Positions 1-64,000 of a DNA stretch of 64,000 bases are shown here, piece by piece; position 1 is the stretch's first letter; the number at the start of each line of letters is the position of its first letter. The position numbers and the translations under genes are program-made. The stretch is taken from the NCBI GenBank assembly GCA_016931225.1, contig JAFGFE010000005.1:62001-126000 (forward strand). The letters are read 5' to 3'. This DNA comes from Candidatus Zymogenaceae bacterium (GTDB lineage Bacteria > Desulfobacterota > Zymogenia > Zymogenales > Zymogenaceae). The notes beneath the pieces are model-generated. The model ran no database searches and was not told the DNA's origin. It was given only the letters and a program-made list of their open reading frames with translations.

Positions 1-390
1 GAACGCCTCCTCAACGCGCCTTCTATCCCGACCATCCAACCGACGGGGAAATTTCTTCTCCGAAAGGAGCCCCATCGCCACCACCTCCATGGCGGACGCG
101 GGGAAAAACGGATCGAACCGGGAGACGGTTTGGGGCACATAGGCCACCCTCTCCCACCGCCGGAAGTGCTCGAGACGACGCCCAAGGAGAAAAACCTCCC
201 CCTCCCGGGGTTTAATGATGCCCAGGGCCAACTTCATGAGGGTGGTCTTCCCCGATCCGTTGGGGCCGATAACCCAGAGGTAATCCCCCTGTTCAAGTGT
301 GAAGGTGATCTCCTCCACTACCGGATGGGCGTTGTACCCGAAACTGACCCGGCGCATTTCCAGCACCGCATTGGACACACGTGTTTCCAT
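1..390 (-). CDS. znuC: Zinc-type ABC transporter ATP-binding protein (N-terminal part, C-terminus beyond window)
   Basis: This is the ATPase of a metal ABC importer, which would power uptake of the ion delivered by the adjacent ZnuA-like protein. The first 130 residues are visible. Walker A is GPNGSGKTT at residues 42-50 and the Q-loop glutamine lies in YVPQ near residue 87; the signature motif and Walker B lie off the left edge. The ATG follows the znuA stop directly (TAA then ATG), so the two are translationally coupled. A permease (ZnuB) is expected just outside the window. Family assignment rests on the P-loop plus neighbours; manganese specificity cannot be excluded from the ATPase alone. 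Confidence 0.85.
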   Translation of the reverse strand, partial: METRVSNAVLEMRRVSFGYNAHPVVEEITFTLEQGDYLWVIGPNGSGKTTLMKLALGIIKPREGEVFLLGRRLEHFRRWERVAYVPQTVSRFDPFFPASAMEVVAMGLLSEKKFPRRLDGRDRRRVEEAF

Positions 391-1410
391 TTATTCACAT
401 CCCAAGATGAGTTTGAGACCCTTGAGGTTTTCCTGCATGATATCGATAAAGGTCACGCCGTTCTCCAACTGATCTTTGGAGACATTTCCCGCCGGATTCA
501 GCGTAACGATCTCGACACCGGCTTCATCCCTGATGGTTCGCGCCACCTTCGCGTCGAGCATCGCATCGGCGACGATGTATTTTATATCATGTTGTCCAAT
601 GTAATCCACCATTTCCGTCAATTCCCTGGGTGACGGCTCTACATTGTGAGCCGCCCCGTAGATCGCTCGATGGTTCAATCCGTACCGGTGAGCCAGGTAT
701 CCGAAGGCGAAATGGCCAGCCGATACGAGATCTTTCCCGGGACACACCGTCAGGGTGTCCCGATACATCTGATCGAGGAGCTCGAGGGTGGATGTGTACC
801 CGTCGGTCCGCTCCAGGTAGCTGCCCGCATGCTCCGAGTCGATCTGCAGGTATCCCCCCAAAATGTTGTCAACCTGTACTTTCGCGTTTTCGAAGTCCAG
901 CCAGTAGTGGGGGTCGTATAACCCGTGATGGTGTTCCCCCTCGTCCGCATCAGGCGTATGGGTGTCATGATCGCCGTCGCCGTTCTGTTCATCGTGTGTG
1001 TGAGCTTCCATATCGGCGATTTCCATCAATACCGCCCCATCGGCGGCGTTCACCACCAGAAGCTTTTGATTCTCAATCCCCGCCAACACGTCCTCCACCC
1101 AGGGTTCCAGTCCCGCGCCGCTGTAGATAAACATATCCGCGGACTCGATGGTCTCGATGTGTTTCGGCGTCGGCTCGAATGAATGAGGCGAAAGCCCCGG
1201 CGGCGGCAGCAGCACCACATCCGCCTGCTCTCCGCCGACAATTCGGGCGAAATCATACAGAGGGAAGGAACTTGCAACCACGCTGATCGTCTCGGGTCCG
1301 TCGGCCTCCGGTGTCGCCGTATCGCCGCACGACGCCAGCGTGAGGGGTATCATGAACGCACAGATAACGCACAGTACATATATCGCTCTCGGCACCTTTC
1401 TCATGATCAT
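391..1410 (-). CDS. znuA: Metal ABC transporter substrate-binding lipoprotein, ZnuA-like
   Basis: This is a cluster A-I periplasmic metal-binding lipoprotein that hands zinc to the ABC importer. The N-terminus is a lipoprotein signal with lipobox LASC (Cys28), so it is probably membrane-anchored. Expected ligand histidines are visible in SPHSFEP (His76), DPHYWLD (His168) and SAGHFAFGY (His233). Between the first two ligands is a loop rich in His, Asp and Glu (about residues 137-162, including HTHD and EHHHG). Such a loop is typical of zinc rather than manganese binders. At 339 residues it has normal family length. Its start overlaps the upstream zur stop (TAATG) and is preceded by AGGAGG. Part of the zur-znuA-znuC operon. 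Confidence 0.9.
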   Translation of the reverse strand: MIMRKVPRAIYVLCVICAFMIPLTLASCGDTATPEADGPETISVVASSFPLYDFARIVGGEQADVVLLPPPGLSPHSFEPTPKHIETIESADMFIYSGAGLEPWVEDVLAGIENQKLLVVNAADGAVLMEIADMEAHTHDEQNGDGDHDTHTPDADEGEHHHGLYDPHYWLDFENAKVQVDNILGGYLQIDSEHAGSYLERTDGYTSTLELLDQMYRDTLTVCPGKDLVSAGHFAFGYLAHRYGLNHRAIYGAAHNVEPSPRELTEMVDYIGQHDIKYIVADAMLDAKVARTIRDEAGVEIVTLNPAGNVSKDQLENGVTFIDIMQENLKGLKLILGCE

Positions 1411-1826
1411 TATTCCTCCTGTTCAACGCACCCGGAACAGCCGGGGCAGACTCCCCGAAGCGTCAGGTGCTCTTCTTCCACAAGAAATCCGTCGTCCGGC
1501 ACATCCACCCGGGGAAGACGGATATCCTTCATGCAGGTGATGACGCCGCACACCCGGCAGTAAAAATGCGGGTGCTCTTCCTCCCCCCGATTGACAGCGT
1601 ACCGCGCCACATCGTCCATTCCCACCAAGCGATGGGCCACATCGTGCGAGACGAAGGCATTGAGGATTCGATAGACAGATGCCGGATCCATGCTGTCGGT
1701 CCCCAGAAGCCGGATGATCTCCCCCCCGGTGCGGGGATGCTTGGATTCGATAAGAATTTCAAGCACCTTCACCCTTCCCAGGGTCCGCTTCAATCCCCTC
1801 TTTTTCAGAATCAGCGCGGGATTCAT
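1410..1826 (-). CDS. zur: Fur-family metalloregulator, probably the zinc sensor Zur
   Basis: A 138-residue Fur-family repressor. The N-terminal winged-helix half contains the family pattern RTLGRVKVLEIL and DPASVYRIL. The C-terminal dimerisation half has the metal-site sequence HPHFYCRVCG and a second cysteine pair in VCPGCSGC, which would form the structural Cys4 zinc site. The start is preceded by GGAAAGGGG. Because it is the first gene of an operon with znuA and znuC, Zur is the best assignment; a Fur or Mur role cannot be ruled out from sequence alone. An inverted repeat over the operon promoter (1991-2017) is its likely target, which implies autoregulation. Confidence 0.87.
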   Translation of the reverse strand: MNPALILKKRGLKRTLGRVKVLEILIESKHPRTGGEIIRLLGTDSMDPASVYRILNAFVSHDVAHRLVGMDDVARYAVNRGEEEHPHFYCRVCGVITCMKDIRLPRVDVPDDGFLVEEEHLTLRGVCPGCSGCVEQEE

Positions 1827-1990
1827 CCCCTTTCCCCCTTCCTTAGTTCTTTCGCCCTTCTTTATTCCTTTCGCACCCTCCCCCCCTTTATCCTCATCCT
1901 CCCCTCTTCCCCCTCCCGTTTGACGGTCATACCGCCTCCGTCATCGTTTTTTGTGCGAAACGACCTCTCGGAGCCGACCCGCACCCTGAA

Positions 1991-2017
1991 TGCAAATGAC
2001 ATTATATTGCATTTGCA
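1991..2017. promoter_or_regulatory. Putative Zur/Fur operator
   Basis: A 27-bp interrupted inverted repeat with 8-bp arms TGCAAATG and CATTTGCA around an AT-rich centre, the general architecture of Fur/Zur boxes. It covers the -10 element of the minus-strand zur promoter, so repressor binding would block RNA polymerase. A further half-site-like TGCAAT lies beside it (about 2025-2030). The site assignment is inference from position and symmetry. Confidence 0.62.
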
Positions 2018-2029
2018 CTATCAATGCAA
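2001..2029 (-). promoter_or_regulatory. Sigma70-type promoter of zur-znuA-znuC
   Basis: Read on the minus strand: -35 TTGCAT (2024-2029), 17-bp spacer, -10 TATAAT (2001-2006). The predicted transcript has a leader of about 170 nt before zur. The 1827-2130 gap otherwise holds only a pyrimidine-rich stretch (plus strand) next to zur; no other gene was seen there. Confidence 0.65.
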
Positions 2030-2130
2030 TAAAAAAATTCGAACGAAAAATCAGAAGCTTTTATTGTGGAAGATGACGTCAGGATGAAAATACGAAACGT
2101 CAAAGGGGGTATGTATACGGGTACTCGGGA

Positions 2131-3372
2131 TCACTCCATCACGGCTTCCCACTCCATGATCTCGGTTTTCGTGTTGGTCACGCCGCCGTAAAAGGTCAAC
2201 TCATCGCCGTAGACCCCCTCCACACGCAGCAGGACGACGTTTCCCAATTCGTCCTTTTCCGTGGCGGGCACGGATGCGATGTCGATCCCCACGTCTTCGG
2301 GCGTCAGGAGTATCAAAAAGCGGCCGTCATCATCTATCGTCGCCACGGCGTCACCCTCAAAGGCAAACGTGGTCTCCACGTTGTAGAGCACTTCTCTGCT
2401 TGCCTTTTCGGACGTTCGCCGGTAATAAAAAAACCGCGGGGCGTACTCCATATCTATTCGGCAGGGCCCCGCCTGGGGGTCGGTGTAGCGAATCTCGGCG
2501 GTGATGCTGTATATGTAGGATCCCTCTACCATCAGGTTTATATCGACGAAGGCCTTTTCCCCCGAAGGCGTCGTAGACTTTGTGTCACCGCTGTACAACC
2601 CGGAGTAGTCCCGCACGAGGATGAGGTCGGGATTTATCTTGTGTACGTACGTTTCCTCCAGCAGCCATTCATCCCCGAACAGGAAGCTGATGATCATCTC
2701 CCGCTGGGTATAGCCAAAGTACACCGCCGCGGCGATCATGAGCACAATGATGACCTTGACGACGGGGCTTTCAAAAATTCCGTGTTTCGCCTTTCGTCCC
2801 GCATAGAGCTGCTTGACCTTTTCAAACTTTTCATCGCTCAAACCATTGGTGTCGGAGCCGGAATAGGCGGTCTTCGTCTCATATTTGCCGATGCTGCGGG
2901 GGTCCTTTTTTTCAAACAGCGGTGCGTTGGAATCGTCATAGACCCCGGAATAATCGACGCCTTCCGCTGGCGGGGCGGCCTCGTTCTGCCCGTCGGTCAT
3001 ATTGGAAAGCTCATCCTGGGACTCCGACGCGCCGTGGGACAGCCACGAGGGCGCCGCCTCCCCATCGTCCGCCGGCAGCTCCACGGGCCGGGGAGGTTCT
3101 TTTTGAGTTTGGGATTGGGGGTCCGCCTTCGGGGCGACGCGCTTGAGGCGCACATCCCCCCCAAGCTTTTTTATCTCGAGGCCCAGGCGCTTCGCCTTTT
3201 CCTCGCTGTATACGCCGAGCCTGGCGGGAAGTTTTTTGCTCAGGGCGAGCATCTTCTGGGCGGGAATGTTGTACCGGGCGGAGAAGTTCTTGATAAACTC
3301 CCGCACCGATTCAGGGGAGTCGCCCATGGAAGTGATAAATACTGCTACTGTTCGAGACGTTATATCTGCCAT
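2131..3372 (-). CDS. Membrane protein with an N-terminal L7/L12-C-terminal-like domain, unknown function
   Basis: Not recognised as a named family. Residues 1-80 hold an alpha/beta segment (VREFIKNFSARYNIP then EEKAKRLGLEIKKLGGDV) that resembles the fold pattern of the ribosomal L7/L12 C-terminal or ClpS-like domain. About 100 residues of low-complexity, Pro/Glu/Asp-rich linker follow. One transmembrane helix (VIIVLMIAAAVYFGY, about residues 205-219) leads into a C-terminal domain of about 180 residues rich in beta strands, presumably outside the cytoplasm. The ATG at 3372 is preferred over a TTG two codons upstream. It has its own promoter at 3402-3430 and no obvious partner; topology is cytoplasmic domain, linker, helix, external domain. 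Confidence 0.7.
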   Translation of the reverse strand: MADITSRTVAVFITSMGDSPESVREFIKNFSARYNIPAQKMLALSKKLPARLGVYSEEKAKRLGLEIKKLGGDVRLKRVAPKADPQSQTQKEPPRPVELPADDGEAAPSWLSHGASESQDELSNMTDGQNEAAPPAEGVDYSGVYDDSNAPLFEKKDPRSIGKYETKTAYSGSDTNGLSDEKFEKVKQLYAGRKAKHGIFESPVVKVIIVLMIAAAVYFGYTQREMIISFLFGDEWLLEETYVHKINPDLILVRDYSGLYSGDTKSTTPSGEKAFVDINLMVEGSYIYSITAEIRYTDPQAGPCRIDMEYAPRFFYYRRTSEKASREVLYNVETTFAFEGDAVATIDDDGRFLILLTPEDVGIDIASVPATEKDELGNVVLLRVEGVYGDELTFYGGVTNTKTEIMEWEAVME

Positions 3373-3401
3373 ATACAATTCATCAGTTACCGTATTTATT
3401 T

Positions 3402-3430
3402 ATTGTATGGTCTTTTTCTTTATCTGTCAA
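3402..3430 (-). promoter_or_regulatory. Promoter for the L7/L12-like membrane protein
   Basis: Minus strand: -35 TTGACA (3425-3430), 17-bp spacer, -10 TACAAT (3402-3407). The expected start site lies about 23 nt upstream of the ATG at 3372. Confidence 0.6.
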
Positions 3431-3504
3431 ACACACACGACGTCATTCACCAAACAAACTGCCCCCCTCCCCCCGTTTCCGGTCAGTCCTTTCGATATCG
3501 ACCG

Positions 3505-4203
3505 TCACGGCAGGAAAAACAGCGGGTCCCGGTGCTCGCCGTCGTACAATATTTCAAAATGGCAGTGGGGGCCGGTGCAGCGGCCGGTACAACCCACCTC
3601 ACCGATCACCTCCCCCTCGCGAACCCGATTCCCCTCAACCACGTAGGTGTCTCTGAGGTGCGCATACACCGTTGAATAGTGATCGTCGTGTTTGATTTCA
3701 ATCATGATACCGTATCCGCCGCGCCTGCCCACAAACACCACATCCCCATTCCTTGCCGCGGCGACCGGTGTCCCGCTGGAGGCCGAGATATCGATGCCGG
3801 TATGCATTCGCCCCCAGCGCGGACCATACACGGAATAGATCATCCCCTCCACCGGCCAGGCAAACAGACCCGATTTCAACTTCTCGGCCAGTTCCTCGGG
3901 TGACAACGGGGGTATCTCGAGGATCTTTTTTGCGCCGGGGATGAACAGGACGTCTCCACTCTCCAGGTCGTCGGGATTATAGAGTCGATTGACCTCGGCG
4001 ACGATTCCGGGATCCACTTCGTAGGTCGTCGTAATACGCCAGAGATCCTCCCCCGGCAGAACGGTGTGATAGATCCCCTTCGTGGACGGCATCATGAATG
4101 ACGACATCGTAACGCATCCCCCGGCCCCCCAAAAGAGGAAAACGACGAATATCGTTAGTATCAGTCGCGCGATTCGGAAGAGAGGCGTATCTGAAAAGAA
4201 CAT
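3505..4203 (-). CDS. LysM and M23 (LytM-type) peptidase lipoprotein
   Basis: A cell-wall-associated protein of the NlpD/EnvC type. The N-terminus has a hydrophobic signal with lipobox GAGGC, so it is probably an envelope lipoprotein. A LysM domain follows (about residues 45-92, VLPGEDLWRIT ... VNRLYNPDDLESGDVLFIP), expected to bind peptidoglycan. The C-terminal M23 domain has zinc-ligand motifs HTGID and GPHCHFE, so it may be catalytically active rather than a degenerate amidase activator. It lies 42 bp downstream of the FAD oxidoreductase stop on the same strand, so it may share that operon, although its job looks unrelated. Confidence 0.88.
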   Translation of the reverse strand: MFFSDTPLFRIARLILTIFVVFLFWGAGGCVTMSSFMMPSTKGIYHTVLPGEDLWRITTTYEVDPGIVAEVNRLYNPDDLESGDVLFIPGAKKILEIPPLSPEELAEKLKSGLFAWPVEGMIYSVYGPRWGRMHTGIDISASSGTPVAAARNGDVVFVGRRGGYGIMIEIKHDDHYSTVYAHLRDTYVVEGNRVREGEVIGEVGCTGRCTGPHCHFEILYDGEHRDPLFFLP

Positions 4204-4245
4204 GCGGCGGTGTGCTCCCAGGGTGTGAAAACGAACACAACAGAC

Positions 4246-5580
4246 CTACTCAAGCCTGGCTCCATCGGCGATCAGCTCCGATCGCAGCTCTTGGGTATCT
4301 ACATCGATAAGAGAACTCTTTTTCCGTATGGCACACCCCGCGGCCGCGGCGGCGGCCTGGCCCTCCGCCATGCAGGGGCCCATCACCCGGGACGAGGCCA
4401 GGGCGTCGTGATCGGTGGAAATGGCCCGCCCGGTCACCAGCAGGTTGGAGACGCCCTTGGGCAGCATGCACCGATAGGGGATGCCGTAATAGGACCCTTC
4501 GTCGAGGAAGACAAGCCGAGGCTCCAACGCCCCCTCATCCCACAGCTCCAGGGGCCAGGACGACAGACACACGGCGTCGTCGAACTGCCTGCCGGAAAGC
4601 ACATCGTCACGGGACAATACGTATTCGCCGACGATGCGCCGGGTCTCCCGTATCCCGACCTGCACTGCGGTATCGGAAAGAAAGGCGCCGGCGAAACCCG
4701 GGACCTCGTTTTTGAGAAACTCCATGGCGGCTTCAGCCCCCTCACGGCCCGAAAGCTCAGCCAGGGTGATATCGGCGACAACGCTCCCATCCAGAGCCCT
4801 CCCCTCGCACGTGAGGGAGCTCATCTTCACCATCGCCTCACCGGGGCGAAAGGTCGGGATCACCAGCCCCTGCCCGACGGTGAGGGGATAGGTCCCCTCA
4901 TCCAGGGCCTTTTGAATACGCTCGTTCAATACGGCCATCCCCTCCTGCTGATAGGCGACGATATCCATCCCCTGGCAGAAGAACATCATCGTGGGGGTCA
5001 TGACTTTTCCGTTTTCGTCCCCTTTAACGGTTTCCGCGCCGCACGCCAGGGCAACCACCGCGTCGCCTGTAGCGTCCACAAAGACCTTCCCCCTCACTGC
5101 AAACAGCCCCTCGGGGCTCGCCACAATAACAGCCGTCATCGCGCCGCCCTCAATCACCACGTCCGCCACCCGGCTGTGCAGCATGAGGGTAATGCGCTCA
5201 TCTCCCTTCACCATCCTGTCGAGAAGCCTCTTTACGTGCCAGGGGTTATAGAGCAGCGCCGTAAATCCCTCGCGGATAAAGGGGCCGAAGGCGCCGCCCG
5301 CAGTAACCAGGGCGTCGGTCACCTCTTTTGCAAATCCCTCGATGATATGCTGTATCCTTTCCGGATGGTACAGATACAATCCGCAGACGGTTCCCACCGC
5401 CCCGGCGGTGGCCATGCCGCCCAAAAAGCCGTAGCGCTCGATCAGCACCACGGAGAGTCCCTTTCTGGCGGCGCAAACCGCGGCCGCAAAGCCGGAGGGG
5501 CCGCCGCCGACCACCACCACATCAGCTCCGGCCCGCACCGGGATGTCCTTCTTCGGATAGGATACGGTCTCTTTCATCAT
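4246..5580 (-). CDS. FAD-dependent oxidoreductase
   Basis: A 444-residue flavoprotein with an N-terminal dinucleotide-binding motif (VVVVGGGPSGFAAAVCAAR, about residues 20-38), the ERYGFLGG continuation and VFVDATGDA near residue 165, matching the FAD_oxidored type of the GidA/FAD-dependent superfamily. The C-terminal region contains GRAISTDHDALASSRVMG, which closes the FAD site in this family. The substrate cannot be read from sequence. ATGATG at the start follows GGGGGATTC. It begins 10 bp after the AstE-like gene stop, and both follow a P-loop protein, so the three probably act in one pathway, perhaps on an amino acid derivative (inference). Confidence 0.83.
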   Translation of the reverse strand: MMKETVSYPKKDIPVRAGADVVVVGGGPSGFAAAVCAARKGLSVVLIERYGFLGGMATAGAVGTVCGLYLYHPERIQHIIEGFAKEVTDALVTAGGAFGPFIREGFTALLYNPWHVKRLLDRMVKGDERITLMLHSRVADVVIEGGAMTAVIVASPEGLFAVRGKVFVDATGDAVVALACGAETVKGDENGKVMTPTMMFFCQGMDIVAYQQEGMAVLNERIQKALDEGTYPLTVGQGLVIPTFRPGEAMVKMSSLTCEGRALDGSVVADITLAELSGREGAEAAMEFLKNEVPGFAGAFLSDTAVQVGIRETRRIVGEYVLSRDDVLSGRQFDDAVCLSSWPLELWDEGALEPRLVFLDEGSYYGIPYRCMLPKGVSNLLVTGRAISTDHDALASSRVMGPCMAEGQAAAAAAGCAIRKKSSLIDVDTQELRSELIADGARLE

Positions 5581-5590
5581 GAATCCCCCG

Positions 5591-6637
5591 TCATTTATCC
5601 ATCTGACGCATCAGCCTTTGCAGGTAGGTATTGGGGCTGTATGTCGTATTGGGAAGCTTCGGAGTCTGTTTCAGGTGCCTGGTCGGATCGCTGCTGTCGA
5701 AATCCACCAGCATGCAGAGCCGCGTACCGGAGCGGACGATGGGCTGGTGGGTCATGCCGGTAACGATGCCGGGGAACGGCGCGATGAGGTCGTGGGTTTC
5801 GAAACTTGTAGGATCGATGATATCCCCGATATTGTCGCCCACGCGGACGAACTGCCCGAGGTGAATGGCCGGTTTGAAGATGCCCCCGATGGGGCTTCGC
5901 ACCCAGGACTCGTTTGAGGCCAGGATGATCTGATGATCCGGCACAATCGCCTCTCCCTCGATCATTCCCAACACATGCATGACATTCATCACGGCACCTG
6001 TGCCGATATCCACGTTTCTGTCGGTGATAATCCCCGCCGCCCCGATCTCGATGGTGCTGGTGGGGATCTTCTCCCGATACGCCTCGGTCTGGAGCATCCC
6101 CTTCAGCGACGGTCCCACCCACACGGCGTTGATACCGGTGGACGCCACAAGGTTCAGATACTTCTTGGAGGGATTCTCCACCCTGATGCGGATATGAGGA
6201 ATCAACTCATCGGGGAATTCCGCCGAATGGAGATCGAGGATGTAATCCGCGCTTTTGACGAAAATGGAGAAAAAGCGGTGGGCGATCCGCTCGGTCATGG
6301 TGCCGTCAGGATCACCGGGGAAGACCCTGTTCATATCAAGGTTGTCGTATGGATCCCACCGATGACCGGAATTGAACGCCATTGGATTGACGATGGGCAC
6401 GGCGAGGAGATTTCCCTTGAGCGTGCCCGGGTCGATTTGATCGACGATGGTACGCAGCACCTCCACGCCCACCACCTCGTTGCCGTGAACCGCCGCGTTT
6501 AAAAGGAGGGTTGGTCCGTCGTACGCGCCCCACAGACCGAAATAGTGAAGGGCGATCATCTGACGGTTGGCGTTTTCGGCGATGGTGATCGATCCCGTCA
6601 CCTTTTCGCCCCGGATATATTTCAACTGTTCGAACAT
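5591..6637 (-). CDS. Succinylglutamate desuccinylase/aspartoacylase (AstE/AspA) family deacylase
   Basis: A zinc-dependent hydrolase of the M14-like AstE/AspA family, which releases acyl groups from N-acyl amino acids. Visible motifs are AAVHGNEVVG (zinc ligands His51 and Glu54), NRVFPG (about 103-108) and ILDLHS (His137). A C-terminal beta-rich domain ends in GIVTGMTHQPIV, as usual for the family. I chose ATG 6637, preceded by GAAGGA, because longer in-frame starts would read far back into the upstream gene. It overlaps the upstream P-loop gene by 16 bp, which indicates tight coupling. Substrate not determinable; an N-acyl amino acid is the family expectation. Confidence 0.83.
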   Translation of the reverse strand: MFEQLKYIRGEKVTGSITIAENANRQMIALHYFGLWGAYDGPTLLLNAAVHGNEVVGVEVLRTIVDQIDPGTLKGNLLAVPIVNPMAFNSGHRWDPYDNLDMNRVFPGDPDGTMTERIAHRFFSIFVKSADYILDLHSAEFPDELIPHIRIRVENPSKKYLNLVASTGINAVWVGPSLKGMLQTEAYREKIPTSTIEIGAAGIITDRNVDIGTGAVMNVMHVLGMIEGEAIVPDHQIILASNESWVRSPIGGIFKPAIHLGQFVRVGDNIGDIIDPTSFETHDLIAPFPGIVTGMTHQPIVRSGTRLCMLVDFDSSDPTRHLKQTPKLPNTTYSPNTYLQRLMRQMDK

Positions 6638-7662
6638 GAGGGAAACCGTTCCTTCGCCATACGTATAAAACGATGTTTTGATTGAGGGCGATTTTCCAAA
6701 AGCGGCGTCACGATGCGCCGCTTGAGCTCCCGAACGCATAACGGCCGGGAAATAATGATACCGGAGATAAAATCCGGGACGACGCCGTGGGCATCCTTCA
6801 GGTATGTATACATTCCGTAGGCCGCCATGCTGTCGGACGCCGCACCGATGATCATCTGTATCCGACTCCTAATCACCGGAGACGACAACACCGCCTCCGT
6901 CTCCGGCTGGAATACGCCGTCGGCCACTTCCAACACCATCATATCGGCGCCCTGATCCTCCAGATACGTCATGAGGACCGTGAATATTCGCTCAAGATCG
7001 TCGGTGGTCGCGCCGTAGGTGGAGGGATACCCGGCATCCAGAAAATCACACACCGCAACCGCTCCCGCCCGCCGCATGCGGTAGATATCCTTCATGCGGG
7101 ATGTACCGGTCAGCTTCGCCCCCCCCACTCGGAATCCGGCCTCAAAAAGCAGCTCGATGGCCAGGGAGGCAAGGGTCGTCTTTCCTGAATCCATGGCGGA
7201 GCCGATGACCAGCATCACATCGAGGCGGCTGTTTTCCCGGGGCGTGAGCGCCCCGGTGAAGGTGGAGAGTCCCCGACCGGCCTCGTCCACCGCACGCCCG
7301 AGGTACCTGAGAGTGGTCGGATTGGTGAGAGTGCTGGTGACCCTCTTGACATGACCCGCCACCCCCCCCACGTTCAAGAGGTGCAGTTCGTCACCCTCGA
7401 CGAGGACGCGGGGAATGTCTCCGTCGAACTCGCTGGTGGCGTACCGGCGGCCCAGAACCACAGCCGCGGTCTCCCCGGGAGAGATCGGATGCTCCACCCC
7501 GCTGGCAAGCTCGATGACCTGGTGAAACCCCAGGCTCTCCACCCGGGCGATAACCACATCACCCGGGGCGGGTGCAAAGCGCTGTGTCGGGTCTGTCTCC
7601 TGCAATGATTGAACGCCCGCCCGACGGGTCGCGGAACTTGCCACATCCACCTGAATTTTCAT
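6622..7662 (-). CDS. P-loop protein related to DUF1611, with an N-terminal beta-rich domain
   Basis: A 346-residue protein. Residues 1-140 form a beta-rich domain (PGDVVIARVESLG, SPGETAAVVLGRRYA, LLNVGGVAGHV). The C-terminal half carries a Walker A-type loop GSAMDSGKTT (about 154-163) followed by GGAKLTGT, DFLDAGYPST and VLEVADGV. That order resembles DUF1611/CobB-MobB-type P-loop proteins. A DUF1611 member (DgcN) has been described as a D-glutamate N-acetyltransferase, so an acyl-transfer or ligase role is possible, but this is inference. It is the first gene of the operon with the deacylase and FAD oxidoreductase. No Shine-Dalgarno is visible; the promoter places the transcript start almost on this ATG. 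ATG 7671 is an alternative start. Confidence 0.72.
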   Translation of the reverse strand: MKIQVDVASSATRRAGVQSLQETDPTQRFAPAPGDVVIARVESLGFHQVIELASGVEHPISPGETAAVVLGRRYATSEFDGDIPRVLVEGDELHLLNVGGVAGHVKRVTSTLTNPTTLRYLGRAVDEAGRGLSTFTGALTPRENSRLDVMLVIGSAMDSGKTTLASLAIELLFEAGFRVGGAKLTGTSRMKDIYRMRRAGAVAVCDFLDAGYPSTYGATTDDLERIFTVLMTYLEDQGADMMVLEVADGVFQPETEAVLSSPVIRSRIQMIIGAASDSMAAYGMYTYLKDAHGVVPDFISGIIISRPLCVRELKRRIVTPLLENRPQSKHRFIRMAKERFPSCSNS

Positions 7663-8078
7663 AGCACGCATACTAATACAAAAATAATGACATTGCAAGC
7701 GCCACGGCGGGGGTCGTGTATGCGGCGTGAGAATACGTCCTGAACAAAGACCGGAGCGTCGTTGCGGTCATATCCGGGCGGGGATCGGTCACCGTCGGGC
7801 ATGGGATATAAAAAAGGACCCTCAAGGCGCTTACCCTGCATGCGACATCCAGATACCGCGATCCCAAATTTACCTTCCCCGCCCGCCTGTCATGTTCACA
7901 ATGAGTTTCCCCTGCACTTTCCCGATCACACTTTCGGCCTGTTCCTTCACACACTGAAAAACCAATGAATCGAATTTGCTCCTCGGATGCACGTTAAAAA
8001 TCCCTTTTTTTTATACAGTTTTTGCATTATAATCTCACAGCGAAACATAAGAGACACGTCATAAAAGGAGTCGGTCTC
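7663..8078. other. Intergenic region between divergent operons
   Basis: About 416 bp without a supported gene. It holds the minus-strand promoter at 7670-7698 and, near 8028-8033, a plus-strand TATAAT without a convincing -35 that may serve the Gfo/Idh/MocA gene. The middle (about 7720-7980) shows no motif or open frame I would defend. Confidence 0.6.
7670..7698 (-). promoter_or_regulatory. Promoter of the P-loop/deacylase/FAD operon (possibly leaderless)
   Basis: Minus strand: -35 TTGCAA (7693-7698), 17-bp spacer, -10 TAGTAT (7670-7675). The expected start site is about 7662-7664, on or next to the ATG at 7662, which would make a leaderless mRNA. Confidence 0.5.
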
Positions 8079-9143
8079 ATGGATAAAATACGAGCGGCGA
8101 TCGTCGGATGCGGGAGGATCAGCGATCTGCATGCTGCGGCGTACACGGGGAGTGACAGTGCCGAAATATTCGCCGTATGCGACATCAACAAGGACACAGC
8201 GAAACAAAAGAAGGAGGCATGGGGGGCAAAAAAAGTATACACCGATTACGAGAAGCTCCTCGCGGATGCGGATATCGATATGGTGGAGCTTCTCACCCCG
8301 CATCATCTGCATATGCCGATGACCGTTGCCGCCGCTCAGGCGAAAAAGCACATCAGCTGTCAGAAGCCGATGGCCACAAAGGCTTCGGACGCGCAGAAAA
8401 TGGTGGACGCGGCGAAAGAGGAGGGGGTGCTCTTGAAGATATTCGAGAACTTCGTCTTCTATCCCCCCTACGTCAAGGCGCGACAGCTCCTCCTTGACGG
8501 GGCCATCGGCGACCTCATCACGGTCAGGATGCGCATGACCTGCTCAATGAGCGGCGGCTGGGACGTGCCCCGGGAGGCCTGGCAATGGCGCATAGACGAG
8601 GTCAAGGGCGGAGGGGGCACCCAGGTGTTCGACGACGGGTACCACAAATTTTCCCTGGCCTACAATATCGGGGGCGAGGTCGAGAAGGTCTACGCCTGGA
8701 TCGACAGGACCATGGAGGTGGTGGACGCCCCCGCGTTTGTGATGTGGAAGTACAAGGAGGGCGCCCGGGCGCGCTACGGACAGTACGACCTCACGTTCGC
8801 CCCGAACCTCTACATTCACTCGGATTACTACGCCGCCGACGACCGTATGGAGCTGGTGGGTACCGAGGGAATCATATACGTCAACCGCACCACGGCAAAT
8901 CCCCTGGAGGAGCCGCCGGTGGTGCTGCTTCGGGACGGTGAAACCAGGAGCTTTCACAACCTCAGGGACAACTGGATCGATTCTTTTATCGACAGCGGCC
9001 GTCACTTCTTCACCTGCATTCAAGAAGGTAAGAAACCGATTCTCTCGGGGGAGGACGGCCTCAAGGTCCTTCAATTCACGATGTCCGCCGAGATATCGAA
9101 CAGGGAAAAGCGGGAGGTATCCCCGGATACGGTGGTCGATTGA
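8079..9143 (+). CDS. Gfo/Idh/MocA family NAD(P)-dependent oxidoreductase
   Basis: A 354-residue sugar or cyclitol dehydrogenase-type protein. The N-terminal Rossmann fold begins IRAAIVGCGRISDLHAAAY, and VCDINKDTAKQK follows at the adenosine-binding strand. The segment SCQKPMATKA corresponds to the EKP motif region of the family, here with QKP in place of EKP. The C-terminal alpha/beta domain includes GGGGTQVFDDGYHKFSLAY, where the usual catalytic histidine pattern D-x-x-x-H is present. ATG 8079 is chosen because AAAAGGAG stands 7 bp upstream. Substrate unknown; it is divergent from the P-loop operon. Confidence 0.88.
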   Translation: MDKIRAAIVGCGRISDLHAAAYTGSDSAEIFAVCDINKDTAKQKKEAWGAKKVYTDYEKLLADADIDMVELLTPHHLHMPMTVAAAQAKKHISCQKPMATKASDAQKMVDAAKEEGVLLKIFENFVFYPPYVKARQLLLDGAIGDLITVRMRMTCSMSGGWDVPREAWQWRIDEVKGGGGTQVFDDGYHKFSLAYNIGGEVEKVYAWIDRTMEVVDAPAFVMWKYKEGARARYGQYDLTFAPNLYIHSDYYAADDRMELVGTEGIIYVNRTTANPLEEPPVVLLRDGETRSFHNLRDNWIDSFIDSGRHFFTCIQEGKKPILSGEDGLKVLQFTMSAEISNREKREVSPDTVVD

Positions 9144-9250
9144 GAGACCGGCCCCCGATTCTGCCGTCCGGGAGCGGTGAATGTCTCCCCGATCACTGAT
9201 CTCATGGAGAGGAGATCGCTATTGATACTCTTTCCGTGTTTGGAAAAGTT

Positions 9251-9279
9251 TTGACAGTAAAAGTAAAATGCGTTATATC
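9251..9279 (+). promoter_or_regulatory. Promoter for the DUF362 gene
   Basis: -35 TTGACA (9251-9256), 17-bp spacer, -10 TATATC (9274-9279), about 57 bp upstream of the ATG at 9336. Confidence 0.6.
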
Positions 9280-9335
9280 TGTACATGTGCTCAGAATGAG
9301 TGAGCACCTTTTTTAAATGAGAGGACACAAGAGAC

Positions 9336-10400
9336 ATGCGGGAAATCGAAGTGGGAATGGTAAAAATACCCGAGCAGGAGCGGGATAACGAGGCCCTGTT
9401 GAAGACAAAGCTGTCCGAGCTTATCGAGATATCAGGAGGCCTGGATTTTATCCAACCGAAGGAATCGGTGCTCATCAAGATCGCCATGAACTCACCCCGA
9501 CCCTATCCCGCCACCGTTGATCCAATGGTCGTCTCGTACCTGTTGGATGCCGTCGTTTCCAAGAAGCCGTCATCCGTGTACATCGCGGATAAATCAAACC
9601 TATATAGAAACACCAAAAAGGTTTTCGACAAGACTGGATTGACGCCGGTCGTCAAGAAGGCCTCCCTCTTTCATGTGACGACACGCATCAAGCTCTTGGA
9701 TTTCGACGATTTCGTCTACCGTGATCGCTACCTGCCCGACGATTTCAAGGAGAACTGGGAGATCAATCCGGGAAGACACTTCATCCGCGCCCCCAAGATG
9801 CTGTTCGAGGACGATCCCTTCCTCAAGAATATGAACCTGGCGCCGAAGGTGGATCATATCATCGTCCTGGGTACGGTCAGAACCCATGTCCTATCACGTT
9901 TTGCCCTGGGAATGAACAGCTATACCGGTTTTCTCGACACCGAAAGCAGGTGTCTCTTGTATAAAAAACCATACAAAAAGAACCTGCGTCTGAAGAGTAT
10001 CTCACCCGTGAACAAAGAGAACATCCAGCGGAGGATACCGGAGCTCTTCACCGTTATTCCTCATCCCAAGTTGATCATCCTCGACGGCAGGGAATCCATG
10101 ATTACCGGCGGCCCGGACTCCAACGGCCCGATCCAGCTGCTTCCGTCCATCAAGAAGAATCCCTATACCGGCATCATGATTGCGGGCAGGGACATCGTGG
10201 CCACGGACGCCGCCGGGGTGGCGCTTCTGAAATCCCACAGGCGGGCGGCATCGAGCATACGGAATACCCCGATCTGGGAAATGCCCACGTTTATCCGGGC
10301 GGAGGAGTTGGGCCTGGGCGCGACCCGGGAGGACAAGATCATCCTCCACGCCGATATAGAAGACGACCTGTTTACGCAAATGGCGTGGTTCCTCCAGTAG
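9336..10400 (+). CDS. DUF362 domain protein
   Basis: A 354-residue protein of the DUF362 type, common in anaerobes and of unknown biochemical function. Family-like segments are ESVLIKIAMNSPRPYPATVDPMV near residue 47, VYIADKSN, and near the C-terminus IMIAGRDIVATDAAGVALL. Unlike many relatives it has no 4Fe-4S ferredoxin domain; only two cysteines or fewer are scattered and no CxxCxxC motif occurs. GAGAGGA precedes the start. It leads a short plus-strand run with a CvpA-type membrane protein 46 bp downstream, but no functional link is evident. Confidence 0.78.
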   Translation: MREIEVGMVKIPEQERDNEALLKTKLSELIEISGGLDFIQPKESVLIKIAMNSPRPYPATVDPMVVSYLLDAVVSKKPSSVYIADKSNLYRNTKKVFDKTGLTPVVKKASLFHVTTRIKLLDFDDFVYRDRYLPDDFKENWEINPGRHFIRAPKMLFEDDPFLKNMNLAPKVDHIIVLGTVRTHVLSRFALGMNSYTGFLDTESRCLLYKKPYKKNLRLKSISPVNKENIQRRIPELFTVIPHPKLIILDGRESMITGGPDSNGPIQLLPSIKKNPYTGIMIAGRDIVATDAAGVALLKSHRRAASSIRNTPIWEMPTFIRAEELGLGATREDKIILHADIEDDLFTQMAWFLQ

Positions 10401-10446
10401 CCGAAACGGACAAAGAACACCCACATCGGAGGCGAAATCATTCGGT

Positions 10447-10992
10447 ATGGAGCTGAACGGCATTGACATCGTCATCATCATCGTACTCGGCGCCAGCGCC
10501 ATATACAGCACCGTCAAGGGATTCGTCAAGGATATCTTTTCGCTGTTGGCGGTGATCCTTGGGATCGTCGCCGCTCTGGTTTTTTACCGCATGAGCGCCC
10601 AGCTCCTGGAAGACGTCATCGCTTCGGAAGAGATCAGAAACACCCTCAGCTTCGCCGTAATTTTTCTCGTCGTCGCCGTCGCCGTATCGATTGCGGGCAT
10701 CCTGGTCTCGAAGCTCATCAAATCGGTGGAGCTGACGTTCTATGACCGTCTCGCCGGTTTCGCCTTCGGCCTGCTGAAGGGATTTCTCATCGTCGCGGTC
10801 GTCGTGGTTGTCGCAATATCGATCATGCCCCGGGCGGCGGCCAACTCCCAGCTTGTCCCATACGTAGCCCGGGCCGTCGACCTGGTCACCGACATACTCC
10901 CCTCCGAGTACCGTGATTCCGTCGACGATACCAGGGACCGCCTCCGGGAATTCGGCGACGCCATCCCGGAACAGGAAGGCGCCTCCCCCTGA
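10447..10992 (+). CDS. CvpA family membrane protein
   Basis: A 181-residue inner-membrane protein with four hydrophobic helices (about residues 5-22, 28-46, 68-88 and 107-126), the layout of CvpA (colicin V production) proteins. The family-typical FYDRLAGFAFGLLKGFLIV segment links helices three and four. Its C-terminal 50 residues are polar. The molecular role of CvpA proteins is poorly defined (envelope homeostasis in enterobacteria). GGAGGCGAAATC lies upstream of the ATG. Confidence 0.85.
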   Translation: MELNGIDIVIIIVLGASAIYSTVKGFVKDIFSLLAVILGIVAALVFYRMSAQLLEDVIASEEIRNTLSFAVIFLVVAVAVSIAGILVSKLIKSVELTFYDRLAGFAFGLLKGFLIVAVVVVVAISIMPRAAANSQLVPYVARAVDLVTDILPSEYRDSVDDTRDRLREFGDAIPEQEGASP

Positions 10993-11157
10993 CGGACCCC
11001 GCCCCCGCACGGGCCGCGACCGATTTCAACACCTCCCCCCCCTTCTCCGTGATATCTCCTTGAAACGGCGGCTGTGATGTGTTAGGATTCTTCCCCTGTA
11101 CGCGTGACCCGACGATGTACATACCACTTGATTGATCTCTCACAAGGAACATCCGAC

Positions 11158-12060
11158 ATGAAAGCGTGGATAAACGGTGAATTCACAGGATGGGACAATG
11201 CGACGGTCCCGATACTCTCACACAGCTTCGGCCGGGGATCGGCCATTTTCGAGGTGGTGGACATCGTGACGACCGCCTCGGGACCGGCGTTTTTCGGGCT
11301 GACGGAACATATCGACCGCATGTACAACACCGCCGATCTGACATTCATGACGCTCCCCCTGACGAAGGACGAGCTGACCGAGGCGATCCTCTCAACCGCC
11401 AGAGAAAACAACGTTAAGAGCGGCGTGTGTAAGTTTTTCGCCTACTACCCCCTCATCGAGTTCAACGCCGTGCCCCAGAACCCCCAGGTGGATGTGGCGG
11501 TGTTCTGCGTCGATTACGATGCGTACAATATCAAACAGGAGGAGCTCTCAAAGCCTGTGACCGTGGGAATCTCGTCGTTTCGAAAGCTCCACCCCGACAC
11601 CGTCCCGGTGCACGCGAAGGTGGTGGGAAACTACGTCAGCTTCTTCCTGGCGAAGATGGAGATGAAAAAGGCAGGGTATGACGACGTGATCATGCTCGAT
11701 ACCAGGGGATACATTGCCGAGGGCGCCACATCGAACGTCTTTTTCGTGAGGGGTGGAAAACTCGTAACGCCGACCCTGGATAATATCCTGCCGGGAGTCA
11801 CCCGACGGGCGGTGTTGACTATCGCACGGGACACTGGATACAATGTTTCGGAAACAGACATATCGCCCGAGGATCTGTCCGACATGGACGAGGCGTTTTT
11901 CTGCGGCAGCCTGGCGAAGATTTTACCCATCAAATCCATCGATGGCAAGGCGATCGGGAAGGCATGTCCCGGCCCCGTTACCTGCGACCTCAAGGAGCGC
12001 TTAACGGATATGTTCTCCGGGAAGATTCCTCAGTATACAGACTGGCTCACGCATATATAG
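11158..12060 (+). CDS. Class IV aminotransferase, branched-chain type (IlvE-like)
   Basis: A PLP fold-type IV aminotransferase of 300 residues, the class that includes branched-chain amino acid and D-amino acid aminotransferases. Start MKAWINGEF follows AAGGAACATCCGAC, and SHSFGRGSAIFEV is the usual N-terminal family segment. PLP lysine is in VHAKVVGNYVSFFLA (about residue 160) and the glutamate strand is GYIAEGATSNVFFV. The C-terminal MDEAFFCGSLAKILPI corresponds to the second phosphate-binding loop. Substrate likely branched-chain, though D-amino acid or aminodeoxychorismate activity is not excluded. A terminator follows. Confidence 0.85.
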   Translation: MKAWINGEFTGWDNATVPILSHSFGRGSAIFEVVDIVTTASGPAFFGLTEHIDRMYNTADLTFMTLPLTKDELTEAILSTARENNVKSGVCKFFAYYPLIEFNAVPQNPQVDVAVFCVDYDAYNIKQEELSKPVTVGISSFRKLHPDTVPVHAKVVGNYVSFFLAKMEMKKAGYDDVIMLDTRGYIAEGATSNVFFVRGGKLVTPTLDNILPGVTRRAVLTIARDTGYNVSETDISPEDLSDMDEAFFCGSLAKILPIKSIDGKAIGKACPGPVTCDLKERLTDMFSGKIPQYTDWLTHI

Positions 12061-12075
12061 GCTGAAATGAAAAGA

Positions 12076-12103
12076 GGGCGGCCGTCGATTTCGACGGCCG
12101 CCC
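12076..12103. terminator. Bidirectional intrinsic terminator
   Basis: A 12-bp perfect GC-rich stem (GGGCGGCCGTCG / CGACGGCCGCCC) with a 4-nt loop, flanked by T-rich sequence on the plus side and TCTTTTC on the minus side. It separates the convergent aminotransferase and acyl-CoA dehydrogenase genes. Confidence 0.82.
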
Positions 12104-12131
12104 GTTTGCTGTTTATTTTCTGTTCGTTCCG

Positions 12132-13280
12132 TTATATTCCCATCAACCGGGCGATGATCTCCTTCATGATCTCCGTGGCCCCGCCCGCAATGCTGACGGC
12201 ACGCACATCCGTATACATCCGGGCCACCTGATATTCGCTCATGTATCCGTACCCGCCGAAAAGCTGCGTTCCCTGATACACGACCCGATTGACCATTTCA
12301 CCGGATGCGGCCTTCGCCATCGATATCTCCCGGGTGACATCCTCGCCCCGTGAATAGGCATGTGCGCACTGATATACCAGCGCCCGGTTCAACTCGATTT
12401 CCGTCGCCATGTCAACAAGCTTATGCCGCACCGCCTGAAACTTCGACAGGGGCTTGCCGAATGCGGATCGCTCTTTGGTGTACTCGATGGTCTGTTCCAA
12501 AACGAGCTGCGCCGTTTCGACGGAGAGAGCTCCGATCACCAACCGCTCAAGCTGAAAGTTCTGCATGATGGCGTAAAATCCCGATCCCTCCTCGCCGAGC
12601 AGATTCTCCTTGGGGACGGTCACATCCTCGAAGAAAAGCTCCGCGGTGTCCGAGCAGTGGGCGCCGATCTTCTCAAGCTTGCTGGCGGTAAAACCGGGGG
12701 TTCCCTTCTCCACTATAATCAGGGAGATGCCTTTGAAGGGCGGCTCGGCCTTCGGGTCGGTCTTGACCGCCACCACCATTATGTCACCGTAATATCCGTT
12801 GGTGATAAATGTCTTCTGGCCGTTTATGACATAGCTGTCCCCCTTTTTTTCCGCCCTGGTCGAAATGGCCGCCACGTCCGACCCCGCCCCCGGCTCGGTG
12901 ACGGCGATGGCGCACACCGCATCACCCGTGGTACAGGGAGTGAGCCATCGTTTTTTCTGCTCGTCTGTCCCCAGAAGGTTGATATACGCGGTTCCCATGT
13001 CGTTGTGTCCCGCCACGGCGACACCGAATCCGGATACACCGCACCGCGCCAACTCCTCGGCCATCACCACCCGAAACAGATGGTCCGCGCCCACGCCGCC
13101 GTACGCCGGATCGTAACAGAAACCGAGAAATCCCATTTTGCCCATTTCCTTCCAGATTGAACGGGGTATTTCCCGTTTGGCGTCCCATTCCTCGTAGTGG
13201 GGGGCCACCTTGTCGGCAAAAAACTTCCTGAGCTGATCGCGAAATTGATTGTGTTCGCTGGAAAAGATACCATACTCCAT
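12132..13280 (-). CDS. Acyl-CoA dehydrogenase
   Basis: A 382-residue FAD-dependent acyl-CoA dehydrogenase, which would introduce the alpha-beta double bond in acyl-CoAs. Visible family signatures are AIAVTEPGAGSD (flavin/substrate region), INGQKTFITNG, and the C-terminal QLFGGYGYMSEY. The glutamate at position 245 in QLERLVIGAL sits where isovaleryl- and long-chain-CoA dehydrogenases carry their catalytic base, while the medium-chain-type YEGT position reads IAGGATEI. This points to the long-chain/isovaleryl subgroup. GGGAGCATCAC supports ATG 13280. It follows the acyl-CoA ligase by 55 bp on the same strand. Confidence 0.9.
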   Translation of the reverse strand: MEYGIFSSEHNQFRDQLRKFFADKVAPHYEEWDAKREIPRSIWKEMGKMGFLGFCYDPAYGGVGADHLFRVVMAEELARCGVSGFGVAVAGHNDMGTAYINLLGTDEQKKRWLTPCTTGDAVCAIAVTEPGAGSDVAAISTRAEKKGDSYVINGQKTFITNGYYGDIMVVAVKTDPKAEPPFKGISLIIVEKGTPGFTASKLEKIGAHCSDTAELFFEDVTVPKENLLGEEGSGFYAIMQNFQLERLVIGALSVETAQLVLEQTIEYTKERSAFGKPLSKFQAVRHKLVDMATEIELNRALVYQCAHAYSRGEDVTREISMAKAASGEMVNRVVYQGTQLFGGYGYMSEYQVARMYTDVRAVSIAGGATEIMKEIIARLMGI

Positions 13281-13335
13281 GTGATGCTCCCTGTACATGC
13301 GGTTCAGTGTTGTGTGATACGGCGAATCGTATACA

Positions 13336-14889
13336 TCAGACCTTACGGTCGCGTCCCTCCCAGTACGCCGCCCGAAGCTCGTGCTTGAGGACCTTGCCCA
13401 GGGCGCTCCTGGGAAGCATGTCTACGAATTCGACGCTCTTTGGCTTCTTATAGCTTGCGATATTTTCCTTGCAGTGATCAATGACCATCTCCTCGGTCAG
13501 ATTCGCATCCGGCATTTTCACGACGATCGCCTTGACCGCTTCCCCCCAAGCGTCGTCCGGCACGCCGATGACCGCAACCTCGTGGACTCCGTCCATCAGA
13601 AGAATCGCCTCCTCCACCTCCCGAGGATAGATGTTCTCCCCCCCGGAGATGATCATGTCTTTTTTCCTGTCGGCGATGTAGAGATACCCGTATTCATCGA
13701 AGTAGCCCATGTCTCCGGTATAATACCAGCCGTCCCGGATGGCCGCCTTCGTTTCCTCGGGCATCTTATGATACCCCTTCATGACGTTTTTACCGGTCCC
13801 GATGATCTCCCCGACGACTCCCGGCTCGCAGTCATTTCCCTCCGGGTCCACCACCCGCACCTCTACATTGATGACCGGCCTTCCCGCGGAGCCGAGACGC
13901 CGGACCAGGTGTTCCGGCCCGTCGAGGATATGGTCTTCGGGGAGCAGCATCGTTAACGTGGGGCTGGTCTCGGTCATGCCGAAGAACTGGAGAAAATCAC
14001 ACTGAAACTTTTTTAAAGACCGCTTGAGCAGCTCCACCGGCATGGGCGCGGTGGCATAAATAACCTGTGTGAGACTCTTAAGACTATACTTGTCGATATC
14101 CGGATGATCCAGGAGAAACTTGAAGATGACCGGGGTGAATCCCACAGCCGTTATCTTCTCCCGATCGATGAGAGCCAAGATCTCCGCCGGGTCGAAGCTG
14201 TGAACGAACGTCACCTTCCCACCTATCAGTACCAGGTTAATAAGCACGAATACGGCAACGTGAAAGATCGGCAGCAATCCCAGCACATTGATATCCCGGG
14301 TCATCTCCATCTCGATAAGCGTGGATATGGCGTTGGCGAACATGTTTTCGTGGGTCAGCATCACCCCCTTGGGCCGTCCCGTCGTCCCGCTGGTGTAGAG
14401 CTGCAGCACCACATCCTTCATGCTCACCGAAACCTCCGGCTCATCCGTGGGTTGCTCTACGATCAGCTTTTCGTAGTCTTCCATGTCCTCGCCCGCAGCG
14501 CCGTCTATGGCGATGAACGTCAGCTTCTTCTTGAGCTGTTCACGCATGGGTTCGAACAGGTGGGCAAATCGGTTTGAAAACAGGCATATCTTCGCCCCGG
14601 AGTCGTTCACCAGAAAGGCAAGTTCCTTCGCGGAGAGTCGCCAGTTCAGATTCGTGGATACGGCGCCGATTTTTGCGATGGCGAACACCGACTCGGCATA
14701 GTGGTTGGAATTGTGGCAGATTAACACCACACGATCCTGGGACTTCACTCCCAGTTTCAATAACGCGTGGGCCAGCCTGTTGACCCGCTCGTTGAACTCC
14801 CTGTAGGTCAGCCGGGTTTCCTCAAAGACCACCGCCTCCTTATCCGGGTACCAGCGCGCCGCCCGGGTCACCATGTCTCCAACACGCAT
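13336..14889 (-). CDS. Acyl-CoA synthetase (AMP-forming ligase)
   Basis: A 517-residue member of the ANL superfamily, activating a carboxylic acid to its CoA thioester through an acyl-adenylate. Motifs are the P-loop-like LYTSGTTGRPKGV (about 167-179), QFFGMTETSPT (A5), GWYYTGDMGYFDEYGYLYIADRKKD split across the hinge, and the C-terminal catalytic lysine region PRSALGKVLKHEL. GGAGGCGTAATT precedes ATG 14889. Chain-length specificity is unclear; the neighbouring acyl-CoA dehydrogenase and the divergent enoyl-CoA hydratase suggest fatty or branched acid degradation. Confidence 0.92.
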   Translation of the reverse strand: MRVGDMVTRAARWYPDKEAVVFEETRLTYREFNERVNRLAHALLKLGVKSQDRVVLICHNSNHYAESVFAIAKIGAVSTNLNWRLSAKELAFLVNDSGAKICLFSNRFAHLFEPMREQLKKKLTFIAIDGAAGEDMEDYEKLIVEQPTDEPEVSVSMKDVVLQLYTSGTTGRPKGVMLTHENMFANAISTLIEMEMTRDINVLGLLPIFHVAVFVLINLVLIGGKVTFVHSFDPAEILALIDREKITAVGFTPVIFKFLLDHPDIDKYSLKSLTQVIYATAPMPVELLKRSLKKFQCDFLQFFGMTETSPTLTMLLPEDHILDGPEHLVRRLGSAGRPVINVEVRVVDPEGNDCEPGVVGEIIGTGKNVMKGYHKMPEETKAAIRDGWYYTGDMGYFDEYGYLYIADRKKDMIISGGENIYPREVEEAILLMDGVHEVAVIGVPDDAWGEAVKAIVVKMPDANLTEEMVIDHCKENIASYKKPKSVEFVDMLPRSALGKVLKHELRAAYWEGRDRKV

Positions 14890-15292
14890 AATTACGCCTC
14901 CGTTATGATACGTCACATAGAAATAGATATGTTGTCGTTCAGGAAAACACGCCCTTCAGGAACCGCTTCCAATCTATTTCGATCAACCCATATATGCTAT
15001 GCTGTGAGTATCAGGGATGCGAGCAGCTCCTTTGCCCAGGTATGAAGAGCATGCATTCCCAAAGGGTGGGAGACACAGGTGTCCGGAATGCGGGATGTAA
15101 CGCGTCAAAGGACAAAGTAGAAAGTATCGCTTTAAGCTTTAACAAAATCCGCATCACCTGTCAACCAATTTCCTACGAAATGTACATAAAGGGAAAAATA
15201 TCGGAAACCGGTTGACAACAGAAGCCGCGACATGATAGGTGAAAAGGGCCATAAGCAGTGCGTTCAATAACCTACTTTTCGAGAGGATCATC
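14890..15292. other. Intergenic region between ligase and hydratase genes
   Basis: About 400 bp without a supported gene. Two weak divergent promoters are possible: on the minus strand TTGACA (15159-15164), 17 bp, TAAAGC (15136-15141); on the plus strand TTGACA (15212-15217), 16-17 bp, GATAGG/ATAGGT. No clear regulator box was recognised. Confidence 0.5.
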
Positions 15293-16081
15293 ATGTCAGA
15301 CTGTCTGGTGCTCACCGACCGCGAAGGATCGACGAGAATCGTCACCATCAATCGGGACGAAAAACGAAACGCCCTCAATGAGCCGATGTTATACGCCCTG
15401 AAAGAGGCATTCGAAGAAATCGCCAGAGACACGGACGCCCGGTGCGTCATCGTCCGGGGTGCGGGAAAAGGATTCTGCGCCGGGATAGACTTCACATTCC
15501 TTGCCGGCCTGGGTCTGGCCGGCGGCACCGGCCCGTACGTCCGGGCAAAGATCGATGAGGGTCAGCGGATCATCAACCTCATCGCCGATTTTGAAAAACC
15601 GGTTATCTTCGCGCTCCATGAATTCTGCTATGGATTCGGACTGGAGCTGGCCCTGACAGGGGACTTCCGCATCGCCAGGAAGGGAACAAGCATCGGCATC
15701 CAGGAAACGTCCGTGGGCTTCGTGCCGGACATGGGGGGTGTCACCCGGCTTGTGGAGCTGGTGGGACCTACCCGGGCCAAGGAACTCATCTATACCGCAC
15801 GAGTCGTCGACGCCGAGGCCGCCCTTACAATGGGCCTTGTCTCCTACGTGGTGCCCGACGAGATGGAGCGCTCCCTGGCCCTGGCGGACGAGATCGCAAA
15901 AAACGCCCCCCTTGCAGTGGGAATAGCAAAGACCCTCATCAATCGATACGGGAAAGAAGACAACCGTACCTATATGATGCTTGAGGCGTTGGCCCAAACG
16001 ACCCTCATGCAAACAAAAGACGCCGGCGAGGGCGTCGCCGCGAAGATCGAACGGCGGCCGGCCCGGTTCATCGGATCGTAA
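15293..16081 (+). CDS. Enoyl-CoA hydratase/isomerase (crotonase family)
   Basis: A 262-residue crotonase-fold enzyme expected to hydrate or isomerise enoyl-CoA. The oxyanion-hole strand KGFCAGIDF is at about residues 59-66, and the second oxyanion segment is FGLELALTGDFRIA. Both catalytic glutamates of hydratases are in place: Glu118 (GLELAL) and Glu138 (IQETSVG). The start at 15293 is set by GAGAGGA 6-7 bp upstream; 18 extra codons upstream are possible but unsupported. Divergent from the ligase and dehydrogenase, with which it would complete the first steps of beta-oxidation. Confidence 0.9.
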   Translation: MSDCLVLTDREGSTRIVTINRDEKRNALNEPMLYALKEAFEEIARDTDARCVIVRGAGKGFCAGIDFTFLAGLGLAGGTGPYVRAKIDEGQRIINLIADFEKPVIFALHEFCYGFGLELALTGDFRIARKGTSIGIQETSVGFVPDMGGVTRLVELVGPTRAKELIYTARVVDAEAALTMGLVSYVVPDEMERSLALADEIAKNAPLAVGIAKTLINRYGKEDNRTYMMLEALAQTTLMQTKDAGEGVAAKIERRPARFIGS

Positions 16082-16114
16082 TCACGCGTCGTTTTCGTTT
16101 TTTACTTTGTTCGT

Positions 16115-16130
16115 GCCCGGGAAACCGGGC
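16115..16130. repeat. Short inverted repeat between convergent genes
   Basis: Stem GCCCGG/CCGGGC with a GAAA tetraloop. There is no adjacent T-run on either strand, so it is only weakly terminator-like; it may stabilise the 3' ends of the hydratase or glgC transcripts. Confidence 0.35.
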
Positions 16131-16132
16131 CG

Positions 16133-17338
16133 TCAATCAAACCGCATACCCTTGGGGATGATGGTGATGCCGGACGGGCGGGTGTCATACGGAGAGACAC
16201 CCGTTATAATTTCAGGATCTATGATCGTCTCCGGGGGAATGATCACGTTCTTGTCGACGATGACCCGCTTCAGCCTCGCATCGGTGCCGACGGTCACGCG
16301 ATCCATAATGATGGATTCCTCCACGATCGCCCCTTCCTTGATTGTGACGTTTCGGCCCACCACGGAGTTCGCCACCCGGGAGCCGGCGATAAAGCTCCCG
16401 CCGGCGATAATGCAGTTTTTCATCCCTTCACCCTGCATACCTGTGGAGACGATTTTGGCCGGCGGCGTGGGAGGCTCGTAGGTATAAATGGGCCAATCGC
16501 GATTCATAAGGGAAAACTCCGAATTGCGACTGATGAGGTCCATGTGCGCCTCCCAGTACGCCTCAACGGTCCCCACATCCCTCCAGTATCCGGGGGCGCC
16601 GTTCTTTTCGTCAATAAACGGATAGGCGAACACTTTTTTTTCGCCGATCATCGACGGAATAATATCCTTGCCGAAGTCATGACTGCTGTTTCTATCCTTG
16701 GCGTCATCGGTGACGCCGCGAACCAACACATCGGTATTGAAGACGTAAATGCCCATAGAGGCGAGGATCATATCCGGCTTCCCCGGTATGCTGTCGGGGT
16801 TTTTCGGTTTTTCCTGAAAACCTATGATGCGATAGTTCTTATCCACCACCATAACGCCGAACATCCGGGAGGTTTCCTTCGGCATCGGTATGGCCGCCAC
16901 CGTCAGATCCGCCCCGGCAAGCTGATGAAAACCGATCATTCCCCGGTAATCCATGCTGTATACATGATCGCCCGAGAGAATAAGGGTGAGACGGGGCCGG
17001 GCCTGCTCCAGGGTATAGATGTTCTGATACACCGCGTCGGCGGTCCCCAGGTACCACTCTTCGCTGACCCGCTGCTGGGCGGGAATGATATACACATACT
17101 CATTCAACTCGTGGGAGAAGAAGTTCCACCCGAGTTGTATGTGCCGGTCCAGGGAAAAGGACTTGTACTGGGTGAGGATGACGATGTTGCGTACGCCGGA
17201 GTTGGCGCAGTTGGAGAGGGTAAAATCTATTATTCGATAACAACCGCCGAAGGGGACTCCAGGCTTGGCCCGATCCCGGGTAAGGGGATACAATCGCTCG
17301 CCCTTCCCTCCAGCAAGGACAACGGCCAACACATTCAT
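16133..17338 (-). CDS. glgC: Glucose-1-phosphate adenylyltransferase
   Basis: ADP-glucose pyrophosphorylase, which makes ADP-glucose for glycogen synthesis. The N-terminal nucleotidyltransferase domain carries VVLAGGKGERLYPLTRDRAKPGVPFGG (split here only in description), the sugar-site LSGDHVYSMDY and FQEKPKNP, and YWRDVGTVEAYWEAHMDL. The C-terminal third is a left-handed beta-helix with hexapeptide repeats (IAGSRVANSVVGRNV, IKEGAIVEESIIMDRV). Length 401 residues is typical. GGGGACGACCTT precedes the ATG. It lies 11 bp after a single-domain response regulator, with which it is probably cotranscribed. Confidence 0.93.
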   Translation of the reverse strand: MNVLAVVLAGGKGERLYPLTRDRAKPGVPFGGCYRIIDFTLSNCANSGVRNIVILTQYKSFSLDRHIQLGWNFFSHELNEYVYIIPAQQRVSEEWYLGTADAVYQNIYTLEQARPRLTLILSGDHVYSMDYRGMIGFHQLAGADLTVAAIPMPKETSRMFGVMVVDKNYRIIGFQEKPKNPDSIPGKPDMILASMGIYVFNTDVLVRGVTDDAKDRNSSHDFGKDIIPSMIGEKKVFAYPFIDEKNGAPGYWRDVGTVEAYWEAHMDLISRNSEFSLMNRDWPIYTYEPPTPPAKIVSTGMQGEGMKNCIIAGGSFIAGSRVANSVVGRNVTIKEGAIVEESIIMDRVTVGTDARLKRVIVDKNVIIPPETIIDPEIITGVSPYDTRPSGITIIPKGMRFD

Positions 17339-17349
17339 AAGGTCGTCCC

Positions 17350-17715
17350 CTATTGGGCCTGTTTTTTATCTATCATTTCGGCGATGGTCTTCTTCAGCTC
17401 GCTCAGATCGGAGGATTTCACCAGGTAGGCATCGGCTCCCCAGCTTCTGAAGTCGTCCTTGTATGATGAATAGGCGGAATTGAGAATGACCGGGATATCC
17501 TTTCTCTGGGCGATTATCCTTCCCAACGCTTCGATGCCGTCCATTTCCGGCATACGGATATCCATAATGATGAGGTCGGGCGTATATGACTCCAGCCTCT
17601 CAATACATTCCTTGCCGTTCTGGACGATCTCCACATCATATCCCGCCTCGATCAGCTCCTCACGATAGAGCATCCCGATGTTTTTATCGTCGTCAACGAT
17701 AAGCACCTTCGGCAT
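17350..17715 (-). CDS. Single-domain response regulator (CheY-like receiver)
   Basis: A 121-residue receiver domain without an output domain. The acidic pocket is VDDDKN near residue 7-9, the phosphoacceptor Asp lies in LIIMDIRMPEMDG (about residue 53), and the conserved Lys is in YLVKSSDL. The usual Ser/Thr switch position is occupied by Ser in LNSAYSS. No histidine kinase is present in the window. GAAGGAG sets ATG 17715. It precedes glgC by 11 bp under one promoter, which hints at a link between phosphorelay signalling and glycogen synthesis (inference). Confidence 0.88.
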   Translation of the reverse strand: MPKVLIVDDDKNIGMLYREELIEAGYDVEIVQNGKECIERLESYTPDLIIMDIRMPEMDGIEALGRIIAQRKDIPVILNSAYSSYKDDFRSWGADAYLVKSSDLSELKKTIAEMIDKKQAQ

Positions 17716-17759
17716 ATGGGCTCCTTCTGTTCGTCCAACATAACAGCGCTCTAAAGGGC

Positions 17760-17788
17760 ATTGTAGCAACTCCCTATAAAGCTGTCAA
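17760..17788 (-). promoter_or_regulatory. Promoter for receiver-glgC
   Basis: Minus strand: -35 TTGACA (17783-17788), 17-bp spacer, -10 TACAAT (17760-17765), about 45 bp upstream of the receiver start. Confidence 0.65.
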
Positions 17789-17828
17789 CTGATTACGAAT
17801 GAATCGTTCCATCATAAACGAGATGCCT

Positions 17829-17858
17829 TTGACAGGGAAGCCGTGATGATGATACAAT
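17829..17858 (+). promoter_or_regulatory. Promoter for the PilZ-domain gene
   Basis: -35 TTGACA (17829-17834), 18-bp spacer, -10 TACAAT (17853-17858). It is divergent from the receiver-glgC promoter 40 bp away. Confidence 0.58.
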
Positions 17859-17943
17859 TTAAGCAAGCGTGAGTTTATACGGGAAGCGTCGACCACGCAC
17901 AACGAACACCTCCCACATCACTGATCGGGCAAGAACGAAAACG

Positions 17944-18762
17944 ATGAAACCCCATCGGATAAAGATCACCTATAAAACCTTCGACAAATTCAAATCCGAA
18001 TACGATCGTCACCTCTCAACCGGGCGTCTGTTTGTCAAGGCCTCCCGTCCCCTCCCGGATGGAAGCCTTGTTGAAGTCGTCCTGACGATTCCGAACAGGG
18101 CCGATCCCCTCATCATCACGGGGAAGGTGTCCCGGGCGGTCTCGGAAGAGTCTTTTGAAAACGGCGCCTCCCGGGGGTTTTCCGTCGCTTTCACCGATTT
18201 TAACGACGCGAAAATGGAAATGGATCGTCTGATATCCGCGCCGCTTGCCGCCGAGAACACACCCGAGCCACCTGAAACCGAGACGACTCGGGACGATGAT
18301 CAACAAGGCGACAGCGATCTCGAGGAAGATGACGATGATCATGAGCCGGAGATACTGGCCTCAAAAATCAGGGCCATGTCGGTAAAGGATAAGATGATTC
18401 TGGCTCCCAAGGCCAAAAAGAACGAGCGCGCCATACTGATACGGGACGGAAACTCCTCGGTTATGCGCATGATCATCAGAAACCCGCGCATCGGGGACAG
18501 CGAAATAGCCCGCATCGCCAGGGACGTCTCAACACCGGCGGATGTATTGGATAAAATCACGAAGAACAGGAAATGGATGCAGAACCAGGAGGTACGCCTG
18601 GCAATCGTCAAGAATCCCCGCACCCCCACCCCCCTGGCGCTGCGCCAGCTTCCCTTTTTGCCGCCGAAAGACATCTCCGCCCTGGCGAAAAGCCAGCACG
18701 TCAAGGACAGCATCAAGCGGGAGGCGTTGAAGCTGGTTCTCAAGCGTTTCGAACAAAAATAG
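17944..18762 (+). CDS. PilZ-like domain protein with C-terminal helical domain
   Basis: A 272-residue protein. The N-terminal 100 residues match the TIGR02266-type PilZ layout (FDKFKSEYDRHLSTGRLFVKA, PLPDGSLVEVVLTIP, GFSVAFTDFNDAKMEMD). The canonical c-di-GMP RxxxR and D/NxSxxG motifs are not obvious, so ligand binding is uncertain. A strongly acidic linker (about 105-145, with a run of Glu/Asp) joins a helical C-terminal domain containing SSVMRMIIRNPRIGDSEIARIA and a related unit VRLAIVKNPRTPTPLALRQL, which look like two copies of one repeat. The protein is probably cytoplasmic. It is 18 bp upstream of the LigD-type phosphoesterase gene. Confidence 0.72.
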   Translation: MKPHRIKITYKTFDKFKSEYDRHLSTGRLFVKASRPLPDGSLVEVVLTIPNRADPLIITGKVSRAVSEESFENGASRGFSVAFTDFNDAKMEMDRLISAPLAAENTPEPPETETTRDDDQQGDSDLEEDDDDHEPEILASKIRAMSVKDKMILAPKAKKNERAILIRDGNSSVMRMIIRNPRIGDSEIARIARDVSTPADVLDKITKNRKWMQNQEVRLAIVKNPRTPTPLALRQLPFLPPKDISALAKSQHVKDSIKREALKLVLKRFEQK

Positions 18763-18780
18763 GATACAGGTTATACCGAT

Positions 18781-19278
18781 ATGCCTCTCTTTGTGGTACA
18801 GAAACATCGGGGGACCAGACTTCACTATGATTTTCGTCTGGAAATGGACGGCGTTCTCAAATCCTGGGCCGTCCCCAAGGGACCCTCGATGAACCCGGCG
18901 GACAAGCGCCTCGCCGTGGCGGTCGACGATCACGACCTGGTCTACGCGGATTACGAGGGAGTCATTCCCCCGGACAGTTACGGCGCGGGGCCGGTTATGG
19001 TGTGGGACACCGGTCGGTACGAAGACCTGGCTCCGGGGGGGTACGAACGGGGCAAGATAGAGGTGTCGCTCTCGGGCGGGAAGCTCTCGGGCAAATTCGC
19101 CCTCATCAGGATGAAGGGAAGGGGAGAGGAAAACTGGCTGTTGATAAAAATGAAGGACGGTCTTGAGACGGAGGAAGATATCCTCGCCGCCGCCCCGGAT
19201 TCGATCAAATCCGGTAAAACCCTCGAAGAAATCGCACAAGAAACTCCCACACCGCCGCCGTGCGCGGTAAGGGAGTGA
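18781..19278 (+). CDS. Stand-alone DNA ligase D 3'-phosphoesterase domain protein
   Basis: A 165-residue protein equivalent to the phosphoesterase module of LigD, which trims 3'-phosphate and 3'-ribonucleotide ends during end joining. Family residues are visible: RLHYDFRLEMDGVLKSWAVP (metal-binding His and Asp region), VPKGPS, DDHDLVYADYEG (second metal His) and the YGAG loop of IPPDSYGAGPV. There is no ligase or primase domain attached and no Ku or LigD gene in the window. It is probably cotranscribed with the PilZ-type gene 18 bp upstream. The C-terminal 25 residues are a Pro/Glu tail. Confidence 0.87.
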   Translation: MPLFVVQKHRGTRLHYDFRLEMDGVLKSWAVPKGPSMNPADKRLAVAVDDHDLVYADYEGVIPPDSYGAGPVMVWDTGRYEDLAPGGYERGKIEVSLSGGKLSGKFALIRMKGRGEENWLLIKMKDGLETEEDILAAAPDSIKSGKTLEEIAQETPTPPPCAVRE

Positions 19279-19340
19279 CCCACACGCCCACCACCCCCCT
19301 TCCCGGCGATCCTCAAGAGGCCCTCACCGCCGCCGGTGTT

Positions 19341-20144
19341 CTACCGTACGATCAGACCCGCATAGCCCACCACGCTGGAGTAATCCCCGGAGGTGTCGCC
19401 CGACGTCATGTAGTCGACGAGTTCTGCGTGTGCCGCCCCCAACGTTTGGGCGGCCCTCAGCATTGCCGTAACCGGTATGACCCCGCACATGGTAATCCCT
19501 TTTTCCTTCACGGTTCGAAAGACACCCTCGGGATCCAGGGCCAGCATCTGATCGATCACCTCCCGGTCCTTCGCCCGGGCGTCCTTATCCGGCTCGTAGT
19601 GTGTCATGTCGGAACTCGCCACCATCAGGACATCCTCCCCCACATCGTCGATCACCTCGGCCAGGGCGTCTCCCAGGGCCAGGCACAACTCCAGGTTCAA
19701 TCCGCCCAGGGCGATGGGCAATAGCAGGATATCGGTACGAACCGCCTGAAGAAACGGCAACTGGACCTCCAGAGAATGTTCCAGGGTGTGGGCCCGGGAA
19801 TCTTCCGTGGCGATATCCAACACCGTCGTCAGTTTCGCCGCCAGCTCACCGTCAAGGGATACATCGCCCAGGGGCGTTTCCCATGCCCCCTCGGACATCA
19901 GCGCAATCCTTCCCCCGACACCCCGATGATTCGGGCCCATCACCACCACCCGTCGAGGAACCTCCACCCTGCTGAACACCCGACCCGCCACCTTCCCGGA
20001 ATAGACATACCCGGCGTGGGGGGATACCACACCGATCGACTTCACCCGGGGCGTTCCTTCATCAAAATAGGAGCGAACTTCGGCCTCAAGTCTCGAGCGG
20101 TTTCCGGGGTAGAACCGTCCCGCCACCGCGGGTTTTCTCACCAT
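19341..20144 (-). CDS. MEMO1 family / AmmeMemoRadiSam system protein B
   Basis: A 267-residue MEMO-family protein, related to extradiol dioxygenases and LigB folds. Typical segments are RKPAVAGRFYPG at the start, VSPHAGYVYSGKVAG (metal-type His), GPNHRG, TLEHSLEVQLPFLQ, and SSDMTHYEP. The substrate is not established for the bacterial family. In many genomes it occurs with an AMMECR1 protein and a radical SAM enzyme; neither is in this window. GGGAGGGGTAAC precedes the ATG, and a promoter is visible at 20174-20202. Confidence 0.9.
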   Translation of the reverse strand: MVRKPAVAGRFYPGNRSRLEAEVRSYFDEGTPRVKSIGVVSPHAGYVYSGKVAGRVFSRVEVPRRVVVMGPNHRGVGGRIALMSEGAWETPLGDVSLDGELAAKLTTVLDIATEDSRAHTLEHSLEVQLPFLQAVRTDILLLPIALGGLNLELCLALGDALAEVIDDVGEDVLMVASSDMTHYEPDKDARAKDREVIDQMLALDPEGVFRTVKEKGITMCGVIPVTAMLRAAQTLGAAHAELVDYMTSGDTSGDYSSVVGYAGLIVR

Positions 20145-20173
20145 GTTACCCCTCCCGTGATCATATCGTCTCT

Positions 20174-20202
20174 ATGATAGTCAATCACCCACTACTGTGC
20201 AA
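20174..20202 (-). promoter_or_regulatory. Promoter for the MEMO-like gene
   Basis: Minus strand: -35 TTGCAC (20197-20202), 17-bp spacer, -10 TATCAT (20174-20179), about 30 bp upstream of the start codon. Confidence 0.5.
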
Positions 20203-20243
20203 GACAAAAGAACTCACACTCCATCCCTCCGAAAGCTTTTCAC

Positions 20244-20273
20244 TTGACTTGTAAATCGTAGCAAATGTATCAT
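20244..20273 (+). promoter_or_regulatory. Promoter for the TPR lipoprotein gene
   Basis: -35 TTGACT (20244-20249), 18-bp spacer, -10 TATCAT (20268-20273), about 31 bp upstream of the ATG at 20305. An AT-rich tract follows. Confidence 0.5.
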
Positions 20274-20304
20274 AAAATATCATAAATTTTAATACCTTCG
20301 ACGC

Positions 20305-22095
20305 ATGAAACACTCCACATACAATACCGCCGGATTTCTAATGGGGACGATCCTTTGTCTCTCTGTAACGATGTCCTGCGGCCTTCCCGGCGAGGAAGCG
20401 AATCCGAAAGCGTCCACGGTATTTTCCGAAGCGGAACGCCTTTTTGAAGAAGAAAACTATATCGAAGCCCGAGATCTCTTTGAGGAGACCCTCGCCCTCG
20501 ATTCGAAACATTACGAGGCCATGGTCAGACTCGGGCAGATCAACTCATACATGGGAAATTATGATGAGGCGCTCGATTACTATAAAAAAGCCATCAAGAT
20601 AGAGAAGGAATATATCCCGGCGTATTCGCACATGGGGGAGATATACATAATCCAAGAACAGTGGAACGAGGCCATCGGCTGTTACGAAAACATCCTCTCC
20701 TTCGACCAGCACAACTACGACGCCCTGGGGATGATCGGGGAGATCTACTACATCACAGGCGATATGGAAAAGGCTGAAAAGTACTTCAACAAGGCCATCA
20801 AGCTGAAATCAAATCATTATACTTCCTGCTATAATATGGGCAAAATTCGATTCAACAGCGAAGCATACGATGAAGCCTGTGATTATTTTCTGAGCGCGGT
20901 CAAATCAAAGCCCACAAGCTTTGATGCAAATTACAACCTCGCGCTCACCTATTTTCACCTGGAGAGGTATGATGAGGCCATCGGGTTTTTCAACCGCGCC
21001 ATTAAAATAAATCCGGATCGGGTGGAGGCCTATTACGCAATGGCCAGGTCGATGCTTTTGATGGAGATATACGACGAGGCGGAGGCCTGGTACAACACCG
21101 CTCTGGAAATGGAGCCGGGACTCTACCAGGCGTACAACGACCTGGGCGTCATTCATATGGAGACCGGCATCTTCGACGAGGCGGAAGAAGATTTCAAGGA
21201 CGCCCTGGAAATCAATTCCGATTATTTTGATCCCTACCTGAACCTCGGAAAGCTCTACCTGGATCAGGAAAAACCCTCATCGGCGGAAAGGATGCTCTCG
21301 AAGGCCGTCAGGCTGGATCCGGACAATACCGAGGTCCTGAAGCTTCTGGGTACGGCCCGCATCTTACAGGGGAAAACAGACAGTGCGGCATCGATACTGA
21401 AGAACGCCATCGAGGTCAGTCCCAACGATGCGGATCTCTACTATGCCCTGGCGGATATATACGGCGAGACCGGGAAATACATCGAAGCCATTGATATGTA
21501 TGAAGAATGCCTGAAACTGGATGAAAACTACGCCCTGGCCTACGTGGGCATCGGTGACACGTATCTTGCCATGGAAGACATAGACGAGGCGGAAGGGGCG
21601 TATTTCAAGGCGATAGAGATCGATCCGGGACTGTTTGAAGCCTACATCAGCATGGGAAACATGTACAAGGAGCTGGGAGATTATGCCATGGCCCGGGAGG
21701 CCTTCCTGAACGTCGTGGACATTAAGCCCGATTTGTACGAAGTGTATATCGATATCGCCGAAATTAACCTGGAATCCGGAGACGACGAACAGCTGGGTGA
21801 GGCGCTTGACATGGTCAACACCGCCCTGAAGGCATACAGCGGCAACAGCAGGGGCCACGAGGTCAGGGGAAAAATTTACCTCGCCATGGGCAAAACGACG
21901 GAGGGGAAGGCGGAACTGAAAAAGGCCCTGAAATACGATCCCGAAAACGAGTCGGCGAAAAAAATGTTGGACTCTCTGACGAAACCGACACCGGCGGACG
22001 ATACGGAATCCACCGAAAAGAATTCATCATCGCCTCCCGACACCGAAGGCGACGCTCCGGAGGAGACGACGGACGCCGCGGCGGAGGTGGATTGA
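20305..22095 (+). CDS. Large TPR-repeat lipoprotein
   Basis: A 596-residue secreted scaffold protein. The lipoprotein signal has lipobox TMSC at about residues 22-25. From about residue 38 to 555 there are some 15 tetratricopeptide repeats with the usual pattern (for example YDEALDYYKKAIKIEKEY, YDEAIGFFNRAIKINPD). The C-terminal 40 residues are a disordered Thr/Ser/Glu/Asp tail. TPR arrays serve protein-protein contacts; no enzymatic domain is present and the partner is unknown. No strong Shine-Dalgarno is visible ahead of the ATG. The next gene also encodes a lipoprotein and lies 81 bp downstream. Confidence 0.85.
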   Translation: MKHSTYNTAGFLMGTILCLSVTMSCGLPGEEANPKASTVFSEAERLFEEENYIEARDLFEETLALDSKHYEAMVRLGQINSYMGNYDEALDYYKKAIKIEKEYIPAYSHMGEIYIIQEQWNEAIGCYENILSFDQHNYDALGMIGEIYYITGDMEKAEKYFNKAIKLKSNHYTSCYNMGKIRFNSEAYDEACDYFLSAVKSKPTSFDANYNLALTYFHLERYDEAIGFFNRAIKINPDRVEAYYAMARSMLLMEIYDEAEAWYNTALEMEPGLYQAYNDLGVIHMETGIFDEAEEDFKDALEINSDYFDPYLNLGKLYLDQEKPSSAERMLSKAVRLDPDNTEVLKLLGTARILQGKTDSAASILKNAIEVSPNDADLYYALADIYGETGKYIEAIDMYEECLKLDENYALAYVGIGDTYLAMEDIDEAEGAYFKAIEIDPGLFEAYISMGNMYKELGDYAMAREAFLNVVDIKPDLYEVYIDIAEINLESGDDEQLGEALDMVNTALKAYSGNSRGHEVRGKIYLAMGKTTEGKAELKKALKYDPENESAKKMLDSLTKPTPADDTESTEKNSSSPPDTEGDAPEETTDAAAEVD

Positions 22096-22176
22096 GACGT
22101 CGCTCTTGGAGATATGTCGTCAACACGGCGATATGACCATACGATAGATATTTTGGAAATATACGGGAGATACACG

Positions 22177-22827
22177 ATGAAAGCTTCTCGCACATACACA
22201 CTGCTTATAGTGGCGGTGCTTTTATTGACCCTCACGGCATGCGCACCCTCGATGATACCGGCGTCCACGCCGGGGGCCGTCCTCAACGTGGACGACAAAA
22301 CCGCCTCCATAACACAAGACGGGATCACCATCACCGTCGTCAGCGATGCATGGCGGTACGAACCGGCGGATGTCAAGTACCTGTTTACGCCGCTGTATGT
22401 ACAGGTTCAAAACAACACCGACGAAGAGATCCTCATCAGCCGGGCCACGACGCTGCTCTTCGATGAGTACAACACCCAGTATGGCGCACTGACGCCGGAA
22501 GAAGTGGATCGGGCGGTCACCCCCCTGTACGAATATCCTCCGGTCGTCTTCTGGGGTGGGGCGGGATATTACTGGGGGTGGGACGACTGGGCGTGGGGCT
22601 TGAGCTCCGGCTATCCCTATTATATTTACCCCCACGACTATTACACCTCTCGGGTGATTCCCAAGTCCTTTCGGTACGGACTTGTTGCACCGGGAGCACG
22701 GGTGATGGGATTCGTCTACTTCCAGGAGCCGGATCCGATCGCCCAGCGCCTGACGGTATCGATCACGCCGGAATTTTCAGACGGCACACGAAGCGAGTTC
22801 CGGTTTAACTTCATCATCATGAGATAG
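22177..22827 (+). CDS. Lipoprotein of unknown function with an aromatic-rich segment
   Basis: Not recognised. A 216-residue protein with a lipoprotein signal (LTLTAC, Cys at about residue 21). The first half is beta-rich (ITITVVSDAWRYEPADV, LYVQVQNNTDEEILI), like an immunoglobulin-type or DUF-type envelope domain. Residues about 125-155 are packed with Gly, Trp and Tyr (VVFWGGAGYYWGWDDW, then SGYPYYIYPHDYY). A beta-strand region follows, ending in FRFNFIIMR. CGGGAGATACACG supports the ATG at 22177. It probably shares a transcript with the TPR lipoprotein and is followed by a terminator. Confidence 0.72.
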   Translation: MKASRTYTLLIVAVLLLTLTACAPSMIPASTPGAVLNVDDKTASITQDGITITVVSDAWRYEPADVKYLFTPLYVQVQNNTDEEILISRATTLLFDEYNTQYGALTPEEVDRAVTPLYEYPPVVFWGGAGYYWGWDDWAWGLSSGYPYYIYPHDYYTSRVIPKSFRYGLVAPGARVMGFVYFQEPDPIAQRLTVSITPEFSDGTRSEFRFNFIIMR

Positions 22828-22862
22828 CGCTCCGACCGCCGCACGTATAGACGCGTTTCACC

Positions 22863-22900
22863 GCGGGGATCGCCGTTACGCGGCATCCCCGCCGTTTTTT
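22863..22900 (+). terminator. Intrinsic terminator after the lipoprotein genes
   Basis: Stem GCGGGGAT(c)GCCG / CGGCATCCCCGC with one bulged base and a 5-nt loop, followed by six T residues (22895-22900). Confidence 0.78.
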
Positions 22901-22953
22901 CATTTTCAAGAGCTGAGGAAACCTCCTCAAGGCGTAATACAGGAAACATTCCC

Positions 22954-23820
22954 ATGAAGATGGCACCCGCATGCAGAACCTGCATTCTCGAACAGGCGGT
23001 CACCGCCGCGAAGATATCCGGCGCCACAGACGCCCTCCTCTCACGCATCCTGACCCGATCACGTGAAATACTGGACACAGCAGGGGACGGCGCCACCGCC
23101 CCGGAAGTCGCCGCCGATATCCATCGGACGATTATGGAACTCACCGGGAATCCGGACCCGTACCGCTCACGAAAAAGAAAGAGCACGAAAGAGGCGCTGG
23201 CCGTTCTACCCCAAATTCAGGAGATGGTTCGAAAGAGCCCCGACCCCCTCAGGCTGTCTCTCCTGTCCGCAGCGGCGGGAAACATCATCGATTTCGGCGT
23301 TCCCTCGCTTGTCGTCTCTCCCTGGGCGATTCTCGAAGAGATCGACGATCTCAGGTTTCATCACGACGACCTCCCGCTGCTGGAAGAAGAGCTCCGGTCC
23401 GCCCGAACGATACTCTACCTCGCGGACAACGCCGGCGAGCTGGTCTTCGACCGACTCTTTTTCGACTACGCCACAGCCCACCTCCCCGCCCGGATCACCC
23501 TCGCCGTGCGTGGCGGCCCCATCATCAACGACGCGACCAAAAAGGACGCCCTGGAATCAAAGGTCGACGATCACATCAACCTGATCGATACCGGCGCCTC
23601 TGTTCCGGGGGCGCTTCTCAGTCGTGCGTCCGATGAGTTTTTGGAGATATTTCACGAAAGCGATGTGGTTATTTCCAAGGGTCAGGGTAATTTCGAGGTG
23701 CTGGAGGGCGTGGGGCGTACCCTCTATTTCATCTTCAAAGCAAAGTGTGACGTTGTTTCCGATTATCTGAAGGTCCCCAAAGGCTCGTTGATGCTGTTAC
23801 AAAACCGGCCGGGGTCCTGA
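22954..23820 (+). CDS. DUF89 (ARMT1-like) metal-dependent phosphatase, prokaryotic subfamily
   Basis: A 288-residue DUF89 protein, a family regarded as metabolite damage-control phosphatases. The start has the Cys pair CRTCILEQ typical of the prokaryotic subfamily. The metal site is visible in LADNAGELVFDRLFF (Asp, Asn and downstream Asp), with VRGGPIINDATKKDA and VVISKGQGNFEVL as the other conserved blocks. AGGAAACATTCCC precedes the ATG. Substrate cannot be inferred from sequence. It lies upstream of a nicotinate phosphoribosyltransferase, although that gene seems to have its own promoter. Confidence 0.85.
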   Translation: MKMAPACRTCILEQAVTAAKISGATDALLSRILTRSREILDTAGDGATAPEVAADIHRTIMELTGNPDPYRSRKRKSTKEALAVLPQIQEMVRKSPDPLRLSLLSAAAGNIIDFGVPSLVVSPWAILEEIDDLRFHHDDLPLLEEELRSARTILYLADNAGELVFDRLFFDYATAHLPARITLAVRGGPIINDATKKDALESKVDDHINLIDTGASVPGALLSRASDEFLEIFHESDVVISKGQGNFEVLEGVGRTLYFIFKAKCDVVSDYLKVPKGSLMLLQNRPGS

Positions 23821-23858
23821 TACACATCACCCAACGATACGCGCGAAGCCGTTTCCCG

Positions 23859-23887
23859 TTGACAAGCGGAACAAGTCATACTATGGT
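23859..23887 (+). promoter_or_regulatory. Promoter for nicotinate phosphoribosyltransferase
   Basis: -35 TTGACA (23859-23864), 17-bp spacer, -10 TATGGT (23882-23887), about 55 bp upstream of the ATG. The -10 is a poor match. Confidence 0.45.
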
Positions 23888-23941
23888 ACGTCCATCCTGC
23901 AAAAAAATACGGACACACGTGAAAATCGAGAGGTACATGAT

Positions 23942-25111
23942 ATGTTTCATATTCTGTCCGATGCGGACATAAAGGAAGGGGCGGTCACCGATATCTACTT
24001 TGTCAGAACGAAGGAGATACTTTCGGGCCTCGGCATCACCAGAAACGTCGTCGCCGAGACCTATATCAGAAAGTTGCCGGAAGGGTGGCCCTGGGCGGTC
24101 TTCTGCGGCCTGGAGGAGGTCCTGACTCTGCTTTCCGGTCATGACGTGACGGTGAGGAGTTTGCCCGAGGGAACGATCTTCCGCGCCGGGGAGCCGGTTC
24201 TGGAAATAGAGGGCGAATATACCGACTTCGGCATCCACGAAACGGCGATACTGGGATGCCTGTGCCAGGCATCCGGAATCGCCACCAAGGCCGCCCGGTG
24301 CCGCGTCGCCGCGGGCGAGAAACCCCTCATATCCTTCGGCGCGCGGAGGATGCACCCGGCCATCGCCCCGATGATCGACCGTTCGGCCTTCATCGGGGGG
24401 TGCGACGGCGTCAGCTCCGTCGCCAGCGCCAAACAGCTCGGCGAGGAGCCCATAGGCACCATGCCCCACGCCCTGATATTGATCCTGGGCAATACGGTTG
24501 AGGCGGCACAGACCTTTGACCGATTCATCGAGAAGGAGGTCAACCGCATCGTCCTCATCGACACCTTCAACGACGAGAAATTCGAGGCCGTCAACGTGGC
24601 GGAGGCCCTGGGCGATCGACTCTTCGGCGTCCGGCTGGACACTCCCGGCTCCCGCCGGGGCGATTTTGTGGAAATCCTCAAGGAGGTGCGCTGGGAACTG
24701 AACCTGAAGGGACACTCCCATGTCAAGCTCCTCACCAGCGGCGGCCTGAACGAATACTCCATCCAGGAACTCCTCCCCTTCTGCGACGCCTTCGGCGTGG
24801 GGACCTCTATCTCGAGTGCGGTAACCGTGGATTTTTCCTTCGATATCGTCGAGATAGAGGGAGAATCCGTGGGGAAACGGGGCAAAAAATCCGGCAGGAA
24901 GGATCTCTTTCGCTGCAACGGATGCGGGTCATCCCTGGTAACGGCGTACGGGGAAAAGCCGAAACGCTGCACATGCGGCGGCACATACATGCCGATGTTG
25001 AAAACCTATAAGCCCGCACGAGACCTCACAAACCTTCCGACACCCCGGGAGATACGGACTCGGGTCCTGGAGCAGCTCAAGCACTTCACGCCCGACGACC
25101 TGACCGCCTGA
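23942..25111 (+). CDS. pncB: Nicotinate phosphoribosyltransferase
   Basis: Converts nicotinate and PRPP to nicotinate mononucleotide in NAD salvage. The N-terminus contains DIYFVRT and the family motif ETAILGCLCQASGIATKAAR; SFGARRMHPAIAP matches the conserved active-site FGARR. VRLDTPGSRRGDF and LTSGGLNEYSI build the phosphate-binding face. A C-terminal Cys4 zinc-ribbon-like segment (CNGCGSS ... CTCGG, about residues 322-345) resembles the knuckle found in some archaeal-type homologues. GAGAGGT stands upstream of the ATG. At 389 residues this is the shorter, type-II-like form. Confidence 0.92.
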   Translation: MFHILSDADIKEGAVTDIYFVRTKEILSGLGITRNVVAETYIRKLPEGWPWAVFCGLEEVLTLLSGHDVTVRSLPEGTIFRAGEPVLEIEGEYTDFGIHETAILGCLCQASGIATKAARCRVAAGEKPLISFGARRMHPAIAPMIDRSAFIGGCDGVSSVASAKQLGEEPIGTMPHALILILGNTVEAAQTFDRFIEKEVNRIVLIDTFNDEKFEAVNVAEALGDRLFGVRLDTPGSRRGDFVEILKEVRWELNLKGHSHVKLLTSGGLNEYSIQELLPFCDAFGVGTSISSAVTVDFSFDIVEIEGESVGKRGKKSGRKDLFRCNGCGSSLVTAYGEKPKRCTCGGTYMPMLKTYKPARDLTNLPTPREIRTRVLEQLKHFTPDDLTA

Positions 25112-25122
25112 CATCCACAGAT

Positions 25123-25156
25123 AAAAAAAGGCTGCCCGCTTTCACGGCGGGCGGCC
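25123..25156 (-). terminator. Intrinsic terminator of the glpD transcript
   Basis: On the minus strand a 10-bp stem (GGCCGCCCGC / GCGGGCAGCC, one wobble) with a 7-nt loop is followed by seven T residues (plus-strand A-run 25123-25129). Confidence 0.85.
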
Positions 25157-25184
25157 CGTAAATATCACTCCTTACCCCGAGCTC

Positions 25185-26867
25185 TCAATCGACGACCACC
25201 GTTTTTTTGGGAGGAATGTCCCCGTCCTTTTTAATCGGCACATAATAGGTTTTCACCCAATCGATCTCCCGCTTCTTGTCCTCTTCCGTCCACCCCAGGC
25301 TCTCCCCCATCAGGTCCGCGACCCTCTTGAGGGACGCCTCCGACAGCAGCCCGAAATATCCCGCGTTGGTTCGGCGAAACAACACGTCGTCCATATGGAG
25401 GGCCATCTCTTCTTTCACGGCATAGGCCACCTGGGCAAGGATGTCCGGAGCGCCCTCTGCGATTCGCTCCTTCAGGGCCGGGTTCTTCTCGGCCAGCGAC
25501 ATGACCCGCCCATGCTCGGTGCCGTACATGAGGATCAGGTTCTCGACGATGTCTTTCGAATACTCGGGCGAGTGTTTTGCCAGCTCCTTTTCCACATATC
25601 GCCGAAAGGGGCCGGTTGCCCCGCCGTATGTGTGTGTCGTGTCGGTCTGACATTCCGGAGAGGGTTTTCCAATTTTATTGTAGACCATATCCACCACCTG
25701 CCGTGCCAAGTTCCGGGACGTGGTATACTTCCCCCCGATCACGGTGATGAACCCGTCGATATCGTCGTCCTTCGTGTGATCGTAGATCTCATATTTTCTG
25801 GACGCGTCGTACACGTCCACATCGGTGTCCTTTTCCACGATGGGCCGAAGTCCCCCGTAAAAATAGAGCACATCTTCCCTTGTGAGCTTCGCCCCGGGGA
25901 AATTATCGTTGGTATCCTCCACCAGTCCCATGATGTCGTCTTCGGATACCTTAAAATTGTCGGGGCTTCCCTCGTACACCCGGTCGGTGGTGCCGATGAG
26001 GGAGTATCCCTTCCACGGGATGATGAAGAAATGCCGACCCGTCTTCGTCCTCAGAACGATAGCATAATCCTTTGTGATCTGCCGGGTAACCAGGTGAATT
26101 CCCTTCGATCGAATCAGCTTGTGGTCCACCGCCTTATCGTGGAGCATCCCCAGCGTGATGTCCCCCCAGGGCCCAGTCACGTTGGTGGTGACCTTTCCCC
26201 GTATCTCATACACCGATCCGTCCTGAAAGTCTTTCACCTTCACGCCGGCCACTCGGCGGCCGTCCTTCAAAAAATCAACCACCTCTGCATAATTCGCCAC
26301 GTCCGCCCGGTAGTCCGCTGAGGACATGATGAACTCGAGCACGTGACGCTCCGGGGTGTGCATCTGGCAATCGTAATACAGGGCGCCGCCGCTCAGGTTC
26401 TCTTCGTGAATTCCCGGAAACAAATGAAGCATATCCTCTGTGGAGAGAATCTTGTGGTTGTCGATCCGTTTGTCCATATCCTCCAGGTCGGATTTATCGT
26501 AGGCCAGAAGGTCATACACCGTCAGGGCGGCCTGAATGGGGAGCCTCCCGTCAATACCGTGTCCGTAGAGTGGCAGGACAAAGGGGAAAGGATAGACGAA
26601 CTGAGGAGTGATTATCTCCAGGATGCGTCTTTCGCTCAGAGACTCCCGCACGAGACCGATCTCAAAGTTTTTCAGGTATCGAAGTCCTCCGTGAATGAGC
26701 TTCGACGTCGCCGCACTGGTGGCATTGGAGAAGTCGTCTTTGTCGACCAGTGCGACGGAGATACCCCTCAGGCTGGCATCCCAGGCAACCGATGCGCCGG
26801 TAATGCCGGCCCCCACGACAATCAGGTCGTATTCTCTTTTCGTCATTCCGGGAAGGTTACGTTTCAT
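25185..26867 (-). CDS. glpD: FAD-dependent glycerol-3-phosphate dehydrogenase
   Basis: Membrane-associated flavoenzyme oxidising glycerol-3-phosphate to dihydroxyacetone phosphate. The FAD-binding loop LIVVGAGITGASVAWDAS is near the start (about residues 14-31), then TSAATSKLIHGGLRYL and FVYPFPFVLPLY, all typical of GlpD/GlpA. WKGYSLIGTTDRVYEG and VIGGKYTTSR fall in the substrate domain; the C-terminal DAO_C-type helical domain ends at about residue 555. No CxxC bfd-like iron-sulfur domain is attached, unlike anaerobic GlpA. GGAGGAG sets ATG 26867, one base after the stop of the STN-domain gene, so the two are coupled. Confidence 0.92.
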   Translation of the reverse strand: MKRNLPGMTKREYDLIVVGAGITGASVAWDASLRGISVALVDKDDFSNATSAATSKLIHGGLRYLKNFEIGLVRESLSERRILEIITPQFVYPFPFVLPLYGHGIDGRLPIQAALTVYDLLAYDKSDLEDMDKRIDNHKILSTEDMLHLFPGIHEENLSGGALYYDCQMHTPERHVLEFIMSSADYRADVANYAEVVDFLKDGRRVAGVKVKDFQDGSVYEIRGKVTTNVTGPWGDITLGMLHDKAVDHKLIRSKGIHLVTRQITKDYAIVLRTKTGRHFFIIPWKGYSLIGTTDRVYEGSPDNFKVSEDDIMGLVEDTNDNFPGAKLTREDVLYFYGGLRPIVEKDTDVDVYDASRKYEIYDHTKDDDIDGFITVIGGKYTTSRNLARQVVDMVYNKIGKPSPECQTDTTHTYGGATGPFRRYVEKELAKHSPEYSKDIVENLILMYGTEHGRVMSLAEKNPALKERIAEGAPDILAQVAYAVKEEMALHMDDVLFRRTNAGYFGLLSEASLKRVADLMGESLGWTEEDKKREIDWVKTYYVPIKKDGDIPPKKTVVVD

Positions 26868-26868
26868 T

Positions 26869-27225
26869 TTACTCCTCCGCTGGTGTGCTCTCACGCGCTC
26901 CCGCGATCGGCCTGATAACCACCACCCCGTCCCGGGAGACGGCTTCAAGATCGGAGAGCTGCAGGATGATATATATGGCCTGATCCACGGGAACGTCGAT
27001 CAGGTTAAGGGTCAACACGCCGTTCACGCTGCCGTCGATCACGATATTCTGGTCAGACGCCTCCGCCAGCATCAGCAGCACATCAACTACATCGGCCTCT
27101 ACGATATTGATGTCGACATGTCTTCCGTGATAGACGACCCCCTCCTGGGCATATGTGCATAGACACACAAAAAGCAAAAGCGGGATGATACATGACCCGA
27201 ACATCTTTGAAAAACGCCTGTTCAT
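26869..27225 (-). CDS. Small secreted protein with a single STN (secretin/TonB N-terminal) domain
   Basis: A 118-residue exported protein. A signal peptide (LLLFVCLCTYAQ) is followed by one STN-like domain at about residues 36-104: VDINIVEADVVDVLLMLAEA, SDQNIVIDGSVNGVLTLNL, DVPVDQAIYIILQ. This is the pattern of the N0-type domain at the start of secretins such as PilQ and of TonB-dependent transducers. No secretin barrel or plug domain follows. GGGAGACGGTGG supports the start. It is the first gene of a two-gene operon with glpD, an association I do not know from other genomes; role unknown. Confidence 0.72.
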   Translation of the reverse strand: MNRRFSKMFGSCIIPLLLFVCLCTYAQEGVVYHGRHVDINIVEADVVDVLLMLAEASDQNIVIDGSVNGVLTLNLIDVPVDQAIYIILQLSDLEAVSRDGVVVIRPIAGARESTPAEE

Positions 27226-27246
27226 CCACCGTCTCCCTTATAAAAT

Positions 27247-27275
27247 ATTGTACTCCCGGAATAGTAGTTTTTCAA
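27247..27275 (-). promoter_or_regulatory. Promoter of STN-glpD operon
   Basis: Minus strand: -35 TTGAAA (27270-27275), 17-bp spacer, -10 TACAAT (27247-27252), about 22 bp upstream of the ATG. Confidence 0.62.
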
Positions 27276-27448
27276 TGACAAACGAACAGGTTTTTCCGGG
27301 GTGTTTTCGCCACATAAACCCTGTTTTGACCGCTGTGTAAAACGAACGGGATACGTGTTCGCCGCCGCATAATCCCTTTCGAATGTCCATATATGTCTTT
27401 TCGGGGTACCGTGTGTATTTCCTGTTTCATCATTTTTTAATATTATTG

Positions 27449-27477
27449 TTGAAAGGCGTTTCGATTTCGGCTATAAT
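27449..27477 (+). promoter_or_regulatory. Promoter of ferredoxin gene
   Basis: -35 TTGAAA (27449-27454), 17-bp spacer, -10 TATAAT (27472-27477), about 63 bp upstream of the ferredoxin start. Confidence 0.65.
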
Positions 27478-27503
27478 ATCGCATTTAGTGTGATCACTGT
27501 TGA

Positions 27504-29070
<1,567 letters not shown>

Positions 29071-29086
29071 CAGCACCCGTGTAACC

Positions 29087-29545
29087 ATGACTGAAACACA
29101 CGACCTGACACAATTCAAATTCAAGGCATCGACCAAGGTCAGGATGTCTCATACGGACATCGCCGGAATCGCGAACAACATTTACTTTTTCAGCTATATA
29201 GAAATCGGGAGATTCGACTATTTCACGAATATCGGCATGAGCTACACCGATCTTACGAAGTTCGGTGCCGCATCCGCCCTGGTGGACGCATCATGCCGAT
29301 TTTTCTCCCCCCTTTACTTCGACGACGTCATCGACGTCTACACCCGGGTAAACCGCCTGGGCCGCTCAAGCTTCGAGATGGATTACCTGATCGTCGTACC
29401 CGAGAGAGACGTGGTGTCCGCCCGGGGGAAAACCGTTACCGTATTCTTCGACCCGAAGACGAGCAAATCAATTCCAATGCCCGAAGACTTCAGACGGGCG
29501 ATCGTCGATTTCGAGGGAGAACAAAACATCGAGATGAAAAAGTAA
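29087..29545 (+). CDS. Acyl-CoA thioesterase, 4HBT hotdog family
   Basis: A 152-residue hotdog-fold thioesterase of the YbgC/FadM type. The N-terminal active-site stretch MSHTDIAGIANNIYFFSYIE matches the family pattern with the catalytic Asp (about residue 24). The remaining strands DASCRFFSPLYFDDVIDVYT and YLIVVPERDVVSARGKTV are typical. Specificity is open (4-hydroxybenzoyl-, long-chain or phenylacetyl-CoA). It begins 16 bp after enolase, is followed by a small gene and an aminotransferase, and is probably on the same transcript. Confidence 0.82.
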   Translation: MTETHDLTQFKFKASTKVRMSHTDIAGIANNIYFFSYIEIGRFDYFTNIGMSYTDLTKFGAASALVDASCRFFSPLYFDDVIDVYTRVNRLGRSSFEMDYLIVVPERDVVSARGKTVTVFFDPKTSKSIPMPEDFRRAIVDFEGEQNIEMKK

Positions 29546-29575
29546 CCCTCTTTCCACCGGGGATGACAACACACC

Positions 29576-29743
29576 ATGTGGATATACAAGATCATCATCG
29601 TCAATGACCGCCTGACAGACAACATCGAGGAATATATCGGTCAGGGCTGGAAGGTGACGGCTGTCAACTTTATCCCCAGCGGCTCAAGCCTCCATTACGG
29701 CCCGTATTTTCGCATGGGCCTTGATCTGTCGGATTCTCAGTAA
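29576..29743 (+). CDS. Small protein, DUF4177-like (55 residues)
   Basis: Short open frame starting MWIYKIIIVNDRLTDNIEEY and containing IGQGWKVTAVNFIPSG, which resembles the DUF4177 pattern (an edge strand, then a helix ending in EGW and a second strand). GGGGAT lies about 12 bp upstream. It sits in a 226-bp gap between the thioesterase and the aminotransferase on the same strand, with coding-like composition. Function unknown. Confidence 0.55.
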   Translation: MWIYKIIIVNDRLTDNIEEYIGQGWKVTAVNFIPSGSSLHYGPYFRMGLDLSDSQ

Positions 29744-29770
29744 AGAACAAACCCAAACACCTGGATCACC

Positions 29771-30919
29771 ATGAAGGCAGACCGTACCGACAAAATCAAT
29801 CCCTTCATCGTCATGGACGTCTTGGAACGCTGCAAGGAACTTGAGCGAACAGGCGTCGAGGTCATACACCTGGAGGTGGGGGAGCCGGACTTCGAAACGC
29901 CGTCCGTCATCAATGAGGCCGGCATGGACGCCCTGCGGGAGGGGAAGACCCAATATACCCACAGCCTGGGAATCCTGGAGCTGAGGGAGGCGATCGCGGA
30001 CGACTACCGGAAGAGATACGGGGTGGACGTCTCACCGGATCAGATTATCATCACCAGCGGCACCTCTCCCGCCATGCTCCTTACCTTCTCGGCACTTCTG
30101 AATCCGGGGGAAAAGGTCATCCTTTCGGATCCCGGCTACGCGTGTTATCCCAATTTCATTAATTTCGTGGACGGTATCCCGGATTTCGTCGCCGTCAACG
30201 AAGATGAGGGATTCCAGTTCGACCCCGAGCGGGTGGCTGATCGGATCGACACGAAGACCAAGGCCATCCTCATCAATTCCCCCTCGAACCCCACCGGGAA
30301 CCTCCTGTCTCCCGATCGGATGAAGCGACTGGCACAGCTTTCTCCGTTTATCATTTCCGATGAAATATATCACGGGCTGGTGTACGGGGAGAAGGAGCAT
30401 TCCATTTTTGAGTTCACCGACCGCGCCTTCGTCCTCAACGGCTTTTCAAAGCGGTACGCCATGACCGGATGGCGTCTGGGATACGTCATCGCACCGCGGG
30501 AATTCATCCGCCCCATGCAGAAGATGCAGCAGAATTTCTTTATATCGGCGGGAGATTTCGTCCAGTGGGCGGGGGTCGCCGCCCTGACCCGGGCGGAAGA
30601 CGACGTGATCAGGATGAGAGACACCTACAACGAACGCCGCACATATATCATCCCCAAGCTCAGGGAGATGGGATTCGGCATCACGACCGACCCCCAGGGC
30701 GCGTTCTACGTCCTGGCGAACGCGAAGCGCTTTTCGGAGGATTCATATAAATTCGCCTTCGAGATCCTCGAGGGGTCGCATGTGGGGGTGACCCCCGGCA
30801 TAGACTTCGGGAAAAACGCCGAAGGATACATCCGCTTTTGCTACGCGAATTCCCTGGAAAACATCGTTCTCGCCATGGACCGCCTCCGGTCGTTTCTGGA
30901 CACCTACCCCGCCGGCTGA
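29771..30919 (+). CDS. Class I/II pyridoxal phosphate aminotransferase (AspC-like)
   Basis: A 382-residue fold-type I aminotransferase. Family marks include LEVGEPDFETP near residue 36, GTSPAMLLTFSAL, NSPSNPTGN, SDEIYHGLVYG (Asp and Tyr of the PLP pocket) and the PLP lysine in NGFSKRYAMTGWRLGY. The terminal arginine that binds the alpha-carboxylate is in GYIRFCYA. Likely substrates are aspartate or another amino acid, but specificity is not clear. It overlaps the convergent Gx transporter gene by 16 bp. Confidence 0.9.
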   Translation: MKADRTDKINPFIVMDVLERCKELERTGVEVIHLEVGEPDFETPSVINEAGMDALREGKTQYTHSLGILELREAIADDYRKRYGVDVSPDQIIITSGTSPAMLLTFSALLNPGEKVILSDPGYACYPNFINFVDGIPDFVAVNEDEGFQFDPERVADRIDTKTKAILINSPSNPTGNLLSPDRMKRLAQLSPFIISDEIYHGLVYGEKEHSIFEFTDRAFVLNGFSKRYAMTGWRLGYVIAPREFIRPMQKMQQNFFISAGDFVQWAGVAALTRAEDDVIRMRDTYNERRTYIIPKLREMGFGITTDPQGAFYVLANAKRFSEDSYKFAFEILEGSHVGVTPGIDFGKNAEGYIRFCYANSLENIVLAMDRLRSFLDTYPAG

Positions 30920-31467
30920 GCGCCTCCGGAATCCTCCACCGGGAAGAACCGGTTTTCGAGCCCGAGCGCCCGCTGTCCGTATCGATTCAGGGAAACGACG
31001 GCGATGCCGTTTACCATTCCGGTTATCACCGCGAATAGAAGAAACACCGGCAGAATCATGAAGATCTCCGGGTGTTGGATGAAGATCAAAAACGCCACAA
31101 CGACCTGCACCAGGCTGTTTATCCACGCGCCGCACACGCTGATCCCCACAAGCCCCAGACCCCGTCCCCTTAGCCCATAGACGATCACGACCATGACGGC
31201 GATGGCCACGCACCCGCCGGAGATGCCGATGATGAACGTGGGAGAGAAGAGCTTTCCCACGAGCAGCGCACCCAACACGGAACGGACAAAGAAGATCCCG
31301 TATGTAACCCAGACGCCGTAAAAGACAAGGGTAAACAACGAGATGATGTGAGAGAAGCCGTAACGCAGCCAGGGCGAGGGGGTGGGGATCATCGATTCGA
31401 CGATGTAGATGACGACGGCGATCCCGGCCAACAGTGAGATCATAACCGTTTTTCTTACTCGTTCCAC
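30904..31467 (-). CDS. Gx transporter family membrane protein
   Basis: A 187-residue multi-pass protein with about five to six helices (for example MISLLAGIAVVIYIVES, ISLFTLVFYGVWVTYGIFFV, FLIFIQHPEIFMILPVFLLF). The family pattern FSHIISLFTLVFYG and the glycine-rich GKLFSPTFIIGISGGC match Gx/Hpre_diP_synt_I proteins, which often sit beside NusG-II, ApbE and Rnf genes. Substrate unknown. The gene starts 3 bp after the NusG-II gene and is the last of the operon. The C-terminal 20 residues are polar. Confidence 0.82.
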   Translation of the reverse strand: MERVRKTVMISLLAGIAVVIYIVESMIPTPSPWLRYGFSHIISLFTLVFYGVWVTYGIFFVRSVLGALLVGKLFSPTFIIGISGGCVAIAVMVVIVYGLRGRGLGLVGISVCGAWINSLVQVVVAFLIFIQHPEIFMILPVFLLFAVITGMVNGIAVVSLNRYGQRALGLENRFFPVEDSGGAQPAG

Positions 31468-31470
31468 CGG

Positions 31471-31839
31471 CTACCTTGAAATAAAATCGGTGTCAATATC
31501 GCTTTTTACGACAACCCGAATCAGCACTCGATTCGGAACACAGACCGCCATCTCCCCTGCGTCCGTGATGTATCCCTGCTCGATGCAGCTTGTATCGTCT
31601 CCGGCGGTCTCGATGAATCGGGCGCCGTTTTCGTCTATCTCGATGACCGAATCCCCCAGAGCTCCGGGGACCGTCACCGTCTTTCGCTGGTTCATCTCCA
31701 CGACGGCATAGGATGCTCCCATCGATTCGATCTCCAGCATCGCACCGCCGCCCGTGCCGTACAGCTTGATAATTGGATACGAGGCCAGTGAAAGGAGCAC
31801 CAGCACCACGATGACTATTTTGTCCGCCCGGGTGAACAT
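31471..31839 (-). CDS. NusG domain II-containing envelope protein
   Basis: A 122-residue protein with one N-terminal anchor helix (IVIVVLVLLSLASYPIIKLYG) followed by a beta-rich NusG-II-type domain (IESMGASYAVVEMNQRKTV, VIEIDENGARFIE, CIEQGYITDAGEMAVCVPNRVLI). It is not a transcription factor NusG; the KOW and NGN domains are absent. Two cysteines (ESTs of the CIEQG and AVCVPN segments) could form a bond. Usually found beside ApbE and Gx, as here (7 bp from apbE, 3 bp from Gx). Biochemical role unknown. Confidence 0.82.
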   Translation of the reverse strand: MFTRADKIVIVVLVLLSLASYPIIKLYGTGGGAMLEIESMGASYAVVEMNQRKTVTVPGALGDSVIEIDENGARFIETAGDDTSCIEQGYITDAGEMAVCVPNRVLIRVVVKSDIDTDFISR

Positions 31840-31846
31840 CGTACGA

Positions 31847-32878
31847 TTACCGCATCAATGTGAGGATGGATGAAAGGCCGTCGGAATGCGTCATGTTGCC
31901 GTCGGCATCCACAATCAACACATCGACGCCGTCGGTGTGTTCTGCGGCGTCCAGCGCCTTCTTCGGCCCCATCACGAAGTATGCCGTTGCGAGGGCGTCG
32001 GCGACGGCGGTATTCTCGGCGACGACCGTAATCGACATGGTCATGCGCGCGGGATACCCGGTATGCGGATCGATGATATGATGATATCTGACGTCGTCCG
32101 AAAAGAAAAACCGCTCATAATCCCCGGAGGTCACCACGCTTCTGTCAACGATATCGAGGACCGCGATCAACTCCTGAGAGTCCCTGGGGTGCTGAATGCC
32201 GATGCGCCACGGATCGTCCCCTTTTTTCCCGATAACCGCCATATCCCCGCCGGCGTTTATTACTCCGCTCACAACGTCCAACGACTCAAGTACCTTCACC
32301 GCCTCGTCCACGGCGTACCCCTTGGCGATGCCCCCCAGGTCGACGGCGACGTCGGGATTGCTGTAATACACCGTTTTTTTATCATAATCCACGACGACAC
32401 AATCGTGACAGACCACGGAAAGCAGCGCTTCGATCTCCTCCGGTGCGGGCAGACGCGGCTCGCCGGTAAATCCCCATAAGTCTGAAAGCGGAGCGATGGT
32501 GACGTCAAACGCCCCTTCCGTCTCCGCCGCCAGGGTTTCGGACACACGGAGCATCTCGATCATCTCGTCCGAAACATCTACCTGTCCGTCGGCGGCGGTT
32601 CGGTTCATCCGTGAGATTTCGCTCTCTCCGGTGTATCGATCGGCCACCATCTCTATCTCGCCCATCCGGTCGAACGCGGCGTCCACGGCCCTCTCCAAAA
32701 CGTCTTCATCCTTCCCCAGGACGGTGATCTCCACCACAGTGCCCAGCATCAGACGAACGTCGCCTGAACTCCTGATCCTGTTATTTTCGTAATAGAGAAA
32801 GAGGAGTAAGATACAAAGAATGGATATGAGAGCCGGGATGAGGATCTTTCGGTTTCGCACGATGTTAATTCTCTTCAT
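31847..32878 (-). CDS. apbE: FAD:protein FMN transferase (ApbE)
   Basis: Flavinylates Ser/Thr residues of target proteins such as RnfG and RnfD or NqrC-type subunits. A single N-terminal helix (about residues 10-28) anchors it to the inner membrane. Motifs are LGTVVEITVLG, DLGGIAKGYAVDEAVKVL, SGVINAGGDMAVIG and DPHTGYPARMT, with a Mg-binding Asp/Thr pattern near the C-terminus (VADALATAYFVMGPK). The ATG at 32878 overlaps the DksA-type gene by 14 bp. It shares the operon with NusG-II and Gx, but no Rnf or Nqr target is encoded in this window. Confidence 0.92.
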   Translation of the reverse strand: MKRINIVRNRKILIPALISILCILLLFLYYENNRIRSSGDVRLMLGTVVEITVLGKDEDVLERAVDAAFDRMGEIEMVADRYTGESEISRMNRTAADGQVDVSDEMIEMLRVSETLAAETEGAFDVTIAPLSDLWGFTGEPRLPAPEEIEALLSVVCHDCVVVDYDKKTVYYSNPDVAVDLGGIAKGYAVDEAVKVLESLDVVSGVINAGGDMAVIGKKGDDPWRIGIQHPRDSQELIAVLDIVDRSVVTSGDYERFFFSDDVRYHHIIDPHTGYPARMTMSITVVAENTAVADALATAYFVMGPKKALDAAEHTDGVDVLIVDADGNMTHSDGLSSILTLMR

Positions 32879-33281
32879 CCTCTGTGGCGGTAAACGCAAG
32901 CTTCCGGTACTCCCGCTCCTGCTTGAAATCCCGCTCCACACTCTCTGTCTTTTCCATCTCGGACTTGCAGTTTACGCAGAGGCGGGCAAAGGGCATTATT
33001 ATCAATCGCTTTTTCGGGATGTCCGTGCCGCATTCTTCACAGATTCCATACGTCCCCTCGTCGATTTTCACAAGGGCGTCGTTGATTTCATTCAGTTTTT
33101 CGCGCTCTCGATCCGACATCAGGAGATTCAATTCCCGATCCCGTTCATTCGTCGCAAGATCATAGATATCACCCACATCGTCCTTGCGATCCGCCTCGGA
33201 TTCCGATCTGGTCTTCTCCTTGATTTCTCCGATCAACTCCCTTCGCATCTTCACAAGAAGTTCCTTGATCTCCTCTGGCAT
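32865..33281 (-). CDS. TraR/DksA-family zinc finger protein
   Basis: A 138-residue protein with a long N-terminal coiled coil (about residues 5-75, rich in Glu/Lys) and a C-terminal C4 zinc finger CEECGTDIPKKRL ... CVNCKSEME. In DksA the coiled-coil tip reaches into the RNA polymerase secondary channel. The tip here reads NEINDALVKIDEG, not the DxxDxA tip of canonical DksA, so effects on transcription are uncertain. GGAG supports ATG 33281. It is the first gene of the apbE-NusG-II-Gx operon with a strong promoter upstream. Confidence 0.86.
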   Translation of the reverse strand: MPEEIKELLVKMRRELIGEIKEKTRSESEADRKDDVGDIYDLATNERDRELNLLMSDREREKLNEINDALVKIDEGTYGICEECGTDIPKKRLIIMPFARLCVNCKSEMEKTESVERDFKQEREYRKLAFTATEDEEN

Positions 33282-33368
33282 GTCGGGTCTCCTCAAATCG
33301 AAGACAAATTCATTGAAAATCCAAGGTGTATGTCCACCCGGACGCATGAGGTATCAATCAGAGGGCAA

Positions 33369-33396
33369 AATATACAACATTAGAACGGTTTGTCAA
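33369..33396 (-). promoter_or_regulatory. Promoter of the DksA-type/apbE operon
   Basis: Minus strand: -35 TTGACA (33391-33396), 16-bp spacer, -10 TATATT (33369-33374), about 80 bp upstream of ATG 33281. Confidence 0.65.
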
Positions 33397-33431
33397 GCTA
33401 AAACGAATAATTCTTTTTCTCACGATATCAA

Positions 33432-34757
33432 TCAGATATCGAGTGTATCCTCAACCACGATTCCCGTCAGATCATAATCATCCGAATCGGTAATACGTAC
33501 CCTGACCAGGTCTCCCAGTTCACACCCCTCTCCCGTAAACAGCACCTGCCCGTCTATATCCGGCGCCTGACCGAAAAACCTCCCCACATACAGGTCCGGC
33601 GGGTCGGCATACGCACCGCAGACAAGAACCGAGAGCTCCTTCCCGATATAGCCCGAAAGATGACTCCTTGAGATCTTTCGCTGAGTCTCCATGAGGATAT
33701 CAAATCTCCGCTGCCCCTCTTCTTCCGGAACCATCGGCCCCAGCTTCCCCGCCCTGGTTTCCGGTTCCGGTGAATAGACAAAGGCACCGAGCCGGTCAAA
33801 CCGGACTTCCTCGATATAATCCAGAAGTTCTGTAAATTCCGATTCCCCCTCGCCCGGGTAGCCGACCATCACGGTGGTCCGCAGGATTAGATCAGGCATC
33901 GCCTTTCTGAGCCGTTGGATCAGGTCGTGATGACCCGCCCGGTCCAGCTTTCGGCCCATAGATGAGAGTATCCGGTCGCTGATGTGCTGAATCGGCATGT
34001 CCAAATAGTCGATGAGGCGTTCGCTTGTCGCCATCAATGTAATCAATTCATCTCGTATCGAAGCAGGATGGAGATACAGGAGCCGAATCCACGGTACAGT
34101 GGTCTCGTCCATTATCGTACGGAGGAGTCCCGGCAAGCCCGATCCGTCCGGAAGGTCCCTCCCGTACGCCGCCAAATCCTGGGCGATGAGATTGAGCTCG
34201 AACAATCCGCCCTCCTCCAGAAATTGTATCTCCCTGACGATATCCTCAGGTCTCCTGCTGATATGTCTGCCCCGGATATCAGGGATGGTGCAGTAAGCGC
34301 ATCGATTGTCGCACCCTTCGGACACCTTCACGAAGGCGTAATAGGGAGGGGTGGAGGGAATACGCCGGGTGCTGTCGTACACACCCGCTTCAGGGGCGGA
34401 AACGGCGATTCTGTCCGTCGATTCGATGAGGCCTGTAATCTCGCCGTGCCTCCCGACCCCCACCAGAAGATCGATTTCCTCTATTTCGTCGGCCAATTCC
34501 CGGCCGTATCGCTGCGCCAGGCAGCCGGACACCACCAGCTTCGTGGAGGGACCTTTGTGTTCTGCGGCCCCCAAAATGGCGTCGATCGACTCCTCGATCG
34601 CCGGCGTGATAAACCCGCAGGTATGAACGATCAATACATCCGCCCCGTCCGGATCATCAACCGGGACATACCCGGACGAGATCAGGTAATGCGCCATCAC
34701 CTCCGCATCGATGATGTTCTTATCGCATCCCAGGGCGAGAAGCCAGTACGTTTTCAT
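33432..34757 (-). CDS. rimO: Ribosomal protein S12 methylthiotransferase RimO
   Basis: Radical SAM methylthiotransferase that modifies an aspartate of ribosomal protein S12. The N-terminal UPF0004 domain carries the three cysteines of the auxiliary 4Fe-4S cluster (Cys11 in LGCDKN, Cys47 in HTCGFI, Cys79 in VSGCLAQRYG). The radical SAM triad CDNRCAYC is at Cys149, Cys153 and Cys156. The C-terminal TRAM-like domain starts near residue 375. Length 441 is normal. RimO versus MiaB is favoured by KVSEGCDNRCAYC and the LGCDKN start. It is separated from lolA by a terminator. Confidence 0.94.
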   Translation of the reverse strand: MKTYWLLALGCDKNIIDAEVMAHYLISSGYVPVDDPDGADVLIVHTCGFITPAIEESIDAILGAAEHKGPSTKLVVSGCLAQRYGRELADEIEEIDLLVGVGRHGEITGLIESTDRIAVSAPEAGVYDSTRRIPSTPPYYAFVKVSEGCDNRCAYCTIPDIRGRHISRRPEDIVREIQFLEEGGLFELNLIAQDLAAYGRDLPDGSGLPGLLRTIMDETTVPWIRLLYLHPASIRDELITLMATSERLIDYLDMPIQHISDRILSSMGRKLDRAGHHDLIQRLRKAMPDLILRTTVMVGYPGEGESEFTELLDYIEEVRFDRLGAFVYSPEPETRAGKLGPMVPEEEGQRRFDILMETQRKISRSHLSGYIGKELSVLVCGAYADPPDLYVGRFFGQAPDIDGQVLFTGEGCELGDLVRVRITDSDDYDLTGIVVEDTLDI

Positions 34758-34779
34758 AGGTTCCCGACATACAGAAATG

Positions 34780-34804
34780 AAAAAGGGTCTCGATTTCGAG
34801 ACCC
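34780..34804 (-). terminator. Intrinsic terminator after lolA
   Basis: On the minus strand an 8-bp perfect stem (GGGTCTCG / CGAGACCC) with a 4-nt loop is followed by five T residues (plus-strand A-run 34780-34784). Confidence 0.83.
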
Positions 34805-34838
34805 GAAATTTCTCATTTAAAAAGCAAACCGCCCACCG

Positions 34839-35564
34839 TCATTCGTTCTTTTCGATGATCTCCACCTCCACATCGATCTCCGGAGGACCCGCCGGCTCAC
34901 TCTCTATTTTGATGGTTTCAACCCCGGAGGGAACGATAAAGTGAAAGAGCGAATCCTTGAGTCCGGAATTCACCTTGATGTTCTCAAAGGCGATCCTCGT
35001 GACATTTCCCAGGATGTCATAGGTGTTAAACTGATGGATGTTGTACGTCTCCTTGTTAACCAGAAGCAGTATCCGCTCCACGGTGGAATTCACGTCCTTC
35101 GGCGCCAGGGCGACAAGATAGTATTCTTTGGCCTGCTCCGGATCGAGCTCCGCCAGGGCGACCTCGAAATTATCCTCCAGGCTCCCCTCCCCGAACAGAT
35201 ACGCCAGGAAAAACTCCTGCTCAAAGGCCTCCAGGGCATTATACACCCGCACCTGTTTTTCGTCGGGTATATAGTACCACAGGGTCACACCGTCGCTGAT
35301 GATCTGGTTGTTGATCGGATCCGAATATTCCCATTTCATCATGCCCGGCTTTTTAAAATAGAGTTTCCCGTTGGCGATTGCCGGGGCTCCCAGGGACTTC
35401 GTCATCGTTTCTTGGGTAAAAAGCGCCGAAAAATCCTTGGTCTGATCGTACTGCTTCTGAAGATTCTCTATTACTGTATCGAGTGATTCTTCCGCCAACG
35501 CCGCCGTCGCACACATCGACAGTAGTACGGCAACACAGATAACCATTATGGCTCGCGTTTTCAT
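34839..35564 (-). CDS. lolA: Outer-membrane lipoprotein carrier protein LolA
   Basis: Periplasmic chaperone that shuttles lipoproteins from LolCDE to LolB/outer membrane. A cleavable signal (AVLLSMCATAALAEE) is followed by the LolA-type beta half-barrel: YDQTKDFSALFTQ, GKLYFKKPGMMKWEYSDP, LWYYIPDEKQVRVY and FLAYLFGEGSLEDNF are the conserved blocks. Length 241 is typical. It is 19 bp downstream of ftsK and ends with a terminator, so it is the last gene of the uppP-ftsK-lolA operon. Confidence 0.93.
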   Translation of the reverse strand: MKTRAIMVICVAVLLSMCATAALAEESLDTVIENLQKQYDQTKDFSALFTQETMTKSLGAPAIANGKLYFKKPGMMKWEYSDPINNQIISDGVTLWYYIPDEKQVRVYNALEAFEQEFFLAYLFGEGSLEDNFEVALAELDPEQAKEYYLVALAPKDVNSTVERILLLVNKETYNIHQFNTYDILGNVTRIAFENIKVNSGLKDSLFHFIVPSGVETIKIESEPAGPPEIDVEVEIIEKNE

Positions 35565-35583
35565 CTACGCACGGCTCCTTTTC

Positions 35584-37857
35584 TTATAGTTTATTGATCA
35601 ATACCTCCCGCGGTTTAACACCGTCCGCGGGCCCCACGATACCCTCTTCTTCCATCTTCTCTATTATCCTTGCGGCCCGATTGTAGCCGATTCGAAGGTG
35701 TCTCTGCACCAGCGAAATCGATGCCTTGCCCGACTCGGCCACAAGGGCCACCGCATCGTCGTATTTATCGTCATATTCGTCATCAGAGTGATGCATCACC
35801 TCTTCGATCGCCGTCAGGTCTATCACCTCATACTCCGGCTCACCCTGGTCTCTGATGAAATCGGTTACCCGAACTATCTCTTCTTCGGAAACATACGCAC
35901 CGTGAACCCTCACCAGCCTTGAAGAGGCCGGCGGCATAAACAGCATATCCCCCCTGCCGAGAAGGTGCTCCGCGCCGGAGGTGTCGATGATGGTCCGTGA
36001 ATCGACCCGGGATGACACCTGAAACGATATCCTGGCCGGGAAGTTCGCCTTGATAATGCCTGTCAGCACGTTGACCGATGGTCTTTGTGTCGCCACGATC
36101 AGGTGTATGCCGGACGCCCTGGCCATCTGGGCCAGCCGTGCGATGGATTCCTCCACATCCCGACCGGAGATCATCATCAGGTCCGCCAGTTCGTCGATTA
36201 TTACGACGATAAAGGGCATCTTCTCATGAAACTCCTCCCCTTCGATATCAGGGACACGTGTTTTCTCTTTTTGTTCCGACAATTTAACCTTATCGTTATA
36301 TCGTGTGATGTTCTTGACGCCCATCTGTGCCATAACGCGATAGCGACGCTCCATCTCCTGCACAACCCACTTCAACGCCACTTGGGCCTCCTTCGGATCA
36401 GTCACCACCGGAAGCATCAGGTGGGGAATTCCCTGATAGAGAGACAGCTCAAGCATTTTGGGATCGATCATGATGAAACGCACATCACTCGGCCCGGATT
36501 TATACAGGATGCTCAGGATGATGGTATTGATGCACACGCTTTTTCCGGCCCCCGTGGCACCGGCCACCAGCAGATGGGGCATCTTGTTGAGATCGGAGAC
36601 CACAGAGGCGCCGAAGATGTCCTTGCCCAGGGCGAAGGTTACCGGTGACTCACTCCGGGAAAACGCCTCGGACTCGATAATCTCCCTGAGGTTGACGGTT
36701 TCCCTCTTCGGATTGGGAATCTCAAATCCGATGACCGATTTCCCCGGAATCGGTGCGATTATCCTCACCGACAGCGCCGACAGCGCCATGGCAAGATCGT
36801 CGGACAGCCCTGCAATCTTGCTGATGCGCTCCCCCGGAGCCGGCTCCATCTCGAAAAGAGTGACGATGGGACCGGGGCGCACCTCAGTGACCGTTCCCCT
36901 GACGCCAAAAACCGACAGCTTTTCTTCAAGAATGCCCGCCCGTCGAATCAAGTCATCACGATCTATCTCCGTGATTTTTCCATCGCTCCTGCTGAGCAGG
37001 TCGACGGGAGGAAGCACATATTCCGACGAGTGTGAGATGCGGGGCTGATGAATCGTAATTGACTCACTCGACGCGGCACGATCTCTCCCGACCTCCTCTA
37101 TCACCCGGGGCGTGACCTTCTCTTTCTTTGCGGATTTTTTGCCTGCCGACCTCTCGGTGGAGGCAGGCACATCCTCGGCCATGGGATCGAAGGGGACATA
37201 CGGGACTTTTTCCCGACGACCGCTTTCCCCAAGCGCCGTCATGCTCCTTTGTATCAACGACCCGCCTCCCCGAGACAGCAACGAAAAGACCTTCCCAGTC
37301 CCCTTTGCAGTTTTTCCCACGACATCGGAAATCGATACGCGAAAGAGCGCCAGCACACACAGAATCCATACAAGACCGGAAATGAGAACGGTACCTGTCT
37401 CGTTCAACCATGAGATAAGAAGCTTCCCCGCCATGACGCCCACGAGCCCGCCCGCGAAAATGGACTCTCCGTAGAGCACCTTTACCGGTCCCGGCACGAC
37501 CCCGAGAAACGCCGTCGTGGCGACAAGAATCCCGATACTGGAGATGAGTATTCTCGCGATACTCCGAATGCCGCCGGGCAGGATGAGATGAAGCCCCAGG
37601 ATGAAAAGCAGGATCGGCAGAACGTATGCGCCGATACCCATCGATACCAGAAGGATATCCGCGGTATACGCACCCACAACACCGCCTCTATTGACAACGA
37701 CCGTGGTGTCGGAGACCCGGTTAAACGACGGATCCCCGTGATAATAGGATATCAGACTAATACATATATATACAGCAGCCGCCAGAATGATGACCCCGAA
37801 GACTTCCCAGGCCACACCGGCAGATCTCTTCATTTTCCTGTCTTTCTTTTTCGGCAT
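35584..37857 (-). CDS. ftsK: DNA translocase FtsK/SpoIIIE
   Basis: Hexameric DNA pump for chromosome segregation at the septum. Four N-terminal transmembrane helices occupy about residues 15-175. A Lys/Glu/Ser-rich linker of about 90 residues leads to the motor domains with Walker [11 protein letters not shown] (about 432-441), the Walker B-type [12 protein letters not shown] and the RPSVNVLTG loop. The C-terminal winged-helix gamma domain ([20 protein letters not shown]) would read KOPS-like sites. ATG 37857 is preferred, preceded by GGTGATGGGA; ATG 37878, directly after the uppP stop, is the alternative. Second gene of the operon. Confidence 0.95.
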
Positions 37858-37879
37858 GATACGACGTCCCATCACCATT

Positions 37880-38734
37880 TTACAGGAAAAAATTCAGAGC
37901 ATATACCAGTATTGCGACTACAAACAGATACACCGAAAATATCCAGAGCTTGTTGCCGATCACGGCATTGATCGTCAGTCGAATGGCCACAAGGCCCACA
38001 AGTGTCGCGGCGACCGCCCCCGCAACATACATGATATCCGCACAGGCAAGCTCCTTCACATGAAGCAAAAACGCCCCGAAGATCGCCGGAATCGAGAGCA
38101 GAAAGGAAAAACGCGCCGACTCCTCCTTCTGTACACCCGAGATGATCCCCGCGGCGATTGTCGTACCGCTTCGTGATATTCCCGGCACAATGGCGCAGCC
38201 CTGTACAAGACCGATCAGCAGCGCCTGCCACACGTGTACGCTTTTCGCCGTCCGGTGATCAAGGGAGTTATCCTCAGCCGAAAGGTTGTTTCCATCACGC
38301 CCATCACCTTTCCGCCTCATATACATCTCCGCACAGACGAGCACCAGAGCCGTTATCAGGAACATGATTGGAACCATCTTCGGATCCGCAAACATCCTCT
38401 CGAAAACATCCTCAAGCCCGATGCCGATAACGGCTGTGGGTATACTTCCGACAACGATCAATAATCCCAGGCGTCGAAATCCGGTGGATTCATGAGCGGA
38501 AGGTACAAAAAATGATTTTATGATACGCCAGATATCCTTATAAAAATAGACGGTCAGAGATACCAGGGTACCCAGGTGAAGCAGCACATCAAACGGAAGG
38601 GGCGGTCCGGAAAAGCCCGGAAGATACGACTGAGCCACCACAAGATGTCCGGACGAACTCACCGGTAGAAATTCCGTCAGCCCCTGCATGATGCCGAGTA
38701 TCAGAACCACAAAAAACGGCACAGGAATCCTCAT
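37880..38734 (-). CDS. uppP: Undecaprenyl-diphosphatase (UppP/BacA)
   Basis: Integral membrane phosphatase recycling undecaprenyl diphosphate, the carrier for peptidoglycan and O-antigen, and giving bacitracin resistance. The catalytic motifs [15 protein letters not shown] (about 18-32) and [13 protein letters not shown] are intact, and about eight helices span the rest. 284 residues is normal. The promoter lies so close that the transcript would have only about ten leader bases and no Shine-Dalgarno. First gene of the uppP-ftsK-lolA operon. Confidence 0.95.
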
Positions 38735-38751
38735 GTTGTTATATTGAACAT

Positions 38752-38780
38752 ATTATACGCAGTACGCGGTGTCGTGTCAA
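38752..38780 (-). promoter_or_regulatory. Consensus sigma70 promoter for uppP-ftsK-lolA
   Basis: Minus strand: perfect -35 TTGACA (38775-38780), 17-bp spacer, perfect -10 TATAAT (38752-38757). The start site should be near 38745, about 11 nt before the uppP ATG at 38734. Confidence 0.75.
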
Positions 38781-38876
38781 TAGAAGAGACAATATTAATA
38801 AGAACATTATACTCAATAATCATATATATTATTGTTTTACTCTTTACCGATCGACGATTCTCTTTCCCTGGGCATC

Positions 38877-39500
38877 CTACTCCGTACCGCTCAATTCACA
38901 GATGGTATTCTCGATTTTCTTCCGAAAGGACTCGACATCGGCACGGGTCTGCTCACTCCCTTTTTTCCTTTCCAGGAGAATCGGCTCCCCTACCCGTACG
39001 TATATTTTCGGCTTCCCGATTTTTCCGCCGAAACGGGGCTGATGCTGAAAGGCATGGTGAATGGCGGCGGGGATAACGGGGACACCGGACGCCAACAGGA
39101 ACCTGACCGTCCCCTTCCTGAACGGCTGCATCTCACCGTCCCACGTGCGTTCGCCTTCGGGATATATTCCCACCATGCCCCCGAAATTCAGAATACGATA
39201 GGCATTCCTGAGCGCAATCGGATCAATGTCATATCTCCTTACCGGGAATGTCCGTGATAGATAGAAGAACACCCGACGCAGTGGTGACTCAAACTCAGTG
39301 CTCTTCGTCATGAAATATATCTTTCTCGGCAGATAACAGCCGATGAGGAAGGAATCCACAATGGTGGTATGATTGCTGACGAACACGGCCGGTCCTTCTT
39401 TCGGAATGTTTTCGAGTCCGGTGTGTTCCACATCATAGGAAAGGACGAGTCCGGCCTTTACCAGATACAATATTATTGAATGAATGATATCCAGCAGCAC
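38877..39500 (-). CDS. plsC: 1-acyl-sn-glycerol-3-phosphate acyltransferase (PlsC-like)
   Basis: Acyltransferase making phosphatidate or a related lipid at the inner membrane. The H-x4-D motif is NHTTIVDS (His about residue 43), and the second motif YPEGERTWDG follows at about 113-122. The N-terminus has a hydrophobic segment. Translation starts at GTG 39500, where AAGGAG stands 6-7 bp upstream; no ATG fits. 207 residues, slightly short. It follows the zinc-ribbon protein by 15 bp on the same strand. Confidence 0.87.
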   Translation of the reverse strand: MLLDIIHSIILYLVKAGLVLSYDVEHTGLENIPKEGPAVFVSNHTTIVDSFLIGCYLPRKIYFMTKSTEFESPLRRVFFYLSRTFPVRRYDIDPIALRNAYRILNFGGMVGIYPEGERTWDGEMQPFRKGTVRFLLASGVPVIPAAIHHAFQHQPRFGGKIGKPKIYVRVGEPILLERKKGSEQTRADVESFRKKIENTICELSGTE

Positions 39501-39515
39501 GGTGCGCTCCTTGTG

Positions 39516-40139
39516 TTATGATTGGGGCATAAATGTGATTCTGGGTTGAAATTCATCGATCTCTTTGTTCGGATACACCCCCTTGAGTGCTTCCCTGATA
39601 AAATCCTCCCACTTCTTACCGCTTTCCGTGAGGAATTCAAATGCATAGGCATGCCCGCGGCTCGTATTGGTGATGACCATGTGTGATTCTATCGTGGCCG
39701 ACGTCAATTCCAAAAGATCAATGTCCGTCATCATTTCGCCGACAAAAACCAGCCTCCTGCTCGTCAGGTAGAGAAGACCGGTGTCAATCTTTTTGAAGGT
39801 ATAGAGCTTCGCACTGATGGTTTTATACCCGCGAAACATCTTCGCCGGCGTCTCCTGAAAGAGCTCCGCCGTATCGCTGACGGCCAGGACCGTTTCACCC
39901 CCGCTCACATCGATATTGCTCGTTTGAACGTTCCCAAGCCCCTTTCCCCGAATGGAGCAGTATACTTGATGAAGCGTCTTCGTTTCGCTCTTTCCGCCAC
40001 TTTCAACAACCAGGTTGAAGTCCGTATCGAACCGGAATCTCGCACCGCAGTGTTCGCACGTTACATCTCCGTTTTTGGCGGTGTGTATTGAATCTATTGT
40101 TTCGCATTTCGGACAGAGATACAAAAACTTTTCAAGCAT
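39516..40139 (-). CDS. Zinc-ribbon plus PH/GRAM-like domain protein, unknown function
   Basis: A 207-residue cytoplasmic protein. The N-terminus is a zinc ribbon (LCPKCETIDSIH, then CEHCGARFRF; cysteines about residues 9, 12, 28, 31). Residues about 55-190 are beta-rich with ETPAKMFRGYKTISAKLYTFK, TGLLYLTSRRLVFVGE and DLLELTSATIESHMVIT, the strand pattern of PH/GRAM-like domains where LYLTSRRLVF is characteristic. A final helix ends the domain. No catalytic motif is seen. It has its own promoter and is cotranscribed with plsC. Confidence 0.72.
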   Translation of the reverse strand: MLEKFLYLCPKCETIDSIHTAKNGDVTCEHCGARFRFDTDFNLVVESGGKSETKTLHQVYCSIRGKGLGNVQTSNIDVSGGETVLAVSDTAELFQETPAKMFRGYKTISAKLYTFKKIDTGLLYLTSRRLVFVGEMMTDIDLLELTSATIESHMVITNTSRGHAYAFEFLTESGKKWEDFIREALKGVYPNKEIDEFQPRITFMPQS

Positions 40140-40170
40140 AAGAGATGCTCCTTTTTTCTCCTTTGTCGTT

Positions 40171-40199
40171 GTTATAATGAGATTTGCCCGTCAAGTCAA
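40171..40199 (-). promoter_or_regulatory. Promoter for zinc-ribbon protein and plsC
   Basis: Minus strand: -35 TTGACT (40194-40199), 17-bp spacer, -10 TATAAC (40171-40176), about 25 bp before the start of the zinc-ribbon gene. Confidence 0.65.
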
Positions 40200-40222
40200 G
40201 GCATTTTACCCGCAAAAGGAAC

Positions 40223-40253
40223 AAAAAAGCCCCTGAAGTTTCCTTCAGGGGCT
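40223..40253 (-). terminator. Intrinsic terminator of the porin operon
   Basis: On the minus strand an 11-bp perfect stem (AGCCCCTGAAG / CTTCAGGGGCT) with a TTTC-type loop is followed by six T residues (plus-strand A-run 40223-40228). Confidence 0.88.
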
Positions 40254-40281
40254 TCGGATTCACATCCAGACAGATGAGTTC

Positions 40282-41841
40282 TTAGAACTCGTACTGCAGG
40301 GTGTTTACGATAGACCAGATTTCTCCCCATTCGCCTCGGGTTCCATCGGCCTTCTCGTAATCCCAGGAGTCGCCGGTGAACAGCACGCCGCCTTCCAGGG
40401 TGTAGGTCAGACCTTCCATGATCTCATAGGAGACCGCCAGGTCGATTTCCCATCCCAGATCGTCGGACACTTCCCAGGATCGGTAACCGTAGTTACCGTA
40501 CCAGCACGCAGGATGCGCATAAAACGGCATATCAGCCGCGAACACACCGGCACGTGCGCCGTCGACGTTCCAACCGATATCCTCGGTCCACTTCGCCCAG
40601 ATAACCGCACCGGAAATCGTCAGCTTGTCAATCGGGCATACCTCGAAGTATCCCTTGATGGCCGTGATGTTTTCCAGGCTGTTATTGGCGTACACCTGAC
40701 CGCCGCCCCATACGGAGCCGCGACCGTCGTTGTGGCCGCCGGTGATGATGTGAGCCATTGCAAAGTCACCGTCGTTGGTGACGAAGTTCATGTTCACATG
40801 GCTAAGCGAGGAATTGTTTCCCCACCAATGCTTCATGCCGCTGCCCATGCCAAAGGCCACGCCAACCCTGAACAGGTCGTTGTAGTAGGACAGATCAGCA
40901 TAGACGTTCCAGCCGGAGATATCCAGGCTCGTACGCGCGTTGTTCGCGGGCACGCCGGTGTTGTAGGGATTGCCGCCGCCGCGAATGAAGTGTGCATCCG
41001 CGTCACCGAACAGCCAGGAGGCCTCGACGTTGAGGTCGATCATATCGGCGAAGTTGCCGGTATAGCCGACACCCACGAAGCCGACCCACGCATCATAGTA
41101 ACCGCCGTTTCCGGTCCAAGCCCATGCAACGCGATCCCACAGTCCACCGCCAAGACCGCTGTCGCCGGATGCGTCTTCATCCCACGCAATACCGCCGTAG
41201 ACTTCAACTACATGCCCCTCAACGGGGGTGACCAGGATATCGAGGCTTACCACGTCGGCGTCCCAGTTGTACATATCTCTAGATTGAGCTCTGGTTACGA
41301 CTGCGCCGGTGAGGGGGTTAATAACGTTAGCATTCACGCGATCAATGAGTTTGAAGTACGACAGAGACACGGCCACGGGACCCCAGGCATTGCTCCAGCG
41401 GGCGCCGTCGCCGGCGGTGTCAAACGTAAAGCCATTGCCGTATATTTCGGCAAACCGACCAACGGTGAAGGTTCCCACCGGAGGAACGGTGAACTCAATG
41501 TACGCACGATCAATATAGTTGGCAGCATTGCCGTTAATCCGCATCGCACTTCCCGTACCCCACATATCCTCGGCGATATCCAGGCGGATAACCGCTTTCA
41601 GATATTCGCTTCTGGTGTGGGTAACGGTCAAGCGAAACCGCTGATCAAAAAAACCGGTGTACAGGCCGTCCTCGTGGCTCGGGAAAGCATTTCCTGCATC
41701 TTCCCATTCCTTATCGAAGTTCCACTCGGTCCATGCCCGCACCCGATAGGCTCCCTCAAAGGTCGTATCGGCGGCGAACACCGTGCCGACGACGCCAACC
41801 ACGAGCAGAGCCGCAAGGGTTAAAGCTACAAGCTTCTTCAT
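40282..41841 (-). CDS. Outer-membrane porin-like beta-barrel protein (first paralogue in window order)
   Basis: A 519-residue outer-membrane protein. A signal peptide (LVALTLAALLVVGVVGTVFA) precedes a chain of amphipathic beta strands rich in Trp, Tyr and Gly. It ends in TLQYEF, whose terminal Phe is the usual Bam recognition signal. The N-terminal part RVRAWTEWNFDKE and RFRLTVTHTRSEYLKAVIRLDIAED is shared with the next gene, showing paralogy. Substrate unknown. TAGGAGGTAATTAA precedes the ATG, a strong ribosome binding site. Last gene of the porin operon with a terminator behind it. Confidence 0.8.
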   Translation of the reverse strand: MKKLVALTLAALLVVGVVGTVFAADTTFEGAYRVRAWTEWNFDKEWEDAGNAFPSHEDGLYTGFFDQRFRLTVTHTRSEYLKAVIRLDIAEDMWGTGSAMRINGNAANYIDRAYIEFTVPPVGTFTVGRFAEIYGNGFTFDTAGDGARWSNAWGPVAVSLSYFKLIDRVNANVINPLTGAVVTRAQSRDMYNWDADVVSLDILVTPVEGHVVEVYGGIAWDEDASGDSGLGGGLWDRVAWAWTGNGGYYDAWVGFVGVGYTGNFADMIDLNVEASWLFGDADAHFIRGGGNPYNTGVPANNARTSLDISGWNVYADLSYYNDLFRVGVAFGMGSGMKHWWGNNSSLSHVNMNFVTNDGDFAMAHIITGGHNDGRGSVWGGGQVYANNSLENITAIKGYFEVCPIDKLTISGAVIWAKWTEDIGWNVDGARAGVFAADMPFYAHPACWYGNYGYRSWEVSDDLGWEIDLAVSYEIMEGLTYTLEGGVLFTGDSWDYEKADGTRGEWGEIWSIVNTLQYEF

Positions 41842-41858
41842 TTAATTACCTCCTACCA

Positions 41859-41878
41859 AGTTTTGTTAACACAAAACT
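41859..41878. repeat. Intercistronic hairpin between porin genes
   Basis: Perfect 8-bp inverted repeat AGTTTTGT / ACAAAACT with a 4-nt loop, ending about 5 bp upstream of the downstream porin's ribosome binding site. AT-rich, no T-run, so not a terminator; it could affect mRNA processing or translation. Confidence 0.55.
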
Positions 41879-41903
41879 ATGTGGAAACTTTTTGAAACAC
41901 ACC

Positions 41904-43673
41904 TTAGAACTCGTACATGAGGGTATTGGTCCATGAATAGATCTCACCCCATTCTTCGCGCTCAAAGGTAACCGGATCACGATAGTCAAACGCATCGCCG
42001 GCGAACAGTACGCCAAACTCGGAGTTCAGACTCAGTCCTTCCATGATGGTCCATGTCAGGCCGAAGTCGATCTCCCAACCAAGATCGTCATCCACATCCG
42101 CGGGGATGTACGTATAGTTGCTGGCGCCGTAGTTCATCGGATGGCCGTAAAACGCATGCCAGTCCTGAATCAGGGCTCCCGACGCATCCCGCGCGTACCT
42201 GCCGACAGGCTGCGTGTACTTCGCCCAGATGACCGCACCGTGAATGTCAAGACTATCGAACGGGCACACCGAGAAATGCAGCTTTAAGGCCGTCAAGTTC
42301 TCATAGCTCGGTCCGAGTCCCAAAGGAGCGACCTTACCCGACATGCCACCGGTCGTGAGATTCAACATATGGCCATAGAATGGATCACCGTTCATGATGA
42401 TGTTTCCATAATGGAATGTGGTCGAATCATCAATGTACGGGAAGTGATCCTGGGTAATGCCGTGGAAGTGCTTCTCACCGGAACCATACAGGAACGACAG
42501 GCCGACACTGAAGACGTCGTAATTAAAGGTCACGTCCGCATAGATACCGAGACCTTCAATGGTGATATCGTCCGGCAGTCTCTTGCCGGGCAGCGGCGTG
42601 GAGAGACCCAAGACAACAGGCAGAATGACCGCACCACCAAATCCCGTGGTCCAGTACGTATCAAGCCTGTTGTTGTAGGCCTTACCCATCGTTCTGAGTT
42701 CGCCCTCACCGTAACAGGCAATGACGTCACCCTTGGCGACCAGCATGCCGTCAAAGAAATTCAGGGCCCAGAAGAAATAACTCTTGGTCAGATACGAATC
42801 ATACAGACCCGTACGACCGAGGCCCTCTTCTGGAGTACCCGCAGCTGCCGGATACGGCCAGATCGTCTGAATGGTCGGTGACGCATCCGGGGTTTCACCA
42901 AGGAACGTTACTCCGCGCTGCGCAATATCGAACCCATAGATACCCTTGACGAGACGACCGACGCCCACACCAGTGTGCGGTACGGCGTAGTAATCGAAGC
43001 GGGCGCCAAATTTGTAGTTCTCGTGCAGATAGGCTACAAAAAAGGTGCCGCAGTCGATATCGGCATCCAGATTCTGAGAATAGGTGCCTCCGACATCATA
43101 CATCAGACCGCCAGGCCAGGTGGTTAATGCGCCACGGGTGGCAAGCGTGATGTGATCCGCGTACTTGGTATAGACCAAACCGAGGGCCACATCGCCGAAC
43201 TTCACCGCCCAGGTCGCATTCCAGTCAGCCTCACCGGGGCCATAAAAGTTGTCACCGTCGAGACCGGCGCCCCAGCCCGGCTTCCCCCAATCGGGAGATT
43301 TGGTTCCAACCGTGAATAGGCCGATGGGGGTCAACGCGCGAATGTACGCATACGCAATATATGCGCTATCATCCTCGTTGATCCGCATCGCCGCGCCTCT
43401 TCCCCAGATATCCTCTGCGATATCCAGAGAAAAACCAGCTTCCAGGAACTCGCTCTGCTTATGCGTAACCGTCAAGCGAAATCTCTGATCGAAGTAATGA
43501 GTGTACAGAGCAGCATCGCTGGGTGCATTTCCGACATTTTCCTTGTCGAAATTGTACTCCATGACGGAACGAATGCGATAGTTCCCGGAGAAAGTGGTTT
43601 CGGCGGCAAAAGAGGAAACAGCAAAGACCGCAACAAGTAGTACGGCCAATGCCACTATGGAAATTTTCCTCAT
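41904..43673 (-). CDS. Outer-membrane porin-like beta-barrel protein (upstream paralogue)
   Basis: A 589-residue outer-membrane protein, paralogous to the neighbour. Signal peptide IVALAVLLVAVFAVSSFAAE, then IRSVMEYNFDKEN, RFRLTVTHKQSEFLEAGFSLDIAED and a Gly/Tyr/Trp-rich strand series ending in TLMYEF. The C-terminal stretch DDLGWEIDFGLTWTIMEGLSL closely matches the partner's DDLGWEIDLAVSYEIMEGLTY. It is about 70 residues longer. TTAGGAGGTAACGA gives a strong ribosome binding site. It is first in the operon and would be made at high level. Confidence 0.8.
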   Translation of the reverse strand: MRKISIVALAVLLVAVFAVSSFAAETTFSGNYRIRSVMEYNFDKENVGNAPSDAALYTHYFDQRFRLTVTHKQSEFLEAGFSLDIAEDIWGRGAAMRINEDDSAYIAYAYIRALTPIGLFTVGTKSPDWGKPGWGAGLDGDNFYGPGEADWNATWAVKFGDVALGLVYTKYADHITLATRGALTTWPGGLMYDVGGTYSQNLDADIDCGTFFVAYLHENYKFGARFDYYAVPHTGVGVGRLVKGIYGFDIAQRGVTFLGETPDASPTIQTIWPYPAAAGTPEEGLGRTGLYDSYLTKSYFFWALNFFDGMLVAKGDVIACYGEGELRTMGKAYNNRLDTYWTTGFGGAVILPVVLGLSTPLPGKRLPDDITIEGLGIYADVTFNYDVFSVGLSFLYGSGEKHFHGITQDHFPYIDDSTTFHYGNIIMNGDPFYGHMLNLTTGGMSGKVAPLGLGPSYENLTALKLHFSVCPFDSLDIHGAVIWAKYTQPVGRYARDASGALIQDWHAFYGHPMNYGASNYTYIPADVDDDLGWEIDFGLTWTIMEGLSLNSEFGVLFAGDAFDYRDPVTFEREEWGEIYSWTNTLMYEF

Positions 43674-44009
43674 TCGTTACCTCCTAAATCGTTCTCGAAG
43701 CGATTGGATACAATGCTTATTCGAAGATGAGCCAATCGCAAACCTCAAAAACCTAAAAACATTTCCTCCTAAATAGTTTTTCACATCAACTCTATTGCAT
43801 GAACCAGATATCTTCATTATTATTTCACTTTCCATGAAGAAGTCCATGCGGCCGATGTTCCTCCATATCACCCCCCTTCATGTGACGTAAGAGCGGATAA
43901 CACGTCTTCGGATCGATAAAGACGATCCGTCAGCACCTGTCAACCGCTCTCCGAAAATTCATTAATAATCTGATATCACTCAAAAAATATAAAAAATCAT
44001 CAGGATTAA
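43674..44009 (-). other. Long 5' leader of the porin operon
   Basis: About 335 nt between the predicted promoter and the first porin. It contains a 7-bp hairpin (CGGATCG / CGATCCG, 43909-43929), a 13-codon open frame with an AAGGGGGG ribosome binding site (43825-43866, MEEHRPHGLLHGK), and a repeat of ATTTAGGAGG at 43765-43774 duplicating the porin's own ribosome site at 43680-43689. No known riboswitch was recognised. Up to 44254 the remaining gap holds the promoter and a terminator. Confidence 0.55.
43825..43866 (-). CDS. Possible upstream open reading frame in the porin leader
   Basis: A 13-residue frame (MEEHRPHGLLHGK) whose ATG is 4 nt after AAGGGGGG. Translation is plausible by that site but unproven; it could be a leader peptide or chance. 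Confidence 0.3.
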   Translation of the reverse strand: MEEHRPHGLLHGK

Positions 44010-44038
44010 TATCTACCATTAGAAAATTATAATGTCAA
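44010..44038 (-). promoter_or_regulatory. Promoter of the porin operon
   Basis: Minus strand: -35 TTGACA (44033-44038), 17-bp spacer, -10 TAGATA (44010-44015), in an AT-rich region. A second TTGACA near 43937 lacks a good -10. Confidence 0.6.
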
Positions 44039-44115
44039 GGAAAAAATTAAGAAAATCTAATACAAGACACGCATATACACCAAATAAAAATTGAAAAATG
44101 AATCCCAAATCGATG

Positions 44116-44140
44116 AAAAAAAACAGGGCCGTCTTCCCTG
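44116..44140 (-). terminator. Terminator after the DUF898-like gene
   Basis: On the minus strand a 5-bp stem (CAGGG / CCCTG) with a 7-nt loop is followed by eight T residues (plus-strand A-run 44116-44123). Short stem but strong U-tract. Confidence 0.6.
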
Positions 44141-44254
44141 CGGAATGGGTGAATTTGTATGATCGTTTTGTGTATTGGATACAGACTCGCCTGTTGCGAC
44201 ATGGGTGGTTTTCAAAAATGGAGCAACTCTCGTCTGCGGTGGAAAATGCGCCGT

Positions 44255-45316
44255 TTATCTCACCTGGATTTCCGTGCCGCTCACAAGCCATTTTGCCACA
44301 ATCCACAGAATCAACGGCTGGAAAGCAAGCACACACAGAAAAAGCACCACGGCGCCGATCACCGCGCCGGAACCTGTGATCTCGGCAAGGATAAGACCCG
44401 TTATCACCGCAACGGCCGCAACGAAGACTTCCAGGAACACCGCACCGAAGACGGGTCCGTTTTCCCCCCCAAACTCGAACTCAATACTCTTTTCAAGGCC
44501 GATGACGTTCACATAGCGTTCCAACCACCTGACCAGACCTCTGATCACCGGCCCCATGGGGAGAAACAGGATACACGGGGAGACGAGAAGTCCCAAGTAC
44601 CAGCCGAGCAGTCCCTTTCCCGGGCCGGAAAACACCGGTTTATACGTCTCGGCGTCGTACTCCACCGTATGACTCCCGATATACCACCTGAGCGCCGACG
44701 CCATCGCCCAGGGAAGGGGGATGCTCAGGGGGACGAGAGAAAGAATACACAAGAACATGTGCTTCAAAAGCGCTCCCGAGGAGCCGACAAATCCTAGGAC
44801 GACCGTCTTTCCATCGATCGTTATTTCTGTATGCTCCATCACGTACTTTCGTTTTCGCACCCATCCGAAGGGAGCGGTAAAGATACCGACACCCACAGCC
44901 AATCCCACGTACCACCAGTCTACTCCTCGATAATCGAACACCAGCATGAGAACGGCGAAACAGAGCCCCAACACCAGGGGGAGGACCAGCGGCCAGTATT
45001 TCATCAGTGGAAGCCCTTTCCCTGTGTATTGCACGGATACCTCGGCCTCCTTCGATTCAACGACCAGGGAGCGAAAAAACCACCGGCGGGCGGCGGCGTA
45101 TGCCAGGGGAAGGGGTACAAACAGAAACAATGCGGTCAGAAGAAACAAAGCGGTATTGCCATAGGCTGAAGTCAAGGTGCCCTCAAAGCGCACCGTCGCC
45201 TCCGGCTTCCCGCCTCTGGACTGATTTTTCGCGGTGGTTTTCTTGTCGGCGGTCTCCTTTCCCGTCTCCTCTTTCTTAACGGTCGTATTGCCGGTGTCCC
45301 TCTTTTCTTCCGTCAT
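44255..45316 (-). CDS. Multi-pass membrane protein, DUF898 (YjgN)-like
   Basis: Not firmly recognised. A 353-residue protein: a Lys/Glu/Thr-rich soluble N-terminus (about 45 residues), then about eight hydrophobic helices. Two internal units look alike: PLPLAYAAARRWFFRSL followed by YTGKGLPLMKYW, and PLPWAMASALRWYIGSH followed by FSGPGKGLLGWYLG. This PLxxA-x4-RW-x-F ... GxGKGL spacing resembles DUF898/YjgN. GGGGGTGAT precedes ATG 45316. It is just downstream of the ppdK terminator with no clear promoter in the 47-bp gap, so expression may depend on read-through. Confidence 0.65.
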   Translation of the reverse strand: MTEEKRDTGNTTVKKEETGKETADKKTTAKNQSRGGKPEATVRFEGTLTSAYGNTALFLLTALFLFVPLPLAYAAARRWFFRSLVVESKEAEVSVQYTGKGLPLMKYWPLVLPLVLGLCFAVLMLVFDYRGVDWWYVGLAVGVGIFTAPFGWVRKRKYVMEHTEITIDGKTVVLGFVGSSGALLKHMFLCILSLVPLSIPLPWAMASALRWYIGSHTVEYDAETYKPVFSGPGKGLLGWYLGLLVSPCILFLPMGPVIRGLVRWLERYVNVIGLEKSIEFEFGGENGPVFGAVFLEVFVAAVAVITGLILAEITGSGAVIGAVVLFLCVLAFQPLILWIVAKWLVSGTEIQVR

Positions 45317-45363
45317 CTCATCACCCCCGCTCATGACGCATCTTTTGGTTTGGTGGATACGAT

Positions 45364-45395
45364 AAAAAACGGGGCGACACACAGGGCCGCCCCGT
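45364..45395 (-). terminator. Intrinsic terminator after ppdK
   Basis: On the minus strand an 8-bp stem (ACGGGGCG / CGCCCCGT) with an 11-nt loop is followed by six T residues (plus-strand A-run 45364-45369). Confidence 0.72.
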
Positions 45396-45453
45396 ACACA
45401 TGCAATAACAGAAATCTCCGTACAACGAAATCATCCATTCGCCGCACCTTTAT

Positions 45454-48138
45454 TTATTTTTCTTTCTTTAGCCTGATAAGGGCCTGGGCCGCCGCCAGAC
45501 GGGCGATGGGCACACGATACGGAGAACAGCTAACGTAATCGAGTCCGGTGTTGAAACAGAACTCCACGCTCTTGGGATCTCCGCCGTGCTCGCCGCAGAT
45601 GCCGATCTTCAGGTCACCCCGTTCTCCCCGACCCAGCTCTACGGCCATCTTCACCAGTTTCCCCACCCCCCCCTGATCCAGGGAGACGAAGGGATCCTCG
45701 GGAAGAATGCCCATCTCGACATAGTCCGGCAGGAACGATCCCGCGTCGTCCCGGGAGAGGCCGAAGGTGGTCTGGGTCAGGTCGTTTGTGCCGAAGGAGA
45801 AGAACTGGGCGACCTTCGCAATCTCGTCCGCGGTCACACAGGCCCGGGGCAGCTCGATCATGGTGCCTACGAGATATTCCACCGTCACGCCGGAATCCGC
45901 CAGGACCGTTTCCACCTCCTCAACCACCGCCTCGCGCTGGAGCTCCAGCTCCCGGACATGTCCCACCAGCGGGATCATGATCTCCGGGTGCACGTCCACG
46001 CCCTCCTTTTTCACGGTAACGGCGGCCTTCATGACGGCCCTCGCCTGCATCCGGGATATCTCCGGGTAGATGATGCCCAGGCGACAACCGCGATGGCCCA
46101 GCATCGGGTTGAACTCGTGAAGCTCCTCCACCTTCTGCTTGATTTTATCGCTGGTAACGCCCATCTTTTTCGAAAGATCTGCGATTTCCTTATCGGTGTG
46201 GGGCAAAAACTCGTGGAGCGGCGGGTCCAACAGCCGGATGGTGACCGGGCGCTGTGCCATGGCCCGAAATATCCCCTCGAAGTCCCCCTGCTGCATCGGC
46301 TCGATCTTTTGGAGCGCCTTTTCCCTCGCCCCCCGGTCGTCGGCAAGGATCATCTCCCGCACCGCATCGATGCGGTCCCCCTCGAAAAACATATGCTCGG
46401 TACGGCACAGGCCGATCCCCTCGGCGCCGAAATCCACCGCCACCTGGGAATCGTGGGGGGTATCGGCGTTTGTGCGGACCTTCATGGTCCTGATGTCGTC
46501 CACCCATTCCATGATGGTGCCGAAATCCCCGGAAAGCTCCGGCTCCACCAGGGGCATCTCGCCGGCGATCACCTCGCCCCTACTGCCGTCAAGGGTGATG
46601 AAATCGCCCCGTTTGATGACCACATCACCGACGCTGAGCTGCTGCTTTTCATAGCTGACGCGCACGTCCCCTGCCCCGGCCACACAGGGCTTGCCCATAC
46701 CACGGGCGACCACCGCCGCGTGGGAGGTCATGCCGCCCCGGGCGGTCAGGATGCCCTCGGCGGCGTTCATGCCGTGTATGTCCTCGGGCGACGTCTCGAT
46801 GCGAACCAAAACCACCTTCACACCGTTCTTCGCCTCTTTTTCCGCGTCGTTGGCGGTAAAGACAACCCGTCCCACCCCGGCGCCAGGTGAGGCCGGAAGC
46901 CCCTTGGCGATGACTTTTCTTCGCGCGTTCGGATCTATCATCGGGTGCAGGAGCTGATCCACCTGGGCCGCATCGAGGCGCATAACCGCCTCTTCCTTGC
47001 CGATGAGGCCCTCATTCACCATGTCCACGGCGATCTTCACAGCGGCGTGGGCGGTGCGCTTGCCGGTTCTGGTCTGGAGCATCCAGAGCTTCTCGTTCTG
47101 GATGGTGAATTCGATGTCCTGCATATCCCTGTAGTGACCCTCGAGCCTTTTGTAGATATCCACAAGCTCCCCGTACTGGCCCGGCATTTCCTCCTCGAGG
47201 GAAATCAATGCGTCTTCCCTCTTTCCGGAGACATTGATGGGCTGCGGGGTACGAATGCCCGCCACCACGTCCTCCCCCTGAGCGTTTTTCAGGTACTCGC
47301 CGTAAAAGACGTTCTCCCCGTTGGAGGGGTCCCTCGTAAAGGCGACGCCTGTGGCGCAGTCATCGCCCATATTGCCGAATACCATCGCCTGGACGTTTAC
47401 CGCCGTTCCCCAATGAGCGGGGATGTTGTTGAGCTTGCGGTACGTCACCGCCCGGGGATTGTTCCAGGAGCCGAAAACCGCCCCGATGGAGCCCCACAGC
47501 TGATCCATCGGGTCTTCCGGAAATTCCTTGTTCAGTTTATCCTTGATGGCCTTCTTGAAGCGCTCGGCCAAATCCTTCAGATCGTCTGCGGACAGATCCA
47601 TGTCCGTCTTCGCACCCACCTCTTTTTTCTTCTTCTCGATGATCACCTCGAACGGGTCTTCATCCTCTTCCGTCTCTGGCTTGAGGCCCATCACCACGTC
47701 CCCGTACATCTGGATGAGGCGTCGGTAGGAATCGTAGACGAACCGCTCGTTGCCGGTTTTTTCGATCAGTCCCGTAAGGGTCTTTTCGTTCAACCCCAGG
47801 TTCAGGACCGTATCCATCATGCCGGGCATGGAGGCGGGCGCTCCGCTTCTTACCGAGAAGAGCAGGGGGTTCTTCGGATCGCCGAAGACGGCCTTCATCG
47901 CCTTTTCGACCTTTGTGATGTTTTTGCCGACCTCTTTTTCAAGTTCCGGAGGATATTTACGATCGTTATTATAATAGTAGGCACAGACATCCGTGGAGAT
48001 GGTGAACCCCGCGGGGACGGGAACACCGATATTGATCATCTCGGCGAGGTTCGCCCCCTTTCCGCCCAGAAGCAGCTTCATGGTGGCGTCGCCCTCGGCC
48101 TTTTTATCCCCGAAAAAATAGACATACTTATTTGCCAT
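45454..48138 (-). CDS. ppdK: Pyruvate, phosphate dikinase
   Basis: Interconverts pyruvate, ATP and phosphate with phosphoenolpyruvate, AMP and pyrophosphate. The ATP-grasp domain begins YVYFFGDKKAEGD and LLGGKGANLAEM. The swivelling domain holds the phosphoryl histidine in GGMTSHAAVVARG (His about 473). The PEP/pyruvate domain contains GIGLCRTEHMFFE, MLGHRGCRLGI and the catalytic cysteine region IGICGEHGGDP. Length 894 is typical. GGGGGAGTTAACA precedes the ATG. Together with enolase it would let the cell run PEP formation reversibly. Confidence 0.97.
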   Translation of the reverse strand: MANKYVYFFGDKKAEGDATMKLLLGGKGANLAEMINIGVPVPAGFTISTDVCAYYYNNDRKYPPELEKEVGKNITKVEKAMKAVFGDPKNPLLFSVRSGAPASMPGMMDTVLNLGLNEKTLTGLIEKTGNERFVYDSYRRLIQMYGDVVMGLKPETEEDEDPFEVIIEKKKKEVGAKTDMDLSADDLKDLAERFKKAIKDKLNKEFPEDPMDQLWGSIGAVFGSWNNPRAVTYRKLNNIPAHWGTAVNVQAMVFGNMGDDCATGVAFTRDPSNGENVFYGEYLKNAQGEDVVAGIRTPQPINVSGKREDALISLEEEMPGQYGELVDIYKRLEGHYRDMQDIEFTIQNEKLWMLQTRTGKRTAHAAVKIAVDMVNEGLIGKEEAVMRLDAAQVDQLLHPMIDPNARRKVIAKGLPASPGAGVGRVVFTANDAEKEAKNGVKVVLVRIETSPEDIHGMNAAEGILTARGGMTSHAAVVARGMGKPCVAGAGDVRVSYEKQQLSVGDVVIKRGDFITLDGSRGEVIAGEMPLVEPELSGDFGTIMEWVDDIRTMKVRTNADTPHDSQVAVDFGAEGIGLCRTEHMFFEGDRIDAVREMILADDRGAREKALQKIEPMQQGDFEGIFRAMAQRPVTIRLLDPPLHEFLPHTDKEIADLSKKMGVTSDKIKQKVEELHEFNPMLGHRGCRLGIIYPEISRMQARAVMKAAVTVKKEGVDVHPEIMIPLVGHVRELELQREAVVEEVETVLADSGVTVEYLVGTMIELPRACVTADEIAKVAQFFSFGTNDLTQTTFGLSRDDAGSFLPDYVEMGILPEDPFVSLDQGGVGKLVKMAVELGRGERGDLKIGICGEHGGDPKSVEFCFNTGLDYVSCSPYRVPIARLAAAQALIRLKKEK

Positions 48139-48274
48139 TGTTAACTCCCCCTTATTGCATCTTTCCTTTCATATCTTAGATCTCTACAGATCGAATGATC
48201 GTGCATATATTTTTTTCGTGGTTGCATCTTCTCTCGTGTCGCTGTCATCACCATCACCGCCACCGCCCTTCCCG

Positions 48275-48776
48275 TCACTCCCCCGACAGAAGCCCGATCA
48301 ACAGGATCGGGACCGGGATAGGCAGCAGATCAAACAGGCCTTTGGCTGTATCAAACGCCGCCATGTTGTGCACGCCGGCGGGGCGGGTGGGGAAAAAGGT
48401 TTCCGGCTTTTCGGGCGCAACCAATACCGCCAGCGAGAGCAGATGATGCGTCAGGCCGTAATGGAACTTGTAGTAATCACTATAGATGGTCGAGCTGTTC
48501 CCGAACTGTACCTCGACGAATACGTCGTTTTTAAAAAACTCCTGTCAATCCCGGCCTTTTATGAAGAACGGGCCGATGCTCCCAGCCCATCTTTTGAAAT
48601 ATTCTGTCGAACGCCTTGTTGTATCCGGTCTGGTGAATGTACTCTTTCCCATCCACCTCAATTCTGAATTCCGGCATCCAGGGCACCTCCCGGATGCACG
48701 AAAATATTTCCTCGACTTCTAAAAGCGGATTGATGAGCTTTTTGCTGCAAATAAAATATTCAGCAACATATCTCAA
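48275..48776 (-). pseudogene. Frameshifted restriction endonuclease, BglII-like
   Basis: Two minus-strand frames join at about 48545. The upstream frame reads EFRIEVDGKEYIHQTGYNKA and FDRIFQKMGWEHRPVLHKRP; the downstream frame reads FFKNDVFVEVQFGNSS, then FHYGLTHHLLSLAVLV and LLPIPVPILLIGLLS, stopping at TGA 48275. Removing one base (TTGACAGG to TTGCAGG) makes a continuous frame through LQEFFKNDV. VEVQFG and the overall layout resemble BglII-family nucleases, where E-x-Q contributes to the metal site. No methyltransferase gene is nearby. The first good codon is TTG 48776, so the N-terminus is also uncertain. Possibly a decaying gene or an assembly error. Confidence 0.6.
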
Positions 48777-48819
48777 TATATCAATAAATACAGGAGATTG
48801 TAGTTATCACACAATCACC

Positions 48820-50898
48820 TCAGCGCTCCCCCGCCGCCTCTATCCGTGAAAAATCACACAGGCCCACAAACAGATCCCGCACGGCCGAAAGGAGAGCGAG
48901 GCGGTTGTTCTTTACCTTCTCGTCCTTGGCCATCACCATCACTCCTTCAAAAAAGGCGTCGATCGGCTTTCGAAAACCCACCAGCTCCGTGAGCGCCGCC
49001 TCGTAATCCTCTTTTTCAATCATTTTTTGAATCTCGGACTTCTTCTTGCTATACGCATCGAAGAGCTCTCGCTCCTCTTTCTCACTCAGCAGCGATTCGT
49101 CGACATCGCCCGCCGTGTGGTCCTTGAGGATGTTTCCCACTCTTTTTATAGCGGCGGCCACATCGGAGAACTCGGCCCGCTCCTTCCACCTGGTGAGGGT
49201 CTTGACGAGATTCCTCGCCCCCACCACGTCGTCAAAGCCAGCCTCCAGCACCGCGTCCACCGCGTCCTGGGGATAGCCTTCCGCGGTGAGGATGCCGGAA
49301 AATCGCCCCGTGAAAAACGCCGTGACGTCGGCCTTGGTTTCATCCGTGCTTTTTGAGATGACACCGTCCAGAAGCTCAAGGGAACGGTCGATGAATGCAT
49401 TGAGCGAAAGGCGGATCTCCTTTACCAGGAGAATATTCACAATCGCTATGGTATTTCTGCGAAGGGCGTAGGGGTCCGCGGTTCCGGTGGGGGGCATCCC
49501 CACTCCGAAGAAGCCCGTGATGGTATCCATCTTGTCCGCCAGAGAGACAAGGGTCCCCTCCACTCCCTCGGGGAGCCGCCCCGTGGCGGACACCGGAAGG
49601 TAATGTTCGCTAATCGCCTGTGCCACTTCCTTCTTGATCCCCTCTTTCAGGGCGTATTCGCGCCCGATGATTCCCTGCAGGTCGGGGAACTCCTGCACGA
49701 CGCCGGTATCGAGATCCGCCTTGGCAAGAAGCGCGGCCTGTGCCACATCGCGTGTATGTTCAGGGAAGAGCGTCTCGGAAAGCCACACCGCCAGGGCCTT
49801 GAAACGCATGACCTTCTCATAGGATGTTCCCAGCTTCGAATGAAAAACCACGTTTTTGAGGTCCTCCACCCGGCTCTCCAGGGACACCGTCATGTCGTCC
49901 TCATAGTAGAAGCGGGCGTCCTCGAGGCGGGCGGCCAGGACCCGCTCGTTTCCCTTCGCCACGAGTTTTTGATCCTTCGCGACGGTATTGGAGACGGTGA
50001 TGAAGTGGGGCATGAGGTCGTTCTTTTTGTCCACCACGCTGAAATACCGCTGGTGTTTTCTCATGGCGATGACCGGAATATCTCTGGGGAGCGTAAGATA
50101 CGCCGTGTCGAACGTGCCGCCGACAGCATCGGGAAACTCCACCAGGTCCACGATCTCATCGATCAGCTCCCGATCCTCCAGCACCTCCCCGCCGAAGGAG
50201 CGGGCGACATCCCCTATCTCTTTTTCGATGATGCCCCGTCGCTCGTCACGGCTGACGATGACCCGGGCGTCCCGCAGCTTTTTCACGTAGTCGTCGTATC
50301 CGGAGACGGTGATCTCCTCGTTGTGCATGAAGCGATGGCCACGAGTTCTGTCTCCGCTTTTGATATTCCCGAAGGAGACCGGCACCACCTTCCCGTCGAA
50401 CAGGGCCACGATCCAGTGGACCGGCCGGACGAACCTGACGTCCAGGTCCATCCAGCGCATGCTCTTCTTGAACGGGATATCGTTGATGAGAACAGACAGT
50501 ATGTCGGGAAGTATCTCGACAGTGGGACGTCCCGGGTCCTCCTTCACGGCGGCCAGGTATTCCCCCTTGTCCGTCTTCACTCGGGAGAGCTCATCCACGC
50601 TCATGCCCTGTCCCTTGGCGAAGCCCAGGGCCTTCTGGTTCGGTGTGCCGTCGGCATCGAAAGAGACGGAGACCGGCGGTCCGATCTTTTCGGTTCTCTG
50701 AGGCTTTTGTGACTCCGACACGCCCCGCACGGCCGCCATGAGCCTCCGGGGGGTTCCATCGGTGATGATCTCCCCGATATCGATGCGGTGCTGGGCACAC
50801 AGATCGCCCATGATTTTCTTCATGGCATCCAGGGCGACGGGGGTGAGTCCCGCCGGGATTTCCTCGGTTCCTATTTCAAACAGCAGCTCTTTCACCAC
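48820..50898 (-). CDS. glyS: Glycyl-tRNA synthetase beta subunit
   Basis: Beta subunit of the bacterial alpha2beta2 glycyl-tRNA synthetase, responsible for tRNA binding. The N-terminal LLFEIGTEEIPAG and TPRRLMAAV, then YLTLPRDIPVIAMRKHQRYF, FARFYYEDD-type motif (LEDARFYYEDDM) and SLADKMDTITGFF with DPYALRR are all family hallmarks; the C-terminal anticodon-binding domain ends near residue 690. Start is GTG 50898 with GGAG about 11 bp upstream. It lies 54 bp after glyQ. Confidence 0.96.
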   Translation of the reverse strand: MVKELLFEIGTEEIPAGLTPVALDAMKKIMGDLCAQHRIDIGEIITDGTPRRLMAAVRGVSESQKPQRTEKIGPPVSVSFDADGTPNQKALGFAKGQGMSVDELSRVKTDKGEYLAAVKEDPGRPTVEILPDILSVLINDIPFKKSMRWMDLDVRFVRPVHWIVALFDGKVVPVSFGNIKSGDRTRGHRFMHNEEITVSGYDDYVKKLRDARVIVSRDERRGIIEKEIGDVARSFGGEVLEDRELIDEIVDLVEFPDAVGGTFDTAYLTLPRDIPVIAMRKHQRYFSVVDKKNDLMPHFITVSNTVAKDQKLVAKGNERVLAARLEDARFYYEDDMTVSLESRVEDLKNVVFHSKLGTSYEKVMRFKALAVWLSETLFPEHTRDVAQAALLAKADLDTGVVQEFPDLQGIIGREYALKEGIKKEVAQAISEHYLPVSATGRLPEGVEGTLVSLADKMDTITGFFGVGMPPTGTADPYALRRNTIAIVNILLVKEIRLSLNAFIDRSLELLDGVISKSTDETKADVTAFFTGRFSGILTAEGYPQDAVDAVLEAGFDDVVGARNLVKTLTRWKERAEFSDVAAAIKRVGNILKDHTAGDVDESLLSEKEERELFDAYSKKKSEIQKMIEKEDYEAALTELVGFRKPIDAFFEGVMVMAKDEKVKNNRLALLSAVRDLFVGLCDFSRIEAAGER

Positions 50899-50952
50899 GG
50901 CAGCAAATCTCCTTCTTCTCCGGGGTCGCGGGGAAAATGTCTGAAATTACTG

Positions 50953-51849
50953 TTATTCCCAGACCAGGTCGCTCCAGCGATTCATCAGGGGATGCCCCAA
51001 CTCTTCGCGCTGGGCCACGTATCCTTCCGCGGCCCCCCGGGCGAGGTCCCGGACCCGGCCGATGAACCGAACCCGCTCGGTCACGCTGATGGCACCCCGT
51101 GCGTCCAGCAGGTTGAACAAATGGGAGCACTTGAGGCAGTAGTCATACGCCGGGAGTACCAGCCCCCGCTCGATCATTCGTTTCGACTCCGCCTCGCACA
51201 TGTCAAACATGGAAAAGAGCATGTCCTGGTCGGACTCATCGAAATTGTAGGTGGAGTTCTCCACCTCGCCTTTGTGGTGCACGTCTCCATAGGTGACGCC
51301 GTGGGCCCACTGGAGGTCATAGATCGAATCCACCCCCTGCAGGTACATGGCGATGCGCTCGATGCCGTAGGTCAGCTCCACCGACACCGGCTTCAGGTCC
51401 ACCCCGCCCGCCTGCTGAAAATAGGTGAACTGGGTGATCTCCATCCCGTCAAGCCAGACCTCCCATCCCAGGCCCCACGCCCCCAGGGTGGGGGATTCCC
51501 AGTCGTCCTCAACGAATCGGATATCGTGGGCCAAGGGATCGATGCCGAAGCTCTTGAGGCTGTCCAGATACAGCTCCTGCACGTTTTGGGGGGAGGGTTT
51601 CAGAATCACCTGGTATTGGTAGTAATGGCACAGGCGATTCGGATTTTCGCCGTAGCGCCCGTCCGTGGGGCGGCGGCTCGGCTCCACATACGCCACATTC
51701 CAGGGCTCAGGACCCAGCACCCTGAGAAACGTGGCCGGGTTGAAGGTCCCCGCGCCCACTTCAATATCATAGGGCTGCTGGATAATACATCCCCGCTCCG
51801 CCCAGTAGCGCTCCAGAGCCAGAATCAACTCCTGAAATGTCAGTGTCAC
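50953..51849 (-). CDS. glyQ: Glycyl-tRNA synthetase alpha subunit
   Basis: Catalytic alpha subunit. The segments [36 protein letters not shown] and [18 protein letters not shown], then [20 protein letters not shown], are diagnostic of GlyQ. Start is GTG 51849, with GAGGAG upstream; frame-extending codons further up would cover the promoter at 51905-51933. Length 298 is normal. First gene of glyQ-glyS. Confidence 0.96.
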
Positions 51850-51904
51850 TTTTCTTCGCTCCTCGTCGGCATTTTTTGACAATAACATTATGACATAAAT
51901 GGGA

Positions 51905-51933
51905 ACAATACCAACTTGTAATGAAAATGTCAA
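51905..51933 (-). promoter_or_regulatory. Promoter of glyQS
   Basis: Minus strand: -35 TTGACA (51928-51933), 17-bp spacer, -10 TATTGT (51905-51910), leaving a leader of about 50 nt before GTG 51849. Confidence 0.68.
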
Positions 51934-52108
51934 GACTATTGGAGAGGCTCATCCGCAGAGGCGAAGACGGAAGGATTACGGTTTCACGACCGGATCGACC
52001 CGCCTTTGAACCGTCACCGATCCACCCGAGACGCTTTCCGATCCCTCATCACGGACCGTGAGGGATCTTCGATGGAAGACGATCGGTACAGAAACTCCGG
52101 CTTTATCC

Positions 52109-52137
52109 TTTACAAACCGTTTAAATGACGCTATAAA
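52109..52137 (+). promoter_or_regulatory. Promoter for the propeller protein/alr run
   Basis: -35 TTTACA (52109-52114), 17-bp spacer, -10 TATAAA (52132-52137), about 100 bp upstream of ATG 52238. Confidence 0.55.
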
Positions 52138-52237
52138 TGTGTTGATTACATACGCTTTTTCGATTATGACGGACACACCGACCGCACCGGCACATCGAAC
52201 GGGCGCATCCACAAAACATTCATCGCACGGCTGTCAC

Positions 52238-53224
52238 ATGAAGCATACGACCTTTCTTCGATATATCCGCTTCGCGGCGCTTTTCGCCGTCATTATGATA
52301 TGTATCGCCCCCGTATCCCTGGCCGGAGAAGCGGAGGTGTTGACACTGCTGAACACCGACTCGGGGCTTGCGGGAAACCGCGTCTACGGCCTCGCCCCGG
52401 ATGTGGGATTCGGGATTTTCATCGCCACGAACGGCGGCCTTCACGTCTTTTCGGATTACGTCTACCTGCCCATCTTTCAGCGAATGGATGCGCTCATGAT
52501 CACCGGCGGCTCAGGGAGCACCCTCTGGGCGCTCATAGATGAGGCGTCTCTCTACCGGGTCAGGACGGATGACGACATGTGGTACGCCGAGCGCATCACA
52601 CAGCCGGAGGAAACGACAAAGGTCACCTCAATGACATCTTTTGACGGGTCTCTCTTCATCGCGACGGACACGGGCCTTTTCTATACGTCGGACACGGAGG
52701 ACTCCTACCACCCGGTATTGACAAACTCCGGCCCCGTCACCGCCATGACCTTCGCACCGGATGGAACGCTGGCCCTTGCGACGACCGATACCGAGAGCAG
52801 GAAGCCGGGCCTTGTCATACTCGGCGGAGAGCTGTTCGGGAGGATTGGATGGGTGCCGGAATGCTCGGATCACGAGATCACCTCGCTTTTCTTGACCCCT
52901 GACACGCTGTATGTCGGAACGAGAGACGGCGAACTTCTCCACATCGACCGGACGGGCGTCACCCGCATATATCTTTCACCCGAGATCTTCCGGTCGCTTC
53001 ACCCCGGGCGGATCAACGACATCATGGTCGACGAGGGACGTCTCTACGTGGCGGCGGATAACGGCCTCTATATCGGAGACGCGGGCGCCGCCGCCGTCGA
53101 TATCGCTTTTTACGGCGACGCCCCCCTGGAGGGCGCGTTTACCTGCCTCTCCCCCGGCCCCGGACTCTCCGTGTGGGCGGGTACCGCGGATAACGGCGTA
53201 TACCTCATTACATACAGAGACTGA
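52238..53224 (+). CDS. Secreted beta-propeller-like protein
   Basis: A 328-residue exported protein: signal peptide YIRFAALFAVIMICIAPVSLAG, then repeated four-strand units such as LYVGTRDGELLHIDRTGV, LYVAADNGLYIGDAG and LFIATDTGLFYTSDTE. This pattern resembles the two-component regulator propeller or WD40-like sensor repeats (about six to seven blades), without a kinase or other attached domain. Ligand and partner unknown. It precedes alr by 33 bp on the same strand. Confidence 0.7.
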   Translation: MKHTTFLRYIRFAALFAVIMICIAPVSLAGEAEVLTLLNTDSGLAGNRVYGLAPDVGFGIFIATNGGLHVFSDYVYLPIFQRMDALMITGGSGSTLWALIDEASLYRVRTDDDMWYAERITQPEETTKVTSMTSFDGSLFIATDTGLFYTSDTEDSYHPVLTNSGPVTAMTFAPDGTLALATTDTESRKPGLVILGGELFGRIGWVPECSDHEITSLFLTPDTLYVGTRDGELLHIDRTGVTRIYLSPEIFRSLHPGRINDIMVDEGRLYVAADNGLYIGDAGAAAVDIAFYGDAPLEGAFTCLSPGPGLSVWAGTADNGVYLITYRD

Positions 53225-53257
53225 AGAAACTTATATCCAACCAAGAAGATCGGTACC

Positions 53258-54412
53258 ATGTTCGATGAGCGCGTTCTCAGGGATACCAGGGCACTGGTAA
53301 ACCTCGATGCCGTCAAAAGCGTCGTCAGACACATCACGGCGGCCGCGGGCAATGGGGTTTCCGTCGTCATGGCCGTCGTCAAGGCCGACGGATACGGCCA
53401 CGGCGCGGTGCAGATCGCAAACGCCGCTCTTTCCTCCGGGGCCTCGTCCCTCGCCGTGGCCTATCCCCAGGAGGTACTGGAGCTCCGCACGGCCGGCATC
53501 GACGCACACACCCTGGTGATGGGGCTTCTCCCCGCAGGCAATCCCGACGTCGTGGACATCATCGTCAAGACCGGCGCGGCCCAGACCGTAGCGGATACCG
53601 ACGCGCCCCTCACCCTGGGCGCATCGGCGTCGGCAGACCGCCCAGTCCCCGTGCATATCAAGGTGGATACCGGGATGGGCCGCATCGGCATCCCCCCGGA
53701 GGATGTGCTCTCCTATATTGAATTTCTGAAGACCATCCCCGGCATCGTCATCGAGGGAATATTTACGCACTTTCCGTCCGCCGACGAGGCTGATCTCTCG
53801 TTTACGAGCAAACAGATCACCATATTTAAGGACCTCATACAAACCCTCGAGGGAAGCGGCATCAACATCCCCTTCAAACACATGGCGAACAGCGCGGGTA
53901 TACTTGCCTTACGGAATGCATACATAAACATGGTCCGTCCGGGGATCATGCTCTACGGCCTCTATCCGTCGAGCGAGGTGGAAAAATCCATCCCGCTTAC
54001 CCCGGCGCTCCGTCTGGTAAGCGCCGTCAGGTACCTCAAGCGGGTGCCTGCGGGTACTCCCATCAGCTATGGCCGCACATTCGTGACGTCCCGCCCCAGC
54101 GTCATCGCCACACTGCCGGTGGGATACGCCGACGGCTACAATCGGCTGCTCTCGAACAGGGGGAGTGTTTTGGTACGGGGGATGCGGGCGCCGATCACAG
54201 GCCGGATATGTATGGACATGACGATGATCGACGTGACGGATATCGAGGGTGTCGCCGTGGGCGACGAGGCGGTGCTCATAGGCCCCCAAGAGAACGATGA
54301 GATCACAGCCGACGAGATGGCAGGGCTTCTCGGGACGATCAACTATGAGGTCACCTGCGCGATCTCCAAGCGTGTCCCCCGGGTCTATATCGATGACGGG
54401 AAGGGAGTATGA
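53258..54412 (+). CDS. alr: Alanine racemase
   Basis: PLP enzyme producing D-alanine for peptidoglycan. The PLP lysine is in VMAVVKADGYGHGAV (Lys42). The TIM-barrel strand HIKVDTGMGRIGI and the second-domain tyrosine segment TPISYGRTF, then RICMDMTMIDVTD, fit the family. Length 384 is normal. Its TGA overlaps the next start (ATGA), so the LPS-kinase-like protein is coupled to it. Confidence 0.95.
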   Translation: MFDERVLRDTRALVNLDAVKSVVRHITAAAGNGVSVVMAVVKADGYGHGAVQIANAALSSGASSLAVAYPQEVLELRTAGIDAHTLVMGLLPAGNPDVVDIIVKTGAAQTVADTDAPLTLGASASADRPVPVHIKVDTGMGRIGIPPEDVLSYIEFLKTIPGIVIEGIFTHFPSADEADLSFTSKQITIFKDLIQTLEGSGINIPFKHMANSAGILALRNAYINMVRPGIMLYGLYPSSEVEKSIPLTPALRLVSAVRYLKRVPAGTPISYGRTFVTSRPSVIATLPVGYADGYNRLLSNRGSVLVRGMRAPITGRICMDMTMIDVTDIEGVAVGDEAVLIGPQENDEITADEMAGLLGTINYEVTCAISKRVPRVYIDDGKGV

Positions 54413-55332
54413 TGATCCTCTCCCCGTCCCTCCTTCCGTTCACCGCGGCAACGACACAGAAAGCCGCACGGGAGGAGGGCTTCGTGACCATCAGGCGGGG
54501 ACGATTCGTCTTCACCGTCCACACAGAGTATATCGAGAGCATCATCTCCGATTCAGTCCTGACCGAGCCGATCGAGCGTCTCATCTCCCGTCATGATACA
54601 CACATCGAAGGCGGCAGGGGGGCTGTCGCCCGGGTGGATATCCCCGGGATCGGAGCGGCATTCGTCCGGGATTACCGACACGGCGGGCTCTTGCGGGCCC
54701 TTTTGGGCGGACGCTTTTTCGTCCCCGGAAGAGAGACACGGGAGCTTCGCGTTCTCCAGGCGGCCCGGGTCGCGGGCCTCCCGGTGCCCGATCCCCTCGC
54801 CTCCGCCCGGGAGAGATGCGGATTCCTTCAGGGATACCGCGCCCGCATCGTCACCGCGGAAATACCCCGCACCGCATCGCTTGTGACGGCGCTCTGGGAG
54901 AAAACCGACCGGGGACGGGACACCTCTTCCCTCCTCTTCTCCGTCGGAAAAACCGTCCGCGCCCTGCACAACACAGGAATCTTTCATCACGACCTGAACA
55001 TGCACAACATCCTGGTGGACGAAAACGACGGGATTTTCATTATAGATTTCGATCGGGCGCGGTTGCGAAAGGCCCTCGGCATGCGGGGCCGCATCGCAAA
55101 CCTGCGGCGTCTGCTCAGGTCCGGAAGAAAGCTCGCCCGGCTCCATCACAACGCGCCAAAGGGATGGTTTTCCGATGATCGTTTCCGTGAACTACTCAAA
55201 GGGTACGTGGACGGAGACGAAAAACTGAAAGGAAGGCTGATCTCGAAGACGACGGACTTCTTTCCCCTCATCGTGAGAGCCCGCATCGGGTGGGCCCTGG
55301 ACGACCTTCTGTATCGGAGGGGGGAGAAGTAA
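54409..55332 (+). CDS. LPS core kinase-like protein (WaaP/KdkA family)
   Basis: A 307-residue protein-kinase-fold enzyme of the lipopolysaccharide kinase family. The nucleotide loop is GGRGAVARVDIPGIGAAFVRDY, with a GLLRALLGGRFF segment, then catalytic loop HHDLNMHNILVDE (His/Asp/Asn around residue 198-205) and metal loop IIDFDRARL. These are the WaaP/KdkA marks for Kdo or heptose phosphorylation. ATG 54409 overlaps alr by 4 bp. It lies near but opposite in strand to the lipid A/LPS operon. Confidence 0.83.
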   Translation: MMILSPSLLPFTAATTQKAAREEGFVTIRRGRFVFTVHTEYIESIISDSVLTEPIERLISRHDTHIEGGRGAVARVDIPGIGAAFVRDYRHGGLLRALLGGRFFVPGRETRELRVLQAARVAGLPVPDPLASARERCGFLQGYRARIVTAEIPRTASLVTALWEKTDRGRDTSSLLFSVGKTVRALHNTGIFHHDLNMHNILVDENDGIFIIDFDRARLRKALGMRGRIANLRRLLRSGRKLARLHHNAPKGWFSDDRFRELLKGYVDGDEKLKGRLISKTTDFFPLIVRARIGWALDDLLYRRGEK

Positions 55333-55404
55333 ACAGCGTCGCTCGACGGAAAGATCCGGACGCACCCCGCTCCAACCCGTCAGCTCTCCCCTCCCCGAAC
55401 AGGT

Positions 55405-56004
55405 CTATCCGTCCGGGGGGAAGTACGCGCGAACGGTGTCCCGCACCTCGTCGAGCCAGCGCTTCCGCTCCTCTTCCGTGCTGTCGACCACCACGGAGAA
55501 CATCCGCCGATAGAACGTATCGACGCCGCACAGGTCGAATATACAGTTTTTCCATATGAGCTCCAGCGGATCGCCGAACATCGACCGCTCCCTTTTTTCC
55601 TGGGTGTTTGAGGTATTGAACACCAACGCGGCCTGTGCTGTGAGCAATCCCTCGGGCACCCCCCCTCCATCGTCTCCCTCCAGGAACCGATAGGCAATCC
55701 CCGGACGAAAGACCCGGTCCACCCAGCCCTTGAGGATCGCCGGGGGCTGGCCCCACCAGTTCGGATGCACGATGACAATGCCGTCGGCATTCGCAAGCTC
55801 CCGGCACATCTCTTCTACCTCCGGGGAGACATCGCCTTTTGTGGGTATCTCCCGCTCGGGGAGGTGGGAGTCGAATCCGTGTCGATACAGATCGAGGAGT
55901 GTCGCTGTGTGGCCGTTTTCCCGGGCCGTGGAGACGACGGTATCGGCGACGGCGTGGTTGAAGCTTTTGGGAGACGGGTGGGCGAGAACGACGAGAATAT
56001 TCAT
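55405..56004 (-). CDS. NAD(P)H-quinone oxidoreductase, flavodoxin-fold (KefF/NQO1 type)
   Basis: A 199-residue FMN/FAD-binding reductase. The N-terminal ILVVLAHPSPKSFNHAVAD and the mid-protein HPNWWGQPPAILKGWVDRVF are family signatures of KefF/MdaB/YwrO-type enzymes, which reduce quinones or azo compounds with two electrons. Substrate uncertain. It lies 10 bp upstream (in coordinates) of a spermidine-synthase-like gene, in the same orientation and probably cotranscribed. Confidence 0.87.
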   Translation of the reverse strand: MNILVVLAHPSPKSFNHAVADTVVSTARENGHTATLLDLYRHGFDSHLPEREIPTKGDVSPEVEEMCRELANADGIVIVHPNWWGQPPAILKGWVDRVFRPGIAYRFLEGDDGGGVPEGLLTAQAALVFNTSNTQEKRERSMFGDPLELIWKNCIFDLCGVDTFYRRMFSVVVDSTEEERKRWLDEVRDTVRAYFPPDG

Positions 56005-56014
56005 CTCTCTTCTT

Positions 56015-56770
56015 TCATACTTTTTTTATACATGTACGACGAGCCCTGTGGGAGCGTTTGGCCGTGTAGATCGCGGTGGGCGGAAGATCCCGATCGGGGG
56101 AGTCCCGATCTGAGAGATCCGTATCGGAAAGATCTTCCTTGATGAGCGTCACGCGGATGGAATCGAAGAGATCATCCAGGAGCCGGTGGATTCGCCGGTC
56201 CGGGCGGTGGGACCACAGGCCGAGGACGCCGCCGGGCTTCAATGCACGTCTCATTGATTTCAGGCCCGAGCGGCCGTAGAGCCGATCATTCTCCTCGCGC
56301 ACCAAAAACGACGGCCCGTTGTCCACATCCAGAACAATGGCGTCGAATCGCCTCCTGTTTCGCCTGATCACCTCCATCACATCGCCGGTATGTACCGTGA
56401 CCCGGCGATCGAAAAGGGCATGATCGTTGAAACGGGCCAGGTAGACCCTATTCCATCTGACAATCGCCTCCTCTATCTCCGCCACCACCACATCATTGAT
56501 GCGATCGTCACACAAGGTCTGTGCGAGAGTCAGTCCCAAGCCGAGGCCGCCCACGCACACCGTCAGGGGACCGGGTGAGTCCACGTCCGCCAGGGTCCGT
56601 GTTGCCAGCATCCGCTCCGTGCGCCCGTCGACGGCGCTCATCACGTAATGGCCCCCCACGCTCAGCTCAAAGCGCTCACCGGCTGTCGTTACTTTTTTTT
56701 GAAGCATCAGCGTGCCGCTTCGGCCTTCGATGCTTTCAACAACCATCGTATTTTTCGCGGGAGTTTCCAT
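56015..56770 (-). CDS. Spermidine synthase-like methyltransferase-fold protein
   Basis: A 251-residue Rossmann-fold protein. The SAM/dcSAM-binding loop is VGGLGLGLTLAQTL, followed by DVVVAEIEEAIVRWNR and IVLDVDNGPSFLVREEN, which resemble the aminopropyltransferase (SpeE) fold. The polyamine-binding acidic residues are partly replaced and the N-terminal spermidine domain is reduced, so true spermidine synthesis is doubtful. The C-terminus has a Ser/Asp/Pro repeat (LSDTDLSDRDSPDRDLPP) and a basic tail. Start ATG 56770 is a choice; the initiation signal is weak. Confidence 0.72.
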   Translation of the reverse strand: METPAKNTMVVESIEGRSGTLMLQKKVTTAGERFELSVGGHYVMSAVDGRTERMLATRTLADVDSPGPLTVCVGGLGLGLTLAQTLCDDRINDVVVAEIEEAIVRWNRVYLARFNDHALFDRRVTVHTGDVMEVIRRNRRRFDAIVLDVDNGPSFLVREENDRLYGRSGLKSMRRALKPGGVLGLWSHRPDRRIHRLLDDLFDSIRVTLIKEDLSDTDLSDRDSPDRDLPPTAIYTAKRSHRARRTCIKKV

Positions 56771-57006
56771 AATTCCGACAGGCGCAGCCTCATCGGGCGC
56801 TCGGGTTCTGGATAACTTGTGGATAAGCGGGACTCGCGGATATCGAACCATTTGATTTTACGAGACTTTTCCGCATCTGCTTAATAATTAAGCAGCCAGA
56901 AACAACAAGCATATCAACAACATCCGCACAATTTACCAGGTATTTGTGATACCGCCGGCATATCTTTTACTTATGCAATATGCCCGGATCCGTGTATCGT
57001 ATTGTG

Positions 57007-58014
57007 TCATGTCACAAGAGAGAGGGCGGCGCCGACAACATCGCCCACCTCTACCAGCTCCATACATCGGTGATGTTTCAACGGACATGACCGCTCGAGA
57101 CACGGGGAGCATTCCACCTCATGACGCACCAGGGCGAAGCGCCCTGTTTCGGCCATGGGGGAGGTTGTCGTTGAATTCGTGGACCCGAACACCGCCACGA
57201 GGGGCACATTCAGGGCCGCCGCCAGATGCATGGGGCCGGTATCGTTCGTGATAAAAAGATCGGTCGAGTCTATGAGGGCCAGAAGCTGTCTGATCGTCGT
57301 CCTCCCCGCGGCAATGACGGGTGCTCTCTTCATGTATCGGGACACCTCCTCCGCGACGTCCACCTCCAGGGGACCGCCGAACACAATCGCCTGTGCGTCA
57401 AGCTTTTCCGTGATGATGTCCGCGGCTTGGGCGAATCGATCGGTGTACCATCGCTTCGCATCCCCGTAGGCCGCACCCGGATTGACGCCGATGAGCCTTC
57501 TTCCCCGCCACCCCCATTTATAGAGCAGCGCCTTCGCCTCTTCCCGCTCCCGGTCGGACACGGAAAGCCTCGGTATCACCGGCTCCCCCGGGTCTCCCAG
57601 CGTCGAGACCAGGTGCCGATAATATTCGCTCTGATGCCGGGATGTAACCTCCTTCGTCCGCTCGACGCGATCGGTCAGGAGTAAAGACCGCATGTCCGCC
57701 GCGTATCCCAGGCGGCGGCGGGCACGGGCGAAGAAGATGAGCGCCGCAGCATGCAGGGACCGGGGGAAGATGACCCCCAGGTCGTACCGATCCCGTCTCA
57801 GCCTCGATACCAGCTCGCGCTCTCCCTGAAATCCCGGGGAATATTCCACAACACCGTCGATGACATCCAGTCCCGAAAGCACTCCCCCCAGAGGCCTTTT
57901 GAGTGCGATATCGATGACGGCATTGGGGTACATGTGCCTGAGGGCGTACACGGCGGGAAGGGAGAGACAAACATCCCCGATCCAGTTTGTGCCCTTCACG
58001 ATGATCCGATTCAC
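57007..58014 (-). CDS. waaF: ADP-heptose:LPS heptosyltransferase (WaaF-like, GT9)
   Basis: Adds L-glycero-D-manno-heptose to the LPS core. The N-terminus begins VNRIIVKGTNWIGDVCLSLPA, the GT9 hallmark; VNPGAAYGDAKRWY and ITNDTGPMHLAAAL form the donor site, and the C-terminal CSPCLERSCPLKHHRCM contains the usual cysteine cluster of WaaF. Start GTG 58014 is chosen; a TTG 12 codons upstream would overlap the Trm112-like gene. It ends the operon's minus-strand run of core genes. Confidence 0.9.
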   Translation of the reverse strand: MNRIIVKGTNWIGDVCLSLPAVYALRHMYPNAVIDIALKRPLGGVLSGLDVIDGVVEYSPGFQGERELVSRLRRDRYDLGVIFPRSLHAAALIFFARARRRLGYAADMRSLLLTDRVERTKEVTSRHQSEYYRHLVSTLGDPGEPVIPRLSVSDREREEAKALLYKWGWRGRRLIGVNPGAAYGDAKRWYTDRFAQAADIITEKLDAQAIVFGGPLEVDVAEEVSRYMKRAPVIAAGRTTIRQLLALIDSTDLFITNDTGPMHLAAALNVPLVAVFGSTNSTTTSPMAETGRFALVRHEVECSPCLERSCPLKHHRCMELVEVGDVVGAALSLVT

Positions 58015-58021
58015 GGTGTTC

Positions 58022-58195
58022 TTAGTCCTCGATCTTTTTCGCTTCGTCAATCAGCATCACCGGGATGCCGTCCTGTATCTCATACAGCAACTTGCAGGCG
58101 TGACACACCAGCCCGTCCCCGCCCTCTGTGAGCACGACATCCCCCTTGCATTTCGGGCAGGCAAGAATATCAAGCAGCTCCCTGTCAATACTCAT
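58022..58195 (-). CDS. Trm112/UPF0434-type zinc protein
   Basis: A 57-residue protein starting MSIDRELLDILACPKCKGDVV, with a second pair in LVCHACKLLYEIQDGIPVML. This is the Trm112/YcaR pattern, a small zinc protein that in other organisms activates methyltransferases or sits beside LPS genes (YcaR near lpxK and kdsB in enterobacteria). CGGAGGAATTGTGAC precedes ATG 58195. It lies 1 bp after gmhB and 7 bp before waaF. Confidence 0.88.
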   Translation of the reverse strand: MSIDRELLDILACPKCKGDVVLTEGGDGLVCHACKLLYEIQDGIPVMLIDEAKKIED

Positions 58196-58196
58196 G

Positions 58197-58787
58197 TCAC
58201 AATTCCTCCGTAGTATGGGAAAGAATATGTTCCACGGCGTCCGCCAGGTCCCGGGCGAGATATGCCGTAGCAATGCCGTGTTCAATCAGCTTCTCCCTCT
58301 CGGTTATACCGTGGCCGGTCAGAACGTGGATGGACCGCGCCCCCGCATTTACGCCGAGCAGTACATCCCCCAGGTGATCGCCGACGACATACGACCGGGA
58401 AATGTCGATATCGAGATCATCTATCGCTCGCTTTACCATGCCGGTATTCGGCTTCCTGCACCCGCAGTCTTTCCGATATTCCCCGTCGCCGAACTCCGGG
58501 TGATGCGGGCAGTAATAAATCCCGTCGATACGCGCCCCCTCCCGCCCGAGAACCTCAACCATCCGCCGGTTGACGGCATGAACATCCTCCTCGGTAAAGT
58601 ATCCCCTCGCCACCCCGGACTGGTTGGAGACCACCACCACAATAAAGCCCGCGTCATTGAGACGGGCGACGGCCTGTGCGGCGCCGGGTATCAACTCCAG
58701 CTCTTCGGGATCGTTGAGGTATCCCACCTCGACGTTGATCGTGCCGTCCCGGTCGAGAAACACCGCCCTTCTTTTAGCCTTCTTCAT
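58197..58787 (-). CDS. gmhB: D-glycero-beta-D-manno-heptose-1,7-bisphosphate 7-phosphatase
   Basis: HAD phosphatase of the ADP-heptose pathway. The nucleophile motif FLDRDGTINVEVGYL is at about residue 11, the second motif is VSNQSGVARGYF, and the zinc-binding cysteines are in YYCPHHPEF and CGCRKPN, as in GmhB. The C-terminal VVGDHLGDVLLGVNAGA is motif IV. ATG 58787 overlaps lpxK by 14 bp; a GTG five codons upstream is possible. Other heptose genes (gmhA, hldE) are not in the window. Confidence 0.93.
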   Translation of the reverse strand: MKKAKRRAVFLDRDGTINVEVGYLNDPEELELIPGAAQAVARLNDAGFIVVVVSNQSGVARGYFTEEDVHAVNRRMVEVLGREGARIDGIYYCPHHPEFGDGEYRKDCGCRKPNTGMVKRAIDDLDIDISRSYVVGDHLGDVLLGVNAGARSIHVLTGHGITEREKLIEHGIATAYLARDLADAVEHILSHTTEEL

Positions 58788-59904
58788 TGTATGCCCGCAC
58801 ACACGATTCGATCATTGCAATCACGCCCTCGTCCTCCTGTACCCTCAGTCCCATCCGCACCGCAAGGAGCCGATGGGAGAGCGTATGGTCTCCGATTCGC
58901 ATCAGATCCTTTTCCGTCGTCACGATAACCTCCGCCCCGAAACGGGCGGCCACGTGGTTTATCGCCGCGTAATCGTTTTCCGAAAAGCGGTGATGATCCC
59001 GAAAGGGGAGCGTGTAGACCACGATGACGCCGATGTCTTCCAGTGTATCAAAAAACCGCTGGGGCCTGGCGATTCCGCAAAACGCCAGCGCCTTCTTTTT
59101 TTCGAGGGCCCGAGCAGGGTACTCCGTCCCGTCTCCGTCAACGAGGGCCAGAGGCACGGGAACGGAATAGACCCGGGGAATCGTGCCGCACACCCGCTCG
59201 ATCGGGCCCGGCCCGTCTTCATGTGATGTACTCTCGACCGCGGCTTCCGATAGCCACAGGACATCCCCCCGCCGCGCGGCGGAGAGCGGCTCGCGGAGGG
59301 GACCCGCGGGAAACACCAAGCTGTTTCCGACCTGGTTCACCCGATCCGCCACCAGAACATCCAGGTCCCGGTGCAATCTGAGATGCTGGAATCCGTCGTC
59401 TATCAGCACCACCTGCGCCCCAAACCGGGAAACAGCGGCACGGGCGGCGGCGACCCTGTTCGGGCTGACGACCACCGATACGCCCGGATTCCTCCAAGCT
59501 GTCAGCAGCGCCTCGTCCGGGGCGTCGCCCGGCGAACATACGGGGCCGTTTCGATCCGACACCACCAGGTACTCGCCGGCAACCTCAAATCCATATCCCC
59601 GGGAGACCACCGACACGGAAATCCCCCGCTCCGTCAGCCTCCGAGCAAGGTGCATCACCACCGGGGTCTTTCCCTGACCGCCGACGCTGATATTCCCAAC
59701 GCTCACCACACACGCGGAAACGGAATAACTTTCGAACAACCGCACCCGGTAGAGAAACGCCCTGATCTTCATGACAAGGCCGTAGATCAGGCCGACAAGA
59801 TAGACCGGGAAAAAGAGCAGCATCACCCTGTATCTTGAGGCCCTGTCCTGGTAGAGCCGCTCCACCCACCCGATACAGCGTTCGGCACAACCCCCGGGAA
59901 CCAT
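58774..59904 (-). CDS. lpxK: Tetraacyldisaccharide 4'-kinase
   Basis: Phosphorylates the tetraacyl lipid A disaccharide at the inner membrane. An N-terminal helix (VMLLFFPVYLVGLIYGLV) anchors it. The Walker A SVGNISVGGQGKTPVVM, and later VVLIDDGFQHLRLHRDLD and PAGPLREPLSA, are diagnostic of LpxK. The ATG overlaps the kdtA stop (TGATG). 376 residues. Confidence 0.94.
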   Translation of the reverse strand: MVPGGCAERCIGWVERLYQDRASRYRVMLLFFPVYLVGLIYGLVMKIRAFLYRVRLFESYSVSACVVSVGNISVGGQGKTPVVMHLARRLTERGISVSVVSRGYGFEVAGEYLVVSDRNGPVCSPGDAPDEALLTAWRNPGVSVVVSPNRVAAARAAVSRFGAQVVLIDDGFQHLRLHRDLDVLVADRVNQVGNSLVFPAGPLREPLSAARRGDVLWLSEAAVESTSHEDGPGPIERVCGTIPRVYSVPVPLALVDGDGTEYPARALEKKKALAFCGIARPQRFFDTLEDIGVIVVYTLPFRDHHRFSENDYAAINHVAARFGAEVIVTTEKDLMRIGDHTLSHRLLAVRMGLRVQEDEGVIAMIESCVRAYNEEG

Positions 59905-61250
59905 CACGACTCTCCGATCAGGGGCAGAACGGCGTCCAGCGTCCGCACGGCGGCCCCCCTGTTGCTCTCCACAACCTCCATCGCCCGAAGCCCCGCATCC
60001 TCCCGCATCTTTTTATCGGAAAACATACGTATCGTCATTTTCGCAATCTCCGGGGCGTCCCGTACCACGAATCCCCCCCCCGCATCGACGAGAGCCTGGG
60101 AAATGTCAGGAAAGTTCTCCATGTACGGGCCGAACAACACCGGCTTCCTCTGAGCCGCGGCCTCAAGGACGTTGTGGCCTCCCACGCCGGGAATGAGGCT
60201 CCCCCCCAGAAACGCCGCGTCTGAAGCGGCGATGAGCCCCGTCAGCTCCCCCATACTATCGAGGAGCAGGATATCAACCCCGCGGGCCTTCCGCCCGACA
60301 TCACCGTCGGTACGCCTCGTCATTCGATATGGATACCGGCCGATAAGCGCCGCCACCTCATCGGATCTCGTCAGGTGACGAGGGGCCAGCACCAAGAGAA
60401 CGTCGGGCACCTCTTTCCGAACGGCCGTGAACGCATCAAGGATCACCCCTTCCTCTCCGGGGTGTGTGCTCCCCGCCACGAAGAGGGGACGGGAGGATGC
60501 GATCAGTTCACACAGCTCGGGTGGGGCGGACGCCTCCCGGTACTGAGCGTCGTATTTGATGTTGCCAGATACCGCTATGCGCAAGTTGTCGTACCCGAGT
60601 TCAACGTATCGCTCACGATACACGTCGGACTGGGCGATGATTCGATCGAATCCATCGAGGATAGGGGCGAACACACGTCTCACCTTTCTCATACGACCGA
60701 AGCTCCGGGGAGACATGCGCGCGTTTATCAAAGCGCAGGGGATATTTCTCTTTGAGAGTATTCGAAGCAGCCCGGGCCATATTTCCGCCTCCATCACCAG
60801 AACCAGCCGGGGGTTGACGTGATCGACGGACCGCTTCATTGTCACGAAGAAGTCAAAGGGGAAGAAAAAACAGGGCACCCCGGGGAGCTTTTCCCGGGCC
60901 GCGTTTTTCCCGGTTATCGTATTGGTTGAAACCACCACGGGGATTTGTGGACATCGTTTTCTCAACTCGCCGATGAGAATCACGACGGCGAGCATCTCCC
61001 CGTAGGATGCGGCATGTATCCAGATCGGATGATCCGGGAGCGTATCAAGAAGGCCGAACCGCTCTTTCGCGCCCCGTCTGCTTTCCCGGTCGCCGAAAAG
61101 CTTCGGGAAATAATATATCAGCGCGACACCGAAAAAGACGAGGAAGAACAGCGAATACAAAAAGAACACGATCCCTCTCGGCCCTTTTTGCGCTCCCGCA
61201 CCCATGCCCGAGGAATACTTCGTTTCTTTTTTCTCTGTAGTACGACTCAT
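59904..61250 (-). CDS. waaA: 3-deoxy-D-manno-octulosonic acid transferase
   Basis: KdtA/WaaA adds Kdo to lipid IV-A. An N-terminal hydrophobic segment (IVFFLYSLFFLVFFGVALIYYF) and the catalytic-domain marks IWIHAASYGEM, LVLVMEAEIWPGLLR and LFVAGSTHPGEE, then GGSLIPGVGGHNVLEAAA, are all typical. 448 residues includes an extended N-terminus compared with enterobacterial enzymes. Whether it adds one or two Kdo units is not readable. It lies 147 bp after msbA. Confidence 0.94.
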   Translation of the reverse strand: MSRTTEKKETKYSSGMGAGAQKGPRGIVFFLYSLFFLVFFGVALIYYFPKLFGDRESRRGAKERFGLLDTLPDHPIWIHAASYGEMLAVVILIGELRKRCPQIPVVVSTNTITGKNAAREKLPGVPCFFFPFDFFVTMKRSVDHVNPRLVLVMEAEIWPGLLRILSKRNIPCALINARMSPRSFGRMRKVRRVFAPILDGFDRIIAQSDVYRERYVELGYDNLRIAVSGNIKYDAQYREASAPPELCELIASSRPLFVAGSTHPGEEGVILDAFTAVRKEVPDVLLVLAPRHLTRSDEVAALIGRYPYRMTRRTDGDVGRKARGVDILLLDSMGELTGLIAASDAAFLGGSLIPGVGGHNVLEAAAQRKPVLFGPYMENFPDISQALVDAGGGFVVRDAPEIAKMTIRMFSDKKMREDAGLRAMEVVESNRGAAVRTLDAVLPLIGES

Positions 61251-61396
61251 GTATCAGCCACGACGGCACACGGCATCCGGTCGTCATGTGCACCATCCCC
61301 CCCGGGATCACGGCCGAAGGGTTCATATCGGCATGCCGTTTACCTTGTCCCGAGGAGGGCAGACGTCACAATCGCAGACGGGATATCGTACGCATG

Positions 61397-63256
61397 TTAG
61401 ACCTCGAGCTTCGCCCCGTCCTGATCATCTTCAGGCGCCTTCATGTTGTTCTGGTCTCTAAATTGCATTTCGTACAGTTTTCGGTACTCGCCCCCCTTCT
61501 TGAGGAGCTCGTCGTGCCTCCCCTCTTCCACGATCTCGCCGTTGACGACAACCATAATCCTGTTCGCATGCTGAATCGTGGAGAGCCGATGGGCGATGAC
61601 GAAGGTCGTCCGTCCCTTCATCAGATTCTCCAGGGCCTTCTGTACCTCGAGCTCGCTCTCGGTATCGAGTGAGGATGTGGCCTCATCCAGTATGAGGATG
61701 GGGGAGTCCTTGAGAATCGCCCGGGCGATGGACAGTCGCTGCCGCTCGCCGCCCGAGAGCCGCATCCCCTGTTCTCCTATCATCGTTTCGTATCCGTCCG
61801 GAAGGCGCTCGATGAATTTGTGGGCGTTTGCGGCTTTAGAAACTCTGAGAATTTCCTCATCCGATGTTTCCGGCCTTCCATAAGCGATATTGTTCCTGAT
61901 GGTATCCGAAAAGAGTATCGTCTGCTGGGTGACCATGCCGATCTGTCCCCTGAGCGATTTCAGGGTGACATCCCGAATATCCACACCGTCAATCAGGATC
62001 GCTCCCTCGGTAACGTCGTAAAACCGGGGGACGAGGTTCACCAGGGTGGTCTTTCCGCCGCCGCTCATCCCCACGAACGCCACCACTTCACCGGTCTGTA
62101 CCGTCATGTTGATGTTCTTGAGAACATATTCGTCTTCATATCTAAAAGAGACGTTTCTAAACTCCACCTGCTTGGATATCGGAGGCATCTCGACGGCCCC
62201 CTTTTTGTCGGTGATGTCGGGCTTTGTATCCAGTACGTTGAAGATACGGATCGATGCGGCGATGGCCTCCTGGATTGCGTTGTTCAGCCGGGAGAGAGCC
62301 CGTACACCGGGATATATGAGCACCAGGGCCGCGATAATGGATGCGTACTTGCCCAGGTAACTGGTATTGCTGACGAACATCGCGCCCTTTCCGAAATGAA
62401 CGGCGTTGAGCTGTTCAATGGCCAGAAGCCCTCCATACCAGAGCACCAGGGCGAAACCGACGGTTCCAATGACCTCCATCAGGGGGCCGGTCAGCGCCTT
62501 TACCCGGGCGATGCGCAAGTAATTTTTAAACAGTCGAAAGTTTTCCTTTTCAAAACGCATCGACTCGTAATCCTCCATTCCGAAGGCCTTGACGATACGG
62601 GCGCCGGTAAACGCCTCCATCATGACGGTTGTCAAATCCGCCATCTTTACCTGGCCCTTGGTGGATATCTTCCTCACCGCCCGGGAAATTCTGACGATCG
62701 GAAAGATCATCAGGGGAAACACCACAAACGCCAGGAGCGAAAGCAACCAGTCCTGATAAAAGCAGAAACCGATCAAGAAGATCATCGTCAGAAATTCCTT
62801 GACCCCCACCTCCACGGCATCGGTCACGGCAATGGTCACCAGATTCACGTCGTTATTAATCCGGGAGATGAGCACCCCCGAATGCGTGCCCGAAAAGAAC
62901 TTGAGCGACAGTCTCTGGATATGCGAATAGAGCAAATCCCTGATGTCCTTGACGACCCTCAAACCGACAAACCGCATATTGTAGGTACCCAGGAAATTCG
63001 ACAGGCCGCGAAACACGCTGACGATGACCACCGCGATCGTCAACACCTTTAACTGGCCCAGGTCCTTGAACGAGATTAAGTTGTCCACCAGGGGGTCTAT
63101 CAGATACGCGATGGCCGTGGTCGTCCCGGCGAACGCCAGGTTCATCAAGACCGCAAAGGAGAAGCGATATCGATACGGCCAGACGAATTTCAGCAGCCGT
63201 CGATACAGCTTCAATAATTGTTTGCCCGATGGCAACTCTTCACGAGATTTGGACAT
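61397..63256 (-). CDS. msbA: Lipid A export ABC transporter (MsbA-like)
   Basis: A 619-residue half-transporter that flips lipid A-core across the inner membrane. Six transmembrane helices in the first 330 residues include YSHIQRLSLKFFSGTHSGVLI-type coupling sequence. The nucleotide-binding domain has Walker A GMSGGGKTT, Q-loop MVTQQTILFSDTI, signature LSGGERQRLSIARA and Walker B ILILDEATSSLD. Context between lpxB and waaA supports MsbA over a drug exporter. Confidence 0.93.
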   Translation of the reverse strand: MSKSREELPSGKQLLKLYRRLLKFVWPYRYRFSFAVLMNLAFAGTTTAIAYLIDPLVDNLISFKDLGQLKVLTIAVVIVSVFRGLSNFLGTYNMRFVGLRVVKDIRDLLYSHIQRLSLKFFSGTHSGVLISRINNDVNLVTIAVTDAVEVGVKEFLTMIFLIGFCFYQDWLLSLLAFVVFPLMIFPIVRISRAVRKISTKGQVKMADLTTVMMEAFTGARIVKAFGMEDYESMRFEKENFRLFKNYLRIARVKALTGPLMEVIGTVGFALVLWYGGLLAIEQLNAVHFGKGAMFVSNTSYLGKYASIIAALVLIYPGVRALSRLNNAIQEAIAASIRIFNVLDTKPDITDKKGAVEMPPISKQVEFRNVSFRYEDEYVLKNINMTVQTGEVVAFVGMSGGGKTTLVNLVPRFYDVTEGAILIDGVDIRDVTLKSLRGQIGMVTQQTILFSDTIRNNIAYGRPETSDEEILRVSKAANAHKFIERLPDGYETMIGEQGMRLSGGERQRLSIARAILKDSPILILDEATSSLDTESELEVQKALENLMKGRTTFVIAHRLSTIQHANRIMVVVNGEIVEEGRHDELLKKGGEYRKLYEMQFRDQNNMKAPEDDQDGAKLEV

Positions 63257-63375
63257 ATGTCTTTATACCCTTTCCTGCCGCATGTACTGTTCCAATCCAC
63301 GTGCGGTTCATTCTACAACAGATAAGTATTCACTCTTAAGGCACTCCCAAAAGGCCGCCTCACACCCCGCGCACA

Positions 63376-64000
63376 TCAATCAAAGGAATTCTCTCCATAC
63401 AGAAAGTCCGCCACCCGCGCGGCGATCCGCCGAGACGCACCGGGAAGTCCCACGGCTTTTTTGACATCCTTCAGTTTTTCGATCATCCCGCCCCTGGCGG
63501 CGTCATCGGTCAGCAATCTGAGCGTCTCCCGCGCGATATTTTCTGGATTCGCGTCGTCCTGAATGAGCTCTGGGACCACCGACTCCCGGGCAATCAAGTT
63601 GATTATCGAAATATAATCGACCTGTATCAGCATGCGCCCCAGAAAGTACGTCATCGGATTAAGCCGATAGTAGACGACCATCGGTGTTCCGAGAAGCGCC
63701 GTTTCCAGAGTCGCGGTCCCGGAACAGGCGATCGCCACATCACTCGCACCAACAACCCGGTGAAAATCACCATGCACGATCTCTACCGGCAGCGGAGTCC
63801 GCTCCAGATACGGTGAAATCAGATCCTCGGTCAGCGTGGGCGCCAGGGGAATACGAAACTTCGCCCCGGGAATCTCCTCCATGATGAGGCGACCGGCCCG
63901 AAGGAGCACATCCATGTGACGCTCCACTTCTCCGTGCCTGCTCCCGGGCAAAAGCGCAACCTGAGGCCTTTTTCGATCGAACAAGCGATCGTCCCCGTTC
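63376..64000 (-). CDS. lpxB: Lipid-A-disaccharide synthase (C-terminal part)
   Basis: The C-terminal 207 or so residues of LpxB, which condenses UDP-diacylglucosamine with lipid X. Visible marks are VALLPGSRHGEVERHMDVLL, the GT19 motif ACSGTATLETALLGTPMVVYY and YRLNPMTYFLGR. The N-terminus runs past the right edge. It is the first visible gene of the lpxB-msbA-waaA-lpxK-gmhB-Trm112-waaF operon, 119 bp upstream of msbA. Confidence 0.93.
   Translation of the reverse strand, partial: NGDDRLFDRKRPQVALLPGSRHGEVERHMDVLLRAGRLIMEEIPGAKFRIPLAPTLTEDLISPYLERTPLPVEIVHGDFHRVVGASDVAIACSGTATLETALLGTPMVVYYRLNPMTYFLGRMLIQVDYISIINLIARESVVPELIQDDANPENIARETLRLLTDDAARGGMIEKLKDVKKAVGLPGASRRIAARVADFLYGENSFD

Follow-up and report, generated by a model that had tools for sequence, protein, structure and literature searches.

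A P-loop protein, an AstE-type deacylase and an FAD oxidoreductase encoded side by side in Candidatus Zymogenaceae

The stretch of Candidatus Zymogenaceae DNA analysed here, 64,000 nucleotides in length (the window), carries three closely coupled genes encoding a P-loop protein, an AstE-type deacylase and an FAD oxidoreductase, which raises the question of whether the three enzymes form one pathway and what the P-loop protein contributes to it. The initial annotation had answered with a coupled route in which an amino acid is acylated, oxidised and deacylated. We found no literature match for Zymogenia.

The locus and its surroundings

The P-loop and AstE frames overlap by 16 bp (6622-6637), and a gap of 10 bp (5581-5590) separates AstE from the FAD gene, so the coupling first described is borne out by the coordinates (Table 1). 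An alternative in-frame ATG for AstE lies at 6739; aligned homologues begin near the position of 6637. A second genus (locus L006) also has the three frames, with identities of 47% for the P-loop protein, 70% for AstE and 64-65% for the FAD protein, which indicates that these are genuine genes rather than frames open by chance. Their spacing suggests a single transcription unit; a promoter and terminator scan returned 5 where 3.4 would be expected and 9 where the expectation was 6.3.

A gene for a LysM and M23 peptidase protein, whose N-terminus resembles a lipoprotein signal, follows the FAD gene after 42 bp and is possibly the last gene of the unit. Homologues occupy the same place at L006 (58%) and at locus L115 of genome G002 (70%); the contig of genome G003 stops inside the FAD gene. 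On the other side, each of the four Zymogenaceae genomes seen has, next to the operon, a homologue of the divergent Gfo/Idh/MocA oxidoreductase (68-71% identity at L006, L115 and L116). Genes for ZnuA and a FUR-family protein lie a few kb from the operon, and both have homologues at L006.

Table 1. Genes of the three-gene stretch and its neighbourhood (window coordinates)
Feature	Coordinates	Strand	Details
ZnuA gene	391-1410		PF01297, 5.5e-69
FUR-family gene	1410-1826		PF01475, 2.8e-10
LysM + M23 peptidase gene	3505-4203	-	PF01551, 4.3e-32; PF01476, 9.8e-7
FAD oxidoreductase gene	4246-5580	-	444 aa
AstE gene	5591-6637	-	ATG 6637, stop 5591; 348 aa
P-loop gene	6622-7662	-	ATG 7662, stop 6622; 346 aa
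Gfo/Idh/MocA oxidoreductase gene (divergent)	8079-9143	+	PF01408, 8.1e-27; ORF 8022-9143, ATG 8079

Fold and family of the P-loop protein

The predicted model of the P-loop protein (pLDDT 96.8) comprises a beta-rich N-terminal domain with one short helix (residues ~1-145), as the initial annotation had anticipated, and a P-loop domain resembling those of BioD and CTP synthase (~146-346), which bears the Walker A motif GSAMDSGK (154-161), K183-x-TG and E245-x-A-DG. In the model, the C-terminal domain has the dethiobiotin-synthetase/CTP-synthase/DUF1611 fold, with Z-scores of up to 16.3 for CTP synthases, 15.9 for 2g0t, the structure of the DUF1611 (PF07755) protein TM0796 (rmsd 3.6 over 175 residues), and 15.7 for the dethiobiotin synthetase 3of5, these three being effectively tied; Ffh and HypB reach about 14 (HypB ~13.8). 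In a Foldseek search with the whole model, dethiobiotin synthetase ranked highest (E 3.7e-6; TM-score 0.36 by query length), signal recognition particle (SRP) GTPases and HypB came close behind, and 2g0t was absent among the 50 matches listed. For the N-terminal domain alone, the best Foldseek match had an E of 0.35, nothing reaching E<=0.001, and the best VIA-align Z among 993 chains was 2.8, although absence of a match at such sensitivity is no proof of a new fold.

The P-loop domain resembles BioD and the CTP synthase amidoligase domain in fold (Z about 14-16). In sequence, the family profile aligns its own Walker A and K-x-TG motifs with those of Mycobacterium tuberculosis BioD (3fgn, E 0.017), level in the same search with the SRP receptor (0.014) and MobB (0.017), and the NCBIfam bioD model (TIGR00347) aligns the stretch holding E245, despite a score of 14.5 bits that falls far below its cut-off of 83.3. 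The window protein differs from both BioD and CTP synthase in its additional beta-rich domain of ~145 residues. Since the P-loop fold is common to non-ligases such as Ffh, HypB, the SRP receptor and MobB, a ligase activity is something that we infer for the protein rather than read from its fold.

No Pfam family reaches its cut-off with the window protein, the closest being MobB (PF03205) at 24.9 bits against 26.6. In a 45-member alignment of the family, MobB matches 28 members (best E 1.7e-9) and PF07755 matches 31 at E up to 0.1, weakly and with a poorer best value (4.5e-5); the window protein is not among the latter and has no PF07755 match even at E up to 1. TGQTG and EGQ are invariant in eight aligned DUF1611 proteins, where the window protein has KLTGTS and EVADG instead, and a profile-profile comparison of the two families was not significant (probability 2.9%). 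We therefore rejected true membership of DUF1611, on score and motifs together with this comparison; the description 'DUF1611-like' holds for the fold, at the level of a distant superfamily, and fails by PF07755, motifs and profile comparison. A distant kinship may nevertheless exist, because the comparison profile consisted of eight archaeal sequences picked partly by motif (ten were fetched and eight aligned, the ORFs being chosen by TGQT or EGQG, one per PF07755 locus). Plasmid relatives of the protein are annotated as 'hypothetical', 'dethiobiotin synthase' or, in two cases at NCBI, 'DUF1611 domain-containing'.

The acylate-oxidise-deacylate route casts the P-loop protein as a DUF1611-type N-acetyltransferase like DgcN, a DUF1611 protein said to have D-glutamate N-acetyltransferase activity, whose N-acyl amino acid product the FAD enzyme would oxidise and AstE deacylate. 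The titles and opening lines of abstracts that we found on DUF1611 do not treat its function, and nothing relevant to DgcN or D-glutamate N-acetyltransferase appeared among the literature matches listed. The presence of three adjacent enzyme classes, the resemblance to 2g0t and the two DUF1611 annotations are consistent with such a route; the beta-rich N-terminal domain, the missing TGQTG and EGQ motifs and the failed profile tests speak against it, as does the distribution of the genes described below, and we consider it very improbable.

The deacylase and the oxidoreductase

AstE and the FAD protein fall into the enzyme classes to which they were originally assigned. AstE matches PF24827 (AstE_AspA_cat) at 1.4e-34 (119.8 bits against a cut-off of 25) with its catalytic motifs intact: HGNE (51-54), NR (103-104), DLH (H137) and E197. 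HGNE, NR, DLH or DFH, and the glutamate of EIG are kept in all eight homologues and align with those of DoeB (6twl); these residues have catalytic roles, and the window protein is expected to be a zinc enzyme. The closest solved structures are 2qj8, 3cdx and 6twl. Domain and motifs are shared with both DoeB (N-acetyl-L-2,4-diaminobutyrate deacetylase) and AstE proper (succinylglutamate desuccinylase), but the window protein misses both equivalog cut-offs by far, scoring 104.3 bits against 402.7 for DoeB (TIGR02994) and 34.6 against 305.65 for succinylglutamate desuccinylase (TIGR03242). It also departs from them after the zinc histidine, where it reads SAEFPDE and the archaeal homologue SAEYPEV. 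Sister enzymes of this group act on differing acyl amino acids. We discarded one further candidate activity, that of a cyanophycin dipeptidase: 8ein, presumably a CphZ-like enzyme of this kind, matched residues 245-294 only, at 4.1e-5, compared with 4.1e-22 or better for five DoeB-group structures.

The FAD protein matches PF12831 (FAD_oxidored) over its full length (1.6e-107, 360.8 bits against a cut-off of 27, 416 of 416 profile positions) and has the N-terminal dinucleotide motif GGGPSG; solved structures match its nucleotide-binding segment only. Identity is 65-68% in three further Zymogenaceae genomes, one copy being cut by a contig end, and 32-37% among the 20 plasmid relatives listed. 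Outside the family, a single match at E<=1e-70 was found in 326 genomes (G092, 43%), in high-GC DNA where neighbouring genes are not reliably callable by simple ORF picking. The two plasmid relatives whose surroundings were inspected (Polaromonas and Indioceanicola) adjoin ilvD-type dehydratase genes; neither these nor the G092 relative proved informative about the substrate.

Distribution of the gene pairs and proposed function

The neighbourhood count covered the window and the best 80 of 313 P-loop relatives, 233 weaker relatives lying outside it, in assemblies that were mostly metagenome-derived. Neighbouring genes were mechanical ORFs, several over-long at the 5' end; downstream sequence was shorter than 1,200 bp at five of the 81 places, and the stretches around L008, L021 and a further set of loci spanned only about 4-5 kb. 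Within this sample the complete trio occurred in two places, both in Candidatus Zymogenaceae; lack of the trio elsewhere, which the initial annotation had named as grounds for refutation, was largely borne out in the places examined. AstE adjoins the P-loop gene in five of the 81, and a sixth pair was found in genome G426; the remaining 76 have a P-loop relative with no neighbouring AstE of the window clade. The P-loop/AstE pair thus holds in six genomes and is rare, spanning two bacterial phyla and one archaeon; outside Candidatus Zymogenaceae it was found in three genomes of another phylum and in the archaeon.

The P-loop and FAD genes can each be missing. In the sister genus, AstE is followed directly by the FAD gene in both G002 (99% complete; AstE 71%) and G003 (88%; AstE 60%), with the FAD protein at 67-68% in both, giving the AstE/FAD pair in all four Zymogenaceae genomes examined. 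Neither genome contains a match to the window P-loop protein at E<=1e-3 or to the profile of the 45-member family alignment at E<=1e-20, and no P-loop remnant was found at their AstE-FAD locus. Conversely, no FAD relative at E<=1e-20 is present in three genomes that carry the P-loop/AstE pair (G396, G397 and G398), and the only one in G426 (37%) lies on another contig. The persistence of each pair without the third gene means that an obligate acylate-oxidise-deacylate route is not supported. We tentatively regard the stretch instead as a small metabolic operon of two overlapping conserved pairs. As a sign of shared function, the AstE/FAD pair is weakened by its confinement to a single bacterial family in which long stretches of synteny are shared.

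P-loop proteins linked to AstE are 42-47% identical to that of the window in bacteria and about 37% in the archaeon, and the P-loop and AstE frames overlap in the window, L006, the archaeal locus L021 and G426. In a tree of 49 rows, the five bacterial AstE-linked proteins form one clade (SH-aLRT 100), with the archaeal protein nearby, its placement without resolution, and proteins linked to ABC exporters elsewhere. The AstE clade itself occurs at E<=1e-90 in three of nine genomes in the phylum of G396 and in one of 23 in that of G398 (G398 itself), and at E<=1e-80 in none of 321 and none of 314 genomes in the phyla of G399 and G400, respectively. Of the genomes in which P-loop relatives occur outside any such pair, G400, G401 and G402 lack any AstE at E<=1e-20, and G399 has a distant one (6.8e-36) with no adjoining P-loop gene.

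These data bear on whether the P-loop gene belongs to the pathway at all. It could be a passenger that merely adjoins AstE and FAD, as its absence from the sister genus and the other neighbours, or lack of a recognised partner, at most loci of the family would allow. We think this unlikely, given a gene order kept across two bacterial phyla and an archaeon, with overlapping frames in four cases, and the single clade formed by the bacterial AstE-linked proteins. Alternatively, the protein could be an accessory NTPase of the MobB/HypB kind, supplying AstE with its metal or protecting the metal site, and not itself a pathway enzyme. The near-threshold MobB match, the HypB resemblance, the nearby ZnuA and FUR-family genes with their homologues at L006, the expected zinc of AstE and two nearly invariant residues of the N-terminal domain, H47 and E51, would all suit a metallochaperone. 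However, AstE of G002 and G003 manages without the P-loop protein, no invariant or nearly invariant column of the 45-member alignment is a cysteine, and the 76 relatives with no adjoining AstE of the window clade have no such client beside them, which together make a metallochaperone quite improbable.

Our preferred reading, held with less than even confidence, treats the P-loop protein as an ATP-dependent ligase akin to BioD, whose partner within the two-pair operon is an amide hydrolase. The ligase would draw on ATP and Mg when activating and linking groups on a small molecule resembling an amino acid, probably forming an amide or carbamate rather than transferring acetyl from acetyl-CoA; AstE would hydrolyse the amide in this compound or in one related to it, and the free product or a precursor might be oxidised by the FAD enzyme. 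In the genus that has no P-loop gene, another source would have to supply the N-acyl substrate; AstE and the FAD enzyme would then be the core in Candidatus Zymogenaceae, with the P-loop protein providing an optional entry step.

A broader possibility, of which we are more doubtful, is that the P-loop proteins constitute an unnamed family of ATP-dependent small-molecule ligases, unusual for the beta-rich domain at their N-terminus and found across numerous bacterial phyla and in some archaea. Some of its branches would be committed to AstE or to an ABC exporter, the latter in part together with an alpha/beta hydrolase, and others would stand by themselves or close to genes for ATP-grasp ligases and arginine decarboxylase. 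The operon of the window would belong to the branch partnered with a deacylase, its ligase assembling a conjugate that its amidase takes apart. If the family does consist of ligases, a widespread protein group would gain testable chemistry, and partner genes would hint at the product class of each branch. The P-loop/AstE pair, with one enzyme perhaps joining and the other cleaving, is the smallest testable unit, for which the sister genus, retaining AstE and FAD alone, provides a natural control.

Anatomy and distribution of the operon

Translation of the open reading frames reproduced the coordinates first given for the operon, including the 16-bp overlap between the P-loop and AstE genes and the 10-bp gap before the FAD oxidoreductase gene. 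Upstream starts are available (TTG at 7698 for the P-loop gene, ATG at 6739 for AstE), although aligned homologues favour 7662 and 6637. Two of the three names originally proposed were borne out by Pfam, the AstE-type deacylase matching AstE_AspA_cat (PF24827, 119.8 bits against a cut-off of 25) and the oxidoreductase FAD_oxidored (PF12831, 360.8 bits against 27), whereas the sole match of the P-loop protein (P0001) was to MobB, at 24.9 bits and under the cut-off of 26.6. The operon is ordinary-looking, with one under-described protein family.

Features of the operon and its surroundings in the window
Feature	Position	Strand or orientation	Basis or location
P-loop gene	7662-6622	minus	ORF translation; start fits aligned homologues
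AstE gene	6637-5591	minus	ORF translation and Pfam; start fits aligned homologues
FAD oxidoreductase gene	5580-4246	minus	ORF translation and Pfam
LysM/M23 peptidase gene	3505-4203		Pfam; 42 bp beyond FAD gene
Gfo/Idh/MocA gene	from 8079	divergent to operon	ORF and Pfam
DUF362 gene	9336-10400	plus	beside Gfo/Idh gene
ZnuA and FUR-family regulator genes	391-1826	minus	downstream of operon

A scan of genome contigs with the P-loop protein yielded 313 relatives, and neighbourhoods were taken from the best 80, making 81 places with the window. AstE of the window clade lies beside the P-loop gene in five of these and the FAD gene in two, the window and L006, a locus from another genus of the same family (Candidatus Zymogenaceae) in which the shared gene order reaches well beyond the trio. 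Within the window's phylum the P-loop family (E≤1e-20) occurs in 9 of 395 genomes, and AstE was found within 1.5 kb on either side at only two of the nine loci, both in the window's family. The AstE clade is present in 4 of the 395 genomes, all in that family (E 1.2e-153 or lower); five more hold distant AstE-type proteins (about 1e-55 to 1e-60).

In two genomes of a sister genus, G002 (99% complete) and G003 (88%), AstE is followed directly by the FAD gene, and the same divergent Gfo/Idh gene (68-70%) lies on AstE's other side. Neither genome has a P-loop match to P0001 at E≤1e-3 or to the family profile at E≤1e-20, and no P-loop remnant was found at the locus. Homologues of the DUF362 protein (54-59%) occur in L006 and at both sister-genus loci (L115, L116), in the gene order of the window. 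The ZnuA and FUR-family genes also have homologues in L006, placing zinc uptake near AstE, an expected zinc enzyme.

The P-loop gene precedes AstE outside the family in L007 (G396), L008 (G397), G426 and the archaeal L021 (G398), and the AstE clade is found in three of nine genomes examined from the phylum of G396, G397 and G426. The FAD gene is absent from the stretches around L007, L008, G426 and L021 (17, 4.1, 12 and 4.6 kb). At whole-genome level no FAD relative reached E≤1e-20 in G396, G397 or G398, and G426 has one (37%) on a different contig. The next gene is a phosphorylase (PF01048, PNP_UDP_1) in L007 and L008 and a PEP carboxykinase in G426 (L117), with the phosphorylase further off; L007 and G426 have a Maf gene on the upstream side. 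An AstE match in G396 (L100, G396:C147:31628-32665) carries one TAG inside the matched frame, and the L007 AstE ORF begins about 270 bp past the P-loop gene; the 5' end of this AstE is possibly broken or re-started.

The P-loop/AstE pair thus occurs in six genomes and the AstE/FAD pair in four; both are found together in only two. In the neighbourhood search both cases of the trio came from one family, and an acylate-oxidise-deacylate pathway receives no support as an obligate trio. We regard it as unlikely that the P-loop gene is a mere neighbour of the AstE and FAD genes. A quick tree of 49 P-loops groups the window, L006, L007, L008 and G426 (L105) in one clade (SH-aLRT 100), with the archaeal L021 near it, its position not resolved. 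One change on this tree suffices for the label 'AstE-linked' (six rows), where shuffled labels needed 5.5 on average and none of 500 shuffles was as low as one; near relatives contribute to this difference. The AstE of L006 is 70% identical to that of the window, with 56% in L007, 55% in L008, 47% in L021 and 56% in L105, and the HGNE, NR, DLH/DFH histidine and EIG glutamate motifs are kept in all eight aligned AstE proteins, including two without a P-loop neighbour.

Fold and family of the P-loop protein

The AlphaFold model of P0001, built with 45 relatives as input alignment, has a mean pLDDT of 96.8. The N-terminus had been called unusual and beta-rich, a fair description: residues 1-145 or so are beta-rich with one short helix, reach pLDDT 93.4 when modelled alone, and matched nothing in Foldseek at E≤0.001; the highest VIA-align Z was 2.8. 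The P-loop domain (about 146-346) has three tied best VIA-align matches, CTP synthase (7mip_C, Z 16.3, rmsd 3.4, 192 residues), the DUF1611 protein TM0796 (2g0t_B, Z 15.9, rmsd 3.6, 175 residues) and dethiobiotin synthetase (3of5_A, Z 15.7, rmsd 3.1, 180 residues), with Ffh and HypB next at Z about 14. Foldseek placed dethiobiotin synthetase at the top (E 3.7e-6), narrowly ahead of SRP GTPases and HypB. The family profile aligned Walker A and K-x-TG with those of BioD from M. tuberculosis, a weak match (E 0.017) that ranks with an SRP receptor (0.014) and a MobB (0.017), and MobB matches 28 of the 45 relatives (best 1.7e-9). A metallochaperone-like NTPase strikes us as an improbable identity for the protein. 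The bioD model aligns residues 235-272, E245 included, at 14.5 bits. In BioD a glutamate binds Mg, and this alignment suggests that E245 may be its counterpart.

The designation 'DUF1611-like' holds for fold and superfamily kinship but not for membership. P0001 has no PF07755 match at E up to 1; among the 45 relatives, 31 match this model with E no higher than 0.1, the lowest being 4.5e-5. For comparison we took ten DUF1611 proteins from a phylum with strong Pfam-model matches, their ORFs chosen with the help of TGQTG/EGQ-type motifs (each of ten loci yielded one), and aligned eight; the TGQTG and EGQ motifs of these eight are missing from P0001. Profile-profile comparison with the eight gave one local match of 110 columns (probability 2.9%, E 0.016), stopping at the end of the Walker A region. 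Membership was rejected on the Pfam score and the motifs, and this comparison is not significant; the kinship is at superfamily level. NCBI annotates two plasmid relatives as 'DUF1611 domain-containing protein' and another as 'dethiobiotin synthase'.

Neighbours of the P-loop family and possible chemistry

D-Ala-D-Ala-ligase-like ORFs occur in the P-loop neighbourhood at five loci (two members checked) and an Asparaginase_2 gene in L030 and L060. At L142 (83738-94520 of Priestia megaterium plasmid NZ_CP085446.1) lies a P-loop relative of 27% identity whose tree position is unsure because of a long branch. Its neighbours there are genes for a carbamoyltransferase, a PEP mutase, an M20 peptidase, a protein annotated as a flavin oxidoreductase and two ATP-grasp proteins whose C-termini are of the L-amino-acid-ligase type; the locus looks like a phosphonate peptide cluster. 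D-glutamate N-acetyltransferase activity is ascribed to a DUF1611 protein (DgcN), the model for the acetylation route first envisaged; a search of one literature library for this function of DUF1611 found no paper. We infer that the gene contexts of the P-loop family suit the chemistry of amides or peptides better than a catabolic role dependent on acetyl-CoA. We consider a DgcN-like route very improbable. Our tentative preference is for a BioD-like ATP-dependent ligase adjoining an amidase: the P-loop protein would use a nucleotide for ligase chemistry and share a metabolite with AstE, a predicted metal enzyme, and the FAD enzyme could act in the same scheme.

Many relatives have no recognised partner gene. 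In 29 of the 81 places an ABC exporter ORF lies directly downstream on the same strand (two members checked by Pfam), and this arrangement is a second conserved module of the family. An alpha/beta-hydrolase-like ORF, named by look alone (two members lacked a Pfam match at 1e-5), lies within 2.5 kb in 16 places, 12 of them among the 29. A DksA/TraR-type ORF is directly upstream in 10 (one member checked), and pyruvoyl-dependent arginine decarboxylase and arginase-family genes lie within 2.5 kb in 5. The parts worth following are the P-loop/AstE pair and these partner-specific branches.

The arginine decarboxylase/arginase loci (L018, L027, L081, L082 and L085) come from records named as planctomycete, Phycisphaerae or Sedimentisphaerales, all five with the DksA/TraR-type ORF directly upstream. 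Exporter-linked P-loops include L009, L010, L011, L037, L047 and L072, and one plasmid each of Paracoccus and Sulfitobacter also carries a P-loop gene with the transporter.
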